Notes under the pieces: model-generated
What the model was told of the DNA's origin: nothing
Database searches by the model: none
What the model saw: the letters and a program-made list of their open reading frames with translations, nothing else
Translations under genes and position numbers: made by a program
From: Pseudomonas sp. G2-4
Lineage (GTDB): Bacteria > Pseudomonadota > Gammaproteobacteria > Pseudomonadales > Pseudomonadaceae
NCBI RefSeq assembly: GCF_030064125.1
Contig: NZ_CP125957.1
Coordinates: 5,388,501-5,452,500, forward strand
Direction of reading: 5' to 3'
DNA: 64,000 nucleotides
Shown here: positions 1-64,000 of the stretch, piece after piece
Layout of the letters: each line of letters opens with the position of its first letter
How positions within the stretch are numbered: position 1 is the stretch's first letter

Positions 1-350
1 TAGACCGGCATCTTGAAGGTTTCCGGGTAGCGCTTGAACATCGCGTACTGGCCCGGGGCGAGCTTAGCCTTGTACTGCTCGACGTTCTGCGCGGTGATGG
101 TGAACAGCGGTTTCTCACTGGCGAACGGGTCGGCGAGGAAGCCCTTGCCGTCCACGGCGGCGGCATTCTTGGCCATGGGTTTCCAGGCCGAAATCGAACC
201 ATCGGCATTGCCAGCCATCTCAGCGCCCATCGGCGTCAAGCTCTTGCCCAGTTTGTCAGCCTCGGTAGCAGGCACTGCCGCCATGACGCTGGCGGCCAGC
301 AGGGATAGCCCCAAAATACCGGCCTGCATCAGACTCTTTGTTATTTTCAT
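1..350 (-). CDS. DUF1329 family protein, N-terminal part (cut by window edge)
   Basis: The reverse strand encodes a protein starting at ATG 350 (MKITKSLMQAGILG) and running off the left edge after about 116 residues. The first ~25 residues form a typical Sec signal peptide ending near VMAA. The following sequence (LGKSLTPMGAEMAGNADGS) is the usual N-terminus of DUF1329 outer-membrane-associated proteins. In pseudomonads DUF1329 and DUF1302 genes are regularly adjacent and co-transcribed, often with acyl-CoA ligase or RND/MMPL genes. That arrangement is seen here: the DUF1302 gene ends 26 bases upstream on the same strand. The role is thought to concern lipid or hydrophobic-compound handling in the envelope, but the biochemical function is not established. 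Confidence 0.85.
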   Translation of the reverse strand, partial: MKITKSLMQAGILGLSLLAASVMAAVPATEADKLGKSLTPMGAEMAGNADGSISAWKPMAKNAAAVDGKGFLADPFASEKPLFTITAQNVEQYKAKLAPGQYAMFKRYPETFKMPV

Positions 351-375
351 AGTGTGTCGTCCTGAAATACTGTGC

Positions 376-2241
376 TTAGAAGGTCACGCCGACGCTGAGC
401 GCCAGGAAGTCGCGATCATCCACGGTGCTGAAGTCACCACCAAAGAAGTTGGTGTAAGCCAGGCTCGCGTTGTAGGTGTTCTGATACTCGGCATCCAGCC
501 CGAGGCTGACAGCCTTGCGACCTTCTTCGAAGTTGCCGCCAGGGCCTGGCGAGTAGCCTTTGACGTCATGGGACCAGGCCACGTTGGGCTTGAGGTTCAC
601 GCCGGCGAAGACGTCCGGGTATTCCCAGATGGCACGGGCACGGTAGCCCCAGGAAGTGGAGGTGGTGAAGCCGTCATTGTTGCAGTTACTGTTCACGTCG
701 CCGCTGGTCTGGCCGCCACCTGCAGCGGTCGAGCCGTTGAGCGCGGTGCAGAAACCATTTGGCAACTCGCCTGGACCGAACACCGGATCACGGCCGTAGC
801 GAACGTCGGATTTGCTTTCCAGTCCACCCACATGCGTCACGCCAATTTCACCCACCAGGGTCAGACGACTGGCGCCCATGACTTGATCGAGGAAGTGGGT
901 GAAGGTGGTCTGGAACTGGGTGATTTCCTTGCGGCGATAGCCGTGCAGGTCCTGGCCTGGCACACCCGTGAGCAGCGAAGCGTCGTCGAAGGGCCCCCCA
1001 GGACCACCGATCGGACGAACGCCGGCGAAAAGAACATCGGTGGTGCTCAGTTGTACCGGAGCATTCGGGCGATAGCTCAGTTCACCGCTCCACGCCGTAC
1101 CAGTAGGCAAGGTCGTAGAGAAACTCAAGCCATAAAGGCGGATATCTTCTGGATACTCGACAAAATACTGCGAGTTACCCGCTACGATCAGCGGCGCCAG
1201 ACCGCCAAAGAGTGGTGCGCTGTTGTAGACCGCCTGTGAAGCACCGGTAGCACTGAAAATCGGCGCGCGACTGTGGTAGTTCATGAAGTAGGCACCGAAT
1301 TCGGTGTCCAGCGGCTCGAACATGTACTTCAAGGACGCGCCCCATTGGCCGCCATCACGGGCATCACGATCAGCACCACGACGGACCAGAACCCCTTCCT
1401 CGTTCACATCCACCCCGTTTCCGGCCAGGATCGGCAAGGCGAAGCCAGGGATAGTGGAACGTTTACTCAACACCCGCAGGTTATTGTCACAGCCATCGGC
1501 AATCACATCCGGCTGGGAAAAGAACGTCCCGCAGTTATCGACAACAGTCTGATCCCACTCAATTTGGTAGAACGCTTCAGCCGACAGGTTGTCGGTCAGG
1601 CTCTGGGACACATAGAACATGTTGACCGGGATCAGACCCTCCTTGACCTCGGCACCGGGACGACGGAACGCAGACACATCGACCGGGTTGATGGAGTTGA
1701 TGCCACCCTGGATGAAGGTACTTTCACCCCAACTGACCACCTGCTTGCCCAAACGCACCGAGCCTGGCTGATCGGCAATCGCATAGTTGTGGTAGACAAA
1801 CGCATCGAGAATCTGTCCGCCGGACGACTTGGCGCCTTCCTTGCGGTTGTTGTCACTGATGTCCTTGTACAGGCGGTTTTCGTCCTTGAGCTCAAAGTCG
1901 TACCAGTATTTGCCGCGCACAAACACGCCGGTATCGCCGTACTTCAGCTCCAGGTCGTGAATACCCTTGAAGATCTTCGAGAAGGTTTCTCCGCGCTTGA
2001 AGTTCAAATGACCGTCATCGGAGGTCTGCGACAGGCCCCGGCCGCCGTTGTTGACGCCGATCAGGTCTTTATTGGCATTGGCCGTCGACCAGCTCGCCCC
2101 CACCGACAGGGACGAGTCGAACTGGCCTTCGATTTCACCGATGTTGAAACTGACGCCGAATGCTGGGCCGGCGAGCGAAGAGGCAAGACTGACCGCCAAA
2201 GGCAGTTTTGCCCGGCGCCAGAACGTATTTGCTGTGGTCAT
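376..2241 (-). CDS. DUF1302 family outer-membrane protein
   Basis: This 621-residue protein begins MTTANTFWRRAKLPL. The start was chosen at 2241 because a GGAG ribosome site lies 8 bases upstream; an in-frame extension to 2301 lacks one. A basic, then hydrophobic, leader ending near GPAFG is a Sec signal peptide. The rest is rich in alternating aromatic and polar residues, glycine and asparagine, and ends in a beta-strand finishing in Phe (FLALSVGVTF), as expected for an outer-membrane beta-barrel. DUF1302 proteins are usually about 550-650 residues. It probably forms an operon with the DUF1329 gene downstream. The substrate is unknown; the nearby acyl-CoA synthetase suggests fatty acids or other hydrophobic compounds. 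Confidence 0.85.
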   Translation of the reverse strand: MTTANTFWRRAKLPLAVSLASSLAGPAFGVSFNIGEIEGQFDSSLSVGASWSTANANKDLIGVNNGGRGLSQTSDDGHLNFKRGETFSKIFKGIHDLELKYGDTGVFVRGKYWYDFELKDENRLYKDISDNNRKEGAKSSGGQILDAFVYHNYAIADQPGSVRLGKQVVSWGESTFIQGGINSINPVDVSAFRRPGAEVKEGLIPVNMFYVSQSLTDNLSAEAFYQIEWDQTVVDNCGTFFSQPDVIADGCDNNLRVLSKRSTIPGFALPILAGNGVDVNEEGVLVRRGADRDARDGGQWGASLKYMFEPLDTEFGAYFMNYHSRAPIFSATGASQAVYNSAPLFGGLAPLIVAGNSQYFVEYPEDIRLYGLSFSTTLPTGTAWSGELSYRPNAPVQLSTTDVLFAGVRPIGGPGGPFDDASLLTGVPGQDLHGYRRKEITQFQTTFTHFLDQVMGASRLTLVGEIGVTHVGGLESKSDVRYGRDPVFGPGELPNGFCTALNGSTAAGGGQTSGDVNSNCNNDGFTTSTSWGYRARAIWEYPDVFAGVNLKPNVAWSHDVKGYSPGPGGNFEEGRKAVSLGLDAEYQNTYNASLAYTNFFGGDFSTVDDRDFLALSVGVTF

Positions 2242-2575
2242 CGACGCTACTCCATGTGCTTTATTGTTATGGCAGACAGGATTTTCAAAGAACGCTTTCA
2301 ACGGCTGGAAATGGCATGCCCCGCCTTCCGTTCAAAGTCGCAGCGCCCGTTTAGTACGAGCGTCCCGTTTTTGAAAATTCTTACGCGGACTATATCCAGC
2401 AGGGAGTACTGCTTGATCCCTCTAAAGTGTGATTTGTAGCCTCGACCACTCTGGAACAGTCCTTATGCCAGGCCGACAGGTGTCGACACGGCAAGGATGG
2501 CTGAAATTTTCGGTTTGACAAGGCAAGCGCTTGCTTGGTGGGGCTGCCGCGCCCTTTCGGGCACGGCAAAAGTGT
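2242..2575. other. Intergenic region upstream of the DUF1302 gene
   Basis: These 334 bases separate the DUF1302 gene from the 3' end of the acyl-CoA synthetase gene; both lie on the minus strand. Near the synthetase stop there is a GC-rich hairpin (2551-2572) without a clear U-tract on either strand. A 12-base perfect palindrome, GCAAGCGCTTGC, lies at 2523-2534. Short ORFs here lack gene-like composition. The region presumably carries the promoter of the DUF1302-DUF1329 operon. Confidence 0.5.
2523..2534. promoter_or_regulatory. 12-bp perfect palindrome, possible TetR-type operator
   Basis: GCAAGCGCTTGC is self-complementary over 12 bases. It lies about 280 bases upstream of the DUF1302 start and just past the acyl-CoA synthetase gene. 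Palindromes of this size and GC pattern are typical operators of TetR-family regulators that control acyl-CoA metabolism genes. No regulator gene is in the window, so the assignment is inference. Confidence 0.3.
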
Positions 2576-4258
2576 TTAGAGCGTCGAGAGGAAGGTGCTG
2601 TTGTTGCTCTGCCATTCGGTGATGTCGACGCGGATGCGCTTCTTGTCGAGCTTGCCGACGCTGGTCTTGGGAATTTCCGTAACAAGGGCGATCTGGCTCG
2701 GGATCGCCCACTTGCTCAGGTGCCCCAGCTCGACGAACGGCTTGAGGTGTTCCTTGAGCTCACGAGCCCCAATCTGATGCCCTTCGCGAATCACCAGCAA
2801 GGCAAATGGCCGTTCGCCCCACTGCGGGTCGGGGATGCCTACCACTGCTACTTCGCGTACCGCCACGTGACGACTGATGAGGTCTTCCAGGTCCAGGGAG
2901 GAAATCCATTCGCCGCCGGTCTTGATCACATCCTTGATGCGGTCGCGGATGTCGATAAAGCCCATGTTGTCGAGCGTGGCGACGTCACCGGTGTGCAGCC
3001 AGCCGCCGGCCCAGAGCTCGGCGCCCTTCTGCGGCTCGTTGAAATAGCCCTCGCTGAGCCACGGCGCACGCAGCACCAGTTCGCCCTGGGTCTCGCCGTC
3101 GGCAGGCAGGAAACGGCCCTCGGAGTCGACGATCGCCGCCTCCACCAACGGCCCCGGCACGCCAGCCTTGATCCGGTAGGTGGTGCGTTCGTCTTCGCTG
3201 CCGGCCATCAGTTCGTCATTGAGGTGAGCGCAGGACACCAGCGGGCCGGTTTCCGACATGCCATAGGCCGCGGTGAGCTGGATGCCACTGGCCTTGGCCG
3301 CGTCGTACAGGCTGCGGTTCAAGGCGCTGCCGCCGATGACGATCTTCCAGCCGCCAAAATCCGTGCCCTGGGCGCCCTTGGCGTTGAGGAGCATTTGCAG
3401 GATGGTCGGCACGCAATGGGAAAAGGTGACTTTCTCCTTGCGCCACAACTGGACGAGAAACTCCGGATCGTAGCGGCCAGGATAGACCTGCTTGAGCCCG
3501 AGCATGGTCGCCACGTAGGGCAAACCCCAGGCGTGGACATGGAACATCGGCGTGATCGGCATGTACACGTCGTTGGTGCCCAGCAGCCGCACGCTGTCGA
3601 TGGAGCCCATGATGGTCGCCACGCCCATGGTGTGCAGCACCAGTTGCCGATGGGTGAAGTACACGCCCTTGGGATTACCCGTGGTGCCAGTGGTGTAGAA
3701 CGTGGTGGCGACGGAGTTTTCGTCGAAATCCAGGAAGTCGTAGACGGGGCTGGCGGCGGCGAGTAGTTGTTCGTATTCACCCACCAGGTTCGGCAAGTCG
3801 GCGGTTTTTTCCGGCAGGTCGGTCAGCAGCAGCGTCTTCTGCACCGTGGTCAGGTGCCCGGCGATCGCCTGGTACAAGCCGAGGAACTCACTGTTGACCA
3901 GCACGAAGCGGTCCTCGGCGTGGTTCATGGTGTAGAGGATCTGCTCCGGTGACAGGCGCACGTTGATGGTGTGGATCACCGCGCCGATCATCGGGATCGC
4001 GAACATGCATTCCAGGTAACGATGGCTGTCCCAGTCCATCACCGCCACGGTATCACCGGCCTTGACCCCGGCCTCGGTCAGCACATTGGCCAGCCGCGCG
4101 ACCCGTTCGATCAGCGTTGGATAGCTGTAGCGCAACTGGTCACGGTAAATGATCTCGCGGGTTTTCTCGTAACGCGCACCGGACATCAGTAGCCGCTTGA
4201 TCAGCAGCGGATATTGATAAGCGCCTTCGGCTGGCGGAATAACGCGAGTCTGTAACAT
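2576..4258 (-). CDS. AMP-binding fatty acyl-CoA synthetase
   Basis: A 560-residue member of the ANL superfamily, which activates carboxylic acids to acyl-AMP and then acyl-CoA. The phosphate-binding motif [11 protein letters not shown] is at residues 188-198. The A5 motif AYGMSETGP, the hinge region (GWLHTGDVA... [15 protein letters not shown]) and the C-terminal lysine motif [13 protein letters not shown] are all present. Length and motifs fit medium/long-chain fatty-acid CoA ligases. The start at 4258 (MLQTRVIPP) has GGGACT upstream; the in-frame extension to 4321 has no support. It sits upstream of, and on the same strand as, the DUF1302/DUF1329 pair, a common pseudomonad association. Exact chain-length preference cannot be read from sequence. 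Confidence 0.9.
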
Positions 4259-4402
4259 AAGAGTCCCTTTTCTGACTGCACGGTCTTGGCTGGAAGTGAG
4301 CACTCTAGAGTGCTTATACACGGATCAAATCAGCCAAAGGAATGATTTGATTCGCGCGTAAATACTAGCCTTGAGCCATGTCCGTGCAGCGACAGGGGGC
4401 CG

Positions 4403-5032
4403 TCAATGCATCTCGGTAAACGCCAGTTTCACGCCGATAGCGACCAGTACCGCGCCCATGGTCCGGTCGAACCAATGGCCCATGCGGGCAAACCCGGCGC
4501 GCACCCGCTGCTGGCTGAACAGCATGGCCACCAGGCAGAACCAGACCGCCGTCGCGACCGCCAGGTACACACCGTAGCCGGCCTGGATCGCCAACGGTGT
4601 ATGGGGGTTGATCACCACGGTGAACAGCGAAAGGAAGAACAGCGTTGCCTTGGGGTTCAGGCCATTGGTGACGAAGCCCGAGGTGAATGCGCCGCGGGCG
4701 GTACGTTCACCGACCTCTTTGTGCAGGTTTTCCGCCGTCGGCTTGGCCGGTTTCGCGCGCAACGCCTTGAAGCCGATGTACAGCAGGTACGCGGCGGCGG
4801 CCCATTTCAGCGCGTTGAACAGCACGATCGACTGGGACACGATCAGGCCAATACCCAGCAGCGAATAGCCAACGTGCAGGAAAATCGCCGTGCCTACGCC
4901 CAGCGCCGTCCAGGTCCCGGCACGTCGGCCATGGGTCACGCTTTCACGCACCACCACAGCAAAATCCGGCCCGGGGCTGGCGACGGCCAGCAGATGGATC
5001 AGGGCGACGGTGAGGAATTCGGTGAGGTACAT
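4403..5032 (-). CDS. LysE/RhtB family amino-acid exporter
   Basis: A 209-residue inner-membrane protein starting MYLTEFLTVALIHLLAVASPGPDFAVV. The ASPGPDF motif in the first helix is the hallmark of LysE/RhtB exporters, which expel amino acids or their analogues using the proton gradient. About six hydrophobic segments are visible, and the length (about 205-210 residues) is standard. The start at 5032 is preceded by GGAGCCCCCC; the longer ORF upstream runs through a REP sequence and is not coding. The substrate cannot be determined from sequence. It appears to be a single-gene unit. Confidence 0.92.
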   Translation of the reverse strand: MYLTEFLTVALIHLLAVASPGPDFAVVVRESVTHGRRAGTWTALGVGTAIFLHVGYSLLGIGLIVSQSIVLFNALKWAAAAYLLYIGFKALRAKPAKPTAENLHKEVGERTARGAFTSGFVTNGLNPKATLFFLSLFTVVINPHTPLAIQAGYGVYLAVATAVWFCLVAMLFSQQRVRAGFARMGHWFDRTMGAVLVAIGVKLAFTEMH

Positions 5033-5070
5033 GGGGGGCTCCTGGAGGGTAGGTCTTGTTAAGTGAATAC

Positions 5071-5167
5071 CGTGGCGAGGGAGCTTGCTCCCGCTCGACT
5101 GCGCAGCAGTCGCTCGCGGTTTATTGGGCCTGCTCGCAGGCCAGCGGGAGCAAGCTCCCTCGCCACG
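5071..5167. repeat. REP doublet (GTGGCGAGGGAGC family)
   Basis: Two REP palindromes in opposite orientation (CGTGGCGAGGGAGCTTGCTC at the left, its complement at the right) enclose a shorter hairpin. This is the BIME-like arrangement seen repeatedly in the window. It lies between the divergent lysE-type and dehydrogenase genes. Confidence 0.9.
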
Positions 5168-5247
5168 GGTGTTCGGCGCCAGGGCCGCATTCATCTGATA
5201 GGCTCGCCACATTACGCCTTCGGATCATCACGGAAAAGGTACAGCTG

Positions 5248-6213
5248 ATGACAAACATCGCCCGCGCAGTTTTTCTCGACCACCCTTCCCTGGACCTTGG
5301 CGACCTGGACCTGGGCCCGCTGCGCAAGTGCTTCGGCGAACTGCAATTGTTCGACCGGACCACGCCGGAGCAGGTGGCCGGACGGCTCAAGGGCGCCACG
5401 GTGGCGATCACCAATAAAGTCGTGATCGATGCAGCGGCCATGGCCGCCAACCCCGAGCTGAAACTGATCCTGATCAGTGCCACCGGCACCAACAACGTCG
5501 ACCTGGCCGCCGCGCGTGAGCAGGGCATCACCGTGTGCAATTGCCAGGGCTACGGCACGCCGTCGGTGGCCCAGCACACGATCATGCTGTTGCTGAACCT
5601 GGCGACACGCCTGGCCGACTATCAAAAAGCAGTGGCTGAAGGACGTTGGCAGCAGGCCGCGCAGTTCTGCCTGTTGGACTATCCGATTGTCGAACTGCAA
5701 GGCAAGACCCTGGGCTTGCTGGGCCACGGTGAACTGGGCAGCGCCGTCGGGCGGTTGGCCGAAGCCTTTGGCATGCGCGTGTTGCTGGGGCAGATTCCCG
5801 GGCGCCCTGCCCGCTCCGACCGCTTGCCACTGGATCAGTTGCTGCCGCAAGTCGACGCCCTGACCCTGCACTGCCCGCTCAACGAGCACACCCGACACTT
5901 CATCGGCGCCCGGGAGCTGGCGTTGCTCAAGCCGGGTGCCTTCGTGGTCAATACCGCCCGCGGCGGCCTGATCGACGAACAGGCCCTCGCCGAGGCACTG
6001 CGCAACGGCCACCTGGGCGGCGCCGCCACCGACGTGTTGAGCGTTGAGCCGCCCACCCAGGGCAACCCATTGTTGGCCGCTGATATTCCCCGGCTGATCG
6101 TCACGCCCCACAACGCCTGGGGCAGCCGTGAAGCGAGGCAACGGATCGTCGGCCAAATGAGCGAAAACGCCGAGGGCTTTTTCAGCGGTACAGCACGACG
6201 GGTCGTCAGTTGA
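5248..6213 (+). CDS. D-2-hydroxyacid dehydrogenase (hydroxypyruvate/glycerate type)
   Basis: A 321-residue NAD(P)-dependent D-isomer-specific 2-hydroxyacid dehydrogenase. The nucleotide-binding loop reads LLGHGELGSAVG. The family catalytic residues are present as Arg in NTARGGLID, Glu in TDVLSVEPP and His in VTPHNAW. The N-terminal substrate domain contains SATGTNNVDL and CQGYGTPSVAQH, typical of the glycerate dehydrogenase/hydroxypyruvate reductase subgroup. The start (MTNIARAVFL) follows GGAAAAGGT; the longer reading frame to 5056 passes through REP sequence. Likely reaction: reduction of hydroxypyruvate or glyoxylate. Exact substrate is inferred only from the subgroup. Confidence 0.88.
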   Translation: MTNIARAVFLDHPSLDLGDLDLGPLRKCFGELQLFDRTTPEQVAGRLKGATVAITNKVVIDAAAMAANPELKLILISATGTNNVDLAAAREQGITVCNCQGYGTPSVAQHTIMLLLNLATRLADYQKAVAEGRWQQAAQFCLLDYPIVELQGKTLGLLGHGELGSAVGRLAEAFGMRVLLGQIPGRPARSDRLPLDQLLPQVDALTLHCPLNEHTRHFIGARELALLKPGAFVVNTARGGLIDEQALAEALRNGHLGGAATDVLSVEPPTQGNPLLAADIPRLIVTPHNAWGSREARQRIVGQMSENAEGFFSGTARRVVS

Positions 6214-6246
6214 TAAACTGCCGCACTTTTTTTCAAGGAGCAGACC

Positions 6247-7245
6247 ATGGATCCGCGCAGTGAAGTACTGCTTCGTCAGGCCGAGTTATTCCAGGGTTCG
6301 GTCTTGCTGGCCGGCCTGCCCGCCGACGATCTGCTCGGCCGTCTGCCGGAGGCCCATGGCTGGTGCTGGCACGCCGGTGACCAGGCCGCGCTGGATGCCC
6401 GCTTCCCCGAGCGCAGTCACTTTGGCGTAAACGTACCCGAGCGTGGGTTCGACACCGCCGTGGTGTTCCTGCCCAAGGCCAAGGACCTGACCGATTACAT
6501 CCTCAATGCCGTGGCGGCGCGCCTGGCCGGTCGCGAGGTGTACCTGGTGGGGGAAAAACGCAGCGGCATCGAAGGCGCGTCCAAGCAGCTCAACCCGCTC
6601 GGCAAGCCGCGCAAGCTCGACAGCGCCCGGCATTGCCAGCTGTGGCAAGTCACCGTCGCCAACGCCCCTGAGGCAACGCCTCTGGAAAGCCTGGCCCAGA
6701 CCTACGAGTTGCCCCTGGTCGAAGGCCCACTGAAGGTCATCAGCCTGCCGGGGGTGTTCAGCCATGGTCGCCTGGATCGCGGCAGTGCACTGCTGTTGGA
6801 ACACCTGGACAAACTGCCCAGCGGCCATTTGCTGGACTTCGGCTGCGGGGCCGGTGTACTGGGAGCGGCGGTCAAGCGTCGCTACCCGCACAACACCGTC
6901 ACCCTGTTGGACGTGGATGCATTCGCCGCCGCCAGCAGTCGCCTGACCCTGGCGGCCAACGGCCTGGAAGCCGAGGTGCTGACCGGTGACGGGATCGACG
7001 CCGCGCCGATGGGGTTGAGCGCGATTCTGAGCAATCCGCCGTTCCATGTCGGCGTGCACACCGATTACCACGCCACGGAAAACCTGCTGCGAAAAGCGGC
7101 CAAACATCTGAAAAACGGCGGCGAACTGCGACTGGTCGCCAACAGCTTCCTCAAGTACCAACCGCTGATCGAGGAGCATTTGGGGGTGTGTGCAATCAAG
7201 GCCGAGGGCCAGGGTTTCCGCATCTACCGGGCCAAGCGCGGCTGA
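6247..7245 (+). CDS. rsmC: 16S rRNA m2G1207 methyltransferase RsmC
   Basis: A 332-residue protein with two Rossmann-like halves: a degenerate N-terminal domain and an active C-terminal SAM-binding domain. Motif I (LLDFGCGAG) is at residues 195-203 and the NPPFH motif IV at 263-267. This layout, together with the length, is characteristic of RsmC, which methylates the exocyclic amine of G1207 in 16S rRNA of the 30S subunit. A good ribosome site (AAGGAG) precedes ATG 6247. It follows the dehydrogenase gene by 33 bases and may be co-transcribed with it. Confidence 0.92.
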
Positions 7246-7269
7246 AACCTTTTTTAAAAAACAGCACTT

Positions 7270-7480
7270 GCTCAATCGGATTTGCCTAGGCAGAATCCGC
7301 TCCGTCCTAGGGGAGTAGTCTCCCGCGAGCACCCTGCTCGCCCGGCATACGTCAACATACTTGGTCAGCAGACCATGGCGTATGCGGCCCAAGCGTCCAC
7401 GCAGATGGTCGCTGGGTTTGACAAGACCTATGACACGCACACCTTACCCGGGGCGGGAAGGCTGTACGTGTCATAGCCGT
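7270..7480 (+). promoter_or_regulatory. yybP-ykoY manganese riboswitch
   Basis: The leader of the GDT1-family gene contains the conserved yybP-ykoY core CCTAGGGGAGTAG (7306-7318). It also contains the second conserved stretch GCATACGTCAAC, whose flanks pair (GCATAC/GTATGC around GGTC/GACC). A 10-bp perfect hairpin, CTATGACACG (7428-7437) with CGTGTCATAG (7467-7476), ends about 32 bases before the start codon and is a plausible expression platform. This riboswitch class binds Mn2+ and turns on Mn export genes. The downstream gene is of exactly that kind. The boundaries given are approximate. Confidence 0.85.
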
Positions 7481-7508
7481 GTCGACCCGCCCCTCTAGGA
7501 ATCACCTG

Positions 7509-8093
7509 ATGCTGGACTCTCTCCTCGTACCTACCGCTATCGTTGCGCTGGCCGAAATCGGCGACAAGACGCAATTGCTCGCGCTCATTCTTGCGGCTCG
7601 CTTTCGCAAACCCTGGCCGATCATCGCCGGCATCGTTGCGGCGACGCTCGCCAACCATGCGGCGGCCGGAGCGGTGGGGGCCTGGGTCGGCAGTATTTTT
7701 TCGGATGCGGTCTTGCACTGGATCCTGGCAGCGAGCTTCGCGGCCACGGCGCTGTGGACCCTGGTCCCGGACAAGCTGGACGACGAAGAAGCCAACACCG
7801 CTCGCAAGTTCGGGCCGTTCCTGACCACGCTGATCGCGTTCTTCCTCGCGGAAATCGGTGACAAGACGCAGATCGCCACGGTGATGCTCGCGGCGCAATA
7901 CCCAGAGCTGTGGCTGGTGATCATCGGCACCACCGTGGGCATGCTGATTGCCAACGTGCCGGTGGTACTGGCAGGCAATTTCGCCGCAGAGAAACTGCCC
8001 CTGACGCTGATCCGCCGCCTGGCCGCCTCGGCATTTTTCGTCCTGGCGCTCGTCGCGGTGTACAAAGCGATGCAGAGCAGTGGGTGGGTTTGA
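7509..8093 (+). CDS. TMEM165/GDT1 family manganese exporter
   Basis: A 194-residue inner-membrane protein (MLDSLLVPTAIVAL) with the two diagnostic EIGDKTQ motifs at residues 16-22 and 115-121, one in each half of an internally duplicated structure of about six helices. UPF0016/GDT1 proteins export Mn2+ (MneA in Vibrio) or exchange Ca2+/Mn2+ for H+. The start is ATG 7509, after an AGGA ribosome site; a GTG start at 7479 falls inside the riboswitch hairpin and is rejected. The yybP-ykoY riboswitch directly upstream supports a role in relieving manganese excess. Confidence 0.93.
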   Translation: MLDSLLVPTAIVALAEIGDKTQLLALILAARFRKPWPIIAGIVAATLANHAAAGAVGAWVGSIFSDAVLHWILAASFAATALWTLVPDKLDDEEANTARKFGPFLTTLIAFFLAEIGDKTQIATVMLAAQYPELWLVIIGTTVGMLIANVPVVLAGNFAAEKLPLTLIRRLAASAFFVLALVAVYKAMQSSGWV

Positions 8094-8109
8094 TACCGCG
8101 TCATCGTTC

Positions 8110-8196
8110 ATCGCGAGCAAGCTCCCACAGTGCTGCGGGTGTTCACACGATTGTGCTCACTGCAGATCATTGTGGGAGCGAGCTTGCTCGCGATGA
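8110..8196. repeat. REP doublet (TGTGGGAGCGAGC family)
   Basis: Two facing REPs (TCGCGAGCAAGCTCCCACA and TGTGGGAGCGAGCTTGCTCG) lie between the convergent GDT1-family and M48 genes, where they may help end transcription or protect mRNA ends. Confidence 0.9.
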
Positions 8197-8224
8197 GGCC
8201 GGCAGCCTCACCGCATGACGATGC

Positions 8225-9040
8225 TTATTTCTTGGCCTGCTGATAAAGCGGCATCACCTTCGGAATCGCCGCCTGCAACGAAGCGATCCGGCTGTCCGAT
8301 GATGGGTGGGTGCTCATGAATTCCGGCGGTGCCCCTTCCGACGCCTTGGCCATCTTGTTCCACAAGGTGATCGCGGCGTTCGGGTTGTAGCCGGCGCGGG
8401 CGGCCAGTTCGAGGCCGATCAGGTCGGCTTCGTTCTCGTTGCCGCGGCTGTTGGGCAGGGTCATGCCGTAGTTGGCGACGGTATCGGCCAACGCCAGGCT
8501 GTCCTGGCCCAGGCCGAATAGGGCGCCAGCGCCCTGCTTGGCCATCTCGATGCCATAGGCCTTGGACATCGCTTCACGCCCGTGTTCGCGCAGGGCGTGG
8601 GCGATTTCATGGCCGATGATCGCGGCAATTTCATCGTCGGTGAGCTTCAGCTTGTTGATCAACCCCGTGTAGAAAATGATTTTCCCGCCGGGGCCGCAGC
8701 TGGCGTTGAGCTCATCGCTCTTGATCAGGTTCACTTCCCAGTTCCATTGCGCCGAATCCGGACGGAACACCGGCGCCTGGTTGATCAGCCGGCTGGAAAT
8801 GGCCTGGACGCGCTTGGCATCGCTGCTGGTCTTGTCCAGTACGCCTTGGGCGCTCGCCTCGCCCATGGTCTTTTGATAGGACTGGGCGTACATCTGGTTG
8901 ACCTCAGCGGTCGACAGCATGCTGAACATGTACTGCTTGCGCTCCACGCCCACGGCTCCACCGCTGGTGGTGTTGACCGACTGGCAACCGGCGAGCAGCA
9001 AAGCCGCGCTCAGAGCACTCACCATCAATGTCTTGTTCAT
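8225..9040 (-). CDS. M48 family metallopeptidase, lipoprotein (LoiP-like)
   Basis: A 272-residue periplasmic protease. A lipoprotein signal (MNKTLMVSALSAALLLAGC) places the lipidated cysteine at residue 19. The zinc motif HEIAH is at residues 144-148, and the third ligand is supplied by the NENEADLIGLEL segment, as usual for M48 enzymes. The related E. coli proteins LoiP and BepA act on misfolded outer-membrane proteins. The start at 9040 is chosen because the signal peptide begins there; the upstream GTG extension to 9106 would bury it. Single gene, convergent with the GDT1-family gene. Confidence 0.9.
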   Translation of the reverse strand: MNKTLMVSALSAALLLAGCQSVNTTSGGAVGVERKQYMFSMLSTAEVNQMYAQSYQKTMGEASAQGVLDKTSSDAKRVQAISSRLINQAPVFRPDSAQWNWEVNLIKSDELNASCGPGGKIIFYTGLINKLKLTDDEIAAIIGHEIAHALREHGREAMSKAYGIEMAKQGAGALFGLGQDSLALADTVANYGMTLPNSRGNENEADLIGLELAARAGYNPNAAITLWNKMAKASEGAPPEFMSTHPSSDSRIASLQAAIPKVMPLYQQAKK

Positions 9041-9259
9041 ACTTAAGAAGCTCCCTGGAAACGTGGGCGTATCGTAGGCGTTGATTTGTATCGGCGCCAG
9101 ATACACAGCGAGGGTTTGGCGTTTTTTTCAGACAAGCCCCATCCAGTCCATTTGCGACACCTACGAAGCCATAACAGTCACCCGACGAACAGCGCCTCAT
9201 GCCGTTGCACAGAAACGCCGATACAGGCTCCAGACGTCATCTTCGCGTCCGGAGCCTTT

Positions 9260-11398
9260 ATGAAATTCAAATCGATCCAGTTTTCCGTGGCCGCCCTGGC
9301 CGGTGCCATCGTGCTCAGCGTGGTCGGCGCCCTGGTGCTGTACGCGCTGTTTGCCGGCGCCCGCACTCAGGAGATGGTGCAACAGCGTACCAAGGCGCAG
9401 TTCGAACAGCTCATCGAGCAACGCCTCAGCGCTTTGGCCCGGACCCAGGCCAGCCTGATCCAACGGGAACTGGAAGCGCCGCTGTTGCTCGCCCGCGGCC
9501 TGGCCACCAGCAATGCCTTGATGGGCATGAACGGCACGGACGGTAACCCGCAACTGAAGGTGCCCCGTGAGCAAATGATCAGCCTGCTGCGCGAAACCGT
9601 GGTGCGCAACCCGAAGATTCTCGGCGCCTACATCGCCTGGGAGCCAAACGCGATCGACCACGACGACGCCAATTATGTGAACAGCCCGGTGTTGGGCATG
9701 GAAACCAACGGGCGTTTCCTGCCGTGGTGGTTCCGCAACCAGGACGGCACCCTGGGCCTGGAGAAACTCGCCGACGTGACCGACCAGAAACTGCTTTCCA
9801 CCGGTATCCGTGCCAGTGAGTACTACCTGTGCTCCCAGGACAGCAAGAAAGCCTGCGTGATCGACCCTGCGCCCTATCGCGTGGGCGACACCATGACCAT
9901 GCTCGCTTCGTTCATCGAACCGATCCTGATCGACGGCAAATTCCAGGGCATCGTCGGCGCCGACCTGTCGGTGAACTTCATCCAGGACATGCTCGTCGCC
10001 GCCGACGGCAAGCTGTACGACGGTGCGGGGGAAATGGCGCTGCTCTCCAGCAATAACCGGCTGGTGGCCTTCACCAAGGACCCGAGCAAACTCGGGGAAA
10101 AGGCCAGTGACCTGCTCGATGCCAGTGAACTGGACAACTTGGCCAAGCTCGGCACCGGCGAAGTGCGTTACGACATCGACGAAGAACATGGGCATATCGA
10201 GGTGTACATGCCGTTCGGCATCGGCGAGACCAACGCCCGTTGGACGCTGATGCTGCAGTTACCGCTGAATGCGGTCATGGCCGACCTGCAGGCGTTGCAG
10301 AAAGACCTGGACGAGCAACGCCAAACCGATATTTTCGGCATGGCGATGGTGGGCTTGGTGATTGCCGGTATCGGCCTCTTGGTGATCTGGCTGGTGGGCC
10401 ACGGCATTGCCCGACCGCTCAAGCAAATGGTGGCGATGCTCGACGACATCGCCCAGGGCGAAGGCGATCTGACCCGTCGTCTGGTGAGCGACCGCGCCGA
10501 TGAACTGGGGGCGATTGCCAGGGGCTTCAATACGTTCCTGAGCAAGTTGCAGGGGATGATCAGCCAGGTGGTGACCTCGGTGCAGAGCGTCAGCGATTCG
10601 TCGGAGCACACCGCCGACATCGCGATCCGCACCAACCAGGGCGTGCACAAGCAAATGTCGGAGATCGATCAGGTCGCCACCGCCGTGCACGAAATGACTG
10701 CCACTGCCCAGGACGTGGCTCGCAACGCGACCCAAGCTGCCCAAGCCGCCAGTCATGCAGACCAGGCCGCCAGCCAGGGCATGCAGATCGTGCGGGACAC
10801 CTCCACCTCCATTGGCGCCCTCGCCGTGGAAATCGGCAAGGCTGTTGGCGTGGTGCAAACCCTGGCCAAGGACAGCGAGAACATCAACGCAATCCTGACT
10901 GCGATTCGTGGGATCGCCGAACAGACCAACCTGCTGGCCCTGAACGCCGCCATCGAAGCCGCCCGGGCCGGTGAACAAGGTCGTGGTTTCGCGGTGGTGG
11001 CCGATGAAGTGCGCAACCTGGCGCAGAAGACCCAGCAGGCCACGGGAGAAATCCAGACCATGATCCAGCATTTGCAACAAGGTACCCGGGATGTGGTGCG
11101 AGTGATGGAAGACAGCCAGCAGCGCACCGACGAAAGCGTGCAGCACGCGGCAAAAGCGGCCCAGGCCCTGGAGACGATCACCCAGGCCGTGTCGGTAATC
11201 AACGACATGAACACCCAGATCGCCAGCGCTGCCGAGGAACAAAGCGCCGTCGCCGATGATATCAACCGTAACGTGATCAACATCGGGCAAGTGGCGAACG
11301 AAGTCGCCAGCGGCGCCGATGAGTCCAGCGCCGCCAGTGCAGGGTTGACCAAACTGGCGGAGCAGCAACGACGGTTGATCAATCAGTTCAGGGTCTGA
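9260..11398 (+). CDS. Methyl-accepting chemotaxis protein with dCache sensor domain
   Basis: A 712-residue transmembrane chemoreceptor. The first membrane helix is at about residues 9-31. A large periplasmic region (about 40-340) contains dCache-type features ([21 protein letters not shown]-like core [13 protein letters not shown]). The second helix is at about 357-380, followed by a HAMP linker. The cytoplasmic coiled coil carries the invariant hairpin tip [20 protein letters not shown] near residue 550, which contacts CheA and CheW. dCache receptors usually bind amino acids, organic acids or amines directly; the ligand here is unknown. ATG 9260 is favoured because the membrane helix starts at once. 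Four glutamine/glutamate methylation-type repeats are plausible but were not mapped. Confidence 0.92.
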
Positions 11399-11408
11399 TC
11401 CAGAGGCC

Positions 11409-11758
11409 TCATCGCGAGCAAGCTCGCTCCCACAGGGAATAGTGGTGAACACCATTGCTGTAACACCCGCAGCCCACTGTGGGAGCGGGCTTGCTCGCGA
11501 AGGCGGTGTGTCAGGCGATGCACTGGTGGCGGGTGTACCGCTTTCGCGAGCAGGCTCCCACAGGGATTGGCGGTAAACACCATTGTTCAGGCACCCGCAG
11601 CCCTCTGTGGGAGCGAGCTTGCTCGCGAAGGCGGTGTGTCTGGCGATGCACTGGTGGCGGGTGTACCGCTTTCGCGAGCAGGCTCCCACAGGGATTGGCG
11701 GTGAACACCATTGTTCAGGCACCCGCAGCCCTCTGTGGGAGCGAGCCTGCTCGCGAAG
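11409..11758. repeat. REP cluster with a 128-bp tandem repeat
   Basis: This gene-free stretch of about 350 bases is made of alternating REP palindromes (TCGCGAGCAAGCTCGCTCCC and complements). A block containing GGCGGTGTGTC at 11502 recurs at 11630, so the period is 128 bases and two near-identical units are present, plus partial units at both ends. The units differ at only a few positions. The region separates the convergent chemoreceptor and SRAP genes. ORFs translated from it are artefacts of the repeats. Confidence 0.9.
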
Positions 11759-11782
11759 AGGCCGGCACAGGCGCCACGAAAC

Positions 11783-12406
11783 TCAAGCCGGAGTCAGACA
11801 CTCCGGCCCATTGAGCTTCGGATCATTGACCATGTTGGCCAACACCCGCTCGCGCAATTGCGCCGGCTCGCTGGCCAGCAACCCTTGCAACGCATACAGC
11901 GGCGTCTCGGGGTCGAGCCACAGGCGCTGGCCCTCTTCGTCCAGGATCAAAGGCCGGCGCTGACCTGCCGCAGGCTGGGTGATGACCGCCGTACTCAGCC
12001 ACACCTGCTCCTGCACCGGATACGCCTCCCAGATCGCGGCAAAGAACAACGACGAGCCCTCCCCCGGCGTCAGCCAGTAAGGACGCTTGCGCGTGCCGCC
12101 GCGCCATTCGTAGAAGCCGTTGGCCGGCAGCAGGCAGCGACGCTGGCGCAAGGCTTCACGAAACATCGGTTGCTCGGCCACGGTTTCCGCCCGGGCATGA
12201 GCGGGTGTGCGGGACAGGTCGGTCAGCCACGGCGGCGTCAGGCCCCAGCGCGCCCGGGCCAGTTCGCGCTGCCCCTCGGCGCCAGCACGCAGTATCAGCA
12301 CCGAATCGTTGGGCGAAATATTCCATTGGGCCTTCTGGTCGGCGGGAAAGCCGGGCAAGGCCGCGAAGGTGGGGTTCCAGCGAAACAGGGCATAACGTCC
12401 ACACAT
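11783..12406 (-). CDS. SRAP (YedK/HMCES) family protein with altered active site
   Basis: A 207-residue SOS-response-associated peptidase family protein. Family members crosslink through Cys2 to abasic sites in single-stranded DNA. MCGRY at the N-terminus supplies Cys2, and the NGFYEW motif supplies the conserved Glu at residue 100. The usual NARAET motif reads HARAET here (His at residue 70). The usual histidine-containing HDRMP segment is shortened to AAGQRRPLIL around residues 146-155, without a histidine. DNA crosslinking through Cys2 may persist, but reversal or rate may differ. Convergent with the chemoreceptor gene. Confidence is high for family, low for activity. Confidence 0.9.
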   Translation of the reverse strand: MCGRYALFRWNPTFAALPGFPADQKAQWNISPNDSVLILRAGAEGQRELARARWGLTPPWLTDLSRTPAHARAETVAEQPMFREALRQRRCLLPANGFYEWRGGTRKRPYWLTPGEGSSLFFAAIWEAYPVQEQVWLSTAVITQPAAGQRRPLILDEEGQRLWLDPETPLYALQGLLASEPAQLRERVLANMVNDPKLNGPECLTPA

Positions 12407-12441
12407 GGGGCAACACGACTCTTGATCAACCGGCCGCCAGC

Positions 12442-12702
12442 CTAGCAGACCAGCGTGCCCGGGTAACTGTCCGGTTCATCGCCGAGCAGGGGCAGCGCAG
12501 CATTGTAGGCCGCGATCAACTCCCGGGCGGATTGCGCCCGGTCGTCCTCCACCGCCAGCCCCAGCAAGCCCTGCATCGGCAATTCCCCGGCTCCGCCCAT
12601 CAGGTCGCGGCCCACCAGGTGCGCCGTGATGCCTTCGCTGGCGAGCATGCCTTGGAGCAGTTCGCCTTCCATCAGGTTTTCCAGTTCGTAGATTCGCTGC
12701 AT
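12442..12702 (-). CDS. DUF2007 domain protein
   Basis: An 86-residue protein (MQRIYELENLMEGELLQGML) of the DUF2007 'putative signal transducing protein' family, which has a small ferredoxin-like fold similar to PII. Family members normally begin MQRIYE, which fits ATG 12702 with GGGGG a few bases upstream. A GTG/ATG pair at 12717-12712 overlaps the stop of the upstream CPXCG gene and could add five residues. The tight junction suggests translational coupling. The molecular role is unknown. Confidence 0.8.
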   Translation of the reverse strand: MQRIYELENLMEGELLQGMLASEGITAHLVGRDLMGGAGELPMQGLLGLAVEDDRAQSARELIAAYNAALPLLGDEPDSYPGTLVC

Positions 12703-12713
12703 GGGCGCCCCCA

Positions 12714-12896
12714 TCACTCGTTTTCGCTAAAGACCTCAAGATGCCACTCTTCACCATGGACCTGCAGGACAAAGGTTATCGGTCGGCAACAAACCTGACA
12801 GTCCTCAATGTAGGTCTGATCGCCGCCGGACAGATCCAAGACAGTCTCAACCCCTTCGCCACAATACGGACATTCATAATGAGCGCTTTCCAGCAT
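12714..12896 (-). CDS. CPXCG motif-containing cysteine-rich protein
   Basis: A 60-residue protein with CPYCGEG near the N-terminus and a second CQVCC pair, forming a likely zinc-ribbon fold (four cysteines). The family is named after the CPXCG motif and is widespread in proteobacteria. It lies immediately upstream of the DUF2007 gene, sharing stop/start bases, a pairing conserved in pseudomonads. Function is not known. Confidence 0.85.
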   Translation of the reverse strand: MLESAHYECPYCGEGVETVLDLSGGDQTYIEDCQVCCRPITFVLQVHGEEWHLEVFSENE

Positions 12897-13038
12897 CGCG
12901 GTCTCCCAGGTGACTTGTGCGTATAATCGCCGGTCTATTTGCAGGGCTATTCGTGTCTGGCTGATGTTTCAGCCCCTGCCCTGTCGGTTTTTCGAACACA
13001 CTTTTACTTACCCTAGCCGTTTCCAACAAGAGAGCATG

Positions 13039-14202
13039 ATGGGCGAATTCGATGCCATCCGACCTTACGACGACAGCGAAGTCCCAGCGGTGCTGGCACG
13101 GCTGCTCGGCGACAAGGCGTTTCTAGATATCCTCACCCACTTCCGCTTCCCACGCCTGGCCGGCGCCTTCGGCTGGATGCTCAAACCTCTTATAGCGCAA
13201 AGATTGCGTCGTGAGTTCGCCGGAGTGACATCGGTCGCCACTTTGCAGGATAAGGTGGAGTTCTACGTCGACCACACCATCGAGCGGGCCACCGATGGCG
13301 TGACCTACACCGGGGTGGAGCAATTCAAGTCCGGCAGTGCGTACCTGTTCATCGCCAACCACCGCGACATCGTCATGGACCCGGCCTTCGTCAACTACGC
13401 CGTGTACCACGCCGGCCTGCCGACCCCGCGCATCGCCATTGGCGATAACCTGCTGCAAAAGCCATTCGTCAGCGACCTGATGCGCTTGAACAAGAGTTTC
13501 ATCGTGCACCGCTCCATCACCGGGCGGCGGGAAAAAATGGCGGCGTACCAATTGCTGTCGGCCTACATCAACCACTCGATCCGCAACGATTGCGCCTCCA
13601 TCTGGATCGCCCAGGCCGAGGGCCGGGCCAAGGACGGCGACGACCGTACCGAATCGGCGATCCTCAAGATGTTCCACATGAGCCGCAAGGACGAGCCGTT
13701 TGGCGAGGTGATCCGGTCACTGAACCTCACACCCGTGTCGATCAGCTACGAGTACGATCCGTGCGACCAGGCCAAGGCCCGCGAGCTGTACATTCGCGCT
13801 ACCACCGGTACCTACACCAAGGTACCGGGCGAGGATGACGTGAGCATCGCCAAGGGCATCACCGGCTACAAGGGTCGGGTCCACGTGAACTTCGCCGCGC
13901 CGATCACCGAGCTGTTCGAGGACACCAAGCAATTGGCCCTGGAGATGGACCGGCAGATTCTCGGCGGCTATCGCCTGTTCCCGGTGCATTACCTGGCCTA
14001 CGCCCAATGGGCCGACGCCGACCCGCAGTTGCAGGTGCCCAAGGCGGACGAGGTGTTTGGTACCGAAGAGCTGGCCAAGGCCGAGGAAGAATGGCAACGC
14101 CGGCTGGATGCTTGCCCGCAAGAACACCGGCCGTTCCTGGTGCAGCAATATGCGACGCCGGTGCGTAATCAGTATCGGGTCAAGGCGGGATTGCCGCTAT
14201 AA
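13039..14202 (+). CDS. 1-acyl-glycerol-3-phosphate acyltransferase family protein
   Basis: A 387-residue protein of the PlsC-like acyltransferase superfamily. The catalytic HX4D motif is NHRDIVMD at about residues 106-113. Further conserved blocks include KSFIVHRS and the EGRAKDG segment corresponding to the family's acyl-acceptor binding motif. No obvious signal peptide. A likely role is transfer of an acyl chain in phospholipid synthesis or remodelling at the inner membrane. ATG 13039 (MGEFDAIRPYDD) is preferred over ATG 13036 because the AAGAGAG ribosome site sits at a better distance; the long upstream extension is unsupported. Confidence 0.85.
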   Translation: MGEFDAIRPYDDSEVPAVLARLLGDKAFLDILTHFRFPRLAGAFGWMLKPLIAQRLRREFAGVTSVATLQDKVEFYVDHTIERATDGVTYTGVEQFKSGSAYLFIANHRDIVMDPAFVNYAVYHAGLPTPRIAIGDNLLQKPFVSDLMRLNKSFIVHRSITGRREKMAAYQLLSAYINHSIRNDCASIWIAQAEGRAKDGDDRTESAILKMFHMSRKDEPFGEVIRSLNLTPVSISYEYDPCDQAKARELYIRATTGTYTKVPGEDDVSIAKGITGYKGRVHVNFAAPITELFEDTKQLALEMDRQILGGYRLFPVHYLAYAQWADADPQLQVPKADEVFGTEELAKAEEEWQRRLDACPQEHRPFLVQQYATPVRNQYRVKAGLPL

Positions 14203-14204
14203 AG

Positions 14205-14340
14205 CCGTGGCGAGGGAGCTTGCTCCCGCTCGATTGCGCAGCAATCGCAAAAAACAGGTTTGCGATTAAGTCTGGGGGAATGGATTGGCCTTTCGAGGGG
14301 GCCGCTTCGCAGCCCAGCGGGAGCAAGCTCCCTCGCCACG
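14205..14340. repeat. REP doublet (GTGGCGAGGGAGC family)
   Basis: Facing REPs, CGTGGCGAGGGAGCTTGCTC on the left and GAGCAAGCTCCCTCGCCACG on the right, flank about 85 bases containing a smaller hairpin (GATTGCGCAGCAATC). They lie between the convergent acyltransferase and small membrane-protein genes. Confidence 0.9.
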
Positions 14341-14350
14341 GGTTATTTCA

Positions 14351-14632
14351 TCAGAACTGCGTGCTGATCCAAGACACCAGCAGCGCCAGCGCCAGGCAGG
14401 CAAAACCAAAACGATAGAAAAACCGGTTCATGCGCTGGGTGGCCAAATCCAGCAGCGCTTCGAATCGCTCGTTGCTATCGCGATTACGCGCTTCAAGGCA
14501 GGCCCGGGCCCGTTGTTCGCGACGGCGCGTTGCGTGCAACACCCAGCCGCCAGGGCAGGCAAGCAGCAACGCCAGCAGGTTGATCAGTTTGGCGGGGTGG
14601 GCAGCGAACAACGAAAGCACATGCAGCGACAT
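14351..14632 (-). CDS. Small two-helix membrane protein, hypothetical
   Basis: A 93-residue protein (MSLHVLSLFAAHPAKLINLL) with hydrophobic segments at about 14-33 (LINLLALLLACPGGWVL) and 72-90 (FACLALALLVSWI). They are joined by a basic, charged stretch (RRREQRARACLEARNRD). A TTGAGG ribosome site precedes ATG 14632; the longer frame to 14806 enters a REP. I do not recognise a named family. Codon use resembles the neighbours and the start context is good, so it is probably real. Confidence 0.6.
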   Translation of the reverse strand: MSLHVLSLFAAHPAKLINLLALLLACPGGWVLHATRRREQRARACLEARNRDSNERFEALLDLATQRMNRFFYRFGFACLALALLVSWISTQF

Positions 14633-14767
14633 CACAAACCTCAAGCAAAAAAACGGACAGGACGCGCCCGGGTCTACGAACGGGGCGAGGATTCTACCGA
14701 AAGCCTGCCGTACTGCGCCGTTTTTTCCGACCAGTAACGATCGGCAGGGAGAATGGCCTGGTGACTC

Positions 14768-14795
14768 GTGGCGAGGGAGCTTGCTCCCTCGCCAC
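14768..14795. repeat. Single REP palindrome
   Basis: A perfect 13-base inverted repeat (GTGGCGAGGGAGC / GCTCCCTCGCCAC) with a TT loop, standing alone upstream of the 68-residue ORF at 14893. Confidence 0.9.
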
Positions 14796-14892
14796 AGGGT
14801 CCGCAATCAAGCCTTGGGTTAATTTCGTCCGTCACGGTTTCGTCATCTGATTAGGCCACTCTGTCGCCCTTCAAACCTGCACGGAATCCGTC

Positions 14893-15099
14893 ATGCTTCA
14901 CGCCGAGAACCAGGATCGTCTCTATCTCATCAGCCCGAGCGAAGAACAACAGAACCTTGTTGGCAGTCTGTCTTTTAATGTGCAGGATCGACATTGGCTG
15001 GTGTATTGCGCCCTCGGTGGTCATCAACATGCTGACTTGCCGGAGACTGATCTGCTGACTGGGATTAGTGTTTTGGAGCTGTATTCCCAGGCGGCATGA
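14893..15099 (+). CDS. Small hypothetical protein
   Basis: A 68-residue reading frame (MLHAENQDRLYLISPSEEQQ) preceded by ACGGAAT, a weak ribosome site, 6-10 bases before ATG. It has no signal peptide or membrane segment, and the composition is mildly acidic with two His-rich spots (GGHQHAD). I do not recognise a family. It stands alone between a REP and the inverted-repeat element. Its use of both rare and common codons leaves the call uncertain. Confidence 0.45.
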   Translation: MLHAENQDRLYLISPSEEQQNLVGSLSFNVQDRHWLVYCALGGHQHADLPETDLLTGISVLELYSQAA

Positions 15100-15447
15100 A
15101 TTCCGCGCTTAACAGATCCCAGCGGGGGTCGATCTTCTCGTCCTGGACTGGATATTTCGTTGCAGGTGGGGGGGGTTGGTTCGTGTGTATACCCGTTGCT
15201 GCGGTAACGGCGGCTGGCGGTTCCGCTCTTACAGCGGGTCACTTTTGGAAGAGCGCCAAAAGTAACCAAAAGCGCTTTGCCCCACCACTCGGTGCCTCGC
15301 CTAGGCTCGGCATGCCCGAACGTAGGCATTGCTCCGTGGGCCCGCCGCGAAGGACCATCCATGGTCCAGCGCGGCTACCTCGGCATCCATGCCGAGGTGC
15401 CCACTGCGCAATGCCCACGTTCGGCCAGCGTGGTTAATGGGGCGTCC

Positions 15448-15519
15448 AGATCAAGATCAAGATCAAGATCAAGATCAAGATCAAGATCAAGATCAAGATC
15501 AAGATCAAGATCAAGATCT
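15448..15519. repeat. Hexanucleotide microsatellite (AGATCA, 11 copies)
   Basis: Eleven uninterrupted copies of AGATCA (15448-15513) are followed by one variant, AGATCT. It lies at the inner edge of the left arm of the inverted-repeat element. Copy number is likely to vary between isolates by slippage. Confidence 0.95.
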
Positions 15520-15569
15520 AAAGCAGAGCAAGAGCGGGGTATATATCCAGCATCTATGTGGCTGGACCA

Positions 15570-15736
15570 CCGCTATCGCGAGCAAGCTCGCTCCCACAAG
15601 GATTTGTGGGTGTTCACAGCATCTGCACACGACACAAAAAACCTGTGGGAGCAAGCTTGCTCGCGATGAGGCCAGTCCATCCAACATCTTCATCGCCAGT
15701 GACACCGCCTTCGCGAGCAGGCTCGCTCCCACAGGG
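15570..15736. repeat. REP triplet inside inverted-repeat element copy 1
   Basis: Three TGTGGGAGCGAGC-family REPs (near 15574, 15642 and 15711) occupy the centre of the element. The same three REPs, with the same spacers apart from point differences, occur in copy 2, so they belong to the element rather than being later insertions. Confidence 0.85.
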
Positions 15737-16083
15737 GAAACGCGGTCCCACCCAAACCAGGCCGGCTATAAGGCCGCCTCGGTGCGCTTTTGATCTTAGG
15801 CGCCCCGTTAACCACGCTGGCCGAACGCAGGCATTGCGCAGTGGGCATCCCGGCATGGATGCCGGGATAGCCGCGCTGGGCCATGGATGGCCCTTCGCGG
15901 CGGCCCACGGAGCAATGCCGGAGTGAGGGCACACCGAGCCTAGGCGAGGTGCCGAGTGGTGGGGCAAAAGCGCTTTGGTTACTTTCGCGCTTTTCGAAAG
16001 TGACCCGCTGTAAGAGCGGAACCGCCAGTAGCCGTTACCGCAGCAACGGATATACACACCAACCCCAGCCCAGAAATCCGAGC

Positions 16084-16126
16084 AAAAAAAACGGCGCTTC
16101 CTCATCCTAAGAAGAAACACCGTTTT
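16084..16126 (-). terminator. Intrinsic terminator of yajG
   Basis: On the minus strand an imperfect stem (ACGGTGTTTCTTC with GAGGAAGCGCCGT, containing G-U pairs) is followed by eight T residues. It lies about 35 bases past the yajG stop. Confidence 0.75.
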
Positions 16127-16161
16127 CCTTGAATCACAATTTCTACATACAAACCGAAACC

Positions 16162-16746
16162 TTACTCAGCCAGCACCTGCCCAATAGTCGGATCCTTGAA
16201 CAACCGAGTCAAAGCATCGCTCAACACATCACTGACCAACTTGGTATTGGTGTCCTGATTGGGCGCCATACCAAAGCGCTGATCCAGCGAAGCACCGTAA
16301 CGACCACTGTAGCGACGGTTGGCATTCTGCACATCGGAACGGAAAGTCGCGCCAATAGTAGCTTCAGTCACATACATGCCTTCCTTGGGCGACTGGTACT
16401 TGAGCTCGGCCAGGGTCACCGTCAGTTGCGGAGCATTCATGGCGTTGGCGGTGGGCGTGAAGCCCAGCAAACGCACCGCCGCTTCAGCCTGGGCCTGCAG
16501 CTTGGGCAAGATTTGCGCGCCCTGCACCGTGATCACGCTGGTTTCCGGATACAACCCGCCACGGGTACCCAGCGTCGGCGACGGACGACCATCCACAACC
16601 CGCACCACCACCGGCTGGCCACGACCTACAGGCGCCAGTTGGGCATTGAGCGTCGGCTCAGGGTTGAGTTGTTGCGGGCTGTGGGCGCAGCCGACGAGGG
16701 TCAGACTGGTCACAGCGATCAAACCGAACAACAGGCGTTGCAACAT
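16162..16746 (-). CDS. yajG: YajG family lipoprotein
   Basis: A 194-residue lipoprotein. The signal MLQRLLFGLIAVTSLTLVGC puts the lipidated cysteine at residue 20. The mature part matches the YajG family (NAQLAPVGRGQPVVVRVVDGRP, VITVQGAQILPKLQAQAEAA). Aspartate is not at position +2 (Ala follows Cys), so outer-membrane sorting is expected. The start at 16746 has a GGAGAGAAG ribosome site; the extension to 16800 lacks a lipoprotein leader. Function of YajG proteins is unknown; they are small periplasm-facing lipoproteins about 190 residues long. Confidence 0.88.
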   Translation of the reverse strand: MLQRLLFGLIAVTSLTLVGCAHSPQQLNPEPTLNAQLAPVGRGQPVVVRVVDGRPSPTLGTRGGLYPETSVITVQGAQILPKLQAQAEAAVRLLGFTPTANAMNAPQLTVTLAELKYQSPKEGMYVTEATIGATFRSDVQNANRRYSGRYGASLDQRFGMAPNQDTNTKLVSDVLSDALTRLFKDPTIGQVLAE

Positions 16747-16951
16747 GCTCTTCTCTCCAGAATCGGGCACAAACAGGCCGGCAGTATAGCGGTGCGCCAT
16801 CGCGGTGAACTAGCGCCTTGCGATGAATACTGAAATGTCTGACACGGGGCGTGATTGCCGGTTCCTGTCACCCCATTGTCACGATCCTTACACCGACCTG
16901 TCATGGCCTGCTGTCAGGCTTGTCACAAGCTCCCCGAACCGGTATCCGACC

Positions 16952-17185
16952 ATGCGCTTTCTTATTTCCCTGTTCACCCCGCGCCCGCATCACCGCAGTT
17001 TCGCCCTGCTGGATCGCAACGGCCACTGCCAGGCCTTCAAGCAGTGCAGCCTGCAGCCCATGGGCGAAGGTTGGGTGGAAATCGAAGAGATCCGCCTCAA
17101 CTGGCTGCACCAGCCATTGCCCGCCAGTGCCCGTGTGCACCCGCTTCGTGCCCACTCACGCAACCGGCAACTGTTGGCCATCTGA
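16952..17185 (+). CDS. Conserved small hypothetical protein
   Basis: A 77-residue frame starting MRFLISLFTPRPHHRSFALLD. It is basic, with no membrane helix beyond a short N-terminal hydrophobic stretch, and contains the compact segment GEGWVEIEEIRLNWLH. It looks like a conserved pseudomonad protein, but I cannot name a family. The ribosome site is weak. An upstream in-frame ATG at 16823 would add 43 residues of unconvincing sequence, so 16952 is preferred. Confidence 0.55.
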   Translation: MRFLISLFTPRPHHRSFALLDRNGHCQAFKQCSLQPMGEGWVEIEEIRLNWLHQPLPASARVHPLRAHSRNRQLLAI

Positions 17186-17921
17186 CCGGACGGCTAATAA
17201 AAGTCATTAAACACGACCATTTCCCTGCGTTTCTTCGATACAATCTCCCCCCGATTATAAGGACGTCTCCTGATCGGGCCTCGCAACACCGCTGATGCGC
17301 TGGTATTGGCACCCCGCAACGCCCACAGAGAGCCGCCCACACAGATCGAGTGAAGCTGGCGCTTGCTGTTCTTCAGGCAAATCCCCCACTTTTCGCGAAT
17401 CTGCAGAGCTGTCATTACGCTCGGTCACTGAGCTGTCTGCCCGTTTTGCCTGTCATGTATTACATGGGGGCAACCAAACCGGGCGCGGTGCCAGGCTGGG
17501 ACAGCCCTTTTTTGAGGTTCACGTCTTCAAAAGAGCGTGAAAAAACGGGTTTTCACAACTTCACGAGAGTGTGGCGAGCAAATGAAGAGTTTTGCGTCTG
17601 AACAAGCACCATTGGCGTCTGGAACAGCCCAACGACACAGGACCGGATATCGCTCAAGAACCGGCGCCTGAAGCCTGTCCTCTACGGATTTGGTTGCACG
17701 TACGGATGTCTCGGCCATAAGTCGAATTGCCTGCCCGGCACTTAAATGAGTTCATGTGACTCTTGAGGCCAGGCTGCATGCATCCGCAGTAGTTGCAAAA
17801 AATTGCGAAGATTCGGACATGGCGATCCTGGCCATGGGTACCTGGGGCGCAACTGACCTGCCCCGCCAATCCTGGCCGCTATGCCGACAATTTGGTGCTG
17901 CAGATTTTGGAGACGCGTTAA
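17186..17921. other. 736-bp leader region upstream of mqo
   Basis: No confident gene is present. The stretch contains a T-rich block with a short inverted repeat (GTGAAAAAACGGGTTTTCAC around 17537). It also contains a 29-codon reading frame at 17582-17671 (MKSFASEQAPLASG) and several GC-rich potential hairpins near 17820-17890. A good ribosome site (TTGGAGACGCG) precedes mqo. The length suggests a long untranslated leader, a distal promoter, or an unannotated small RNA. Confidence 0.5.
17582..17671 (+). CDS. Possible 29-residue leader peptide
   Basis: ATG 17582 opens a 29-codon frame (MKSFASEQAPLASGTAQRH...) ending in TGA, about 250 bases before mqo. The peptide is basic and hydrophilic. The upstream sequence GAGAGTGTGGCGAG offers only a weak ribosome site. 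It may be chance; it is listed because the mqo leader is unusually long. Confidence 0.2.
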   Translation: MKSFASEQAPLASGTAQRHRTGYRSRTGA

Positions 17922-19430
17922 ATGGCGCATAACGAAGCAGTCGATGTAGTTCTGGTAGGGGCCGGCATCATGAGTGCCACCCTGGCCGTACTGCTCAAGG
18001 AGCTCGACCCCGCGATTTCGCTGGAAGTCGTCGAGCTGATGGATTCCGGTGCCGCGGAGAGTTCCAACCCATGGAACAACGCCGGTACCGGCCACGCTGG
18101 GCTGTGTGAGCTCAATTACACGCCCCAGGCAGCCGATGGCAGTGTCGACATCAAGAAAGCCGTGCACATCAACACCCAGTTCGAGGTGTCGAAGCAGTTC
18201 TGGACGTACCTGACCAAAAAAGGCACGTTCGGCTCATCCAAATCGTTCATCGCCCCAGTGCCACACCTGAGTTTCGTGCAGGGCGAGAAAGGCGTGTCGT
18301 TCCTCAAGAAACGCTTCGAACTGATGAGCCAGCACCACGCCTTCGCTGACATGGAATACACCGAGGACAAGGCCACGATGGCCGAGTGGATGCCGCTGAT
18401 GATGCCCGGCCGGCCGGCTGACGAAGTCATTGCCGCCACCCGCATCATGAAGGGTACCGACGTCAACTTCGGTGCCCTGACCAATCAGTTGCTCAAGCAC
18501 CTGACCAGCGCCCCGGACACCCAGGTCAAATACTGCAAGCGCGTCACCGGCCTCAAGCGCAACGGCAGTGGCTGGACCGTGAGCATCAAGGACGTCAATT
18601 CCGGTAGCAGCCGTGAAGTCGATGCGAAATTCGTGTTCCTGGGTGCCGGTGGCGCGGCATTGCCGCTGCTTCAAGCCTCGGGCATCGAAGAAAGCAAGGG
18701 TTTCGGCGGCTTCCCGGTCAGTGGCCAGTGGCTGCGTTGCGACAACCCGGAAGTGGTCAAGCACCACCAGGCCAAGGTCTACAGCCAGGCCGCAGTGGGC
18801 TCGCCGCCGATGTCGGTACCGCACTTGGACACCCGCGTGGTCGATGGCAAGAAATCCCTGTTGTTCGGGCCCTACGCCGGTTTTACCACCAAGTTCCTCA
18901 AGCACGGTTCGATCATGGACCTGCCGCTGTCGGTGCGCGCCGGCAACATTGGCCCGATGCTGGCCGTGGCCCGGGACAACATGGACCTGACCAAATACCT
19001 GATCAGCGAAGTGATGCAGTCCATGGAACAACGCCTGGAATCCCTGCGCCGCTTCTACCCCGAAGCAAAAGCCGAGGACTGGCGCCTGGAAGTGGCCGGC
19101 CAACGGGTACAGATCATCAAGAAAGACCCGAAGAAAGGCGGCGTCCTGCAGTTCGGTACCGAGCTGGTGGCAGCCAAGGACGGCACCCTTGCCGCCCTGC
19201 TCGGCGCATCGCCAGGCGCTTCGGTGACCGTTTCGATCATGCTGGAACTGATCGAGCGCTGCTTCCCGGACAAGGCCAAGGGTGAGTGGGCTGCCAAGCT
19301 CGCGCAAATCTTCCCGGCCCGGGAAAAAGTGCTGGAAACCGACGCCGCGCTGTATCGCAAGATCAACGCGCAGAACAACATCGCCCTGGAACTGGTTGAA
19401 GAAAGCAGCGAGACCCAAAGCTACGCTTGA
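17922..19430 (+). CDS. mqo: Malate:quinone oxidoreductase
   Basis: A 502-residue FAD enzyme that oxidises malate to oxaloacetate and passes electrons to the quinone pool at the cytoplasmic face of the membrane, as part of the TCA cycle. The FAD-binding motif [17 protein letters not shown] is at residues 9-25, followed by the family signatures [17 protein letters not shown] and QFGTELV. The length is the usual ~500 residues. The start has a strong GGAG site. In P. aeruginosa the mqoB locus (PA4640) precedes PA4642, and the same pair is adjacent here. A strong terminator follows. Confidence 0.96.
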
Positions 19431-19441
19431 TTCGACCGCCT

Positions 19442-19482
19442 AAAAAGAACGCCCCGGTCTCCATGAGAGCGGGGCGTTTTTT
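19442..19482 (+). terminator. Intrinsic terminator of mqo
   Basis: ACGCCCCG and CGGGGCGT form the stem with an inner TCTC/GAGA pairing, followed by six T residues and flanked by A residues upstream, so it may work in both directions. Confidence 0.92.
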
Positions 19483-19497
19483 ATGGGAGAAACTTAT

Positions 19498-19545
19498 CGT
19501 GGCGAGGGAAGCTTGCTCCCGCAGGCTCTACGAAGCAGGCCCAGG
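19498..19545. repeat. Degenerate REP
   Basis: CGTGGCGAGGGAAGCTTGCTC carries one inserted base relative to the standard REP arm, and its partner is degraded (GCAGGCTCTACGAAGCAGG). It lies between convergent mqo and the PA4642-like gene. Confidence 0.6.
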
Positions 19546-19550
19546 ATCAA

Positions 19551-19838
19551 TCAGCCGCGAGCCTTTTCGATCAACTCGATGTATTCCTCGGCATTACGCT
19601 GGTCGCGCACCTGCGCTACAAAATCGTTGCCCTGCTCATCCTTGCCATTGAGGTCGTAACCAGCCTCGACGAAAAACGTCAGGAACCGCTCGAAATCGTG
19701 GGTTCGCAAGCCACGGTACGCCTTGATCAGTTTGTGCAGCGACGGCGAAGTGGCATCGATCGGCTCGAAATTGAGGAACAGCTTGATCTGTTCATCGCCA
19801 ATCTCGTCACCAATCACTTGTTTCTTGTCTTTACGCAT
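19551..19838 (-). CDS. PA4642 family protein
   Basis: A 95-residue, highly charged cytoplasmic protein (MRKDKKQVIGDEIGDEQIKLFLNFE). It matches the small uncharacterised family named after P. aeruginosa PA4642, which sits in the same place relative to the malate:quinone oxidoreductase gene. The C-terminal half resembles an ankyrin-like helical repeat (FVEAGYDLNGKDEQGNDFVAQ). The start at 19838 gives the family length. Function unknown; it may be co-transcribed with the exported DUF2057 protein gene upstream. Confidence 0.85.
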   Translation of the reverse strand: MRKDKKQVIGDEIGDEQIKLFLNFEPIDATSPSLHKLIKAYRGLRTHDFERFLTFFVEAGYDLNGKDEQGNDFVAQVRDQRNAEEYIELIEKARG

Positions 19839-19899
19839 TGCCGGCTCCAGCTCGCACAATTCACGGGGCAGGCAGTTTACCCCCGGCAGGCCCCGAGGC

Positions 19900-20385
19900 T
19901 CAACGCGGGCGTTCGGCACCGGTGTGCAGGTCGGCCCAGATATGGCCGTTGGCGTAGCTGAGAAATTGCACATACACCGTGTTGTTGCGCAGCAGATCAA
20001 TGACTACCCGGTACTGAGCCTGTGGATAAGACAGGGTCAGGGTTTTGCTCGCCTCGTCAAAAACCGGCTTCTTCAGGCTTTTGCTCTCGCCGTCAAAGTT
20101 AAGAATCACCTGGTTGATGGTGGCGCCTTTATTCATGGGCTTGCCCTTGAGGCGCACCAGCAGCGGCGAAGTCACGGGGATCGGTTGTTGGTTGGACTGG
20201 CGCTGATTACCCAGCACCACCGAGTATTCGGTGACTTGCAGCAATTGCTGCTGTTGCGGCGGCTCCTGCCGCACCGCCAGGTCATCGGGCGGCAGGAACT
20301 GGCTGTGTATCGGCGCGGCAACGGCTGCCAGAGGCAGGCTGGAGATCAGCAGCAACGCGGCACAACGGCGGATCGATACACTCAT
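19900..20385 (-). CDS. Exported DUF2057-like protein
   Basis: A 161-residue periplasmic protein. A signal peptide (MSVSIRRCAALLLISSLPLAAVAA) is followed by IHSQFLPPDDLAVRQEPP and a beta-rich domain (SPLLVRLKGKPMNKGATINQVIL). The overall pattern resembles DUF2057/UPF0319 periplasmic proteins, but the match is by eye only. The start at 20385 is chosen because it opens the signal peptide. It lies 61 bases upstream of the PA4642-like gene on the same strand. Function unknown. Confidence 0.7.
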   Translation of the reverse strand: MSVSIRRCAALLLISSLPLAAVAAPIHSQFLPPDDLAVRQEPPQQQQLLQVTEYSVVLGNQRQSNQQPIPVTSPLLVRLKGKPMNKGATINQVILNFDGESKSLKKPVFDEASKTLTLSYPQAQYRVVIDLLRNNTVYVQFLSYANGHIWADLHTGAERPR

Positions 20386-20510
20386 GACAGGCTCCAGGGT
20401 CTTGGCTTGGCACTCTAGCATGAGCAAGAACTGCAAAAATAAGCGATCCAGGTCAATACATCGGCGCAACGGGCGCGGCATACTCAAGGAGCCATCAGCC
20501 CTGATGTCAT

Positions 20511-20643
20511 CGTGGCGAGGGAGCTTGCTCCCGCTGGGTGGCGAAGCCGCCCCAAAATGGATTGACGCGATCCTTCAGACGGAACGCGTCAGCCGGTTTT
20601 ACGACGGCTGCGCCGCCGAGCGGGAGCAAGCTCCCTCGCCACA
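20511..20643. repeat. REP doublet (GTGGCGAGGGAGC family)
   Basis: Facing REPs flank a variable spacer that contains its own inverted repeats (GGCGAAGCCGCC; AACGCGTC). It lies in the divergent interval in front of the SulP gene, 57 bases before its start. Confidence 0.9.
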
Positions 20644-20699
20644 GTGGACTGTGTCCGGCAGGTTCAGCTGCAGTGTTCCGTTCCTTTCGTGGAGTACCC

Positions 20700-22442
20700 A
20701 TGTCTTTCTCCGCCCCACCGCTATTCGCTGCCTGGCGCCAAGCCTGGCGCGCCGGTTATACCCTCGAGCGCCTGCGTGGCGATCTCGTGGCCGGGCTGAC
20801 CGTCGGCATTATCGCCATTCCTTTGGCCATGGCCTTGGCCATTGCCGTCGGCGTCCCTCCGCAACATGGCTTGTACACGGTGCTGGTGGCCGCGCCGCTG
20901 ATTGCCCTCACCGGCGGCTCGCGCTTCAATGTCAGCGGGCCGACAGCAGCCTTCGTCGTCATCCTGCTGCCCATCACCCAACAATACGGCCTGGGCGGCC
21001 TGCTGTTGTGCACGATGCTCGCGGGCCTGATTCTGATCGCCCTGGGACTGATGCGGGCCGGACGACTGATCCAGTACATTCCCTATCCGGTCATCCTTGG
21101 CTTTACCGCCGGCATCGGCGTGGTCATCGCCACGTTGCAATTGAAGGATCTACTGGGCTTGTCCACCGTTGGCCAGGCCCAGCACTACATCGAACAGTTG
21201 GGCGCGTTGATCGTAGCGCTGCCCAGCGCTCGACTGGGCGACGCCATCGTCGGCATCACCTGCCTGGCAGTGCTGATGATCTGGCCGCGCTGGGTCCCGC
21301 GGGTTCCGGGCCATTTGGTCGCCCTGCTCGTCGGTGCGCTGTTGGGGCTCGCACTGGAACTCGGTGGCTGGCCCATTGCGACGCTGGGCGAACGCTTCAG
21401 CTATGTGGTCGACGGCATCAGCTATCCCGGTATCCCGCCATTTCTGCCCACCTTTGACTGGCCATGGAATCTGGCGGATGGCAATGGTCAGCGACTGGGG
21501 TTTTCCTACGACCTGATCCGCCAACTACTGGCTCCCGCCTTCGCCATTGCCATGCTCGGGGCGATCGAATCGCTGTTGTGCGCCGTGGTGGCCGATGGCA
21601 TGACCGGCAGTAAGCATGACCCCAACGCCGAGCTGATCGGCCAAGGCCTGGGCAATCTCGTTGCCCCCCTGTTCGGCGGCATCACGGCCACCGCCGCAAT
21701 TGCCCGTAGCGCCACCAATGTGCGCAGCGGGGCGTTTTCTCCGATGGCGGCCATCATTCACAGCCTCGTGGTACTGCTGGCCATGTTGCTGCTGGCGCCC
21801 TTGTTCAGCTATCTGCCGATGGCCGCGCTGGCGGCGCTGCTGGTGATCGTGGCCTGGAACATGAGCGAAGCCGGGCACGTGTTGCACACCTTGCGCATCG
21901 CCCCGCGCAGCGACGTGCTGGTGTTGCTGACCTGCCTCAGCCTGACCGTCTTGTTCGACATGGTCATGGCCGTCGCCGTCGGCCTGCTACTGGCGGCCGG
22001 ACTGTTCATCAAGCGCATGAGTGAGCTGACCGACAGCGCCGAACTGCCGCGCCACTTCCATCAAGCCTTGCTGGACATGCCCGAGCATGTACGTTGCTAC
22101 GGAATTCGCGGGCCACTGTTTTTCGGCGCGGCAGAAAAAGCCCTGGATGTGCTGCGCAAATTCGATCCAGGGGTTCGGGTCGTAGTGGTGGAAATGAGCG
22201 CCGTGCCGATGCTGGACATGACCGCACTGGCGGCTTTTGAAAACATCCTGAAGGACTACCGCAAGCAGGGCATCGGCTTGATCCTGGTGGCGACCGCGCC
22301 GCGGGTGCGCCTGAAACTGCGCCGCGCCGGCATTCATCGCGAGCAGCGGCAATTGGCCTATGTGCAAACTCTGGAGCAGGCGCGGATCAAGAGCGAGCAA
22401 TGGTTGGCTGGCGGCAGCACCGCTCACTCAAGGCTGGCCTGA
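20700..22442 (+). CDS. SulP family inorganic anion transporter
   Basis: A 580-residue membrane transporter. The N-terminal region has the SulP signature (DLVAGLTVGIIAIPLAMALAIAVG), then about 12 hydrophobic segments up to residue ~440, and a cytoplasmic STAS domain (about 455-565) with VVVVEMSAVPMLDMTALAAF. Members carry sulfate, bicarbonate, or dicarboxylates; the substrate here is undetermined. ATG 20700 has GGAG directly upstream, while the longer frame to 20538 crosses a REP. The SSAlike block NVRSGAFSPMAAIIHS matches the conserved transmembrane segment near the substrate site. Confidence 0.92.
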   Translation: MSFSAPPLFAAWRQAWRAGYTLERLRGDLVAGLTVGIIAIPLAMALAIAVGVPPQHGLYTVLVAAPLIALTGGSRFNVSGPTAAFVVILLPITQQYGLGGLLLCTMLAGLILIALGLMRAGRLIQYIPYPVILGFTAGIGVVIATLQLKDLLGLSTVGQAQHYIEQLGALIVALPSARLGDAIVGITCLAVLMIWPRWVPRVPGHLVALLVGALLGLALELGGWPIATLGERFSYVVDGISYPGIPPFLPTFDWPWNLADGNGQRLGFSYDLIRQLLAPAFAIAMLGAIESLLCAVVADGMTGSKHDPNAELIGQGLGNLVAPLFGGITATAAIARSATNVRSGAFSPMAAIIHSLVVLLAMLLLAPLFSYLPMAALAALLVIVAWNMSEAGHVLHTLRIAPRSDVLVLLTCLSLTVLFDMVMAVAVGLLLAAGLFIKRMSELTDSAELPRHFHQALLDMPEHVRCYGIRGPLFFGAAEKALDVLRKFDPGVRVVVVEMSAVPMLDMTALAAFENILKDYRKQGIGLILVATAPRVRLKLRRAGIHREQRQLAYVQTLEQARIKSEQWLAGGSTAHSRLA

Positions 22443-22467
22443 GTGATTTGTGGCCACGGAGTTTTTT

Positions 22468-22560
22468 GTGGCGAGGGAGCTTGCTCCCGCTTGGGTGCGT
22501 AGCACCCACCTGCAACTGGGGCTGCTGCGCAGCCCAGCGGGAGCAAGCTCCCTCGCCACA
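22468..22560. repeat. REP doublet (GTGGCGAGGGAGC family)
   Basis: Two facing REPs enclose smaller palindromes (GGGTGCGTAGCACCC and GCTGCGCAGC). They lie between the convergent SulP and WbuC-family genes. Confidence 0.9.
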
Positions 22561-22581
22561 ACAGCCCAACTGCCGCAGCGG

Positions 22582-23055
22582 TCAGTCGAACTGCGCGCGC
22601 ATCCAGGCCTGGTATTCAGCCACGCCCGCCTCGCCTTCGCGGGGCGCCCAGTGGGCGTGCTCGCCCTCGCCCACCGGCCGGTAGGGGCCGGCCTTGCATT
22701 CGAACATCAAACTGTCGGCCTCCAGCACCACTAAACCGTGATACACACCGGCCGGCAGGTCGACACCGAGGCAATCGCCGCCGGCCTGCAGGATGCGCTT
22801 GTCCAACACTGCACCGGTTTCATCGAAGATCAACACGCCGAGCCGGCCCCTGAGCACCAGCAAGGTCTCAGCCTTGTCAGCACTCAGATGGCGATGAGGC
22901 GGGATGTACGTCGAAGGTTGCAAGCCAACCGCCATGCGGTGGCAAGGCTCGTCCATCTGATGAAAATTATGGTGTTGCCGCCCGCGGGGGCTGGCCGCGG
23001 CTTTCTCGGCCAGCTCATCGAACAGCGTTTGATCCAGAAAGCCCGGCCGGTTCAT
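22582..23055 (-). CDS. WbuC family cupin metalloprotein
   Basis: A 157-residue cupin-fold protein (MNRPGFLDQTLFDELAEKAA). It has the metal-binding pattern PPHRHLSADKAETLLVLRGRLGVLIFD and a second histidine in GVYHGLVVLEADSLMFECK. WbuC proteins are found in some O-antigen clusters, but the chromosomal pseudomonad copies have no proven substrate. Its stop is only 3 bases from the hpt stop region upstream, so the two are probably co-transcribed. The same neighbour pair occurs at PA4644-PA4645. Confidence 0.82.
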   Translation of the reverse strand: MNRPGFLDQTLFDELAEKAAASPRGRQHHNFHQMDEPCHRMAVGLQPSTYIPPHRHLSADKAETLLVLRGRLGVLIFDETGAVLDKRILQAGGDCLGVDLPAGVYHGLVVLEADSLMFECKAGPYRPVGEGEHAHWAPREGEAGVAEYQAWMRAQFD

Positions 23056-23058
23056 CGA

Positions 23059-23616
23059 TTACATTCCCTTGACGGCGAAAATACCGTTGGCGTTGCGCCA
23101 GTAACCTTTGTAGTCCATGCCGTAGCCAAAGATGTAGCGGTCGATGCACGGCAGGCCAACGAAATCGGCTTTCAGGTCCGGGCGGGCCTTGCGGTCGTGG
23201 TCCTTGTCGATCAGCACAGCGGTGTGCACAGCGCGGGCACCGGCGTGTTTGCAGAAGTCGATGATCGCGCCCAGGGTATGACCTTCGTCGAGGATATCGT
23301 CGATGATCAGCACGTCGCGGTCGATGAACGAGACTTCCGGCTTGGCTTTCCAGAACAGGTCACCGCCGCTGGTTTCGTTGCGATAACGGGTGGCGTGCAG
23401 GTAGGACGCTTCCAGTGGGAAGTTCAGATAGGTCAGCAGCTTGCCAGAGAAGATCAGCCCGCCGTTCATGACGCAGAACACCACCGGGTTGGTATCGGCC
23501 AGTTGCTCGTTGATTTGGGCTCCGACACGGGCGATGGCCGCTTCGACTTCGGCTTCGGTGTACAGGCAGTCAGCCTCTCGCATGATTTGACGGATATGCT
23601 CGAGATCAGCGGACAT
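23059..23616 (-). CDS. hpt: Hypoxanthine-guanine phosphoribosyltransferase
   Basis: A 185-residue type I phosphoribosyltransferase converting hypoxanthine or guanine plus PRPP to IMP or GMP (purine salvage). The PRPP-binding loop VLIIDDILDEGHTLG is clear, preceded by the substrate loop region YRNETSGGDLFWKAKP, and followed by KADFVGLPCIDRYIFGYGMDYKGYWRN. The start at 23616 (MSADLEHIRQIM) has a GGAGAGCGCC site. It is divergent from upp, with about 175 bases between the starts; the two salvage genes may share regulation there. Confidence 0.93.
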   Translation of the reverse strand: MSADLEHIRQIMREADCLYTEAEVEAAIARVGAQINEQLADTNPVVFCVMNGGLIFSGKLLTYLNFPLEASYLHATRYRNETSGGDLFWKAKPEVSFIDRDVLIIDDILDEGHTLGAIIDFCKHAGARAVHTAVLIDKDHDRKARPDLKADFVGLPCIDRYIFGYGMDYKGYWRNANGIFAVKGM

Positions 23617-23719
23617 GGCGCTCTCCAGGGGAGGTTGAGGGAGGGACGGGTTTGGAAAAACGGGCAAAGGTACGCATCCCGCCCGGCCAGATCAAGCGTT
23701 TGTGGACTAACGTTCTGTA

Positions 23720-23756
23720 TTGTCTATAGGACAACACCCTCGGATAGATTAATCTA
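23720..23756. promoter_or_regulatory. Palindromes between hpt and upp
   Basis: TTGTC-TATAG-GACAA (23720-23734) and the perfect 12-base palindrome TAGATTAATCTA (23745-23756) lie in the divergent interval, 36 bases before upp. They are candidate operators. TATAGGACA also recurs in the 27.86-27.89 kb divergent region. Confidence 0.4.
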
Positions 23757-23791
23757 GGCCGGTTTTTTTGCCCGCCGCCGGAGCCTTTCCC

Positions 23792-24430
23792 ATGCCCATC
23801 CTCGAGATCCGCCACCCGCTGATCAGACACAAACTCGGCCTGATGCGCCGCGCCGACATTAGCACGAAGAACTTCCGCGAACTCGCCCAGGAAGTCGGTG
23901 CACTGCTCACCTACGAAGCCACCAAGGACCTGCCGCTGGAGTCCTACGAGATCGAAGGTTGGGCCGGTACGGTCCAGGTGGAAAAAATCGCCGGTAAGAA
24001 GATCACCGTGGTGCCGATCCTGCGCGCCGGCATCGGCATGCTCGAAGGCGTGTTGAGCCTGATCCCGGGTGCCAAGGTCAGCGCCGTGGGCGTGGCTCGC
24101 AACGAGCAGACCCTGCAGGCTCACACCTACCTGGAAAAACTGGTGCCGGAAATCGACGAGCGCCTGGCCATGATCATCGACCCGATGCTCGCCACCGGCA
24201 GCTCCATGGTCGCCACCATCGACCTGTTGAAAAAAGCCGGCTGCCGGGACATCCGCGCCATGGTGCTGGTCGCCGCTCCCGAAGGCATCAAGGCTGTGCA
24301 CGACGCTCACCCTGATGTGACCATCTACACCGCGTCGATCGACCAGAAACTCAACGAGCACGGCTACATCATTCCGGGCCTGGGCGACGCTGGCGACAAG
24401 ATCTTCGGCACCAAGCAGAAGGACGCTTGA
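23792..24430 (+). CDS. upp: Uracil phosphoribosyltransferase
   Basis: A 212-residue enzyme making UMP from uracil and PRPP. The PRPP loop reads [13 protein letters not shown] and the uracil-binding C-terminus [24 protein letters not shown], both diagnostic. ATG 23792 (MPILEIRHP) has GGAG upstream, and the ORF extension to 23768 is unneeded. It is followed by uraA with only 2 bases between stop and start, an arrangement conserved with E. coli and P. aeruginosa. Confidence 0.96.
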
Positions 24431-24432
24431 GC

Positions 24433-25707
24433 ATGCCGGATGAGTTCAACGATCCGCTCTGGCGCCAGGTGCTGTCCGGTGCTCAGATGCTGTTCGTCGC
24501 CTTCGGCGCGTTGGTATTGATGCCGCTGATCACCGGCCTGGACCCGAACGTGGCGCTGTTCACCGCCGGCCTGGGAACGATCCTGTTCCAGATCGTCACC
24601 CGCCGGCAGGTGCCGGTATTCCTGGCATCGAGCTTTGCCTTCATCACCCCGATCATCCTCGCCAAGGGCCAGTTCGGCCTCGCGGCGACCATGGGCGGCG
24701 TGATGGCGGCCGGTTTCGTCTACACCTTCCTGGGCCTGGCGGTGAAGATCAAGGGCACCGGGTTCATCGACCGGCTGCTGCCGCCGGTGGTCATCGGCCC
24801 GGTGATCATCTCCATCGGCCTGGCGATGGCGCCGATTGCGGCGAACATGGCCATGGGCAAGGCTGGCGACGGCACCGAGCTGATTCCTTACCAAACCGCG
24901 ATGCTGATTTCGATGCCGGCCTTGCTCACTACCCTGATCGTCGCGGTGTTTGGCAAAGGCATTTTTCGCCTGGTGCCGATCATTTCCGGCGTGCTGGTGG
25001 GCTTTGCCATGGCGTTTTACTTCGGCGTCGTGGACACCGCGAAAATCGCCGCCGCGCCGTGGTTCGCCCTGCCGAACTTCACCGCACCGGAGTTCAACTG
25101 GCAGGCGATCCTGTTCATCGTGCCGGTGGCCCTGGCACCGGCCATCGAACATATCGGCGGCGTGATTGCCGTGGGCAGCGTGACCGGTCGCGATTACCTG
25201 AAAAAACCCGGCCTGCACCGCACCCTGCTCGGTGATGGGATTGCCACCACCGCCGCAGGCCTGTTCGGCGGCCCGCCCAACACCACCTACGCCGAGGTGA
25301 CTGGCGCGGTGATGCTGACCAAGAACTACAACCCGAAGATCATGACCTGGGCGGCGATCTTCGCCATCAGCCTGGCGTTCATCGGCAAGTTCGGCGCGTT
25401 GCTGCAAAGCATCCCGGTGCCGGTGATGGGCGGGATCCTGTGCCTGTTGTTCGGTTCGATTGCCGCGGTGGGCATGAACACCCTGATCCGCCACAAAATC
25501 GACTTGGGCGAAGCACGCAACCTAGTGATCGTCTCGGTGACGCTGGTGTTCGGCATCGGTGGTGTACTGGTAGGCACCGGCACGGGCCCGGACGACTTCG
25601 GCCTCAAGGGCATTGCGTTGTGCGCGGTGGTGGCGATCGCACTGAACCTGCTGCTGCCGGGTAATGACGGTTGGAAGCACAAGAAGGCGGATGAGCCGCT
25701 GATTTGA
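24433..25707 (+). CDS. uraA: Uracil:proton symporter UraA
   Basis: A 424-residue nucleobase-cation symporter-2 permease with about 14 hydrophobic segments. Conserved blocks include FVAFGALVLMPLITGLDPN, the APAIEHIGG substrate-site motif with Glu and His, and GGPPNTTYAEVTGAV. It imports uracil for the adjacent phosphoribosyltransferase. The start is ATG 24433 with GAAGGACG upstream, right after the upp stop; a TTG at 24427 overlapping upp is possible but less likely. Confidence 0.95.
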   Translation: MPDEFNDPLWRQVLSGAQMLFVAFGALVLMPLITGLDPNVALFTAGLGTILFQIVTRRQVPVFLASSFAFITPIILAKGQFGLAATMGGVMAAGFVYTFLGLAVKIKGTGFIDRLLPPVVIGPVIISIGLAMAPIAANMAMGKAGDGTELIPYQTAMLISMPALLTTLIVAVFGKGIFRLVPIISGVLVGFAMAFYFGVVDTAKIAAAPWFALPNFTAPEFNWQAILFIVPVALAPAIEHIGGVIAVGSVTGRDYLKKPGLHRTLLGDGIATTAAGLFGGPPNTTYAEVTGAVMLTKNYNPKIMTWAAIFAISLAFIGKFGALLQSIPVPVMGGILCLLFGSIAAVGMNTLIRHKIDLGEARNLVIVSVTLVFGIGGVLVGTGTGPDDFGLKGIALCAVVAIALNLLLPGNDGWKHKKADEPLI

Positions 25708-25742
25708 TTGGAACTTGAAGTTTTTTGCCTTCTGTCAGATTG

Positions 25743-25840
25743 CTATCGCGAGCAAGCTCGCTCCCACAAGGGTTCTTGTTGTGCACACAAATTTTGTGAG
25801 CATTCGAGATCCACTGTGGGAGCGAGCTTGCTCGCGATGG
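25743..25840. repeat. REP doublet (TGTGGGAGCGAGC family)
   Basis: Facing REPs between the convergent uraA and hemH genes: ATCGCGAGCAAGCTCGCTCC on the left and its complement on the right, 45 bases apart. Confidence 0.9.
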
Positions 25841-25851
25841 GGCCCTTGAAT

Positions 25852-26877
25852 TTATAGCGCGATGGGTGCTCGCTCACACAGCGTGCTCAACGCCTTGGCC
25901 CACTGCGCCTGGTCATTGAGGCATGGCACCAGCACCAACTCCTCCCCGCCCGCCTCGCGGAACTGCTCGCGCCCGCGGTCACCGATCTCCTCCAGGGTCT
26001 CGATGCAGTCGGCGACGAATGCCGGGCACATCACCAGCACTTTTTTCACGCCACTTTTGGCCAGTTCATCCAGACGCGCCTCGGTGTAGGGTTCGATCCA
26101 CTTGGCACGGCCCAGTCGCGACTGGAACGACACCGACCACTGCCCATCCTTCAGGCCCATACGCTGGGCGAACAGTTCGGCGGTGCGAATGCATTGCGCG
26201 CGGTAACACGTGGCCATGACCTCCGGCGGCGCGTTCTTGCAGCAATCGGCATCCTTGAAGCAATGAAAGCCGGTCGGGTCGAGCTTGGTCAGGTGCCGTT
26301 CCGGCAAGCCATGGAAACTCAGCAGCAGATGATCGTAATCCTGCATCAGATACGGCCTGGCGCTGGCGACCAAGGCGTCGAGGTATTCCGGCTGATCGTA
26401 GAACGGCTGGAGAATCGAGAGTTGTACGTTGAGTTTCCTCGTACGCACGACCCGCCTGGCCTCCTCGATCACCGTGGTCACAGTGCTGTCAGCGAACTGC
26501 GGATACAGCGGCGCCAGCGTGATGTTCTTGTGGCCCTGGCTCGCCAGGCGCACCAACATCGACTCAATGGACGGCTCGCCATAACGCATCGCCAGCTCCA
26601 CCGGGCCCCGGCTCCATTGAGCCGTCATGGCTTGTTGCAGTCGACGGCTGAGTACCACCAGCGGCGACCCCTCCTCCCACCAGATCGAGGCATAGGCGTG
26701 GGCCGATTGCGCAGGACGCTTGACCAGGATCAGCGACACCAGCAGGCGCCGCACCGGCCATGGCAAGTCGATGACATACGGGTCCATCAGAAATTGATTC
26801 AGGTAGCGGCGCACATCGGCCACAGAGGTGGAAGCAGGCGAACCCAGATTCACCAGAAGCAACGCGTGATCGGTCAT
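25852..26877 (-). CDS. hemH: Ferrochelatase
   Basis: A 341-residue enzyme inserting Fe2+ into protoporphyrin IX in the last step of haem synthesis. The conserved metal-site His is in [11 protein letters not shown], and the Glu in [15 protein letters not shown]. The N-terminus [21 protein letters not shown] is typical. Start at 26877 ([12 protein letters not shown]); the preceding ORF part overlaps the upstream gene in another frame. It lies 13 bases downstream of the TIGR01777 oxidoreductase gene and is probably co-transcribed with it from the divergent promoter region at 27.8-28.0 kb. Confidence 0.95.
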
Positions 26878-26890
26878 GCAACGTCCTATT

Positions 26891-27790
26891 TCAAAGGCGG
26901 CCCGACAAGTCGTCCAGGGCCGCGGGCAATTCAGTGAACCGGAAAGTGAAACCCGCTGCCTGCAACCGGGCCGGCGTGGCCCGCTGGCCGCCCAGCAGCA
27001 GCAATGACAATTCCCCGAGCGCAACCTTCAGCACCAGCTCCGGCATCGGCACCACGGCCGGCCGATGCAACACGCTCCCCAAGGCCTTGGCAAAATCGCG
27101 GTTGCGCACCGGGTTCGGCGCGCAGGCATTATAAGGACCGCTGGCATCAAAGCGGTTCAGAAGAAAATCAATCAGGGCGATTTCATCATCAATGTGAATC
27201 CATGGCATCCATTGCCGACCATTGCCGATACGCCCCCCCAGCGCCAGTTTGAACGGCAGCAACAGGCGCGACAAAAAGCCGCCCTCAGCAGACAAGACCA
27301 GGCCCGTGCGCACCAATACCACGCGTATACCCATGGCCTCGGCCCGTTGCGCGGTTTCTTCCCAGGCAATGCACAACTGGCTGGCGAAATCCTCGCTGAC
27401 CGGGCCCGACTCCTCAGTCAACTCACGCTCGCCACCGTCGCCGTACCAACCCACTGCGGAACCGGAAATGAGCACCTGCGGTTTCGTCTCGCAACGCTCC
27501 ATCCACGCCAACAAAACCTCAGTCAGCGTGACGCGGCTGCTCCACAGCAACAGTTTGCGTTTGTGAGTCCAGGGCCGGTCGCCAATCGGCGCGCCAGCGA
27601 GGTTGACCACGGCATCCACCGGCTCATCAATCTCGTCGAGCCTGGCCACTCCTCGCACCTGTGCGCCACAGATTTTCACCACTTCTTCGGGTCGCCGGCT
27701 CCATACCGTCAAGCGATGCCCCCGTTCCAACCAGAGACGGCAGAGCTGACGCCCGATCAAACCAGTACCGCCGGTCAGCAATATGTGCAT
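26891..27790 (-). CDS. TIGR01777 family NAD-dependent epimerase/oxidoreductase
   Basis: A 299-residue extended-SDR-like protein ([25 protein letters not shown]) with the TGGTGLIG nucleotide-binding motif at residues 6-13. It also has the family signature [15 protein letters not shown] and the C-terminal DUF1731 part ending in [14 protein letters not shown]. coli YfcH and plant SulA-like proteins belong here; the reaction is not known. The catalytic region contains [11 protein letters not shown]. First gene of a two-gene unit with hemH, divergent from the FAD oxidoreductase. Confidence 0.88.
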
Positions 27791-27911
27791 GAGATGTTCC
27801 TCGCATCGCGTTTTAATCGGCCCATTAGTCTATTTTTATAAGCAGGGATTTTTCGTATAGGACAGGGTCTGTGTTTAACAATAGGACAACCTGTCCAAAC
27901 GCGAACGGTAA

Positions 27912-28973
<1,062 letters not shown>

Positions 28974-29064
28974 ATTGCATCACCCTGCGCCATCCGCTGC
29001 TGTCGAAAGAGACAGCAGCTCATCCGCGAAAGAAAAACCCAAGTACCTCCCTGAACAAAATCGG

Positions 29065-29125
29065 TTGACTTGTACAGGTTCGGACCTATGATGAAATTAT
29101 TGTACAAATATTTTTTCTTGTACAA
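29065..29125 (+). promoter_or_regulatory. Promoter with three TTGTACA boxes (probable LitR/CarH-type operator)
   Basis: A sigma-70-like promoter is visible: TTGACT (29065-29070), 16-base spacer, TATGAT (29087-29092). TTGTACA occurs three times, at 29070 (overlapping the -35), 29100 and 29118. ATG 29147 of the DUF523/DUF1722 gene follows 22 bases later. Repeated TGTACA boxes covering -35 and downstream are how CarH/LitR repressors bind DNA; light-dependent release is known for that family. The regulator gene is the second gene of the same operon, implying autoregulation. Confidence 0.65.
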
Positions 29126-29146
29126 TTTTTACCAGCAGAGGTTCCC

Positions 29147-30109
29147 ATGCCCAGCAAAACCGCCGCCAAACCGAAAATCGCCATCAGCGCCTGCTTGATG
29201 GGTGCTGAAGTTCGCTTTAACGGCGGGCATAAGCAATCGCAACTGTGCAGTCGCACCCTGATCGATTACTTCGATTTTGTGCCGGTATGCCCCGAAGTCG
29301 CCATTGGCCTGGGCATCCCTCGGGCACCGATCCGGCTGGTGGGCGACCCCGCGCACCCCGAGGCGGTCGGCACGGCGAAACCTGGCCTCAACGTGACCCG
29401 GTCACTGGCCGATTACGGGCAGCAAATGGCACTGGCACTGGATGACATCAGTGGCTACATCTTCATGCAGAAATCGCCGTCCTGTGGTTTGGAGCGGGTG
29501 AAAGTCTACGACCACCACGGCATGCCCCAGGACGGCGGCGGACGCGGTATTTATACCCAGGCTTTTTGTGAGCGCCATCCAGACCTGCCGGTGGAGGAAG
29601 ACGGTCGCCTCAACGACCCGGTGCTGCGGGAAAACTTCCTGACCCGGGTATTCGCCTACGCTGCCTGGCAACCGTTACGCCGCGAGGGGCTGAGCCGACG
29701 CGACCTGATCGAATTCCACTCGCGCTACAAGTATCTGCTGATGGCGCATAACCCGGTGCAATACAAGGCGCTGGGGCATTTGCTGGGTAACATGGGCAAG
29801 GCCGACCCCGATGAACTGGGTCCACGCTATTTCAGCGCACTGATGGCGGCCTTGAAGAAATGCGCCACCCGCCGCACCCACACCAATGTCCTGCAGCACC
29901 TGAGCGGCTATCTCAAGCACGTCATCGGCGCCGAGGACAAACAGGAAGTCCAGCATCTCATCGGCCAATATCGTCTCGGCATTGTGCCGTTGGTGGTGCC
30001 GCTGACGTTGCTCAAGCATCATTTGCGTCGACACCCCGACCCTTACCTGGCGCAGCAGGTCTACCTGCAGCCGCACCCGGAAAACCTGAGCTTGCGAAAC
30101 GCTATCTGA
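29147..30109 (+). CDS. DUF523 and DUF1722 (YbgA) fusion protein
   Basis: A 320-residue two-domain protein. The N-terminal DUF523 domain (about 8-155) has conserved cysteines in SACLMGAEVRFNGGHK and QKSPSCGLERVKVY; this family includes [4Fe-4S] thiouracil desulfidases. The C-terminal DUF1722/YbgA domain (about 185-310) begins LIEFHSRYKYLLMAHNP. E. coli ybgA lies next to the photolyase gene phr, and here too the gene is in an operon with phr, which points to a light- or DNA-damage-linked role. The 3' end overlaps the regulator start (ATGA). Enzymatic role is inferred only from the domain family. Confidence 0.88.
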   Translation: MPSKTAAKPKIAISACLMGAEVRFNGGHKQSQLCSRTLIDYFDFVPVCPEVAIGLGIPRAPIRLVGDPAHPEAVGTAKPGLNVTRSLADYGQQMALALDDISGYIFMQKSPSCGLERVKVYDHHGMPQDGGGRGIYTQAFCERHPDLPVEEDGRLNDPVLRENFLTRVFAYAAWQPLRREGLSRRDLIEFHSRYKYLLMAHNPVQYKALGHLLGNMGKADPDELGPRYFSALMAALKKCATRRTHTNVLQHLSGYLKHVIGAEDKQEVQHLIGQYRLGIVPLVVPLTLLKHHLRRHPDPYLAQQVYLQPHPENLSLRNAI

Positions 30110-31047
30110 TGAACAACAAACCCGATTCCAGTGCCAGTGAAGACCTAGGAGCTGACTTCGCCAAAGCCTTGGCCGAAGGCTGGCTGCCTATCCGCGAAGT
30201 CGCCCGGCAAACCGGTGTCAATGCCGTCACGCTACGGGCCTGGGAGCGCCGCTACGGCCTGATCGTGCCGCACCGTACGCCCAAGGGCCACCGGCTGTTC
30301 AATGCCGAGCATGTGCAACGCATCCAGAGTATCCTCACCTGGATTAATCGCGGGATGGCGGTGAGCAAGATCAAGCCCTTGCTCGACACGCCGCAGCCAC
30401 CGTCCGAACCGCAGGAAAACGACTGGCAACGTCAGCGTCACGCCCTGGTGCTGGCGGTGATGGAGCTGGCCGAGCGCCAGGTCGACGATCTGGTCAACCA
30501 GGCGATTGCGCTCTACCCGCCCCGGACCGTGTGCGAACAATTGCTACTGCCGTTGCTGGCCGAGCTGCAATTGCGCTGGCAGGGCCAGTTCGGCGCGCAA
30601 CTGGAACGGGTGTTCCTGTACTCCTGGCTGCGCAGTAAATTCGGTAGCCGGATCTACCACAACAACCGTCAGCTAAAGGGCGCGCCATTGTTGTTGGTCA
30701 ACCATTCTGACCTGCCGCTGGAACCGCACCTGTGGCTCACCGCCTGGCTGGCCAGCAGCGCCGATTGCCCGGTGGAAGTTTTCGACGGGCCGATACCGGC
30801 AGGTGAACTGGCCCTGGCGGTCGAGCGCCTCAAGGCCCGCGGCGTGCTGCTGTATGCCAGCAATGCCCTGAACCTGTCCCAACTGCCCAAACTGCTGGGC
30901 GGGATCGATTGCCCGATCATCATCGCCGGCCCGGCCGCGTCCATTCACCAGGCCAAGCTATCCACAAGTGTCTCGATGATGGACCTCACCTGGGCCGAAG
31001 ATCCGTTATCGGCCCACCGCGAACTGAGCCGCAGAAACCTTCTTTAA
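30109..31047 (+). CDS. MerR family regulator, LitR/CarH-like
   Basis: A 312-residue transcription factor. The MerR-type winged helix (about 25-95) reads WLPIREVARQTGVNAVTLRAWERRYGL and PHRTPKGHRLFNAEHV. The C-terminal ~200 residues resemble the fold that binds B12 in CarH, but I see neither the Wx9EH nor the DXHXXG motif. This suggests the class II LitR kind that does not bind cobalamin. ATG 30109 overlaps the preceding stop. Position between DUF523/DUF1722 and photolyase, and TTGTACA boxes before the operon, fit light-responsive autoregulation. The light-sensing mechanism cannot be told from sequence. Confidence 0.8.
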   Translation: MNNKPDSSASEDLGADFAKALAEGWLPIREVARQTGVNAVTLRAWERRYGLIVPHRTPKGHRLFNAEHVQRIQSILTWINRGMAVSKIKPLLDTPQPPSEPQENDWQRQRHALVLAVMELAERQVDDLVNQAIALYPPRTVCEQLLLPLLAELQLRWQGQFGAQLERVFLYSWLRSKFGSRIYHNNRQLKGAPLLLVNHSDLPLEPHLWLTAWLASSADCPVEVFDGPIPAGELALAVERLKARGVLLYASNALNLSQLPKLLGGIDCPIIIAGPAASIHQAKLSTSVSMMDLTWAEDPLSAHRELSRRNLL

Positions 31048-31060
31048 ATGGACAAACACC

Positions 31061-32521
31061 ATGCAACTGATCTGGCTGCGCAGCGACTTGCGCCTGCACG
31101 ACAACACCGCCCTCGCGGCCGCCGCAATTAGAGGGCCGTGCGTGGCGGTGTACCTGACAAGCCCGGAACAATGGCGTGCCCATGACGATGCACCGTGCAA
31201 GATCGATTTCTGGCTGCGCAACCTCGCCTTCCTGGGCGAAGCCCTGGCAGAGTTGAACATCCCGCTGCTGATCCGCCACGCGCCGCGCTGGGATCAGGCG
31301 CCGCAGGTGCTCCTCACGCTGTGCCGCGAACTGAAGATCAGCGCCGTTCACGTCAACGAAGAATACGGCTTGAACGAAACCCGCCGCGATGCCGAAGTCG
31401 CCCAGACCTTGAGGGGCCAGGGCATCGAGTTTCACAGCTACCTTGACCAGTTGCTGTTCAAGCCAGGCAGCGTACTGACCAAGACCGGGAATTACTTTCA
31501 GGTGTTCAGCCAGTTCCGCAAGGTTTGCTACCACCGCCTGCACGTCTCGCTGCCGAGCCTGGTCGCCACACCCCTCCGGCAAGCCCCCACCTTGATCGAC
31601 AGTGATCCTGTACCGACGCAAGTCGAAGGGTTCGCCCCGCCGGGCCAAGCGCTGCGTGCGCTCTGGCCGGCCGGTGAAAGCGAAGCCCGGCGGCGCCTGG
31701 ACACCTTTGTCGATCAACACCTCGACGATTACCAGCGCGAGCGGGATTTTCCGGCCAAACCGGGCACCAGCCAGCTTTCAGCTTACCTGGTGGCCGGCGT
31801 GGTCTCACCGCGCCAGTGCCTGCACGCTGCGTTGCAAGCCAACCGGGGGGAATTCGAGAGCGGAAGTGTCGGTGCCGTGACCTGGATAAATGAATTGCTT
31901 TGGCGCGAGTTCTATAAGCACATTCTCGTGGGCTATCCACGCGTATCTCGTCATCAGGCCTTTCGTCCGGAAACCGAGGCATTGGCCTGGCGCAAGGCCC
32001 CTGAGGAACTGGAAGCCTGGCAGCAAGCACGCACCGGCCTGCCCATTATCGATGCGGCCATGCGTCAATTGCTGGAGACCGGCTGGATGCACAACCGTTT
32101 GCGGATGGTGGTGGCGATGTTCCTCACCAAGAACCTGCTGATCGATTGGCGCGAGGGCGAGCGTTTTTTCATGCAGCACCTGATCGACGGCGATCTGGCC
32201 GCAAATAATGGCGGTTGGCAGTGGAGCGCCTCCACCGGCACGGACTCGGCCCCCTGGTTTCGGATATTCAACCCGGTGAGCCAGTCGGAGAAATTTGATC
32301 GCGAGGGCTTGTTCATCAAAAGCTGGTTACCTGAGCTGAACGATCTCGACAAGCAACAGGTCCATAACCCAAATACTCAGGGCGGATTGTTTGACGCAGT
32401 GAATTACCCTTCGCCCATCGTCAATTTGAGCGAGTCCCGAGTACGTGCGCTGGAAGCGTTCCGAAGCCTGCCGGCGCGACAGGACGCTACCGCTGAAAAG
32501 ATGGGCGGTGAGCGAACATGA
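31061..32521 (+). CDS. phrB: Deoxyribodipyrimidine photolyase
   Basis: A 486-residue class I CPD photolyase that uses blue light and FADH- to split cyclobutane pyrimidine dimers. The N-terminal antenna domain starts MQLIWLRSDLRLHDNTAL. The FAD-binding domain has TGLPIIDAAMRQLLETGWMHNR and NNGGWQWSASTGTDSAPWFRIFNP, including the tryptophans of the electron-transfer chain and substrate pocket. Length is normal. It starts 13 bases after the regulator gene, in the same operon. The WREFYKH block is at the expected place. Confidence 0.96.
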   Translation: MQLIWLRSDLRLHDNTALAAAAIRGPCVAVYLTSPEQWRAHDDAPCKIDFWLRNLAFLGEALAELNIPLLIRHAPRWDQAPQVLLTLCRELKISAVHVNEEYGLNETRRDAEVAQTLRGQGIEFHSYLDQLLFKPGSVLTKTGNYFQVFSQFRKVCYHRLHVSLPSLVATPLRQAPTLIDSDPVPTQVEGFAPPGQALRALWPAGESEARRRLDTFVDQHLDDYQRERDFPAKPGTSQLSAYLVAGVVSPRQCLHAALQANRGEFESGSVGAVTWINELLWREFYKHILVGYPRVSRHQAFRPETEALAWRKAPEELEAWQQARTGLPIIDAAMRQLLETGWMHNRLRMVVAMFLTKNLLIDWREGERFFMQHLIDGDLAANNGGWQWSASTGTDSAPWFRIFNPVSQSEKFDREGLFIKSWLPELNDLDKQQVHNPNTQGGLFDAVNYPSPIVNLSESRVRALEAFRSLPARQDATAEKMGGERT

Positions 32522-32629
32522 AATTGTTACTCCAAGGGATGCATTACTATTTCCTTGGCATATAGTCTTACTAATCAAAGGGTCTTCTTCAAAGCCGCTT
32601 ACCAAGCGCTGCATCGAAAGGAGTATGGA

Positions 32630-33391
32630 ATGGCTCTACGACCTCCACGGCGATATTGGCTGACCGGTGCGGGTAACGGCGTAGGTGCGTCGTTGGCCGA
32701 AGCGATACTCGACACCGGTGCGCACCTGGCCATGAGTTCACGCTCGGCTCAATCATGTGAAGCCCTTTGCGCTCGTTACCCAGGACAAGTTCTGGCGCTG
32801 CCCGGCGATTTGACCGACAGCCAGACCGTGCGTGAGATCGGCGAGAAGATCACCCAACAGTGGGGGTCCCTGGACACTGTGATTCTCAACGCCGGAACCG
32901 CTGAATACTCCGGCGACCACCCGGTCATCGAGCACATCGTACGCAGCAATCTGCTGGTCGCCAGCCTTTGCATCGACACGGCATTGCCGCTACTACGCGC
33001 GGGTATCGCGCCTCATCTGGCGGGTATCGCCAGCCCGGCGACTTACCTGCCACCCTCCTTGACGGAGGTCGGCGGCAGCGGCATGCGTTATCTGTTCGAA
33101 TCGACCCGCCTTGACCTCATCCCCGAGGACATCGACGTGACATTGGTCCACCCGGGCTACGACAACCCGGCACTAAGCCACGGCGATTGTTTTCCCGCCC
33201 CAGTCCGGTGGTCAGCTGAAACGGCGGCGAATCACATACTGTCGCAGTTGATCGACCGTCACCCCGAAGTGGCCCTCCCCGCTGCGTCCATGACGGTGCT
33301 CTGGCCATTGCCTTCATCGAACGAGTCCCTTCAGGCAGGCATCGACTCAAGCCAGGCGAGTGACAAATGCCCGATCAAGGGGCAACCCTGA
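32630..33391 (+). CDS. SDR-fold protein lacking the catalytic Tyr-Lys pair
   Basis: A 253-residue short-chain dehydrogenase-like protein. The cofactor loop TGAGNGVGASLA is intact near residue 14, and VILNAGTAEYSG supplies the NAG motif. In the position of the usual YXXXK active site the sequence reads TEVGGSGMRYLFESTR, so both catalytic Tyr and Lys are absent. It may bind NAD(P) without catalysing the normal reaction. The start at 32630 (MALRPPRRYWLTG) follows a strong AAAGGAG site; the longer frame to 32555 is unsupported. It follows the photolyase gene by 108 bases and may belong to the same light-linked set. Confidence 0.8.
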   Translation: MALRPPRRYWLTGAGNGVGASLAEAILDTGAHLAMSSRSAQSCEALCARYPGQVLALPGDLTDSQTVREIGEKITQQWGSLDTVILNAGTAEYSGDHPVIEHIVRSNLLVASLCIDTALPLLRAGIAPHLAGIASPATYLPPSLTEVGGSGMRYLFESTRLDLIPEDIDVTLVHPGYDNPALSHGDCFPAPVRWSAETAANHILSQLIDRHPEVALPAASMTVLWPLPSSNESLQAGIDSSQASDKCPIKGQP

Positions 33392-33419
33392 ACGGCCGGG
33401 TTGCCTTACACTGCGCGCC

Positions 33420-33725
33420 ATGAAAATCATCCCCCTCCATGAAATCGCCGCGCCAGCCGTCACTTGCTCGACGTGCGCGGCGTGCTGCTGCCAACTGGAA
33501 GTGATGCTGATCACCGACACCGGCGTCCCGGAACGTTTTATCGATACGGATGATTGGGGTGGAGAGGTGATGCTGCGGCTCGACGACGGCTGGTGCGCGG
33601 CACTGGATCGCGACACCATGATGTGCACGATCTACGAAAAACGCCCGCTGATCTGCCGCGAATTCGAGATGGGTGCGCCGGAATGCATCGAAGAACGCCT
33701 CGGAATTGCGACGGCGTATCGGTAG
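33420..33725 (+). CDS. YkgJ family cysteine-cluster protein
   Basis: A 101-residue protein with the CSTCAACCCQLEV cluster near residue 15 and further cysteines in GWCAALD, MMCTIYEKRPLICREFEMG. The pattern matches the YkgJ/UPF0153 Zn- or Fe-binding family. No signal peptide. The start (MKIIPLHEIAAP) at 33420 is favoured; the ribosome site is weak. Function unknown. Same strand as the SDR gene, 28 bases downstream. Confidence 0.82.
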   Translation: MKIIPLHEIAAPAVTCSTCAACCCQLEVMLITDTGVPERFIDTDDWGGEVMLRLDDGWCAALDRDTMMCTIYEKRPLICREFEMGAPECIEERLGIATAYR

Positions 33726-33753
33726 GCATCGGATCGATGGGGAGTCTGAATTT

Positions 33754-33844
33754 CTGTGGGAGCGAGCTTGCTCGCGATAGCGATAGACCTTTCAACATGA
33801 AGTTGTCTGACCCACCGCTATCGCGAGCAAGCTCGCTCCCACAG
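33754..33844. repeat. REP doublet (TGTGGGAGCGAGC family)
   Basis: Facing REPs between convergent ykgJ-like and pagL genes, with GCGATAGCGATAG-type junction repeats. This is the last REP before a REP-free stretch of about 16 kb. Confidence 0.9.
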
Positions 33845-33854
33845 TGTCTGAACG

Positions 33855-34373
33855 CTACAGCGGCATCGTGTAGTGCAGCGCGTAGCTTTCTACACCGTCG
33901 TTGGTCGACTTGATGCCGGCATTGGAATAATGAGTGGCGCGAATGCCCACTTCATGTCCGCCATTGAAGCGCAGGCCGAAACCGATACGGTCTTCGAACT
34001 GGAAAGCCGTTCCAAGTTTGTTGCTTTCCACTTCGGTATTGGCGAACAGCGCAACACCTACACCCGCCTCGATGTAAGGCTTCACGTTCTGACCGGCAAA
34101 CTCGTATACAAAGACCGGCGAGAACGACAGGCTGTGGTTGCTGGAGGTCTCGTCCCCGTCCCAATAGGTATAGGCACCGCTCCAGTAGCCGGTCAGGCGA
34201 CCCACATCGCTCTGCCACCAGCTCTTGTCCCAATCGAACTGCATGCCCAGGCGATAGGTCATGGTCGAATCACTGGTTTGGCCGACCCCAAACTCCACGC
34301 CCGCCGCCTGAGCGGTGTAAGTGTGCCCCAACAATGCAGCCGCAAATGCGGCAAAGCAAAATAAGCGCTTCAT
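33855..34373 (-). CDS. pagL: Lipid A 3-O-deacylase PagL
   Basis: A 172-residue outer-membrane enzyme that removes the 3-O-linked acyl chain from lipid A. A signal peptide (MKRLFCFAAFAAALLGHTYTAQA, 23 residues) precedes an eight-strand-barrel-type sequence ending in YALHYTMPL. The known catalytic triad of PagL (His, Ser, Glu) is present at precursor positions 148, 150 and 162 (THYSN... GVESY), matching P. aeruginosa PagL spacing. The start at 34373 has AAGGAT upstream. The location just before murI equals PA4661-PA4662. Such deacylation alters outer-membrane properties and host recognition. Confidence 0.92.
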   Translation of the reverse strand: MKRLFCFAAFAAALLGHTYTAQAAGVEFGVGQTSDSTMTYRLGMQFDWDKSWWQSDVGRLTGYWSGAYTYWDGDETSSNHSLSFSPVFVYEFAGQNVKPYIEAGVGVALFANTEVESNKLGTAFQFEDRIGFGLRFNGGHEVGIRATHYSNAGIKSTNDGVESYALHYTMPL

Positions 34374-34487
34374 TAGAAACATCCTTTTCCGAACAGACTT
34401 AGTTAGTTTTGTTACAAACAGACAAAGCTATAGAAATCCGCGACAAAACAGAAGTTCACCCCATTTCACACATTTTTCACGTTTTTC

Positions 34488-35279
34488 TTACAGATCGAAG
34501 CTTCGCACAACGCCAGACGAATGCCATAGCAACGGTAGGATTTTTCTCAAATGTATCGGATCTGCGCTAGTCCAGAGTTGGGTTTCGCTGGCTGGCCCTT
34601 CGGCCAATAGCGCCCGCTCGGCTAACAGCCGTTGAAGCTGGCGGGCCACGGCGGCGCCGGTGTCGATCAGGCTGATGTGTTCCGGAATCATTTGCTTGAG
34701 CAATGGCTTGAGGAACGGATAGTGCGTGCAGCCCAGGATCAGCGTGTCGCAGCCGGCTGCCAGCAACGGATCGACATATTGCTGCAGCAATTGATGCAAG
34801 GCCGGACTGTGCAGATCACCCGCTTCGATCAGTTCCACCAGTCCCGGACACGGTTGAGTGATCACCCGCACATCGGTAGCGAAACGGTCGAGCAAGGCGG
34901 CGAACTTGGCGCTTTGCAAGGTGCCAGTGGTCGCCAGTACACCGACGATACCGCTGCGGGTCGCGGCGGCGGCCGGCTTCACCGCCGGCTCCATGCCGAC
35001 GATGGGCCAGTGAGGGAAATCACGACGCAAATCGGCCACTGCGGCAACCGTTGCGGTATTGCAGGCCACCACCAGCGCCTTGGCGCCCTGCCCCATGAGA
35101 AAGTCGGCGATGATCGCACAGCGCTGTCGGATGTATTCCGGGGTTTTCTCGCCGTAGGGAATGTGCCCACAGTCAGCTACGTACAACAGCGACTCATTGG
35201 GCAGTAGCTGACGGATCTCCTCCAGCACCGACAGTCCGCCGACACCCGAGTCAAGCACACCGACTGGCGCTTCACTCAT
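34488..35279 (-). CDS. murI: Glutamate racemase
   Basis: A 263-residue enzyme making D-glutamate for peptidoglycan. Both catalytic cysteines are visible, in [10 protein letters not shown] and [10 protein letters not shown], and the N-terminus [12 protein letters not shown] is the family signature. The start at 35279 ([12 protein letters not shown]) overlaps the 3' end of moeB by 8 bases, so the genes are translationally coupled. It is the last gene of the hemA-prfA-prmC-moeB-murI run, ahead of pagL. Confidence 0.95.
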
Positions 35280-36027
35280 GTTGACCACCGCAGACGCTGC
35301 AACCCGGGTCGCGCTTGACCCGCAATTCGCGAAAACGTGTGCCCAGGGCATCGATCAACAGCAGGCGCCCCACCAGTGGCTCACCGAAACCGGCTAACAA
35401 CTTCATGGCTTCGAGGGCTTGTAGACTGCCCACCAACCCCACCAGCGGCCCGAGTACACCGGCTTCGCTGCAGGTCAACTCGGCTTCGCTGCCGTGGCCG
35501 TAGAGGCAGTGGTAGCAAGGGCTTTCAGGGCGGCGCGGATCGAACACCGACAACTGCCCTTCCAAGCGAATCGCCGCACCACTGACCAGTGGTTTACCCG
35601 CGGTGACACACGCCGCGTTCACCGCTTCGCGGGTCGAGAAATTGTCGGAGCAATCCAACACCACATCCACCGTCGCGACCACGGCGGCCAGGCTGTCTTC
35701 GTCCATGGCCGTCGGGTGAGGCACCAACCGAACTTCAGGATTGATCGCCGTCAGGCGACGCATCGCCGAATCGACCTTGCTCAAGCCGACACTGTCAGTG
35801 TCGTGAATAATCTGGCGCTGCAGGTTGGTCAGGTCGACGGTGTCGAAATCCGCCAGGTGCAACTCGCCGACGCCTGCGGCGGCCAGGTACAACGCCACCG
35901 GAGCGCCGAGACCGCCGAGGCCGACGATCAACACGCGGCTTTGCTTGAGACGCAATTGACCGTCGATGTCGACGTGCTGCAACAGAATCTGCCGGCTATA
36001 GCGCAACAGCTCCTGATCGTTCAGCAC
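35272..36027 (-). CDS. moeB: Molybdopterin-synthase adenylyltransferase MoeB
   Basis: A 251-residue E1-like enzyme that adenylates MoaD for molybdopterin synthesis. The ATP-binding motif [20 protein letters not shown] and two zinc-binding CXXC pairs (PCYHCLYG and CSVCGG) are present. I place the start at GTG 36027 ([12 protein letters not shown] follows), which matches the usual N-terminus; a GTG at 36036 is three codons earlier. It overlaps prmC by 7 bases and murI by 8. The same gene order is found in P. aeruginosa (PA4663). Confidence 0.92.
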
Positions 36028-36851
36028 GGCAGGCACCCCAGGCTGATGCGTTCATGACCGCCCAGGTCCTTGCGGCTGTGGACTTGCGTAAAGCCTTGGC
36101 TGCCCAGCAAATCACGCACCGCCTCGGCCTGGTCGTAACCGTGCTCAAGCATCAGCCATCCGCCCGGTTCGAGGTGACCCGGTGCCTGGTCAATGATCTG
36201 GCGCAGGTCATCGAGCCCATCTTGTCCCGCAACCAGCGCACTGGCCGGCTCGAAACGCACGTCGCCTTCGGCCAGATGCGGATCGGCGGCGGCGATGTAA
36301 GGCGGGTTGCTGATGATCAACTCAAAACGCTCGCCGTCCAGAGCGCTGAACCAGTGGCTGCTCAACACCGTGACGTTGCGCAGATCCAGGCGTTGACGAT
36401 TGCGCTCGGCCAAGGCCACGGCTTCCAGCACACGGTCCACCGCAGTGACCGTCCAGGCCGGGCGCTCGCTGGCCAACGCCAGGGCAATCGCGCCACTGCC
36501 CGTGCCCAGGTCCAGGACTCGGGCCGGCGTGGCCGGTAGCAAGGCCAGTGCAGTTTCCACCAGCAGCTCGGTGTCAGGACGCGGGATCAGCGTGTGGGGC
36601 GCGACTTCCAGGTCGAGTTTCCAAAAGCCTTGCTGCCCGAGGATGTAGGCCACCGGCTCGCCGGAACGACGCCGGCGCAGGTATTCGGAAAACAGCAGCG
36701 CCGCCTCGCTCGGTACGATCCGCTCCGGCCAAGTGTGCAGAAAACTGCGGGACTTGCCCAGCGCAGCGGCCAGCAGCAACTCGGCGTCCAGCCGTGACGT
36801 GGGCGAATCCGGCAGCTCGGCAGCGCGTAACAGACTGGCGATGATGGTCAT
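36021..36851 (-). CDS. prmC: Release factor glutamine methyltransferase PrmC
   Basis: A 276-residue SAM-dependent methyltransferase that modifies the GGQ glutamine of RF1 and RF2. Motif I VLDLGTGSGAIALALA and the NPPYI motif (ISNPPYIAAADPHL) are present. It lies directly downstream of prfA, its substrate's gene, with 14 bases between them, an arrangement conserved in many proteobacteria. Confidence 0.96.
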   Translation of the reverse strand: MTIIASLLRAAELPDSPTSRLDAELLLAAALGKSRSFLHTWPERIVPSEAALLFSEYLRRRRSGEPVAYILGQQGFWKLDLEVAPHTLIPRPDTELLVETALALLPATPARVLDLGTGSGAIALALASERPAWTVTAVDRVLEAVALAERNRQRLDLRNVTVLSSHWFSALDGERFELIISNPPYIAAADPHLAEGDVRFEPASALVAGQDGLDDLRQIIDQAPGHLEPGGWLMLEHGYDQAEAVRDLLGSQGFTQVHSRKDLGGHERISLGCLPC

Positions 36852-36865
36852 TTATTCACCTGTGC

Positions 36866-37948
36866 TTACTCGCCAATCGCAGCCAATTGGTCGGCCTGGT
36901 ATTCGGCCAACAACGGCTCGATGACCGCATCGACACCACCGGCAAGAATTTCGTCGAGGGAATACAGGGTCAGGTTGACGCGATGGTCGGTGACCCGGCC
37001 CTGGGCGAAGTTGTAGGTACGGATCCGCTCGGAGCGATCCCCCGAACCTACCAGCAGTTTGCGCTCACTGGCGATAGCGTTGGCCGCGGCGCTGGTCTGC
37101 TGGTCGTTGAGCTTGGCCGACAGCCAGGCCATGGCCCGCGCCCGGTTCTTGTGTTGGGAGCGTTCTTCCTGGCACTCGACGACGATGCCCGAAGGCAAGT
37201 GAGTGATGCGGATTGCCGAGTCAGTCTTGTTGACGTGCTGGCCACCCGCGCCAGAGGAGCGGTAGGTGTCGACCCGCAGGTCCGCCGGGTTGATCTCGAT
37301 GGCTTCCTGCTCGTCCGGCTCGGGCAATACCGCCACCGTGCAGGCCGAGGTGTGGATGCGACCCTGGGATTCGGTGGCCGGCACACGCTGGACACGGTGG
37401 GCACCGGATTCGAATTTCAGCTTGCCGTAGACGTTGTCGCCCTCGACTCGGGCGATGACTTCTTTATAGCCACCGTGTTCGCCTTCGTTCTCCGACAGGA
37501 TCTCGACACGCCAGCCGCGACGCTCGGCGTAGCGCGAATACATGCGGAACAGGTCTCCGGAAAAAATCGCCGCCTCGTCACCACCGGTGCCGGCACGGAT
37601 CTCGAGGAACACGTTGCGCCCATCGTTCGGGTCCTTGGGCAGCAGCATGCGTTGCAGGTTATCTTCCAGTTCGAGCAACCGCTCCTTGGCTTCGCGGACT
37701 TCTTCCACGGCCATTTCGCGCATGTCCGGGTCGTTGTCCTTGAGCAACGCCTGGGCGCCGTCGAGATCGCCCTGGACTTTGAGCAACTGTTTATACGTGG
37801 CGACAATCGGCTCGACTTCCGCGTACTCCTTGGAATAAGTGCGGAATTTGTTCTGGTCGGAAATGACTTCGCCATCGCCCAGCAAGGCGGTCAATTCTTC
37901 GAAACGGTCCTGGAGGATGTCCAGCTTATTGAGCAGTGACGCTTTCAT
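36866..37948 (-). CDS. prfA: Peptide chain release factor 1
   Basis: A 360-residue class I release factor recognising UAA and UAG. The catalytic GGQ is in [16 protein letters not shown], with the anticodon-like loop region upstream, and the length is canonical. Its ATG overlaps the hemA stop by 4 bases (ATGA), so it is coupled to hemA. A hemA-prfA-prmC order is conserved from E. coli to Pseudomonas. Confidence 0.97.
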
Positions 37949-39234
37949 TGCGGTTTTTTATCCGAAAAACTATCCGGTGAACCCTCACCGAGGGCAAAGA
38001 GCTCCTGGGCCATCGCCAGCGCATCGAGGCGGCCTTCGGCAGTCAGCTTCTTGAGCTGGACACTGGGAGCGTGGAGCAGTTTGTTGGTCAGGCCGCGCGC
38101 CAACTGCACCAGCACCTCTTCGGCACTGCTGCCGTTGGCCAGCAGGCGCAGGGCTTTCTGAAGTTCTTCGTCGCGCAGGCGCTCGCTCTGTTGACGATAA
38201 GCCTTGAGCACATCCACCGCCGCCAGCTCGCGCAAGCGCACCATGAAATCGTCGGCGCCGACGGTAATCATCTCTTCCGCCGCCTGGGCCGCGCCTTGCC
38301 GGCTCTTGAGGTTCTCGGCAACCACTTCGTGCAGGTCGTCGACGCTGTAGAGATAAACGTCGTCCAGTTCGCCGACTTCCGGCTCGATGTCCCGGGGGAC
38401 GGCAATGTCCACCATGAAAATCGGTTTGTGCTTGCGTAGCTTCAGGGCACTTTCCACCGCGCCCTTGCCCAGGATCGGCAACTGGCTGGCGGTGGAACTG
38501 ATGACGATGTCGCTGTGTACCAGCTCAGCCGGGATGTCCGACAGCAACACTGCGTGGGCGCCAAACTGCTCGGCCAGGGTACTGGCCCGTTCCAAGGTCC
38601 GGTTGGCAACCACGATGCGCTTCACACCCAAGTCATGCAGATGACGGGCGACCAGGGTAATGGTCTCGCCAGCGCCGATCAGCAGCGCCTGGCTACGTTG
38701 CAAATCACTGAAAATCTGTTTCGCCAGGCTGACGGCGGCAAACGCCACGGACACCGGATTCTCGCCGATGGCAGTGTCCGTGCGTACCTGCTTGGCGGCG
38801 TTGAACGTCGCCTGGAACAGGCGCCCCAGCAGCGGGCCGACAGTGCCGGCCTCCCGCGCCACGGCGTAGGCCGACTTCATCTGGCCGAGAATCTGCGGCT
38901 CACCCAACACCAGCGAATCAAGGCCCGAAGCGACACGCATCATGTGACGAACGGCCGCATCATCCTCATGCACGTAGGCACTGGCGCGCAGCTCTTCAAG
39001 GCTCAGATTGTGATATTCGGCCAGCCAGCGCAGCACCGAATCCGGTGAAACGTGATCCTGCTCTATATAAAGCTCGCTGCGATTGCAGGTGGAGAGGATC
39101 GCAGCTTCGCGACTGTCGGTCAGTCGGCAGAGCTGCTGCAGGGCCTCAACCAGCTGCTCAGGCGTAAAGGCCACGCGCTCGCGGACGTCTACTGAAGCAG
39201 TCTTGTGGTTAATACCAAGTGCAAGGAAGGCCAT
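37945..39234 (-). CDS. hemA: Glutamyl-tRNA reductase
   Basis: A 429-residue enzyme reducing glutamyl-tRNA to glutamate-1-semialdehyde, the first step of C5 haem synthesis. The catalytic cysteine is in STCNRSELY, and the NADPH-binding region in [20 protein letters not shown]. The N-terminus [19 protein letters not shown] is diagnostic. First gene of the minus-strand operon and divergent from the TPR lipoprotein gene; about 172 bases between them hold both promoters. Confidence 0.97.
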
Positions 39235-39406
39235 TCAAGGTCGCTGATGGTGACGTGAAGCCGGCAATTGTCCTACTTCGCCAGATTCAGAACAACCACT
39301 CGATCTCTATCGTCCCGAGCCGCGCCGTAAATCGACGGGGCGGTTATGTTTGACCGAAGGCTTGTGTCATGATGATCCGACCGCAGGTTAGTCGTCCTTT
39401 TCCTAT

Positions 39407-41131
39407 ATGAATAGATCTTCCGCGTTGCTCCTCGCTCTTGCCTTGCTCAGCGGCTGCCAGTCCATGGCCCCCGTGTCGACGGACGGTACGCCGCCGGTCG
39501 AAGACAGCACTCCGGCGCCTGAAAAACCCAAGGTCTACGGCTCGTTCAGCGAAGAAACCATCTTCAGCCTGTTGAGCGCCGAACTGGCAGGCCAGCGCAA
39601 TCGTTTCGACATTGCGCTGGACAACTACGTGACCCAGGCCATCAACACTCAGGACCCGGGCATCTCCGAGCGTGCGTTTCGCATCGCCGAGTACCTGGGC
39701 GCCGACCAGGCCGCGTTGGATACCGCGCTGATCTGGGCCAGAAACGCCCCGGACGACCTCGAAGCACAACGCGCCGCCGCCGTACAACTGGCGCGTGCCG
39801 GGCGCTACGACGACTCCATGGTGTACATGGAGAAAGTCCTGCTGGGCAAGGGTGATACCCACTTCGATTTTCTGGCGCTGTCCGCAGCCGACACCGACCA
39901 GGAAACCCGCAACGGCCTGACAAAAAGCTTCGATCGTCTGTTGCAGCGTCATCCGAACAACGGCCAGCTGATTTTCGGCAAGGCCCTGCTGTTGCAGCAG
40001 GACGGCGATACCCAGGGTGCCCTCACGCTGCTGGAAGACAACCCGCCTGAGCCCGGCGAAGTGGCGCCGATCCTGCTGCGCGCACGCCTGTTGCAAGGCT
40101 TGAACCGCGGTGACGAAGCGCTGCCGCTGCTGGAAAAAAGCATCAAGAAGTATCCGGATGACAAACGCCTGCGCCTCACCTACGCCCGCATGCTGGTGGA
40201 AAACAACCGCATGGACGACGCCAAGGTGGAGTTTTCCAGCCTGGTCCAGCAATACCCGGAGGATGACGAGTTGCGTTATTCCCTGGCGCTGGTGTGCCTG
40301 GAAGCCAAGGCCTGGGACGAAGCCAAGGGTTATCTGGAAGACCTGATCGCCCGAGAGAGTCACGTCGACTCGGCCCACCTGAACCTGGGGCGCATCGCCG
40401 AAGAACGCAACGACCCGGAGAGCGCGCTGATCGAGTATGCCCAGGTCGGCCCGGGCAATGACTATCTGCCGGCGCAGTTGCGCCAGGCCGATATCCTGAT
40501 GAGCAACGGTAAAACGGCCGAGGCCCAGAGCCGCCTCGCCGTCCAGCGCGACTCCCAACCGGACTACGGCATTCAGTTGTACCTGATCGAGGCCGAAACC
40601 TTGTCGGCCAACAATCAGGGCGACAAAGCCTGGAACGTGTTGCTACAAGCGTTGAAGCAGTACCCGGACGATTTGAACCTGCTGTACACCCGGGCCATGC
40701 TGGCGGAAAAACGCAATGACCTGGCCCAGATGGAGAAAGACCTGCGCCTGATCATCCAGCGCGACCCGGACAACGCCATGGCCCTCAATGCCCTCGGTTA
40801 CACCTTGTCGGATCGCACCACCCGCTACGACGAAGCCAAGGTACTGATCGAAAAAGCCCACCAGATCAATCCCGAAGACCCGGCAGTGCTCGACAGCCTG
40901 GGCTGGGTGAATTTCCGCCTGGGCAATCTCGACGAGGCCGAACGCTTGTTGCGCCAGGCCCTGGAGCGTTTTCCCGACCAGGAAGTCGCCGCTCACCTGG
41001 GCGAAGTCCTGTGGGCCAACGGCAAACAGCGCGAAGCCCGGCAGATCTGGAGCCGGTTCCTCAAGGACCAGCCTGACAGCCCCATTTTGCGCAGCACCAT
41101 CAAACGCCTGACCGGATCAGAGACCCTTTAA
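39407..41131 (+). CDS. TPR-repeat lipoprotein (PA4667-like)
   Basis: A 574-residue lipoprotein ([19 protein letters not shown], lipidated Cys17) whose mature part is almost wholly tetratricopeptide repeats. The clearest are [25 protein letters not shown] and [25 protein letters not shown] in the last third. It lies 4 bases before lolB on the same strand, as PA4667-PA4668 do. A scaffold role in outer-membrane assembly is likely by context, but no specific partner is established. Confidence 0.9.
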
Positions 41132-41135
41132 GATT

Positions 41136-41753
41136 ATGTTTTTGCGCCATTTCATCGTGTTCAGCTTCATCGCCCTGCTCGCCGGTTGCGCGGGCTTCGG
41201 CGCCCGTGAATCCGTCCAGGGCCAAGGCAACCAAGCCCAGTGGCGCGAACATAAGCAACAACTGAGTGGCCTCGATGGCTGGCAGATCGACGGCAAGATC
41301 GGCATTCGCGCCCCGAAAGACTCCGGCAGCGGCACGCTGTTCTGGTTGCAACGCCAGGACTACTACGACATTCGCCTGTCCGGCCCACTGGGTCGCGGCG
41401 CGGCGCGCCTGACCGGCCGACCGGGCCAGGTCTCGCTGGAGGTCGCCAACCAGGGGCGCTACGAGGCTCCCACCCCCGAAGCGTTGCTGGAAGAACAATT
41501 GGGCTGGAAGCTGCCGGTGTCCCACCTGACCTGGTGGGTTCGCGGACTGCCGGCACCGGACAGCAAGAGCCGCCTGACCCTCGACGCAGACAGCCGCCTG
41601 TCCAATCTGGAGCAGGATGACTGGCAGATCGAATACCTCAGCTACGCCCAGCAAAATGGCTACTGGCTGCCTGAGCGCATCAAGCTGCACGGCAGCAACC
41701 TCGACGTCACGCTGGTAATCAAGCAATGGCAGCCGCGCAAACTGGGGCAATGA
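41136..41753 (+). CDS. lolB: Outer-membrane lipoprotein receptor LolB
   Basis: A 205-residue lipoprotein that accepts lipoproteins from LolA and inserts them into the outer membrane. The leader [18 protein letters not shown] puts the lipid on Cys18. Family blocks [29 protein letters not shown] and [11 protein letters not shown] are present. It is 4 bases after the TPR gene and 1 base before ispE, a conserved order (lolB-ispE-prs). Confidence 0.94.
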
Positions 41754-41754
41754 C

Positions 41755-42606
41755 ATGACCGCTGCACGCCTGACCTTGCCCTCCCCGGCCAAGCTCAACC
41801 TGATGTTGCACATCCTGGGTCGTCGGCCGGACGGCTATCACGAACTGCAGACAATTTTTCAGTTCCTGGACTACGGCGATGAAATCACCTTTGCCGTGCG
41901 CGACGACGGGGTGATTCGCCTGCACACCGAATTCGAAGGCGTCCCCCACGACAGCAACCTGATCGTCAAAGCCGCGAAACGACTCCAGGAACAATCCGGT
42001 TGTTCGCTGGGCATTGATATCTGGATCGAAAAAATCCTGCCCATGGGCGGCGGCATCGGTGGTGGCAGCTCGAATGCGGCGACGACGCTCCTGGGACTCA
42101 ACCACCTGTGGCAGCTGGGCTGGGATGCCGATCGCCTGGCCGCGCTGGGCCTGACGCTGGGCGCTGACGTGCCGGTTTTCGTGCGTGGCCACGCCGCTTT
42201 CGCCGAGGGCGTGGGGGAAAAACTCACACCGGTAGAACCCGAAGAACCCTGGTACTTGGTACTGGTACCGCAAGTATCTGTAAGTACAGCAGAAATTTTT
42301 TCAGATCCGCTGTTGACACGTAACTCCCCGCCCATTAAAGTGCGCCCCGTTCCCAAGGGAAACAGTCGAAATGACTGCTTACCGGTGGTAGCAAGGCGTT
42401 ATCCAGATGTTCGTAACGCCTTGAATTTGTTAGGTAAATTTACCGAAGCAAAACTCACCGGAACTGGAAGTTGTGTGTTTGGGGGCTTCCCAAGCAAAGC
42501 TGAAGCTGATAAAGTCTCGGCCCTTCTGACAGAGACCCTTACGGGGTTTGTAGCAAAAGGAAGCAACGTTTCGATGTTGCATCGCAAGCTGCAAAGCCTG
42601 CTCTAA
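41755..42606 (+). CDS. ispE: 4-diphosphocytidyl-2-C-methyl-D-erythritol kinase IspE
   Basis: A 283-residue GHMP kinase of the MEP isoprenoid pathway. The ATP loop [17 protein letters not shown] and the N-terminal [23 protein letters not shown] are clear. From about 42270 to the stop the coding sequence is AT-richer and uses codons rarer for this genome (TTA, GTA, AAA). A promoter-like TTGACA-N17-TAAAGT lies inside it at 42313. The C-terminal half is otherwise homologous in pattern ([11 protein letters not shown]), so the gene is intact. Confidence 0.95.
42313..42341 (+). promoter_or_regulatory. Putative sigma-70 promoter inside ispE
   Basis: A consensus -35 (TTGACA, 42313-42318), a 17-base spacer and TAAAGT (42336-42341; 4 of 6 matches to the -10) lie about 300 bases before tRNA-Gln. 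It could drive tRNA-Gln and prs separately from lolB-ispE. Confidence 0.5.
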
Positions 42607-42613
42607 AAGGAAT

Positions 42614-42630
42614 CGAGTGCTGGGCACTCG
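42614..42630. other. Small perfect hairpin between ispE and tRNA-Gln
   Basis: CGAGTGC-TGG-GCACTCG forms a 7-base stem with a 3-base loop, 13 bases before the tRNA. There is no U-tract, so it is more likely a processing or stability element than a terminator. Confidence 0.35.
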
Positions 42631-42643
42631 CAGCAACAGATAC

Positions 42644-42718
42644 AGGGGCGTCGCCAAGCGGTAAGGCAGCAGGTTTTGATCCTGCCATGCGTTGGTTCGA
42701 ATCCAGCCGCCCCTGCCA
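42644..42718 (+). tRNA. tRNA-Gln (anticodon TTG)
   Basis: A 75-base tRNA with acceptor stem AGGGGCG/CGCCCCT, D-arm CGCCAAGCGGTAAGGCAG, anticodon stem GCAGG/CCTGC around TTTTGAT (anticodon TTG), T-arm GGTTCGAATCC and encoded CCA end. It lies 37 bases after ispE and 46 before prs. The same placement of a glutamine tRNA between ispE and prs is common in gammaproteobacteria. Confidence 0.97.
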
Positions 42719-42764
42719 TTTTCCTATACTCATCCAGGTTACCCTCAGCCTTCAGGTACTGCGC

Positions 42765-43706
42765 GTGTCCAAGATGATGGTCTTTACGGGGAACGCCAAC
42801 CCCGATCTGGCTCGGCGTGTAGTACGTCAGCTGCATATCCCTCTCGGTGACATTTCTGTCGGTAAGTTCTCCGACGGCGAAATCACTGCCGAGATCAATG
42901 AAAACGTTCGCGGTAAAGACGTCTTCATTATTCAGCCGACTTGCGCTCCGACCAACGATAACCTGATGGAACTCGTCGTGATGGCTGATGCCTTCCGCCG
43001 TTCCTCGGCTACTCGTATCACTGCTGTTATTCCTTACTTTGGTTATGCCCGTCAGGATCGCCGTCCGCGTTCCGCACGTGTGGCAATCAGCGCGAAAGTC
43101 GTGGCTGATATGCTGACCGTAGTCGGCATCGATCGTGTCCTCACGGTTGATCTGCATGCTGACCAGATCCAGGGCTTCTTCGATATTCCCGTGGACAACA
43201 TCTACGGCTCCCCAGTCCTGGTGGATGACATTGAAGATCAGCGCTTCGAAAACCTGATGATCGTGTCCCCGGACATTGGTGGCGTCGTGCGTGCACGGGC
43301 CGTTGCCAAATCCCTGGGCGTGGATCTGGGTATCATCGACAAACGCCGCGAGAAGGCCAATCACTCCGAAGTGATGCACATCATCGGCGATGTCGAAGGG
43401 CGTACCTGTATTCTGGTCGATGACATGGTCGATACCGCCGGCACCCTGTGCCACGCGGCCAAGGCCCTGAAAGAGCATGGCGCTGCCAAGGTCTTTGCCT
43501 ACTGCACACACCCTGTGCTGTCGGGTCGAGCGATCGAAAACATTGAAAATTCCGTGCTGGACGAACTGGTGGTGACGAACACCATCCCGTTGTCCGCTGC
43601 CGCACAGGCCTGTGCGCGTATCCGCCAACTGGATATCGCACCGGTTGTTGCCGAAGCGGTTCGCCGCATCAGCAATGAAGAATCGATCAGCGCGATGTTC
43701 CGCTAA
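42765..43706 (+). CDS. prs: Ribose-phosphate pyrophosphokinase
   Basis: A 313-residue enzyme making PRPP from ribose-5-phosphate and ATP, feeding hpt and upp elsewhere in the window. The PRPP-binding signature [19 protein letters not shown] and the flexible loop [13 protein letters not shown] are present. GTG 42765 (followed by [14 protein letters not shown]) gives the standard length; the ATG at 42687 lies in the tRNA and is rejected. A strong terminator follows. Confidence 0.95.
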
Positions 43707-43740
43707 GGGCCCTGCCCTTGCCGTGACATCTCGTTGACGA

Positions 43741-43786
43741 AAAGCGCCCCGCCCCGGCATTCACTGTCGGGGCGGGGCTTTTTTGC
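43741..43786 (+). terminator. Intrinsic terminator of prs
   Basis: CCCCGCCCCG and CGGGGCGGGG form a long GC stem around an 11-base loop, followed by CTTTTTT. Confidence 0.95.
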
Positions 43787-43849
43787 CCATATCGCCTTTA
43801 GCGCTGGTCGCAAGCGCTGGGGTGAATGTGGTTACTTTGGAGATACAAC

Positions 43850-44452
43850 ATGAACGAATTTACCCTGAATGCTGAAGTGCGTTCCGACCTGGGGAAAGGT
43901 GCGAGCCGCCGCCTGCGTCGTCTCGCAAGCCTGGTTCCAGCTGTAGTCTACGGTGGCGAGAAAGCCCCTGAGTCCATCAGCATGCTGGCCAAAGAAGTTG
44001 CCAAACTGCTCGAAAACGAAGCGGCCTACAGCCACATCATCGAGCTGAACGTTGGTGGCACCAAGCAAAACGTCGTGATCAAAGCCCTGCAGCGTCACCC
44101 GGCCAAAGGCCACGTGATGCACGCTGACTTCGTACGCGTAGTAGCCGGCCAGAAACTGACCGCTATCGTGCCTGTACACTTCGTTGGCGAAGCGGCTCCA
44201 ATCAAGAAAGGCGGCGAGATCTCGCACGTGACTTCGGAAATCGAAGTAACTTGCCTGCCGAAAGACCTGCCTGAATTCATCGAAGTCGACCTGACTGACG
44301 CCGAAGTCGGCACGATCATTCACTTGTCCGACCTCAAGGCGCCTAAAGGCGTTGAGTTTGTTGCTCTGGCACACGGCGATGACAAGGCTGTTGCCAACGT
44401 CCACGCTCCACGTGTTGCTCCAGAAGCAACTGAAGAAGGCGCTGCAGAGTAA
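43850..44452 (+). CDS. rplY: 50S ribosomal protein L25/stress protein Ctc
   Basis: A 200-residue long-form L25 (Ctc type) that binds 5S rRNA. The N-terminal L25 domain ([21 protein letters not shown]) is followed by a C-terminal TL5 domain ending in [15 protein letters not shown] 43850 with GGAGATACAAC upstream is preferred over the ORF start at 43826. It is separated from prs by a terminator and precedes pth, as in P. aeruginosa PA4671-PA4672. Confidence 0.95.
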
Positions 44453-44618
44453 TTTCACTCTGTCGCCGGAGTGACCGGAAACATCGCGGACTGGAACGTA
44501 GCGAGACAGCGGGCGAGAACGCGAAGTTTACTTAACGGTAGATCCGCACTTTTCGTCCACTGTCGCCACACCGTTTGAGCGCGACGTTGTTATCCACACT
44601 CCAGGAAGGGCCCCTATC

Positions 44619-45203
44619 GTGACTGCCATTAAACTGATCGTTGGCCTGGGAAATCCAGGCGCCGAATACGAACAGACCCGGCATAACGCAGGGGCCCTTT
44701 TTGTTGAGCGCATCGCGCACGCACAAGGCGTCAGCCTGGCGGCCGATCGCAAATATTTCGGCCTGACCGGGCGCTTTTCGCATCAGGGTCAGGATGTTCG
44801 TCTGCTGATTCCCACCACCTACATGAACCGCAGCGGCCAGGCCGTAGCGGCATTGGCCGGTTTCTTTCGCATCAAGCCGGAAGAAATCCTGGTGGCCCAC
44901 GACGAACTCGACCTGCCTCCGGGCGTTGCCAAGCTCAAGCAGGGCGGCGGCCATGGCGGTCATAACGGGTTGCGCGACATCATTGCGCAACTGGGTAATC
45001 AGAATACCTTTCACCGCCTGCGGCTTGGCATTGGCCACCCGGGCGTTGCCAGTATGGTTTCAAACTTTGTCCTGGGTCGTGCGCCTCGCGCCGAACAGGA
45101 AAAACTCGATGCCAGCATCGACTTTGCCCTCGGCGTGCTGCCGGATATCCTCGCCGGTGAATGGAACCGTGCGATGAAAAACCTGCACAGCCAGAAGGCC
45201 TGA
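44619..45203 (+). CDS. pth: Peptidyl-tRNA hydrolase
   Basis: A 194-residue enzyme that releases peptides from stalled peptidyl-tRNAs. Catalytic His is in [12 protein letters not shown], and the family motifs [10 protein letters not shown] and HDELDLPPG are present. The start is GTG 44619 with AGGAAGGG upstream. About 165 bases without a gene separate it from rplY. ychF follows 22 bases later. Confidence 0.96.
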
Positions 45204-45225
45204 CACTTATCCGAGGGGAAACACC

Positions 45226-46326
45226 ATGGGATTCAATTGCGGCATCGTCGGCCTGCCTAACGTCGGCAAGTCCACCCTGTTCAACGCCCTGACCAAATCC
45301 GGTATCGCGGCCGAGAACTTCCCCTTCTGCACCATCGAGCCGAACACTGGCATCGTGCCGATGCCGGATCCGCGCCTGGAGGCACTGGCGGCTATCGTCA
45401 ACCCCAAGCGCATCCTGCCGACCACCATGGAATTCGTCGACATTGCAGGGCTCGTCGCCGGCGCCTCGAAAGGTGAAGGCCTGGGCAACAAGTTCCTGGC
45501 CAACATCCGTGAAACCGACGCCATCGCCCACGTGGTGCGCTGCTTTGAAGATGAGAACGTGATTCACGTTTCCAACAGCGTCGACCCAAAACGCGACATC
45601 GAGATCATCGACCTGGAACTGATCTTCGCCGACCTCGACAGCTGCGAGAAGCAACTGCAGAAAGTCACTCGCAACGCCAAGGGCGGCGACAAGGACGCGG
45701 TCGTGCAGAAAGGCCTGCTGGAGCAGTTGATTGCCCACTTCACCGAAGGCAAGCCTGCCCGCAGCCTGATGAAGAACATGAGCACCGACGAGAAGGTGGT
45801 GATCAAGGGTTTCCACCTGCTGACCACCAAACCGGTCATGTACATCGCCAACGTCGCTGAAGACGGTTTCGAAAACAATCCGCACCTGGACGTGGTCCGG
45901 GCCATTGCCGAAGAAGAAGGCGCCATGGTCGTTCCGGTCTGCAACAAGATCGAAGCGGAAATCGCCGAGCTGGACGATGGTGAAGAGAAAGACATGTTCC
46001 TCGAGGCCCTGGGCCTGGAAGAGCCTGGCCTGAACCGCGTGATCCGCGCTGGCTACGAAATGCTCCACCTGCAGACCTACTTCACCGCCGGTGTCGAAGA
46101 AGTCCGCGCCTGGACCGTACGCGTCGGCGCCACCGCCCCGCAAGCTGCCGGCGTGATCCACACCGACTTCGAGAAAGGCTTCATCCGCGCCGAAGTCATC
46201 GCCTACGCCGACTTCATCCAGTACAAGGGCGAAGCCGGTACCAAGGAAGCCGGTAAATGGCGTCTGGAAGGCAAGGAATACATCGTCAAGGATGGCGACG
46301 TGATGCACTTCCGCTTTAACGTCTGA
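45226..46326 (+). CDS. ychF: Redox-regulated ribosome-binding ATPase YchF
   Basis: A 366-residue Obg-family P-loop protein that prefers ATP. G1 motif [14 protein letters not shown], switch [18 protein letters not shown] block [17 protein letters not shown], and a C-terminal TGS domain ([23 protein letters not shown]) are present. The pth-ychF pair is conserved across bacteria. It ends with a strong terminator and marks the end of the conserved block. Confidence 0.97.
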
Positions 46327-46349
46327 CCCGCCCCGCTACGCAGCATTCA

Positions 46350-46385
46350 AAAAGCCCCGTTATCGCCCCGCGAAGCGGGGCTTTT
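46350..46385 (+). terminator. Intrinsic terminator of ychF
   Basis: AAAAGCCCCG (46350-46359) pairs with CGGGGCTTTT (46376-46385); the loop contains a competing CCCCGCGAAGCGGGG hairpin. The A- and T-rich flanks permit bidirectional function. Confidence 0.92.
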
Positions 46386-46619
46386 GCGTTGGAGCATCTC
46401 ATTGCAATTTCAGAACCGTCCGACATCAATCCGTTGCCCGATCCCCTAGCCTTCGTTTGCTTGAACAGCAGCGACGTGTACCGTGTTGTCCTGCCCAAAT
46501 AACGTGTAACAGCCCATTCGTAGGCGTGCTCAAATGACCAGCCGCCGGTTTGCCGTCCCATTTAGTTTGTGTCACAGGCAGCGGGTTGTTCATCAGTGTC
46601 ACATGATAAAGGAAGCATC

Positions 46620-47828
46620 ATGGCAAACCCCTACCGCGAACTTTTCTCCGCCCCGGGTGCCATCGGGCTAGTGATTACGAGCGCCATTGCCCGTCTGCCA
46701 CAGGCAATGATCGGCATTGGCATCATCACCATGTTGGTGCAGCAGACAGGACTTTATTGGCTGGCAGGCGCGGTCGCCGGTACTTATACCCTGGCGACTG
46801 CGCTTTTCGGTCCGCAAGTATCGAAACTTGTCGACCGGCGGGGGCAACGCCAGGTTTTGCCCCCTTTGGCGGCCTTCAGCACCAGTATGCTGCTCGCGCT
46901 GATCATTGCCGTGTATGTGAGCGCTCCGGTCACACTATTGTTTATTCTCGCGGCATTGGCGGGCACGATGCCAAGCATGCCCGCCATGATAAGAGCACGC
47001 TGGATACAGCTTTTCCGTGGCAAGCCACAGCTACACACAGCCTTTTCCCTGGATACAGTTATAACTGAACTGGCCTTTGTCATCGGCCCACCACTTGCCA
47101 TTGGTTTGAGCATCAGCTTTTTTGCCCAAGCCGGGCCCCTTGCTGCGGTCTTGTTGTTGGTGGTCGGCGTGACGGTGTTTCTTATGCAGCGGCAGACGGA
47201 ACCGAAGGTGGTCGTGGGCACGGCAAGGAGCACAGGGTCGACCTTGCTTATCCCCGGCGTTCCTACCATCGTGCTAGCACTGCTGGCGATGGGCGTAATT
47301 GGAGGATCCGTTGACGTGGCGGTTGTCGCCTTTGCCAACGCACAGGGCTGGCCCGCGTCTGCCAGCTTCATCCTGGCAGCCTATGCCCTCGGCTCACTGA
47401 TCGCAGGCCTGGCGTTCGGCGCCTTAAGGGTTTCCATGCCGATTGATCAGCAGTTTTTTATCGGGTCGCTGGTAACGGCAGTCACTGCTGTGTTGCCCAT
47501 TCTTTCACCGAACGTCTATGTACTTTCCGGGATGCTATTTGTGGCAGGCGTGTCGTTTGCGCCGACGATGGTCATCATCATGAATCTCGGTACGATGATT
47601 GTTCCGCCTTCCAGGATCACCGAAGGGTTTACGTGGATGTCGACCGGCGTCAGCATCGGCGTAGCGCTCGGCGGCCTATTGGCGGGTTTGGTCATCGACG
47701 TCTGTGGCGCACAGGCAGGGTTCGGCGTCGCGATTGTCGCGGGCCTGGCCATGGTACTGATAGTGCTTCTAGGGCTGCGTACACTGCGCACTTCGTCTGC
47801 AACTGGTCACGAAATCACCATCCAGTGA
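46620..47828 (+). CDS. Major facilitator superfamily transporter
   Basis: A 402-residue inner-membrane protein with about 12 hydrophobic segments. The DRRGQR element between helices 2 and 3 (KLVDRRGQRQVL) corresponds to the MFS loop motif, and the C-terminal half has TWMSTGVSIGVALGGLLAGLVID. The start at 46620 has AAAGGAAGC upstream. Codon choice (more ATA, TTA and CTA) looks less adapted than in ychF, hinting at acquisition. The substrate is unknown; the family resemblance is to small-molecule exporters. Confidence 0.88.
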   Translation: MANPYRELFSAPGAIGLVITSAIARLPQAMIGIGIITMLVQQTGLYWLAGAVAGTYTLATALFGPQVSKLVDRRGQRQVLPPLAAFSTSMLLALIIAVYVSAPVTLLFILAALAGTMPSMPAMIRARWIQLFRGKPQLHTAFSLDTVITELAFVIGPPLAIGLSISFFAQAGPLAAVLLLVVGVTVFLMQRQTEPKVVVGTARSTGSTLLIPGVPTIVLALLAMGVIGGSVDVAVVAFANAQGWPASASFILAAYALGSLIAGLAFGALRVSMPIDQQFFIGSLVTAVTAVLPILSPNVYVLSGMLFVAGVSFAPTMVIIMNLGTMIVPPSRITEGFTWMSTGVSIGVALGGLLAGLVIDVCGAQAGFGVAIVAGLAMVLIVLLGLRTLRTSSATGHEITIQ

Positions 47829-47899
47829 TGTGCATTACTGGTCTTGATGCACTGCGGGGCGTGGCAGCAATCACTGCCACGCAACTTCTCATGTGGCCG

Positions 47900-49963
47900 T
47901 CAAGTCAATAGATGCCCTGGATCGATCTCCGGGGCAACCCCAATCAGCCCTACCTCCCCGTCGGGCGCAAAGATCATGTCGTCCTCTTCAAGGTTTTCCC
48001 GCCAGTCCCCGACAAGCGCGATCTGGAACCAGTGGCCTTGTGCGTCCGCTTCCGCATCCTTTAGATAAGTGCGGTCCAGTTCCTTGTTGTAAACCATCCC
48101 CAGCGTAGTGCCCGTTCCATCTCCGAAGCCGGTATAGCCCAAGGTCGATACATCGATCTTGTCGTCAACCGTAAAACCTTCGATAAGGTCGGCAAAGCTC
48201 TGGTTGTCAGTACGGTAGCTGTCCTCGGTAGACGTATAGCGGAAGACGTCGTCGTTTTGATGGTTATCTGTCCACAACGAGATGTCGCTTCTATCCCCGC
48301 CGTTGAGGCGGTCGGCGCCTGCCCCGCCAATGATGACATCAGCCCCGGCACCGCCGTTGATACGGTCATTGCCGTCCAGGCCATGGATGATTTCCGACAA
48401 GGCAGAACCGGTAATCGTATCGTTGGCAGAGGTACCTTCAACAGTGGGCGCGGTGAACACCAGGTTGGTGCCGTCCAGTTGCCCCACCAGATTGCCGTCC
48501 AAGGCCAGTTCAAACCGTTGCCCGGAGGCGTCCGCGTCGTAGCTCTTGAGGTAGGTGCGAGTGCCGTCTGCGCTGGCCATCACGGCCAAGGTGCCGTCAT
48601 GACCATCGCCAATGCCGGTGAAGCCCAGGGCAATCAGGTCGATGCGGTCTTGAGAGGCGTCGAAGTCCTGGATCCGGTCGCTGTTGTTTTGCGTGGCGGT
48701 GCGGAAACTGTCGCTCAGATCGCTAAAGCGGAAGATGTCCGCGCCAGCGCCACCTTGCAGAAGATCACGCCCGCCGTTGCCTTGGAGCACGTCGTCACCC
48801 GCCAAGCCGTGGATGACTTCGGCGGCATCGGTACCCTGCAAGATTTCTTCTCCCGCATACCCGTCCACATGGAGCTTGCCGTCCTGACTGCCGAAACTGG
48901 AATCCACACTGCCATCCGCGTTCAAGCGGATGACGCTGAAATCCCCATTGCTCGTGCCGGCAGCCAGGATCTTGCCATCGCCTTGTACCGTCAGAGCCAC
49001 AGGCGTGTCAGCCTCGAAGGTCACTGTGCCATTGGAGCCAAAGCGGGTATCAAAGGAGCCGTCGGCGTTAAGCCGCGCGACAGTCGCCAAGGTATCGCCT
49101 TCGCCATGGCCCATCACGATGATCTTGCCGTCAGCCTGCACGGTGACCACTGAATCTTCGCCAAAACCCATGGCGCCGCTCAAGTAGAGGACTCCGTCAT
49201 CACCGAACTGAGTGTCTGGCTGGCCGTCGGGGTTGAAGCGCTGCAGGGCGTACGTCGGATCACCCGCGCCAGCGGCATTGTATGCAGCCCCGACTACAAC
49301 ACTTCCATCTGCCTGCACCGCAGTAGAAATCCCGCCGTTGTAGTAGGCGTCTGCGGGAATCTTGACGGTCAGCACGCCATTGTCGCCAAAGCCATCGACG
49401 AACGTGCCGTCATTGCCGATCCGGGTCACTGTGGCCTGGTCAAACCCGCGGGCGCTGACTTGGAATGTGCCATCCGTATTGGCCGTCAGGTCGATGTCCT
49501 TGAAGTCATGGCTGATGTCGACCGTAATAGCGCCGTTTTGGCCAAAGGTCGCATCGCGTGTCCCGTCGCTGTTGAAGCGCTCCACCTGTACGCCGGTGTC
49601 CAGCGCTATAGCGATAAGCACCTTGCCATCGGGCTGCACCGCCGTCAGCTCGTAGCGCGACGCTGGGGCTATGGCGGCAGGTATGCTGTCGACGCCACCT
49701 TCATGGAAGCTGGTGTCCAGGCTACCGTCCGCGTTCAGGCGGATAACGGAATGGTTCTGTTCGTAGCCGTAGCTTTCCTCGCCTGGCGCCCCGGGATATC
49801 CCCATGCCAGGTACTCGGTATAGCCGCCGACCAGTATCTTGCCGTCGGGTTGGATAACGATGCTCTGGTTATCATCGAACTGGCCGGTGAGGTCGACCTG
49901 GACAGTGCCCGGGCTGGTCCTCACGGTATGGGTATTTGCCATCGTGCTGTCGGTGGTTGCCAT
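47900..49963 (-). CDS. Delta-60 repeat and RTX calcium-binding secreted protein
   Basis: A 687-residue protein without a Sec signal. The N-terminal ~370 residues contain about six delta-60 repeats (pattern LNADGSxDxxFGxxG paired with VQPDGKILVxG), predicted to form a beta-propeller. Two RTX blocks follow: GLAGDDVLQGNGGRDLLQGG near residue 385 and GLDGNDRINGGAGADVIIGG near 530. Each is followed by a serralysin-type C-terminal module (FRFSDLSDSFRT...). RTX proteins bind Ca2+ outside the cell and are exported by type I systems through a C-terminal signal. No type I secretion genes are in the window. Start at 49963 with AAAGGAT upstream. Confidence 0.88.
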   Translation of the reverse strand: MATTDSTMANTHTVRTSPGTVQVDLTGQFDDNQSIVIQPDGKILVGGYTEYLAWGYPGAPGEESYGYEQNHSVIRLNADGSLDTSFHEGGVDSIPAAIAPASRYELTAVQPDGKVLIAIALDTGVQVERFNSDGTRDATFGQNGAITVDISHDFKDIDLTANTDGTFQVSARGFDQATVTRIGNDGTFVDGFGDNGVLTVKIPADAYYNGGISTAVQADGSVVVGAAYNAAGAGDPTYALQRFNPDGQPDTQFGDDGVLYLSGAMGFGEDSVVTVQADGKIIVMGHGEGDTLATVARLNADGSFDTRFGSNGTVTFEADTPVALTVQGDGKILAAGTSNGDFSVIRLNADGSVDSSFGSQDGKLHVDGYAGEEILQGTDAAEVIHGLAGDDVLQGNGGRDLLQGGAGADIFRFSDLSDSFRTATQNNSDRIQDFDASQDRIDLIALGFTGIGDGHDGTLAVMASADGTRTYLKSYDADASGQRFELALDGNLVGQLDGTNLVFTAPTVEGTSANDTITGSALSEIIHGLDGNDRINGGAGADVIIGGAGADRLNGGDRSDISLWTDNHQNDDVFRYTSTEDSYRTDNQSFADLIEGFTVDDKIDVSTLGYTGFGDGTGTTLGMVYNKELDRTYLKDAEADAQGHWFQIALVGDWRENLEEDDMIFAPDGEVGLIGVAPEIDPGHLLT

Positions 49964-50365
49964 GGGTTAATCCTTTAACGGGTGCTGGATTCGTCACTTT
50001 AGTAGAGCGATAAGGATTCGCACGGCGCCCCATCGTTGGCACGAGCAGAGACCGACCGGTGGTTTGTCAGGGGTTTTAGGTTTGTGTGTATATCCGTTGC
50101 TGCGGTAACGGCTGCTTAGGGTTCCGCCCTGACGGCGGGTCACTTTCGAAAAGCGCGAAAGTAACCAAAGCGCTTCTGCCCCACCACTTGGTGCCTCGCT
50201 AGGGCTCGGCATGCCCGAACGTAGGCATTGCTCCGTGGGCCGCCGCGAAGGGCCATCCATGGCCCAGCGCGGCTATCCCGGCATCCATGCCGGGATGCCC
50301 ACTGCGCAATACCTACGTTCGGCCAGCGTGGTTAATGGGGCGCCGAGATCGAGATCAAGATCCAA

Positions 50366-50404
50366 AGCAGAGCAGAGCAGAGCAGAGCAGAGCAGAGCAG
50401 AGCA
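50366..50404. repeat. Pentanucleotide microsatellite (AGCAG, 7 copies)
   Basis: Seven perfect AGCAG units (50366-50400) plus a partial one occupy the position held by the AGATCA run in copy 1. A short AGATC-GAGATCAAGATC remnant precedes them. Confidence 0.95.
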
Positions 50405-50439
50405 AAAGCAGGAAACCTCCAGCATCTTTGTAGCTGAAC

Positions 50440-50606
50440 CACCGCTATCGCGAGCAAGCTCGCTCCCACATGGGTTTGTGGGTGCTCACAGCATTTGGAC
50501 ACGACACAAAAAACTGTGGGAGCGAGCTTGCTCGCGATGAGGCCAGCCCATTCAACATCTCCATTGACAGTGACATCGCCTTCGCGAGCAGGCTCGCTCC
50601 CACAGG
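50440..50606. repeat. REP triplet inside inverted-repeat element copy 2
   Basis: Three TGTGGGAGCGAGC-family REPs (near 50447, 50515 and 50580) have spacers nearly identical to those in copy 1. Confidence 0.85.
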
Positions 50607-50967
50607 GGAAACGCGGTCCCACCCCAACCAGGTCGGCTCTCAGGCCGCCTCGCGGCGGACGTTGATCTGGGGCGCCCCGTTAACCACGCTGGCCGAACGC
50701 AGGCATTGCGCAGTGGGCAACCCGGCATGGATGCCGGGTTAGCCGCGCTGGACCATGGATGGTCCTTCGCGGCGGGCCCACGGAGCAATGCCGGAGTGAG
50801 GGCATGCCGAGCCTAGGCGAGGCACCAAGTGGTGGGGCTAAAGCGTTTTGCTTACTTTTCGCCGGGCCGCGCAGGCTTCTCAAAAGTGAGCCGCTGTAAG
50901 AGCGGAACCGTCAGTGGCCGTTACCGCAGAAATGGATATACATACGAACCAAAAAATCCAAAACAAA

Positions 50968-51555
50968 CTAGAACAGATAGCCTATGTAAATCGCAGCGCC
51001 GCCACCGGCCTGCAAGCCAGCGTTCATGCCAGCCATGACCAATGCTCCCTTGGCCGACTTCGCCAACCGCTGGTTGACCAGCGTAGAAGCGATGAGCGAA
51101 GTCGCCGGGTTGGAACTCAATGCCATCGACAACGCCAGCAACTTGGGATCAAGCCCGAACAACAGCGCCGTGGCCGAACCACCGATACCCAGGCCCACCC
51201 CTACTTCGGTGTACATGCAAGGCCCGGTGATGTCGTCACTGGTCAGGTCACGACTGACCAACGCGTCGCTGACGAACACCTTGCCAGTGCTGGGAAAAGC
51301 CTCCGCCGCACCCGCGCCCCCCACGCTCTTACCCTTGATCTGGATATTGACCTTGCCGAAACGCGGCAGCCGCGCGCCAAATCCGGCACCCACCCCGACG
51401 CCGCCATAGCGGTAGCTGACGTCCTCGCCCTGGGGCGAACGCAGGATGATCGAACCGCCACTGCCCGCCACCATGACCACGGTCAGGCCACCGCCGCTGG
51501 CGGTCTGATACTGCCAGCGACTTTCATTGACCGGGATCGGGATGTTGTAGCTCAT
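50968..51555 (-). CDS. Glycine-rich hypothetical protein
   Basis: A 195-residue protein (MSYNIPIPVNESRWQYQTAS) that I do not recognise. It is rich in Gly, Ala and Ser, with amphipathic glycine stretches (VVMVAGSGGSII, YGGVGVGAGFGARLP, GVGLGIGGSATALLFG) suggesting beta-strands or membrane insertion. One short hydrophobic C-terminal region (AGMNAGLQAGGGAAIYIGYLF) may cross a membrane. There is no signal peptide. AAAGGAC lies 10 bases before ATG 51555. It starts 4 bases after the stop of the DUF3592 gene, so the two form an operon and may work together. Confidence 0.75.
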   Translation of the reverse strand: MSYNIPIPVNESRWQYQTASGGGLTVVMVAGSGGSIILRSPQGEDVSYRYGGVGVGAGFGARLPRFGKVNIQIKGKSVGGAGAAEAFPSTGKVFVSDALVSRDLTSDDITGPCMYTEVGVGLGIGGSATALLFGLDPKLLALSMALSSNPATSLIASTLVNQRLAKSAKGALVMAGMNAGLQAGGGAAIYIGYLF

Positions 51556-51559
51556 ACGT

Positions 51560-52003
51560 TTAAAGTCCTTTATGTGAATGAACCGCACCGCGACCGCGCT
51601 GACGGATAGCCTTTGCCAGACCGACAAGGGTGAACACCAGACCGATAAAACCCAGGACCCCGGAAGTGCCCCACAGCGCGGCCGAGTCATCGACGATGGC
51701 GCTGTTGGCCGGCTGTTCGGGGAGGTAATACACCTTCACAGGCTGATCCTGCTGATAGCCGAAGATGAAGCCGCCCTGGGGGTAGGAGATTTTTTCACCA
51801 CTGCCCGTGGTGAAGGCGATTTCAGGATGCGAACCACCGGCATTCAAGCGGCTGACGATGCCGTCGGCGGTCTGTGCGCGGTCGAGAAACTCGCGTCGGT
51901 CAAGGGTGAGATTGATGGCAATACTCAACAAGCCGATACCAATCAGGGCAAACAGCAGGCCCAGCAATATCTTCCCGATGCGTGACGGGGTGTGGTTAGC
52001 CAT
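51560..52003 (-). CDS. DUF3592 domain membrane protein
   Basis: A 147-residue protein with one N-terminal helix (about 12-33, ILLGLLFALIGIGLLSIAI), an extracytoplasmic SH3-like region (TADGIVSRL... VKVYYLPEQPANSAIVDD), and a second helix near residues 108-130. This is the normal DUF3592 layout. It starts at 52003 (MANHTPSRIGK). It is coupled to the glycine-rich gene downstream. Function unknown; some DUF3592 genes neighbour secreted-effector genes, but no such evidence exists here. Confidence 0.8.
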   Translation of the reverse strand: MANHTPSRIGKILLGLLFALIGIGLLSIAINLTLDRREFLDRAQTADGIVSRLNAGGSHPEIAFTTGSGEKISYPQGGFIFGYQQDQPVKVYYLPEQPANSAIVDDSAALWGTSGVLGFIGLVFTLVGLAKAIRQRGRGAVHSHKGL

Positions 52004-52143
52004 GGTTTGTCTCAGTGTTCGTCCATGAAGAGGGCCTTCAGGATAGCAAGAAGCGGCGCTCTGCCGCACCTCCAGAAAATCATTCCCGAAAATCCTACGA
52101 CGCCAGGAGAAGGCATCTCAGCGGTGAGTGGTGATAAACACCC

Positions 52144-52341
52144 TGATCGACTACCATGCCGACCGCCGGTTCCCCATGGGACTAATAGGGAATCCGAGAT
52201 GCCTCGCACGGTATCAAACGGAACTGCCCCCGCAACTGTAGGTGCTGAGCCTGCTCCTCAATGGCCACTGGGATCGCTCCCGGGAAGGCTGGAGCCAGGC
52301 GATGACGCATCAGTCAGGAGACCTGCCGGCCAAGTCAATCA
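52144..52341 (+). promoter_or_regulatory. Cobalamin riboswitch
   Basis: The B12-box elements are present: GGTTCC (52168), GGGAATCCG, GGAACTGCCCCCGCAACTGT (52220-52239), GGAGCCAGGCGAT, and ATCAGTCAGGAGACCTGCCG (52309-52328). TGATCGACT (52144-52152) pairs with AGTCAATCA (52333-52341) to close P1 with one mismatch. Downstream hairpins (TGTCC/GGACA and AGCAC-TTTT-GTGCT) may form the expression platform. It lies 144 bases before the importer start. Adenosylcobalamin binding would repress the ABC transporter genes. Confidence 0.95.
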
Positions 52342-52484
52342 CTAACCGGCGGGGTGTCCGGGAAGGACATCCTTGCGCTGCGCGTCACTGGGCTGATCAG
52401 CACTTTTGTGCTTTAGCGGCAGCGTTCGATGATGTGTTTTCCAGTCCGTCCCTGCTCCGTGTACGGTCCATTGGAGATTGCATC

Positions 52485-53498
52485 ATGCTGCTGCCCCGCC
52501 GTGTCGCCCTCGTCATCGCCCTGGGTCTGCCCACCCTCGCCCACGCGGCCCCGACTCAATACCCCCTGACCATCGCGAACTGCGGCAGCACGCTGACCTT
52601 TGAGCAACCGCCCAGTCGCGCCGTGACCATCGGCCAGGCCGGCACTGAAATGCTCTATGCCATGGGATTGAGCGACAAGGTGGTCGGTACTTCGCTCTGG
52701 TTCAACGATGTGAAGGTGAAATACCAGGCGCAGAACGGCAAGATCGAACGCCTGGCCGATAACGAGCCGAGCTTCGAGGCGGTGATCGGCAAACGTCCGC
52801 AACTGGTGGTGGCGGAACTGGAGTGGACGGTCGGACCGCAAGGCGTGGTGGGTACCCGCGAGCAGTTTCACGAACTGAAGATCCCAACTTACCTGATGCC
52901 CTCCGATTGCGAGGCCAAGGATAATCTGGTCGGTGCGGATGGCACGCGGTTGGAGGCGTTTCGCATCGACAGCATCTACAAGAGCATCAGCCAGTTGGCT
53001 GAAATCTTCGACGTGCAGGAACGTGGCCAGCAGTTGAACGCTCAACTCAAGGACAGCCTGGCGAAGTCTATCGCCACGGTGCAGGCCAAGGACCTCAAGC
53101 AGACGAGTGCGCTGTTCTGGTTCTCCAGCGCCAGTCTGGATATCGATCCCTATGTGGCTGGGCACAAGGGCGTTCCTGACTTCATGCTCAGTACCCTGGG
53201 CGTGCGTAACGTGATCGAGTCCGACGAGGAATGGCCGACCGTCGGCTGGGAAACCATCGCCAAGGCCAACCCGACCTTCCTGGTCATTGCCCGCATGGAC
53301 CGCCGACGCTTTCCGGCGGATGACCATGAAAAGAAGCTGCAATTCCTGCGCAGTGACCCGGTGACCCGCAATATGGACGCGGTGAAAAACAACCGCATCA
53401 TCATTCTCGACGCCATGGCCATGCAGGCCAGCATCAGAATGTTCGACGGCCTGGAATCCCTGGCGATGGCCATCAACGGCTACGACCTACCGAAATGA
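52485..53498 (+). CDS. BtuF-like ABC transporter substrate-binding protein
   Basis: A 337-residue periplasmic binding protein of the iron-siderophore/B12 family. A signal peptide (MLLPRRVALVIALGLPTLAHA) is followed by the class III binding fold (PSRAVTIGQAGTEMLYAMGLSDKVVG). The cobalamin riboswitch directly upstream indicates a corrinoid substrate, although this subgroup also includes haem and siderophore binders. ATG 52485 has TTGGAG upstream. The stop overlaps the permease start by 4 bases. Confidence 0.88.
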   Translation: MLLPRRVALVIALGLPTLAHAAPTQYPLTIANCGSTLTFEQPPSRAVTIGQAGTEMLYAMGLSDKVVGTSLWFNDVKVKYQAQNGKIERLADNEPSFEAVIGKRPQLVVAELEWTVGPQGVVGTREQFHELKIPTYLMPSDCEAKDNLVGADGTRLEAFRIDSIYKSISQLAEIFDVQERGQQLNAQLKDSLAKSIATVQAKDLKQTSALFWFSSASLDIDPYVAGHKGVPDFMLSTLGVRNVIESDEEWPTVGWETIAKANPTFLVIARMDRRRFPADDHEKKLQFLRSDPVTRNMDAVKNNRIIILDAMAMQASIRMFDGLESLAMAINGYDLPK

Positions 53499-54511
53499 CT
53501 GCGACGCTGATTCGAACGTTGCTGGCTTTGGTGACCTTGCTGCTGGCGGTGATTGCCGGTGTGGCCGTCGGTGAAACGAGTATTGAACCGAGCGTGGTGT
53601 TCCAGGTGCTGGCCAACAAACTGTGGGCCGCAGGTTATGCCCTCGACCCGATAGACGAAGGCATCGTCTGGAACTACCGCCTGACCCGCGCGCTGGTGGC
53701 AGCGGCCTGCGGTGCGGGCCTGGCGACCTGCGGGGTGATCCTGCAATCGCTGTTGCGTAACCCGTTGGCCGATCCCTACTTGCTCGGCATCTCCGCCGGC
53801 GCCTCGACAGGCGCGGTATTGGTGGCGCTGCTGGGCATTGGCGCGGAGCTGATTTCGTTGTCGGTCGGGGCCTTTATCGGGGCCGTTGCCGCGTTCGCCG
53901 TGGTCGTGTTGCTGGCCCGCGCCAGCCGCTCATCCGCAGGCACCGGGCAAATCATCCTGGCCGGGATTGCCGGCTCGCAGTTGTTCAATGCGCTCACCGC
54001 GTTTCTGATTACCAAGTCCGCCAGCTCTGAACAGGCGCGCGGCATCATGTTCTGGTTACTGGGAAATCTCAGTGGAGTACGTTGGCCATCGGTGTGGCTA
54101 TCGGTACCCGTGGCATTGATCGGTCTCGCGGTGTGCCTGTGGCACCGGCGGGCCCTGGACGCCTTTACCTTTGGCTCCGACTCCGCCGCCTCCCTTGGCA
54201 TTGCGGTACGCCGCGTGCAATTTCTGCTGATCAGCTGCGCGGCACTGGTGACCGCGGTGATGGTGTCGATTGTCGGCTCCATCGGTTTCGTCGGGTTGGT
54301 CATTCCCCATGCCGTGCGTTTGCTGCTGGGTACCCGGCATGCGCGCCTGTTGCCGGCGAGTGCGCTGGGGGGCGCCGTGTTCCTGATCGCCGCCGATATC
54401 TTCTCCCGGACACTGATCAAAGGCCAAGTGATCCCGGTCGGGGTCATCACTGCACTGGTGGGCGCTCCGGTGTTCGCGTTGATCCTGATCGGCAGGAGGA
54501 ATGCCCGATGA
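53495..54511 (+). CDS. BtuC-like FecCD family ABC permease
   Basis: A 338-residue inner-membrane permease with about ten helices. Family blocks are NYRLTRALVAAACGAGLATCGVILQ, RNPLADPYLLGISAGASTGAV and the coupling-loop region VGSIGFVGLVIPHAVRLLLG. It partners the preceding binding protein and following ATPase. ATGA overlaps join all three genes. The N-terminal start (MTATLIRTLLAL) gives the normal length. Confidence 0.93.
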   Translation: MTATLIRTLLALVTLLLAVIAGVAVGETSIEPSVVFQVLANKLWAAGYALDPIDEGIVWNYRLTRALVAAACGAGLATCGVILQSLLRNPLADPYLLGISAGASTGAVLVALLGIGAELISLSVGAFIGAVAAFAVVVLLARASRSSAGTGQIILAGIAGSQLFNALTAFLITKSASSEQARGIMFWLLGNLSGVRWPSVWLSVPVALIGLAVCLWHRRALDAFTFGSDSAASLGIAVRRVQFLLISCAALVTAVMVSIVGSIGFVGLVIPHAVRLLLGTRHARLLPASALGGAVFLIAADIFSRTLIKGQVIPVGVITALVGAPVFALILIGRRNAR

Positions 54512-55299
54512 ATGCCGTCACCTCTGCTATCGGCGAATCCGTGCTGAGTTGTTCCGGCCTCGGGTTCCGTGTGCGCGATGCCGAGTTGTTGCGCGATATC
54601 CACCTGGATATCCGCCGGGGTGAAACCCTGGGCCTCGTCGGCCCCAACGGTTCGGGAAAATCCACGCTGCTCAAACTGCTGGCGGGCGTGCGCGCCCCCA
54701 GCCGGGGCAATATTCACCTCAACAAACAGCCCCTCAAGACGCTGGCACGGCGAACCGTCGCGCAGACCCTGGCCGTGGTTGAGCAGCAGGCCGACACACT
54801 GGATGCGATCAGCGTGTTCGATGCGGTTGCCTTGGGCCGAACGCCCTGGTTGTCAGCCTTGAGTCCGTGGTCAAACGAAGACGCTGCCATCGTCCAGCAG
54901 GCGCTGTGGGACGTCGATGCAGTGCACTTGGAAAACCGTACCTGGCACAGCCTGTCCGGCGGTGAACGTCAGCGCGTTCATATCGCTCGAGCCCTGGCCC
55001 AACGCCCGCAGATTCTATTGCTGGACGAACCGACCAATCACTTGGATATCCAGCATCAGCTCGCCATCCTGAAAGTTGTACAGGCGCTACCTGTCACGAC
55101 GGTCATCGCCCTGCATGACCTGAATCAGGCGTTAACCTGTGATCGTCTGGCGGTACTGGAGCGGGGCCGGCTGGTGGCCCTTGGCAAACCACTGGAGGTA
55201 CTGACCCCGCAACGCTTGCAGGATACGTTCGGCGTGCATGCCCATTACCTGATCGACCCTTTCGACGGCGCGCAGATCCTGCGATTTCGTTCCGCGTGA
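54508..55299 (+). CDS. BtuD-like ABC transporter ATP-binding protein
   Basis: A 263-residue ATPase. Walker A is GPNGSGKST, the ABC signature LSGGERQRV, Walker B ILLLDEP, and the switch His lies in VIALHDLNQA. The start at ATG 54508 overlaps the permease stop (ATGA); the longer ORF from 54082 is out-of-frame permease sequence. It drives import by the BtuFC-like subunits. No TonB-dependent outer-membrane receptor gene is next to this cluster. Confidence 0.94.
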   Translation: MNAVTSAIGESVLSCSGLGFRVRDAELLRDIHLDIRRGETLGLVGPNGSGKSTLLKLLAGVRAPSRGNIHLNKQPLKTLARRTVAQTLAVVEQQADTLDAISVFDAVALGRTPWLSALSPWSNEDAAIVQQALWDVDAVHLENRTWHSLSGGERQRVHIARALAQRPQILLLDEPTNHLDIQHQLAILKVVQALPVTTVIALHDLNQALTCDRLAVLERGRLVALGKPLEVLTPQRLQDTFGVHAHYLIDPFDGAQILRFRSA

Positions 55300-55348
55300 C
55301 TGAATCCCGGGGTTCGGAAAAAAACGAACCCCATGGGAGTGCCGCGAT

Positions 55349-57574
55349 TTAGCCAATCGACGGCTCGAGTCCGCCCGGCAAAGCCACCACACTGGCCCGC
55401 GCCGCGTGCAGTTTCTTGTAGCTGTCGATCAGACGCAGGTGTCTATCGAGCCCCTCCAGTTTCATGCTGGTCGGCTTCAAGCCGTGGAAGCGCACGCTGC
55501 CGTTGACCGAGCCGATCGCGGCATCCATCCGCTCGTTGCCAAACATCCGACGGAAATTGGCCTCGTAGTCTTCCAGTTCCAGGTCTTCGTCCAGCTTCAT
55601 CTCCAACACCACGTTCACAGCCTGGTAGAACAACCCACGCTCAACCGTGTTGTCGTTGTACTGCAAGAAGGTTTCCACTGCTTCTTTCGCCTCTTCGAAT
55701 TGCTGCAAGGCAAGATAGATCAGCAGCTTCAACTCCAGGATCGTCAGTTGGCCCCAGGCCGTGTTGTCATCGAACTCGATGCCGATCAAGGTGGTGATGT
55801 CGGTGTAGTCGTCCAACTCGCTTTCCACCAGGCGCTCGACCAGCGCTTGCAGTTCGTCTTCTTCCAGGCGATGCAGGTTCAGAATGTCGGCGCGGAAAAA
55901 CAGCGCTTTGTTGGTGTTATCCCAGACCAGATCGTCCACCGGATAGATTTCCGAATAACCCGGCACCAGGATCCGGCACGCTGTCGCGCCGATATGCTCG
56001 TAGACCGCCATGTACACTTCCTTGCCCATGCCTTCGAGAATGCCGAACAAGGTGGCGGCTTCCTCGGCATTCGAGTTATCGCCCTGGCTGGAGAAGTCCC
56101 ACTCCACGAACTCGTAGTCTGACTTGGCGCTGAAAAAGCGCCACGACACCACGCCGCTGGAGTCGATAAAGTGTTCGACGAAATTATTCGGCTCGGTCAC
56201 CGCATGGCCTTCGAATGTCGGCTGGGGCAAGTCGTTGAGGCCTTCGAAACTGCGGCCCTGCAACAATTCGGTCAGGCTGCGCTCCAGCGCCACTTCCAGG
56301 CTCGGGTGCGCGCCGAACGAGGCAAACACACCGCCGGTACGCGGGTTCATCAACGTGACGCACATCACCGGGAATTCCCCGCCCAGGGACGCATCCTTCA
56401 CCAAGACGGGGAACCCCTGCTCTTCCAGCGCCTGAATACCGGCCATTATCCCCGGGTATTTAGCCAGCACGTCGGCCGGTACATCTGGCAGGGCAAATTC
56501 ACCTTCAATGATTTCGCGTTTGACCGCGCGCTCGAAAATCTCCGACAGACATTGCACCTGAGCTTCGGCCAGCGTGTTACCCGCACTCATGCCGTTGCTC
56601 AGGAACAGGTTCTCAATCAGGTTGGACGGGAAATACACCACCTCGCCGTCCGACTGGCGCACGTACGGCAGCGAGCAGATGCCGCGTTCCTCATTGCCCG
56701 AGTTGGTATCGATCAGGTGGGAGCCACGCAGCTCGCCGTCGCGGTTGTAGATTTTCAGGCAGTACTCGTCGAGGATTTCAGCCGGCAGCGCATCTTTACG
56801 GCCAGGCTTGAACCAGCGTTCGTCCGGGTAATGCACGAACGCCGCGTTGGCGATGTCTTCGCCCCAGAACTGATCGTTGTAGAAAAAGTTGCAGTTCAGT
56901 CGCTCGATGAATTCGCCCAGCGCCGACGCCAGTGCGCTCTCTTTGGTCGCACCCTTGCCATTGGTAAAACACATCGGCGAGTGTGCATCGCGGATATGCA
57001 GCGACCACACATTGGGAACGATATTGCGCCACGAAGCGATCTCGATCTTCATGCCCAGGTCCGCCAAGATGCCCGACATATTGGCGATGGTTTGCTCCAG
57101 CGGCAGGTCCTTGCCGGCGATATAGGTGCCGGCTTGGGAAACCGAATTCGGCATCAGCAACGCCTGGGCATCGGCGTCGAGGTTCTCCACCTCTTCAATG
57201 ACAAACTCAGGCCCGGCTTGCACGACCTTCTTCACCGTACAACGGTCGATGGAACGCAAAATGCCTTGGCGGTCTTTGTCGCTGATATCTGCCGGCAGCT
57301 CGACCTGGATCTTGAAGATCTGGTTGTAGCGATTTTCCGGATCAACAATATTGTTTTGCGACAGGCGAATGTTTTCGGTGGGAATATTGCGGGTCTGGCA
57401 ATACAACTTCACAAAGTAAGCCGCGCACAACGCCGATGAAGCCAGAAAGTAATCGAACGGCCCCGGTGCCGAACCATCGCCCTTGTAACGGATAGGTTGA
57501 TCGGCCACCACCGTAAAGTCATCAAACTTGGCTTCAAGTCGAAGGTTGTCGAGAAAATTGACCTTGATTTCCAT
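55349..57574 (-). CDS. OsmC domain/YcaO domain fusion protein
   Basis: A 741-residue protein. Residues 1-140 form an OsmC-like domain, with its two redox cysteine positions at Cys50 (SSALCAAY) and about Cys113 (IDRCTVKK). Residues ~150-570 are a YcaO domain with the ATP/Mg motifs (KGATKESALASALGEFIERL, SEIFERAVKREI). The rest is a helical, TPR-like tail. YcaO enzymes activate amide backbones with ATP; E. coli YcaO assists beta-methylthiolation of ribosomal protein S12. No peptide substrate or cyclodehydratase partner is nearby, and the C-terminus lacks the PXPXP of azoline makers. Confidence 0.9.
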   Translation of the reverse strand: MEIKVNFLDNLRLEAKFDDFTVVADQPIRYKGDGSAPGPFDYFLASSALCAAYFVKLYCQTRNIPTENIRLSQNNIVDPENRYNQIFKIQVELPADISDKDRQGILRSIDRCTVKKVVQAGPEFVIEEVENLDADAQALLMPNSVSQAGTYIAGKDLPLEQTIANMSGILADLGMKIEIASWRNIVPNVWSLHIRDAHSPMCFTNGKGATKESALASALGEFIERLNCNFFYNDQFWGEDIANAAFVHYPDERWFKPGRKDALPAEILDEYCLKIYNRDGELRGSHLIDTNSGNEERGICSLPYVRQSDGEVVYFPSNLIENLFLSNGMSAGNTLAEAQVQCLSEIFERAVKREIIEGEFALPDVPADVLAKYPGIMAGIQALEEQGFPVLVKDASLGGEFPVMCVTLMNPRTGGVFASFGAHPSLEVALERSLTELLQGRSFEGLNDLPQPTFEGHAVTEPNNFVEHFIDSSGVVSWRFFSAKSDYEFVEWDFSSQGDNSNAEEAATLFGILEGMGKEVYMAVYEHIGATACRILVPGYSEIYPVDDLVWDNTNKALFFRADILNLHRLEEDELQALVERLVESELDDYTDITTLIGIEFDDNTAWGQLTILELKLLIYLALQQFEEAKEAVETFLQYNDNTVERGLFYQAVNVVLEMKLDEDLELEDYEANFRRMFGNERMDAAIGSVNGSVRFHGLKPTSMKLEGLDRHLRLIDSYKKLHAARASVVALPGGLEPSIG

Positions 57575-57694
57575 ACGGGATTACCAGAATAACGAGCAAA
57601 AAATAGGCGGCCATTATCCGCCTTTTCAATCGGAAGTCTTGTGCTTTAACCCTCTGTAGCCAAGCGCACTACGCGCCCTGCCCGACGCTCAATG

Positions 57695-57726
57695 AAAAAA
57701 CCGAAGCACAGTGAAGGGCTTCGGTT
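57695..57726 (-). terminator. Intrinsic terminator of metE
   Basis: On the minus strand AACCGAAGC pairs with GCTTCGGTT around a short loop, followed by six T residues, 22 bases past the metE stop. Confidence 0.92.
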
Positions 57727-57747
57727 GGGTGTCATGCGGGTAAAGCG

Positions 57748-60036
57748 TCAAGCCAATTCTTTACGCAGACGCCGTGCCGCACTGACCATGTGCACCAGCG
57801 CCGCTTCAGTTTCCTGCCAGCCACGGGTTTTCAGGCCGCAATCGGGGTTGACCCATAGACGCTCGGCGGGAATACGCTTGGCGGCTTTACGCAACAAGTT
57901 GGCCATTTCCGAAGCATCCGGAACCCGTGGCGAATGGATGTCGTAGACCCCGGGGCCGATGTCATTCGGGTAGTCGAAGGCTTCGAACGCATCCAGCAAT
58001 TCCATATCCGAACGCGAAGTCTCGATGGTGATGACGTCGGCATCCATGTCCGCGATGGACTTGATGACGTCGTTGAACTCGCTGTAGCACATGTGTGTAT
58101 GGATCTGCGTTTCGTCACGCACACCGGAGGCGCTCAGTCGGAACGCCTCCACCGCCCAGTCCAGGTACTCCTGCCATTGCGCCCGGCGCAGAGGCAGGCC
58201 TTCGCGGAATGCCGCTTCGTCGATCTGCACGATCTTGATGCCGGCCGTTTCCAGGTCGAGCACTTCGTCTCGCAAGGCCAGGGCCAGTTGTTGAGCCTGG
58301 ACTTTGCGCGATACATCTTCGCGCGGGAACGACCACATCAGCATGGTCACCGGGCCGGTCAACATGCCTTTCATGACCTTGTCAGTCAGGCCTTGGGCAT
58401 AGCGAATCCACTCCACCGTCATGGCTTTCGGACGACTCAGGTCACCGACAATCACCGCTGGCTTAACGCAGCGCGAACCGTAGCTTTGCACCCAGCCGAA
58501 ACGGGTGAACGCATAGCCGTCAAGTTGCTCGGCGAAGTATTCGACCATGTCGTTACGCTCGGCCTCGCCGTGTACCAGCACATCCAACCCCAAGCGTTCC
58601 TGTACCAGGACCGCGTGACGGATCTCGCTGTGCATCGCTTCGGTGTACTGCGCTTCGCTCAGCTTGCCTTGCTTGAACGACTGGCGAGCGAGGCGAATAG
58701 AGGCGGTTTGCGGGAACGATCCGATGGTGGTGGTCGGGAACAACGGCAAGTTCAAACCAGCGCGTTGCTTCTCGATTCGTTGGGCAAACAGGGAATGGCG
58801 CTGACTGTCCTTGGCGGTGATCGCGGCAACGCGGGCCTGAACCGCCGGCTTATGAATACGTGGCGAGGCCGCACGATCGGCCTGGACGGCGCGACTTTGC
58901 GCCAGTGCCTGGAGCACCTTCGCAGCTTCCGGCTCATTCACGGCCTGGGCCAACACCGCGACTTCTTCGCACTTCTGCACGGCAAAGGCCAGCCAGCCTT
59001 TCAGTTCAGCATCGAGCTTATCTTCACGCTCGAGGTCGACCGGGCTGTGCAACAACGAGCAGGACGGTGCGACCCACAGACGGTCACCCAGACGCTCGCT
59101 GGCATGTTGCAGAGTGGCCAATGCTTCTTCCAGATCGCACCGCCATACGTTGCGGCCGTTGACCAAGCCCAGCGACAGTACTTTGTAAGCGGGCAGGCGA
59201 TCCAGAATAGTCGGGTACTGTTCCGGGGCGCGCACCAGGTCGATGTGCAAACCATCGACCGGCAGGTTGGCGGCCAGGCCCAGGTTCTCCTCCAGGCCAC
59301 CGAAGTAAGTGGCGAGCAGCTTTTTCAACGGATCACGTTGGATCAGGTTATAGGCACGCTCAAAAGCGTTTTTCCATGCTTGCGGCAAATCGAGGACCAG
59401 GATCGGCTCGTCGATTTGCACCCACTCAACGCCCTGTGCGGCCAGGCGCTGGAAGATCTGACCGTACAGCGGCAACAGACGATCCAGCAGTTCGAGCTTG
59501 TCGAATTCGGCACCCTTGGCCTTGCCCAGCCATAGGTAAGTCAGCGGGCCAATGATCACGGGCTTGACGTTGTGGCCCAGCGCGAGGGCTTCTTCGACCT
59601 CTTCGAACAGTTGATCCCAGCCGAGCTGGAATTGCTGGTCTGCGCTGAATTCAGGGACGAGGTAGTGGTAGTTGGTATCGAACCACTTGGTCATTTCCTG
59701 GGCATGCGCACCGCCACAGCAACTGTCGCTGACACCGCGTGCCATGCCGAACAGGGTCTGCAACGAAGCTTGGCCATCCGCTGGGCGGAAGCGCTCGGGG
59801 ATCACACCGAACATCAGGGAATGGGTGAGGACTTGGTCATACCAGGCAAAGTCGCCGACCGGCAACAGCTCGATGCCGGCGTTTTTCTGCAAGTCCCAGT
59901 GGGTTTTGCGCAACTCACGACCAACGGCCCGCAAACCCTCTTCGTTTAGCTCGCCCTTCCAGAAAGCCTCTTGTGCTTTCTTCAGTTCGCGGTCGCGGCC
60001 AATGCGCGGAAATCCAAGGGAATGGGCCAATGCCAT
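57748..60036 (-). CDS. metE: Cobalamin-independent methionine synthase
   Basis: A 762-residue enzyme transferring a methyl group from 5-methyltetrahydropteroyl-triglutamate to homocysteine without B12. The C-terminal zinc ligands are in [10 protein letters not shown] and NPDCGLKTR. The N-terminal domain starts [21 protein letters not shown]. The start at 60036 has GGAGAT upstream. It lies near the B12 importer cluster, but no cobalamin riboswitch precedes metE. An inverted repeat at 60108-60153 is a candidate regulator site. In many bacteria MetR activates metE. Confidence 0.96.
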
Positions 60037-60107
60037 GACAAATATCTCCAATGTGCTCGATGGGCGCCATTGTCGACAGTTACCGCCTGGTGAGACAAAC
60101 TCATTTT

Positions 60108-60153
60108 AATCTTGATGATCACAAGTTATCCTCATGATCACGTAATCAAGATT
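60108..60153. promoter_or_regulatory. Inverted repeat upstream of metE
   Basis: AATCTTGAT (60108-60116) and ATCAAGATT (60145-60153) are perfect 9-base arms. Inside, GATCAC occurs twice (60117 and 60136). The site is 72-117 bases before the metE start, the normal range for a LysR-type activator such as MetR, although the sequence does not obviously match its consensus. Confidence 0.45.
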
Positions 60154-60205
60154 CGCCACCTGAAAACTCGTCTACGGCGTTGGGAGGCGTCAGTGCAGTA
60201 AGCGA

Positions 60206-61258
60206 TCAGGAAGGGTTGCCTTGCATGGCTTGATTCATCAACGGCAACCTCACCACGAACTCGCTCCCCTGACCGTCGCCGTCGCCCGCGCTCTTGCCGA
60301 TCACCGTGCCACCGTGGCTTTCGACCAACTCGCGCACCACCGTCAGACCAATGCCCAGGCCTGCGCCGTTAAAACCGACGGCATGAACGTCCTGCACAAA
60401 GGGTTCGAAGATGAACGGCAGCGCCTTGGCCGAGATCCCTATGCCGGTATCGCGGATGCTTATTTCCACTACGTCGACTTCAACGGTGACCGAAAGGACG
60501 ACGGTGCCGCCCGCCGGGGTGTACTTGGCCGCATTGCCCAGCAGATTGCCGAGAATTTGAGCGAGTCGCACCGGATCGCCGTTCACCGACAGGGCACACT
60601 CGGGCAATTTTGCGCTGAAATGCAAATCCCCAGAGCTCATCACCGGCCCACAGATCTCCATGGCCTCATGAATGATCTGAAGCATATCGACCCTGTGACA
60701 ATCGAGGCGAAGCTTTCCGGTCTTGACGCGAGAGACGTCAAGCAAGTCTTCGACTAATCGGGACATGTGCTGCACCTGGCCTTCGATCAACTTCTGCATG
60801 CGCGGTAACTCCTCACTGGGCACCCGCGCCAGTCGGCCGGCAATCATGCTGATGGGGGTCAGCGGGTTGCGCAGCTCATGAGCCACCAGGGCGAGAACGT
60901 TCCGTTGGCGCTCCAGGGCGCGTTCGGCCGAGGTCCTCAGGTGTTGCGCGCTGAGCGCGGCGATGACCAATAGCTCATTGGCTTCGCGCATATCCAGGTA
61001 CAGCTGTTGTTCGGCCTGCGTGGGTTTTGGCTTTTCCGCCTCGGACTGGGCCGACAGGATCGCCAGGACCAACTGCTGGTTGGCCTCGATCAATTGCTCG
61101 ATCTGTTGCTTGTCGGCGATCTGAGTGTTGGCGTCACTCAACTCTTTGTGCAACGCCGCCAGCACCGCCCGCGCCTCGACGGTTTTCTGGCCGAGCAGGA
61201 ACAGCTCGCGAGCGACCGTGGCCACCGCGTTCTCATTCTTGTCATTGGCCTCATCCAT
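60206..61258 (-). CDS. Soluble sensor histidine kinase
   Basis: A 350-residue cytoplasmic kinase without membrane helices. A coiled-coil N-terminal part (about 20-125) has no obvious PAS or GAF domain. The H-box ALVAHELRNPLTPIS (phosphorylated His) is near residue 127, and the ATPase domain has NLLGNAAKYTP (N-box), DTGIGIS (G1) and GAGLGIGLTVV (G2). It lies 9 bases downstream of the KaiC-like gene. No response-regulator gene is next to it. By analogy with SasA it may read out the KaiC state, which is inference. Confidence 0.9.
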   Translation of the reverse strand: MDEANDKNENAVATVARELFLLGQKTVEARAVLAALHKELSDANTQIADKQQIEQLIEANQQLVLAILSAQSEAEKPKPTQAEQQLYLDMREANELLVIAALSAQHLRTSAERALERQRNVLALVAHELRNPLTPISMIAGRLARVPSEELPRMQKLIEGQVQHMSRLVEDLLDVSRVKTGKLRLDCHRVDMLQIIHEAMEICGPVMSSGDLHFSAKLPECALSVNGDPVRLAQILGNLLGNAAKYTPAGGTVVLSVTVEVDVVEISIRDTGIGISAKALPFIFEPFVQDVHAVGFNGAGLGIGLTVVRELVESHGGTVIGKSAGDGDGQGSEFVVRLPLMNQAMQGNPS

Positions 61259-61267
61259 GATGGTGGA

Positions 61268-62728
61268 TCATCCACTGCTTTTGTCAGCTAGCTGCCGGGT
61301 AGGTCGGCCGCCGAGCAAACCCTCCTGGTCCGGCAACATTTCGCCGATCTGCAAACCGTCATCGTCGATGCGATACAGGCGCAACTCATCGGAATGGGCG
61401 CTGGCCCGCACCTTGACCACGGCCATGATGCGCAATAGACGGCTCTGCACCTCAATGTAGCGTTGTACGATGATTGCGTCAGTGAGAAAGGCCGTGCCGT
61501 AAGGACTGAAACGCAGGTCGGTGTAACGGTCTTCCAGCTCCGAAGTCAGCAAGACACTGACACCGGCACTGGTCAACGCGGTGACCATGCGCGACAGCGA
61601 TTCGCGGAAGTCTTCACGAAAGGTCGGCGCCAACGCCAGTTCGAAACCCGACAGCGAATCAATGACCACCCGAGTCGCTTTCAATCGGGCGATCTCGCCC
61701 AACAGCAACTGCACGATTTCATCGATGGACAGGTCCGGAGCGCGGCTATCCACCAGCCCGACCTTACCGCATTGAATCAAGTTGGCCAGGGTAGCGTTCT
61801 GGGAATGATTGGGACGTTGTTCGAATACTGCGATCACGCCGGTTTCACCGTTTCGCGCGCCTTCGGCGAGGAAGGACGCCGCCAGGATGCTCTTGCCCGA
61901 ACCGGACGGGCCCGCCACTAACAGGGAGTAGCCGCACGGCAACCCACCGCCAAGCATCTCATCAAGCTGCGGCACGCCCATGGCCAGGCGCTTGATGGGG
62001 AACTCCAGCGGGGCTTCGACCGGGTTGAAGGGCGCCGGGGCAAAGATCTTGATCCCCGACGAGGCGATACGGAAGGTGTGCAGCCCCGGCAGCGTCGGCT
62101 GGCCGCGCATCTTCATGATTTCCATCTTGCGCACCATGGAATTGCGCTGAACGCTCTGACGCAGCCAGATCAGCCCATCGGCCACGGTGAAAATCGGGTT
62201 GGTATCGGTTTCGGTGAAATATTCACCGATCAGGAACGTCGTGGCCTGCCAGGTGGTCATCAGCATGCCCAGTTGCTGGACGAACTGCGGCAGGTTGTTG
62301 TTCGGGTTGTCCTGGGTCTGGCTGGCCAGCACCACCGAACGGAACGAATCAACGAACACCAGCGCCGGGGAGTGAGCCTCCACCTCGTTGACAATACGTC
62401 GCAGCACTTCGTCCAGGTCCCCGGCCAGGGTGTCGTCAGCCAGGTTGACGTAGCGGATCGATTGATTGATCGCCTCGCTGTCGAAGAAATCGAACTGCTG
62501 CTGATAACGCAGCATCTTCAGCGGCGGCTCGCCCAGCACGGTAAAAAACAACGCGGGACGCTCAGGGGTTGCCAGGGCAAACATCATCTGGTGCGCGAGG
62601 GTGGTCTTGCCACAACCGGGCGGACCGGCGATCAGGTTGAACGAAAACTCCGGCAATCCTCCGCCCAAGACCTCGTCCAGTCCTGGCACGCCGGTGGCCA
62701 AGCGGTTGATAGTCACTTTGGTGCTCAT
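61268..62728 (-). CDS. KaiC-like double-domain ATPase
   Basis: A 485-residue protein with two RecA/KaiC domains. Walker A is GPPGCGKTT near residue 33 and GPSGSGKSI near residue 268, each with a Walker B (PALVFVDSF, ATRVVIDSL). The two halves start alike (RLATGVPGLDEVLGGGLP; RLAMGVPQLDEMLGGGLP). In cyanobacteria KaiC autophosphorylates on Ser/Thr near the second-domain end (motif ST); no equivalent was identified here. The start at 62728 overlaps the upstream gene's stop (ATGA). Non-cyanobacterial KaiC proteins act in stress responses. Confidence 0.92.
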   Translation of the reverse strand: MSTKVTINRLATGVPGLDEVLGGGLPEFSFNLIAGPPGCGKTTLAHQMMFALATPERPALFFTVLGEPPLKMLRYQQQFDFFDSEAINQSIRYVNLADDTLAGDLDEVLRRIVNEVEAHSPALVFVDSFRSVVLASQTQDNPNNNLPQFVQQLGMLMTTWQATTFLIGEYFTETDTNPIFTVADGLIWLRQSVQRNSMVRKMEIMKMRGQPTLPGLHTFRIASSGIKIFAPAPFNPVEAPLEFPIKRLAMGVPQLDEMLGGGLPCGYSLLVAGPSGSGKSILAASFLAEGARNGETGVIAVFEQRPNHSQNATLANLIQCGKVGLVDSRAPDLSIDEIVQLLLGEIARLKATRVVIDSLSGFELALAPTFREDFRESLSRMVTALTSAGVSVLLTSELEDRYTDLRFSPYGTAFLTDAIIVQRYIEVQSRLLRIMAVVKVRASAHSDELRLYRIDDDGLQIGEMLPDQEGLLGGRPTRQLADKSSG

Positions 62729-63159
62729 GGCGAATTTTCCTGCGAAGGGGTGTCGCTCAAGGAAGGTTCCCACACGCCACGAAGCAAACGTGCGGTGAGC
62801 GAGGGCCCGATCAACGTGGTCAGCAACTCGTAGAAGATGGTCAGCAACATTTCACCGAAAAACAGCGCATCGGCTTCGCTTTGCTCAACGAGTACGGATT
62901 TAAGGGCAATCAGAACCTGACCGGCCTGCACCCTGTCGCAGGGGCTGGCCAGACGCGGATGAGTGGACCCACACAGATGCAGGCTGCGGCGATAAAGCGC
63001 GGCAACCCCTTGTTGACCAATGACGGGCGCGAGGGCCGCCTCTATATCCTGCAAAATTGAAATGATCGCGTGGGCGGTCTTTGCAATGTCAGCGTTGGGG
63101 CCAACGCGGTGCGCCAGAGAAGCTACGATCTGACGGCTCTCTTCGCTTAGCGTGGACAT
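62725..63159 (-). CDS. Hypothetical protein in the KaiC operon
   Basis: A 144-residue protein (MSTLSEESRQIVASLAHRVG) that I do not recognise. It seems all-helical, with no signal peptide, and contains CGSTHPRLASPCDRVQAGQVL and a hydrophobic helix (LFFGEMLLTIFYELLTTLIG). Its length and position (first gene, ATGA overlap with kaiC) would suit an adaptor, but it does not resemble KaiB (thioredoxin-like) by eye. The start at 63159 gives a normal N-terminus; an extension to 63198 is possible. Confidence 0.8.
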   Translation of the reverse strand: MSTLSEESRQIVASLAHRVGPNADIAKTAHAIISILQDIEAALAPVIGQQGVAALYRRSLHLCGSTHPRLASPCDRVQAGQVLIALKSVLVEQSEADALFFGEMLLTIFYELLTTLIGPSLTARLLRGVWEPSLSDTPSQENSP

Positions 63160-63260
63160 GGCTAACTGATATCCGATGGGCAGATGTCGATAGTACACCC
63201 CTCCAGCAAGTTATCGAGCACCTTTGAACAAAGCACTACCGCCAACGCCGTCTCGCTTGC

Positions 63261-64000
63261 TTACACTTCATCCTTGCGCAAGAGCACCCTCGTCACTCGA
63301 CGCTCCTGCACCGCCACGACAGTCATGCTCCACCCTTGCCAGCTAAGTTGGTCTCCGATGACCGGCAAGCGATCCAACAGGCTGATCACCATCCCGGCGA
63401 GGGTCTGATAGTCATCCGTCGCTTTCGCCTGGAAGCCAATGTGTTCGCAAACCAGGCTGAGATTCAGCGCACCGCTGACGAGAAAGCCACCCTCTTGAGC
63501 AACGATATTCGGGCCTTCGATTTCACTGGCATCGGGCAATTCACCCGCAATCGATTCGAGGATGTCGGTCATGGTAAGAAGACCGATGAAGTCACCGAAT
63601 TCGTTGACCACAAAAGCGATGTGGGTCGACTCTTTGCGCATTTGCTCCAACGCGTTGAGAATCGTGAAGGTGTCCAGCAGGTTGATCGTCTGGCGGGCGA
63701 TGCTTTCCAGATTCGGCTGGTTACCGGCCAACAGCTCCTTGAGCAACTCTTTTTTGTGAACAAACCCCAACGGCTCATCAATCCGTCCCTCCCGGATCAA
63801 CGGCAACCTGGAGTACGACGAATGCATCAGCCTTGTGCGGATCTTCTCGGGTGAATCGGCCAGATCAATGTGATCGATTTCAGCACGCGGGGTCATCACC
63901 GTGCGGATAGAGCGTTCCGCCAATTGAAGCACGCCGCTGATCATGACGCGTTCGCGTCGATCGAAAACCTGATCGACTTCATCGCCTGCCAACATGTCGG
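63261..64000 (-). CDS. CBS and CorC/HlyC-domain membrane protein, C-terminal part (cut by window edge)
   Basis: The visible 246 residues run to the window end without a reliable start. They comprise two CBS domains (RTVMTPRAEIDHIDLADSPEKI; NLLDTFTILNALEQM...) and a CorC_HlyC transporter-associated domain (DASEIEGPNIVAQEGGFLVSGALNLSLVCEHIGF) with C-terminal VTRVLLRK. In proteins of this kind the N-terminal part is either a DUF21/CNNM or a TerC membrane region; it lies outside the window. The methionine codon at 63995 is probably internal. A role in Mg2+/metal ion transport is typical. Confidence 0.85.
   Translation of the reverse strand, partial: DMLAGDEVDQVFDRRERVMISGVLQLAERSIRTVMTPRAEIDHIDLADSPEKIRTRLMHSSYSRLPLIREGRIDEPLGFVHKKELLKELLAGNQPNLESIARQTINLLDTFTILNALEQMRKESTHIAFVVNEFGDFIGLLTMTDILESIAGELPDASEIEGPNIVAQEGGFLVSGALNLSLVCEHIGFQAKATDDYQTLAGMVISLLDRLPVIGDQLSWQGWSMTVVAVQERRVTRVLLRKDEV

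Follow-up and report, generated by a model that had tools for sequence, protein, structure and literature searches.

TwoAYGGAY arms of a Pseudomonas element form a dispersed, mostly outward-facing repeat with putative Rsm/CsrA sites

The inverted arms of an element that occurs twice in a 64-kb window of Pseudomonas sp. G2-4 (the window is the whole stretch of DNA that we analyzed, 64,000 nucleotides at 5388501-5452500 of a host genome that is a single 6.65-Mb contig, G000:C1) carry the core of a known Rfam family, TwoAYGGAY (RF01731). Going by their sequences, we think that these arms are probably a dispersed RNA repeat that is read outward and exposes putative Rsm/CsrA sites. This places an orphan Rfam family in its genomic context: it is a repeat with many copies, mostly arranged as outward pairs, and its conserved fold is larger than the catalogued one. 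We see the repeat in Pseudomonas and, beyond it, in at least one further family of the class.

The element and its Rfam family

Copy 1 of the element (15183..16059) has two inverted arms flanking a REP-rich center, and copy 2 lies at 50084..50945; neither is assigned a strand. The inverted arms that the original prediction described as common to both copies are there: 15799-16064 and 50079-50344 match over 266 nt with 91% complementarity. Inside each copy, one arm is 83-93% complementary to the other, in blocks.

Using cmscan, we identified the nested hairpins of all four arms as TwoAYGGAY, for which the curated (gathering) cut-off is 43 bits. The cores of copy 1 are at 15315..15430 on the minus strand (left arm, 60.6 bits at 15310-15430) and 15815..15929 on the plus strand (right arm, 48.2 bits at 15843-15906), and those of copy 2 are at 50214..50328 on the minus strand (left arm, 59.0 bits at 50209-50328) and 50687..50802 on the plus strand (right arm, 52.5 bits at 50715-50779). 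Model R1 scores the same four cores at 128.0, 134.0, 128.3 and 136.4 bits. Since the left arms are on the minus strand and the right arms on the plus strand, both RNAs of each element would read outward. Everything else that the Rfam scan returned at a relaxed E-value was under the cut-off of its family.

RF01731 is an orphan family whose type Rfam labels as cis-regulatory. Neither the family of the core nor the suggestion of a CsrA link is new: CsrA binding by TwoAYGGAY was proposed from a motif match, according to the accessible part of that paper (PMC4333381). In the part of Weinberg et al. 2010 available to us, TwoAYGGAY is a table row giving human gut, gamma-Proteobacteria and Clostridiales (PMC2864571).

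All of the stems on which the original prediction was built were found in place in both copies. Hairpin 1 is at 15377..15398 (minus strand, ACCTCGG/CCGAGGT) in the left arm and 15847..15868 (plus, ATCCCGG/CCGGGAT) in the right arm of copy 1, and at 50275..50296 (minus, the ATCCCGG allele) and 50719..50740 (plus, the AACCCGG allele) in copy 2. Hairpin 2 is found, in the same order, at 15352..15367 (minus, GGACC/GGTCC), 15878..15893 (plus, GGGCC/GGCCC), 50250..50265 (minus, the GGGCC allele) and 50750..50765 (plus, the GGACC allele). The 22-base palindromes are also where they had been reported, but the description of a 10-base stem with a 2-base loop needs to be revised to a shorter stem that carries an ANGGAY hexaloop. 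We prefer the hexaloop because the loop variants CAAGGATG, CAGGGATG and CAGGACG are not self-complementary.

The center of copy 1 contains three REP sequences within 15574..15733 (at about 15574-15598, 15643-15667 and 15709-15733), and the left arm has a (GATCAA)n hexamer array at its inner edge (15449..15519); neither feature has an assigned strand. Tandem hexamers of this kind, for example (GATCAA)n or (AAAAGC)n, are frequent at the inner arm edges of several elements, perhaps due to slippage next to a strong fold. Elsewhere in the window, a REP-containing repeat of ~128 nt occurs three times in tandem (11418-11801), and there are a manganese (yybP-ykoY) riboswitch (7297-7419) and a cobalamin riboswitch (52152-52344), both over Rfam cut-offs.

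Covariation of the core

In RNA folding, each of the four cores gives a nested structure, with z-scores of -5.29 to -10.05, and none of 200 dinucleotide shuffles was as good. For comparison among copies we kept 53 cores from the host genome and 65 from others, after dropping short cross-matches and fragments. Alignment A2 has 56 cores from 13 Pseudomonas genomes (seven from the host and 49 of the 62 distinct cores from other genomes) and 35 pairs. In A2, 96.1% of cells are paired and 32 of the 35 pairs show double-sided change, in 287 cells. The shuffled means are 78.0% paired, 20.4 pairs and 59.7 cells, and 0 of 500 shuffles reached any of the observed values; slid-structure controls had 34-44% of cells paired, with 7-16 double-changed pairs and 31-55 such cells. 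Alignment A3 was fitted to the model, so we left it out of the pair counts.

The host genome by itself is less varied. Alignment A1 has 43 distinct host cores (two truncated cores were left out), and 5 of its 37 predicted pairs show double-sided change, including the stems described above. Four of these pairs are in the nested stems and the fifth is in the basal stem, with a few alleles reused many times. The original prediction held that both stem sides changed together every time. This is a good description of the nested stems, where half-changed states are rare (G-U at 59-86, G-U at 67-78 and A-G at 36-53, one each, in copies L071, L098 and L099), but not of the outer stem, which has mostly one-sided variation, such as a U-G at pair 19-105 in 11 of the 43 cores.

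We also counted changes as parsimony events, with random ties in A2. In A2 there were 65 double changes from one Watson-Crick pair to another, 34 changes from Watson-Crick to G-U, 24 to another mismatch and 4 to A-C, while four slid controls gave 1-3 double, 12-29 G-U and 14-26 A-C events. Over all pairs in the host genome there were 11 changes to G-U, 8 double, 6 to other mismatches and 4 to A-C. By the standard of the original prediction, changes on a single side would speak against it if they were as frequent as paired changes, and as a bare count this is what we see, with 62 against 65 in A2 and 21 against 8 in the host genome. In A2 the bare count is offset: most of the one-sided changes leave a G-U pair in place, and double changes are more than twenty times as many as in the slid controls.

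Exchange among copies

One could argue that gene conversion or recombination swaps whole palindromes, so that the apparent compensation is only a by-product. There are three hairpin-1 and two hairpin-2 alleles among 48 host arms, and all six combinations are present, so sequence has been shuffled among copies; the excess of one-sided over double events inside the host genome also fits with swapping. However, other genomes add 78 further pair types, compared to 57.4 when shuffled, and the inferred double events of A2 far outnumber those of the slid controls. Wholesale exchange, which the original prediction had listed as a possible refutation, is partly true of the host genome, and it is confined to variation there; as an account of the covariation in general, we consider it very improbable.

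The original prediction also offered a copying mechanism that repairs one side from the other. If this were so, arms of the same element should resemble each other, and they do not. For the 17 of 25 elements with two near-complete arms, the difference over all columns was 0.107 within elements and 0.110 between elements (P = 0.32); for the core it was 0.065 and 0.061 (P = 0.80), and for the outer part 0.148 and 0.159 (P = 0.12). This is evidence against one arm being repaired from its partner, and also against selection on arm-to-arm pairing. The latter matters for a reading in which the long inverted repeat is itself functional, as a two-arm double-stranded RNA or as a cruciform. The whole element does fold arm to arm, with a z-score of -41 (20 shuffles), but arms of one element are no closer than other arms, single arms are common and each arm covaries internally. 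We find this reading hardly credible.

Strand polarity of the fold

A symmetric DNA cruciform is expected to tolerate G-T and A-C equally, as these two mismatches are complementary. On the strand with GGA in the loops, the A2 cells have 96 G-U and 9 A-C, while the slid controls have 92-238 G-U and 100-214 A-C (ratios of 0.9-2.2). The bias is also seen in the cells of the host genome (18 G-U, 5 A-C) and in 10 neighboring arms, none of which is among the family matches listed (22 G-U, 2 A-C). With G-U far above A-C on the GGA strand, the fold has been kept on one strand and not as a symmetric cruciform. The part of the original prediction that proposed selection for a folded form is thereby upheld, and the form looks RNA-like; the part about repair is not, and exchange holds in part. 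We believe that, for repeats, comparing G-U with A-C is a simple test of polarity that distinguishes folded RNA from palindromic DNA.

A one-stranded fold is most simply read as RNA, although the sequence pattern would suit single-stranded DNA of one polarity equally well. The folded arms could be single-stranded DNA signals that are read by a transposase, as in IS200/IS605 or REPIN-RAYT. The high copy number, the paired inverted geometry and the central REP sequences are all in keeping with such signals. Given the evidence from the loops and from mobility below, we regard this explanation as unlikely, and we continue with the arms as a folded RNA.

Loops and the Rsm/CsrA sites

In A2, loop 1 is CATGGATG in 29 cores, CAGGACG in 17, CAGGGATG in 7 and something else in 3, and loop 2 is CATGGATG in 36, CAAGGATG in 9, CAGGGATG in 7 and something else in 4. 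Most of the loops are ANGGAY or AGGAY, and GGA is kept in 111 of the 112, a conservation that is partly built in since the A2 arms from other genomes were located with the RF01731 model, which contains the loop. The host loops are mostly ATGGAT, and of the 51 complete host cores found by blast, 49 carry a CANGGAYG loop on both hairpins and 2 on a single hairpin. We did not use loop counts from arms of named loci that had been selected by pattern. Outside of the genus, where the units were located in the same way and the same caution applies, GGA is present in loop 1 of all 26 units listed and missing from loop 2 in 7 of the 26 (by eye). In loci L304-L309 of one of these genomes (G244), 5 of 6 units have ACGAC in place of GGA in the loop of the second hairpin, and the second GGA site may have been lost there.

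In the available part of the RsmE study (PMC4005645), the high-affinity site is a hexaloop, ANGGAX, that sits directly on a stem; AGGAX, where N is omitted, is weaker. The loop variation in the arms matches this rule, A(N)GGAX, and that counts against a single-stranded DNA signal. Following the same source, as far as we could consult it, a sponge for Rsm/CsrA has GGA in stem loops and more than one of them per RNA, and the arms have both. A simple scan of 15100-16180 found no sigma-70-like promoter (0.4 expected) and one terminator-like site (1.6 expected).

A larger conserved unit

The conserved structure continues downstream of the core. On the plus strand of the right arm of copy 1 we see hairpin A' (15932..15951, CACC/GGTG, with TGCC/GGCA as the alternative in other arms), hairpin B (15977..16005, GGTTACTTTCG...CGAAAGTGACC, alternatively GCTTAC/GTGAGC), hairpin C (16005..16019, CCGCT/AGCGG, alternatively CGCC/GGCG or TCGC/GCGA) and a possible terminal hairpin D (16032..16049, CCGTT/AACGG), which is the weakest of the set.

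Alignment A4 contains 62 of 106 candidate arms, and in it these hairpins show compensatory change. One pair of A' is C-G in 35 arms and U-A in 24, and another is A-U in 29 and G-C in 23. Hairpin B has a pair that is G-C in 33 and C-G in 24, and one that is U-A in 38, G-C in 13 and C-G in 7. Hairpin C has C-G in 42, U-A in 11 and G-C in 3 for one pair and C-G in 31 and U-A in 26 for another. Hairpin D is weak in the alignment as well. Over the downstream region 94.0% of cells are paired, compared to 29-46% in slid controls, and 17 of 26 pairs show double-sided change, in 167 cells; the controls have 9-17 such pairs, so that one equals the observed number, and 14-44 such cells. Strand polarity is weak or absent here, with G-U against A-C at 4 to 2 in A', 2 to 6 in C and 17 to 14 in D; the 61 to 4 of hairpin B depends on a single pair, mostly U-G, without which it becomes 9 to 4.

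In G305, which belongs to a different family, a B-like hairpin is present 3' of the core in 11 of 14 units and upstream in 1 of 14 (shuffled 0.006), at a distance of 40-51 nt from the core in the four examples listed. The same pattern search found none in six units of G244, three of G228 and three of G292/G358. The pattern misses a variant that is common in Pseudomonas, so it finds only 26 of 53 host units and 30 of 65 other units from the genus.

Copy number and distribution

The host genome has 51 RF01731 matches over the cut-off. All of these are contained in 33 host loci that we picked by hand among the matches listed, leaving out matches to REP sequences only. Of the 57 genomes of relatives, 21 contain the family, 19 of them from the 36 that belong to the genus and 2 from the 21 that do not, and the number of copies reaches 108 in G060, with 35 in G015 and 30 in G001. 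In a draw across the class, with 18 candidates scored per genome, 10 of 143 genomes had RF01731 at E <= 0.001 and 8 were over the cut-off. There are nine matching genomes from outside the genus, and four of them have five or more matches: at least 18 in G305, at least 14 in G244, at least 13 in G228 and at least 5 in G292. In G228 and G292 most of the matches are under the curated cut-off. The core pattern was found in at least 80 named loci, and the 80 listed are all from Pseudomonas records. A search of plasmids with the element gave one weak match, which covered only the center (query 460-552).

Arrangement of arms and genomic setting

A blast search with one arm found two arm stretches, some of them partial or split, in 25 of the 33 host loci, and all 25 pairs face outward, with the left stretch on the minus strand and the right stretch on the plus strand. 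Across the other named Pseudomonas loci, 32 of 33 neighboring cores within 2 kb face outward; this count leaves out 19 low-scoring opposite-strand hits of 131 and keeps the weak same-element cases L182, L204 and L223. We inspected eight loci in G305, some of which were picked for having two close matches, and the six with two cores are outward-facing in each case. Pairing is not obligatory: of the 34 single arms (out of 46) that we checked within 269-1500 nt of available sequence, 26 have no inverted partner and 8 have an inverted match on the inner side, which for some is only 24-38 nt.

The center of the element is variable and can contain REP sequences, hexamer arrays or, in L110 of G010, a DUF6124 gene. 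Short ORFs between the arms of L070 and L089 in the host genome resemble this gene (by eye), and an ORF between two arms at L112:1280-2308 (G010) resembles what we take to be an IS110-type transposase. An insertion of ~1.3 kb splits three host arms at nearly the same position (L077, L078 and L089, at G000:C1:2285128-2286432, 2710029-2711336 and 4376045-4377349). In L078 the inserted sequence encodes a transposase of 391 aa that has both an rve and a helix-turn-helix domain; this points to an IS for which the arm is a target. We considered the DUF6124 gene, the similar ORFs and the IS insertions as the motor of the element, and we read them instead as cargo or secondary insertions.

Host elements are between convergent genes in 13 of 24 cases, compared to 11 of 55 neighboring gene pairs in the window; both counts used the same simple gene caller, which missed a 68-residue plus-strand ORF to the left of copy 1 (14893-15099). 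Several element ends lie just after terminator-like T tracts (by eye). Both observations would fit with arms that are 3'-end structures, either terminators or RNA stabilizers, kept between convergent genes. However, such a role does not need invariant GGA loops, a fixed order of hairpins or outward pairs, and 11 of the 24 elements are not between convergent genes. An insertion also does the least harm in a convergent gap, as is argued for other repeats in the portion of PMC2718517 that we had. We therefore hold a 3'-end role to be quite improbable, and we favor an RNA with exposed loops.

Mobility

At the locus of copy 1, a joined-flank search showed that all eight of the relatives that we inspected have both flanks and no arms. 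Seven of them have REP-like pairs at the site and L146 has a single short palindrome (by eye); with REP-like pairs present, this is not a clean empty site. The ends of the element fade out with no sharp boundary. A search for target-site duplications over 24 elements, the ends of which are uncertain, gave a longest flank match of 4.67 nt against 4.75 nt with shuffled partners (0.694 of the shuffles were as high), so no duplication was seen.

The lack of a target-site duplication or sharp end in these searches weighs against the single-stranded DNA signals introduced above, although IS200/IS605 insertions make no target-site duplication. The genes that might move such signals also do not follow the repeat. 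The transposase family Y1_Tnp (PF01797) does not track copy number, as G015, with its 35 copies, has no candidate and G001, with 30, has none at 1e-8, a search that could miss divergent ones. Neither does the reverse-transcriptase family RVT_1, for which G017, G026, G020 and G001, each with 20 or more copies, have none at 1e-8. On these grounds we consider neither a likely mobilizer.

Proposed role

We propose that every arm serves as the template of a folded RNA, which would be read outward from the center of the element. The first ~115 nt of this RNA would be TwoAYGGAY, a long outer stem that bears two hairpins with ANGGAY loops, and the RNA would run on into the conserved hairpins A', B and C. 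By analogy, two loops that are shaped like the best Rsm/CsrA targets mean that an arm, if expressed, most likely captures at least one Rsm dimer or is itself under Rsm control. A transcript that reads through the whole element would zip the arms together and the GGA loops would be buried, so single-arm transcripts or co-transcriptional folding would be needed. We infer transcription, Rsm binding, any effect on Rsm activity and the mode of movement. The arms would have spread as repeats that do not have their own gene, mostly in outward pairs around REP sequences, into intergenic places that are often between convergent genes.

If the loops do bind Rsm/CsrA, the number of repeat copies would partly determine how much of the regulator is free. 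A broader and more doubtful possibility, which we offer tentatively, is that TwoAYGGAY are mobile RNA repeats across the class with outward high-affinity Rsm/CsrA sites. A genome with 50-100 copies could then have a distributed and evolvable sponge for its main post-transcriptional regulator, or the repeat could be a selfish one that governs its spread through Rsm/CsrA.

Comparison with known systems

The arms share with RF01731 a match at curated score in all four cases and two AYGGAY-type loops on an outer stem. The Rfam model does not have the downstream hairpins, the outward pairing or the high copy number that we see for these arms. Titles and the starts of abstracts from the top-ranked literature, in which subscription journals are mostly not covered, gave no description of the element. 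Likewise, in those parts of the searched literature that were accessible we found no description of hairpins downstream of the core, of an outward arrangement shared by several families or of the high copy number. Some of these features may correspond to R178 or to other repeat families of PMC2718517. R178 is an intergenic repeat of P. fluorescens that is 101 bp long, has 11-bp internal inverted repeats and occurs 18 times in SBW25, 28 times in Pf0-1 and 9 times in Pf-5 (PMC2718517, Table 3, from the available part). Compared by description only, it resembles the core in size and in having internal inverted repeats.

MITEs are similarly short, with inverted terminal arms, many copies and no evident gene of their own, whereas for this element we found no target-site duplication, sharp ends or parent transposase (Y1_Tnp and RVT_1 were compared). 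REPINs and the REP-RAYT system are likewise dispersed as intergenic inverted pairs, and REP sequences are present in the center of our element. Here the arms are ~265 nt with TwoAYGGAY in them, and their copy number does not go along with Y1_Tnp.

RNAs that sequester Rsm/CsrA, such as RsmX/Y/Z and CsrB, also present GGA in hexaloops or pentaloops on stems and have several sites per RNA. RsmX/Y/Z capture Rsm dimers, and this is one of the two roles that we propose for an expressed arm RNA. In contrast to these RNAs, the arms are dozens of dispersed copies, each unit with two clear loop sites that are putative Rsm sites.
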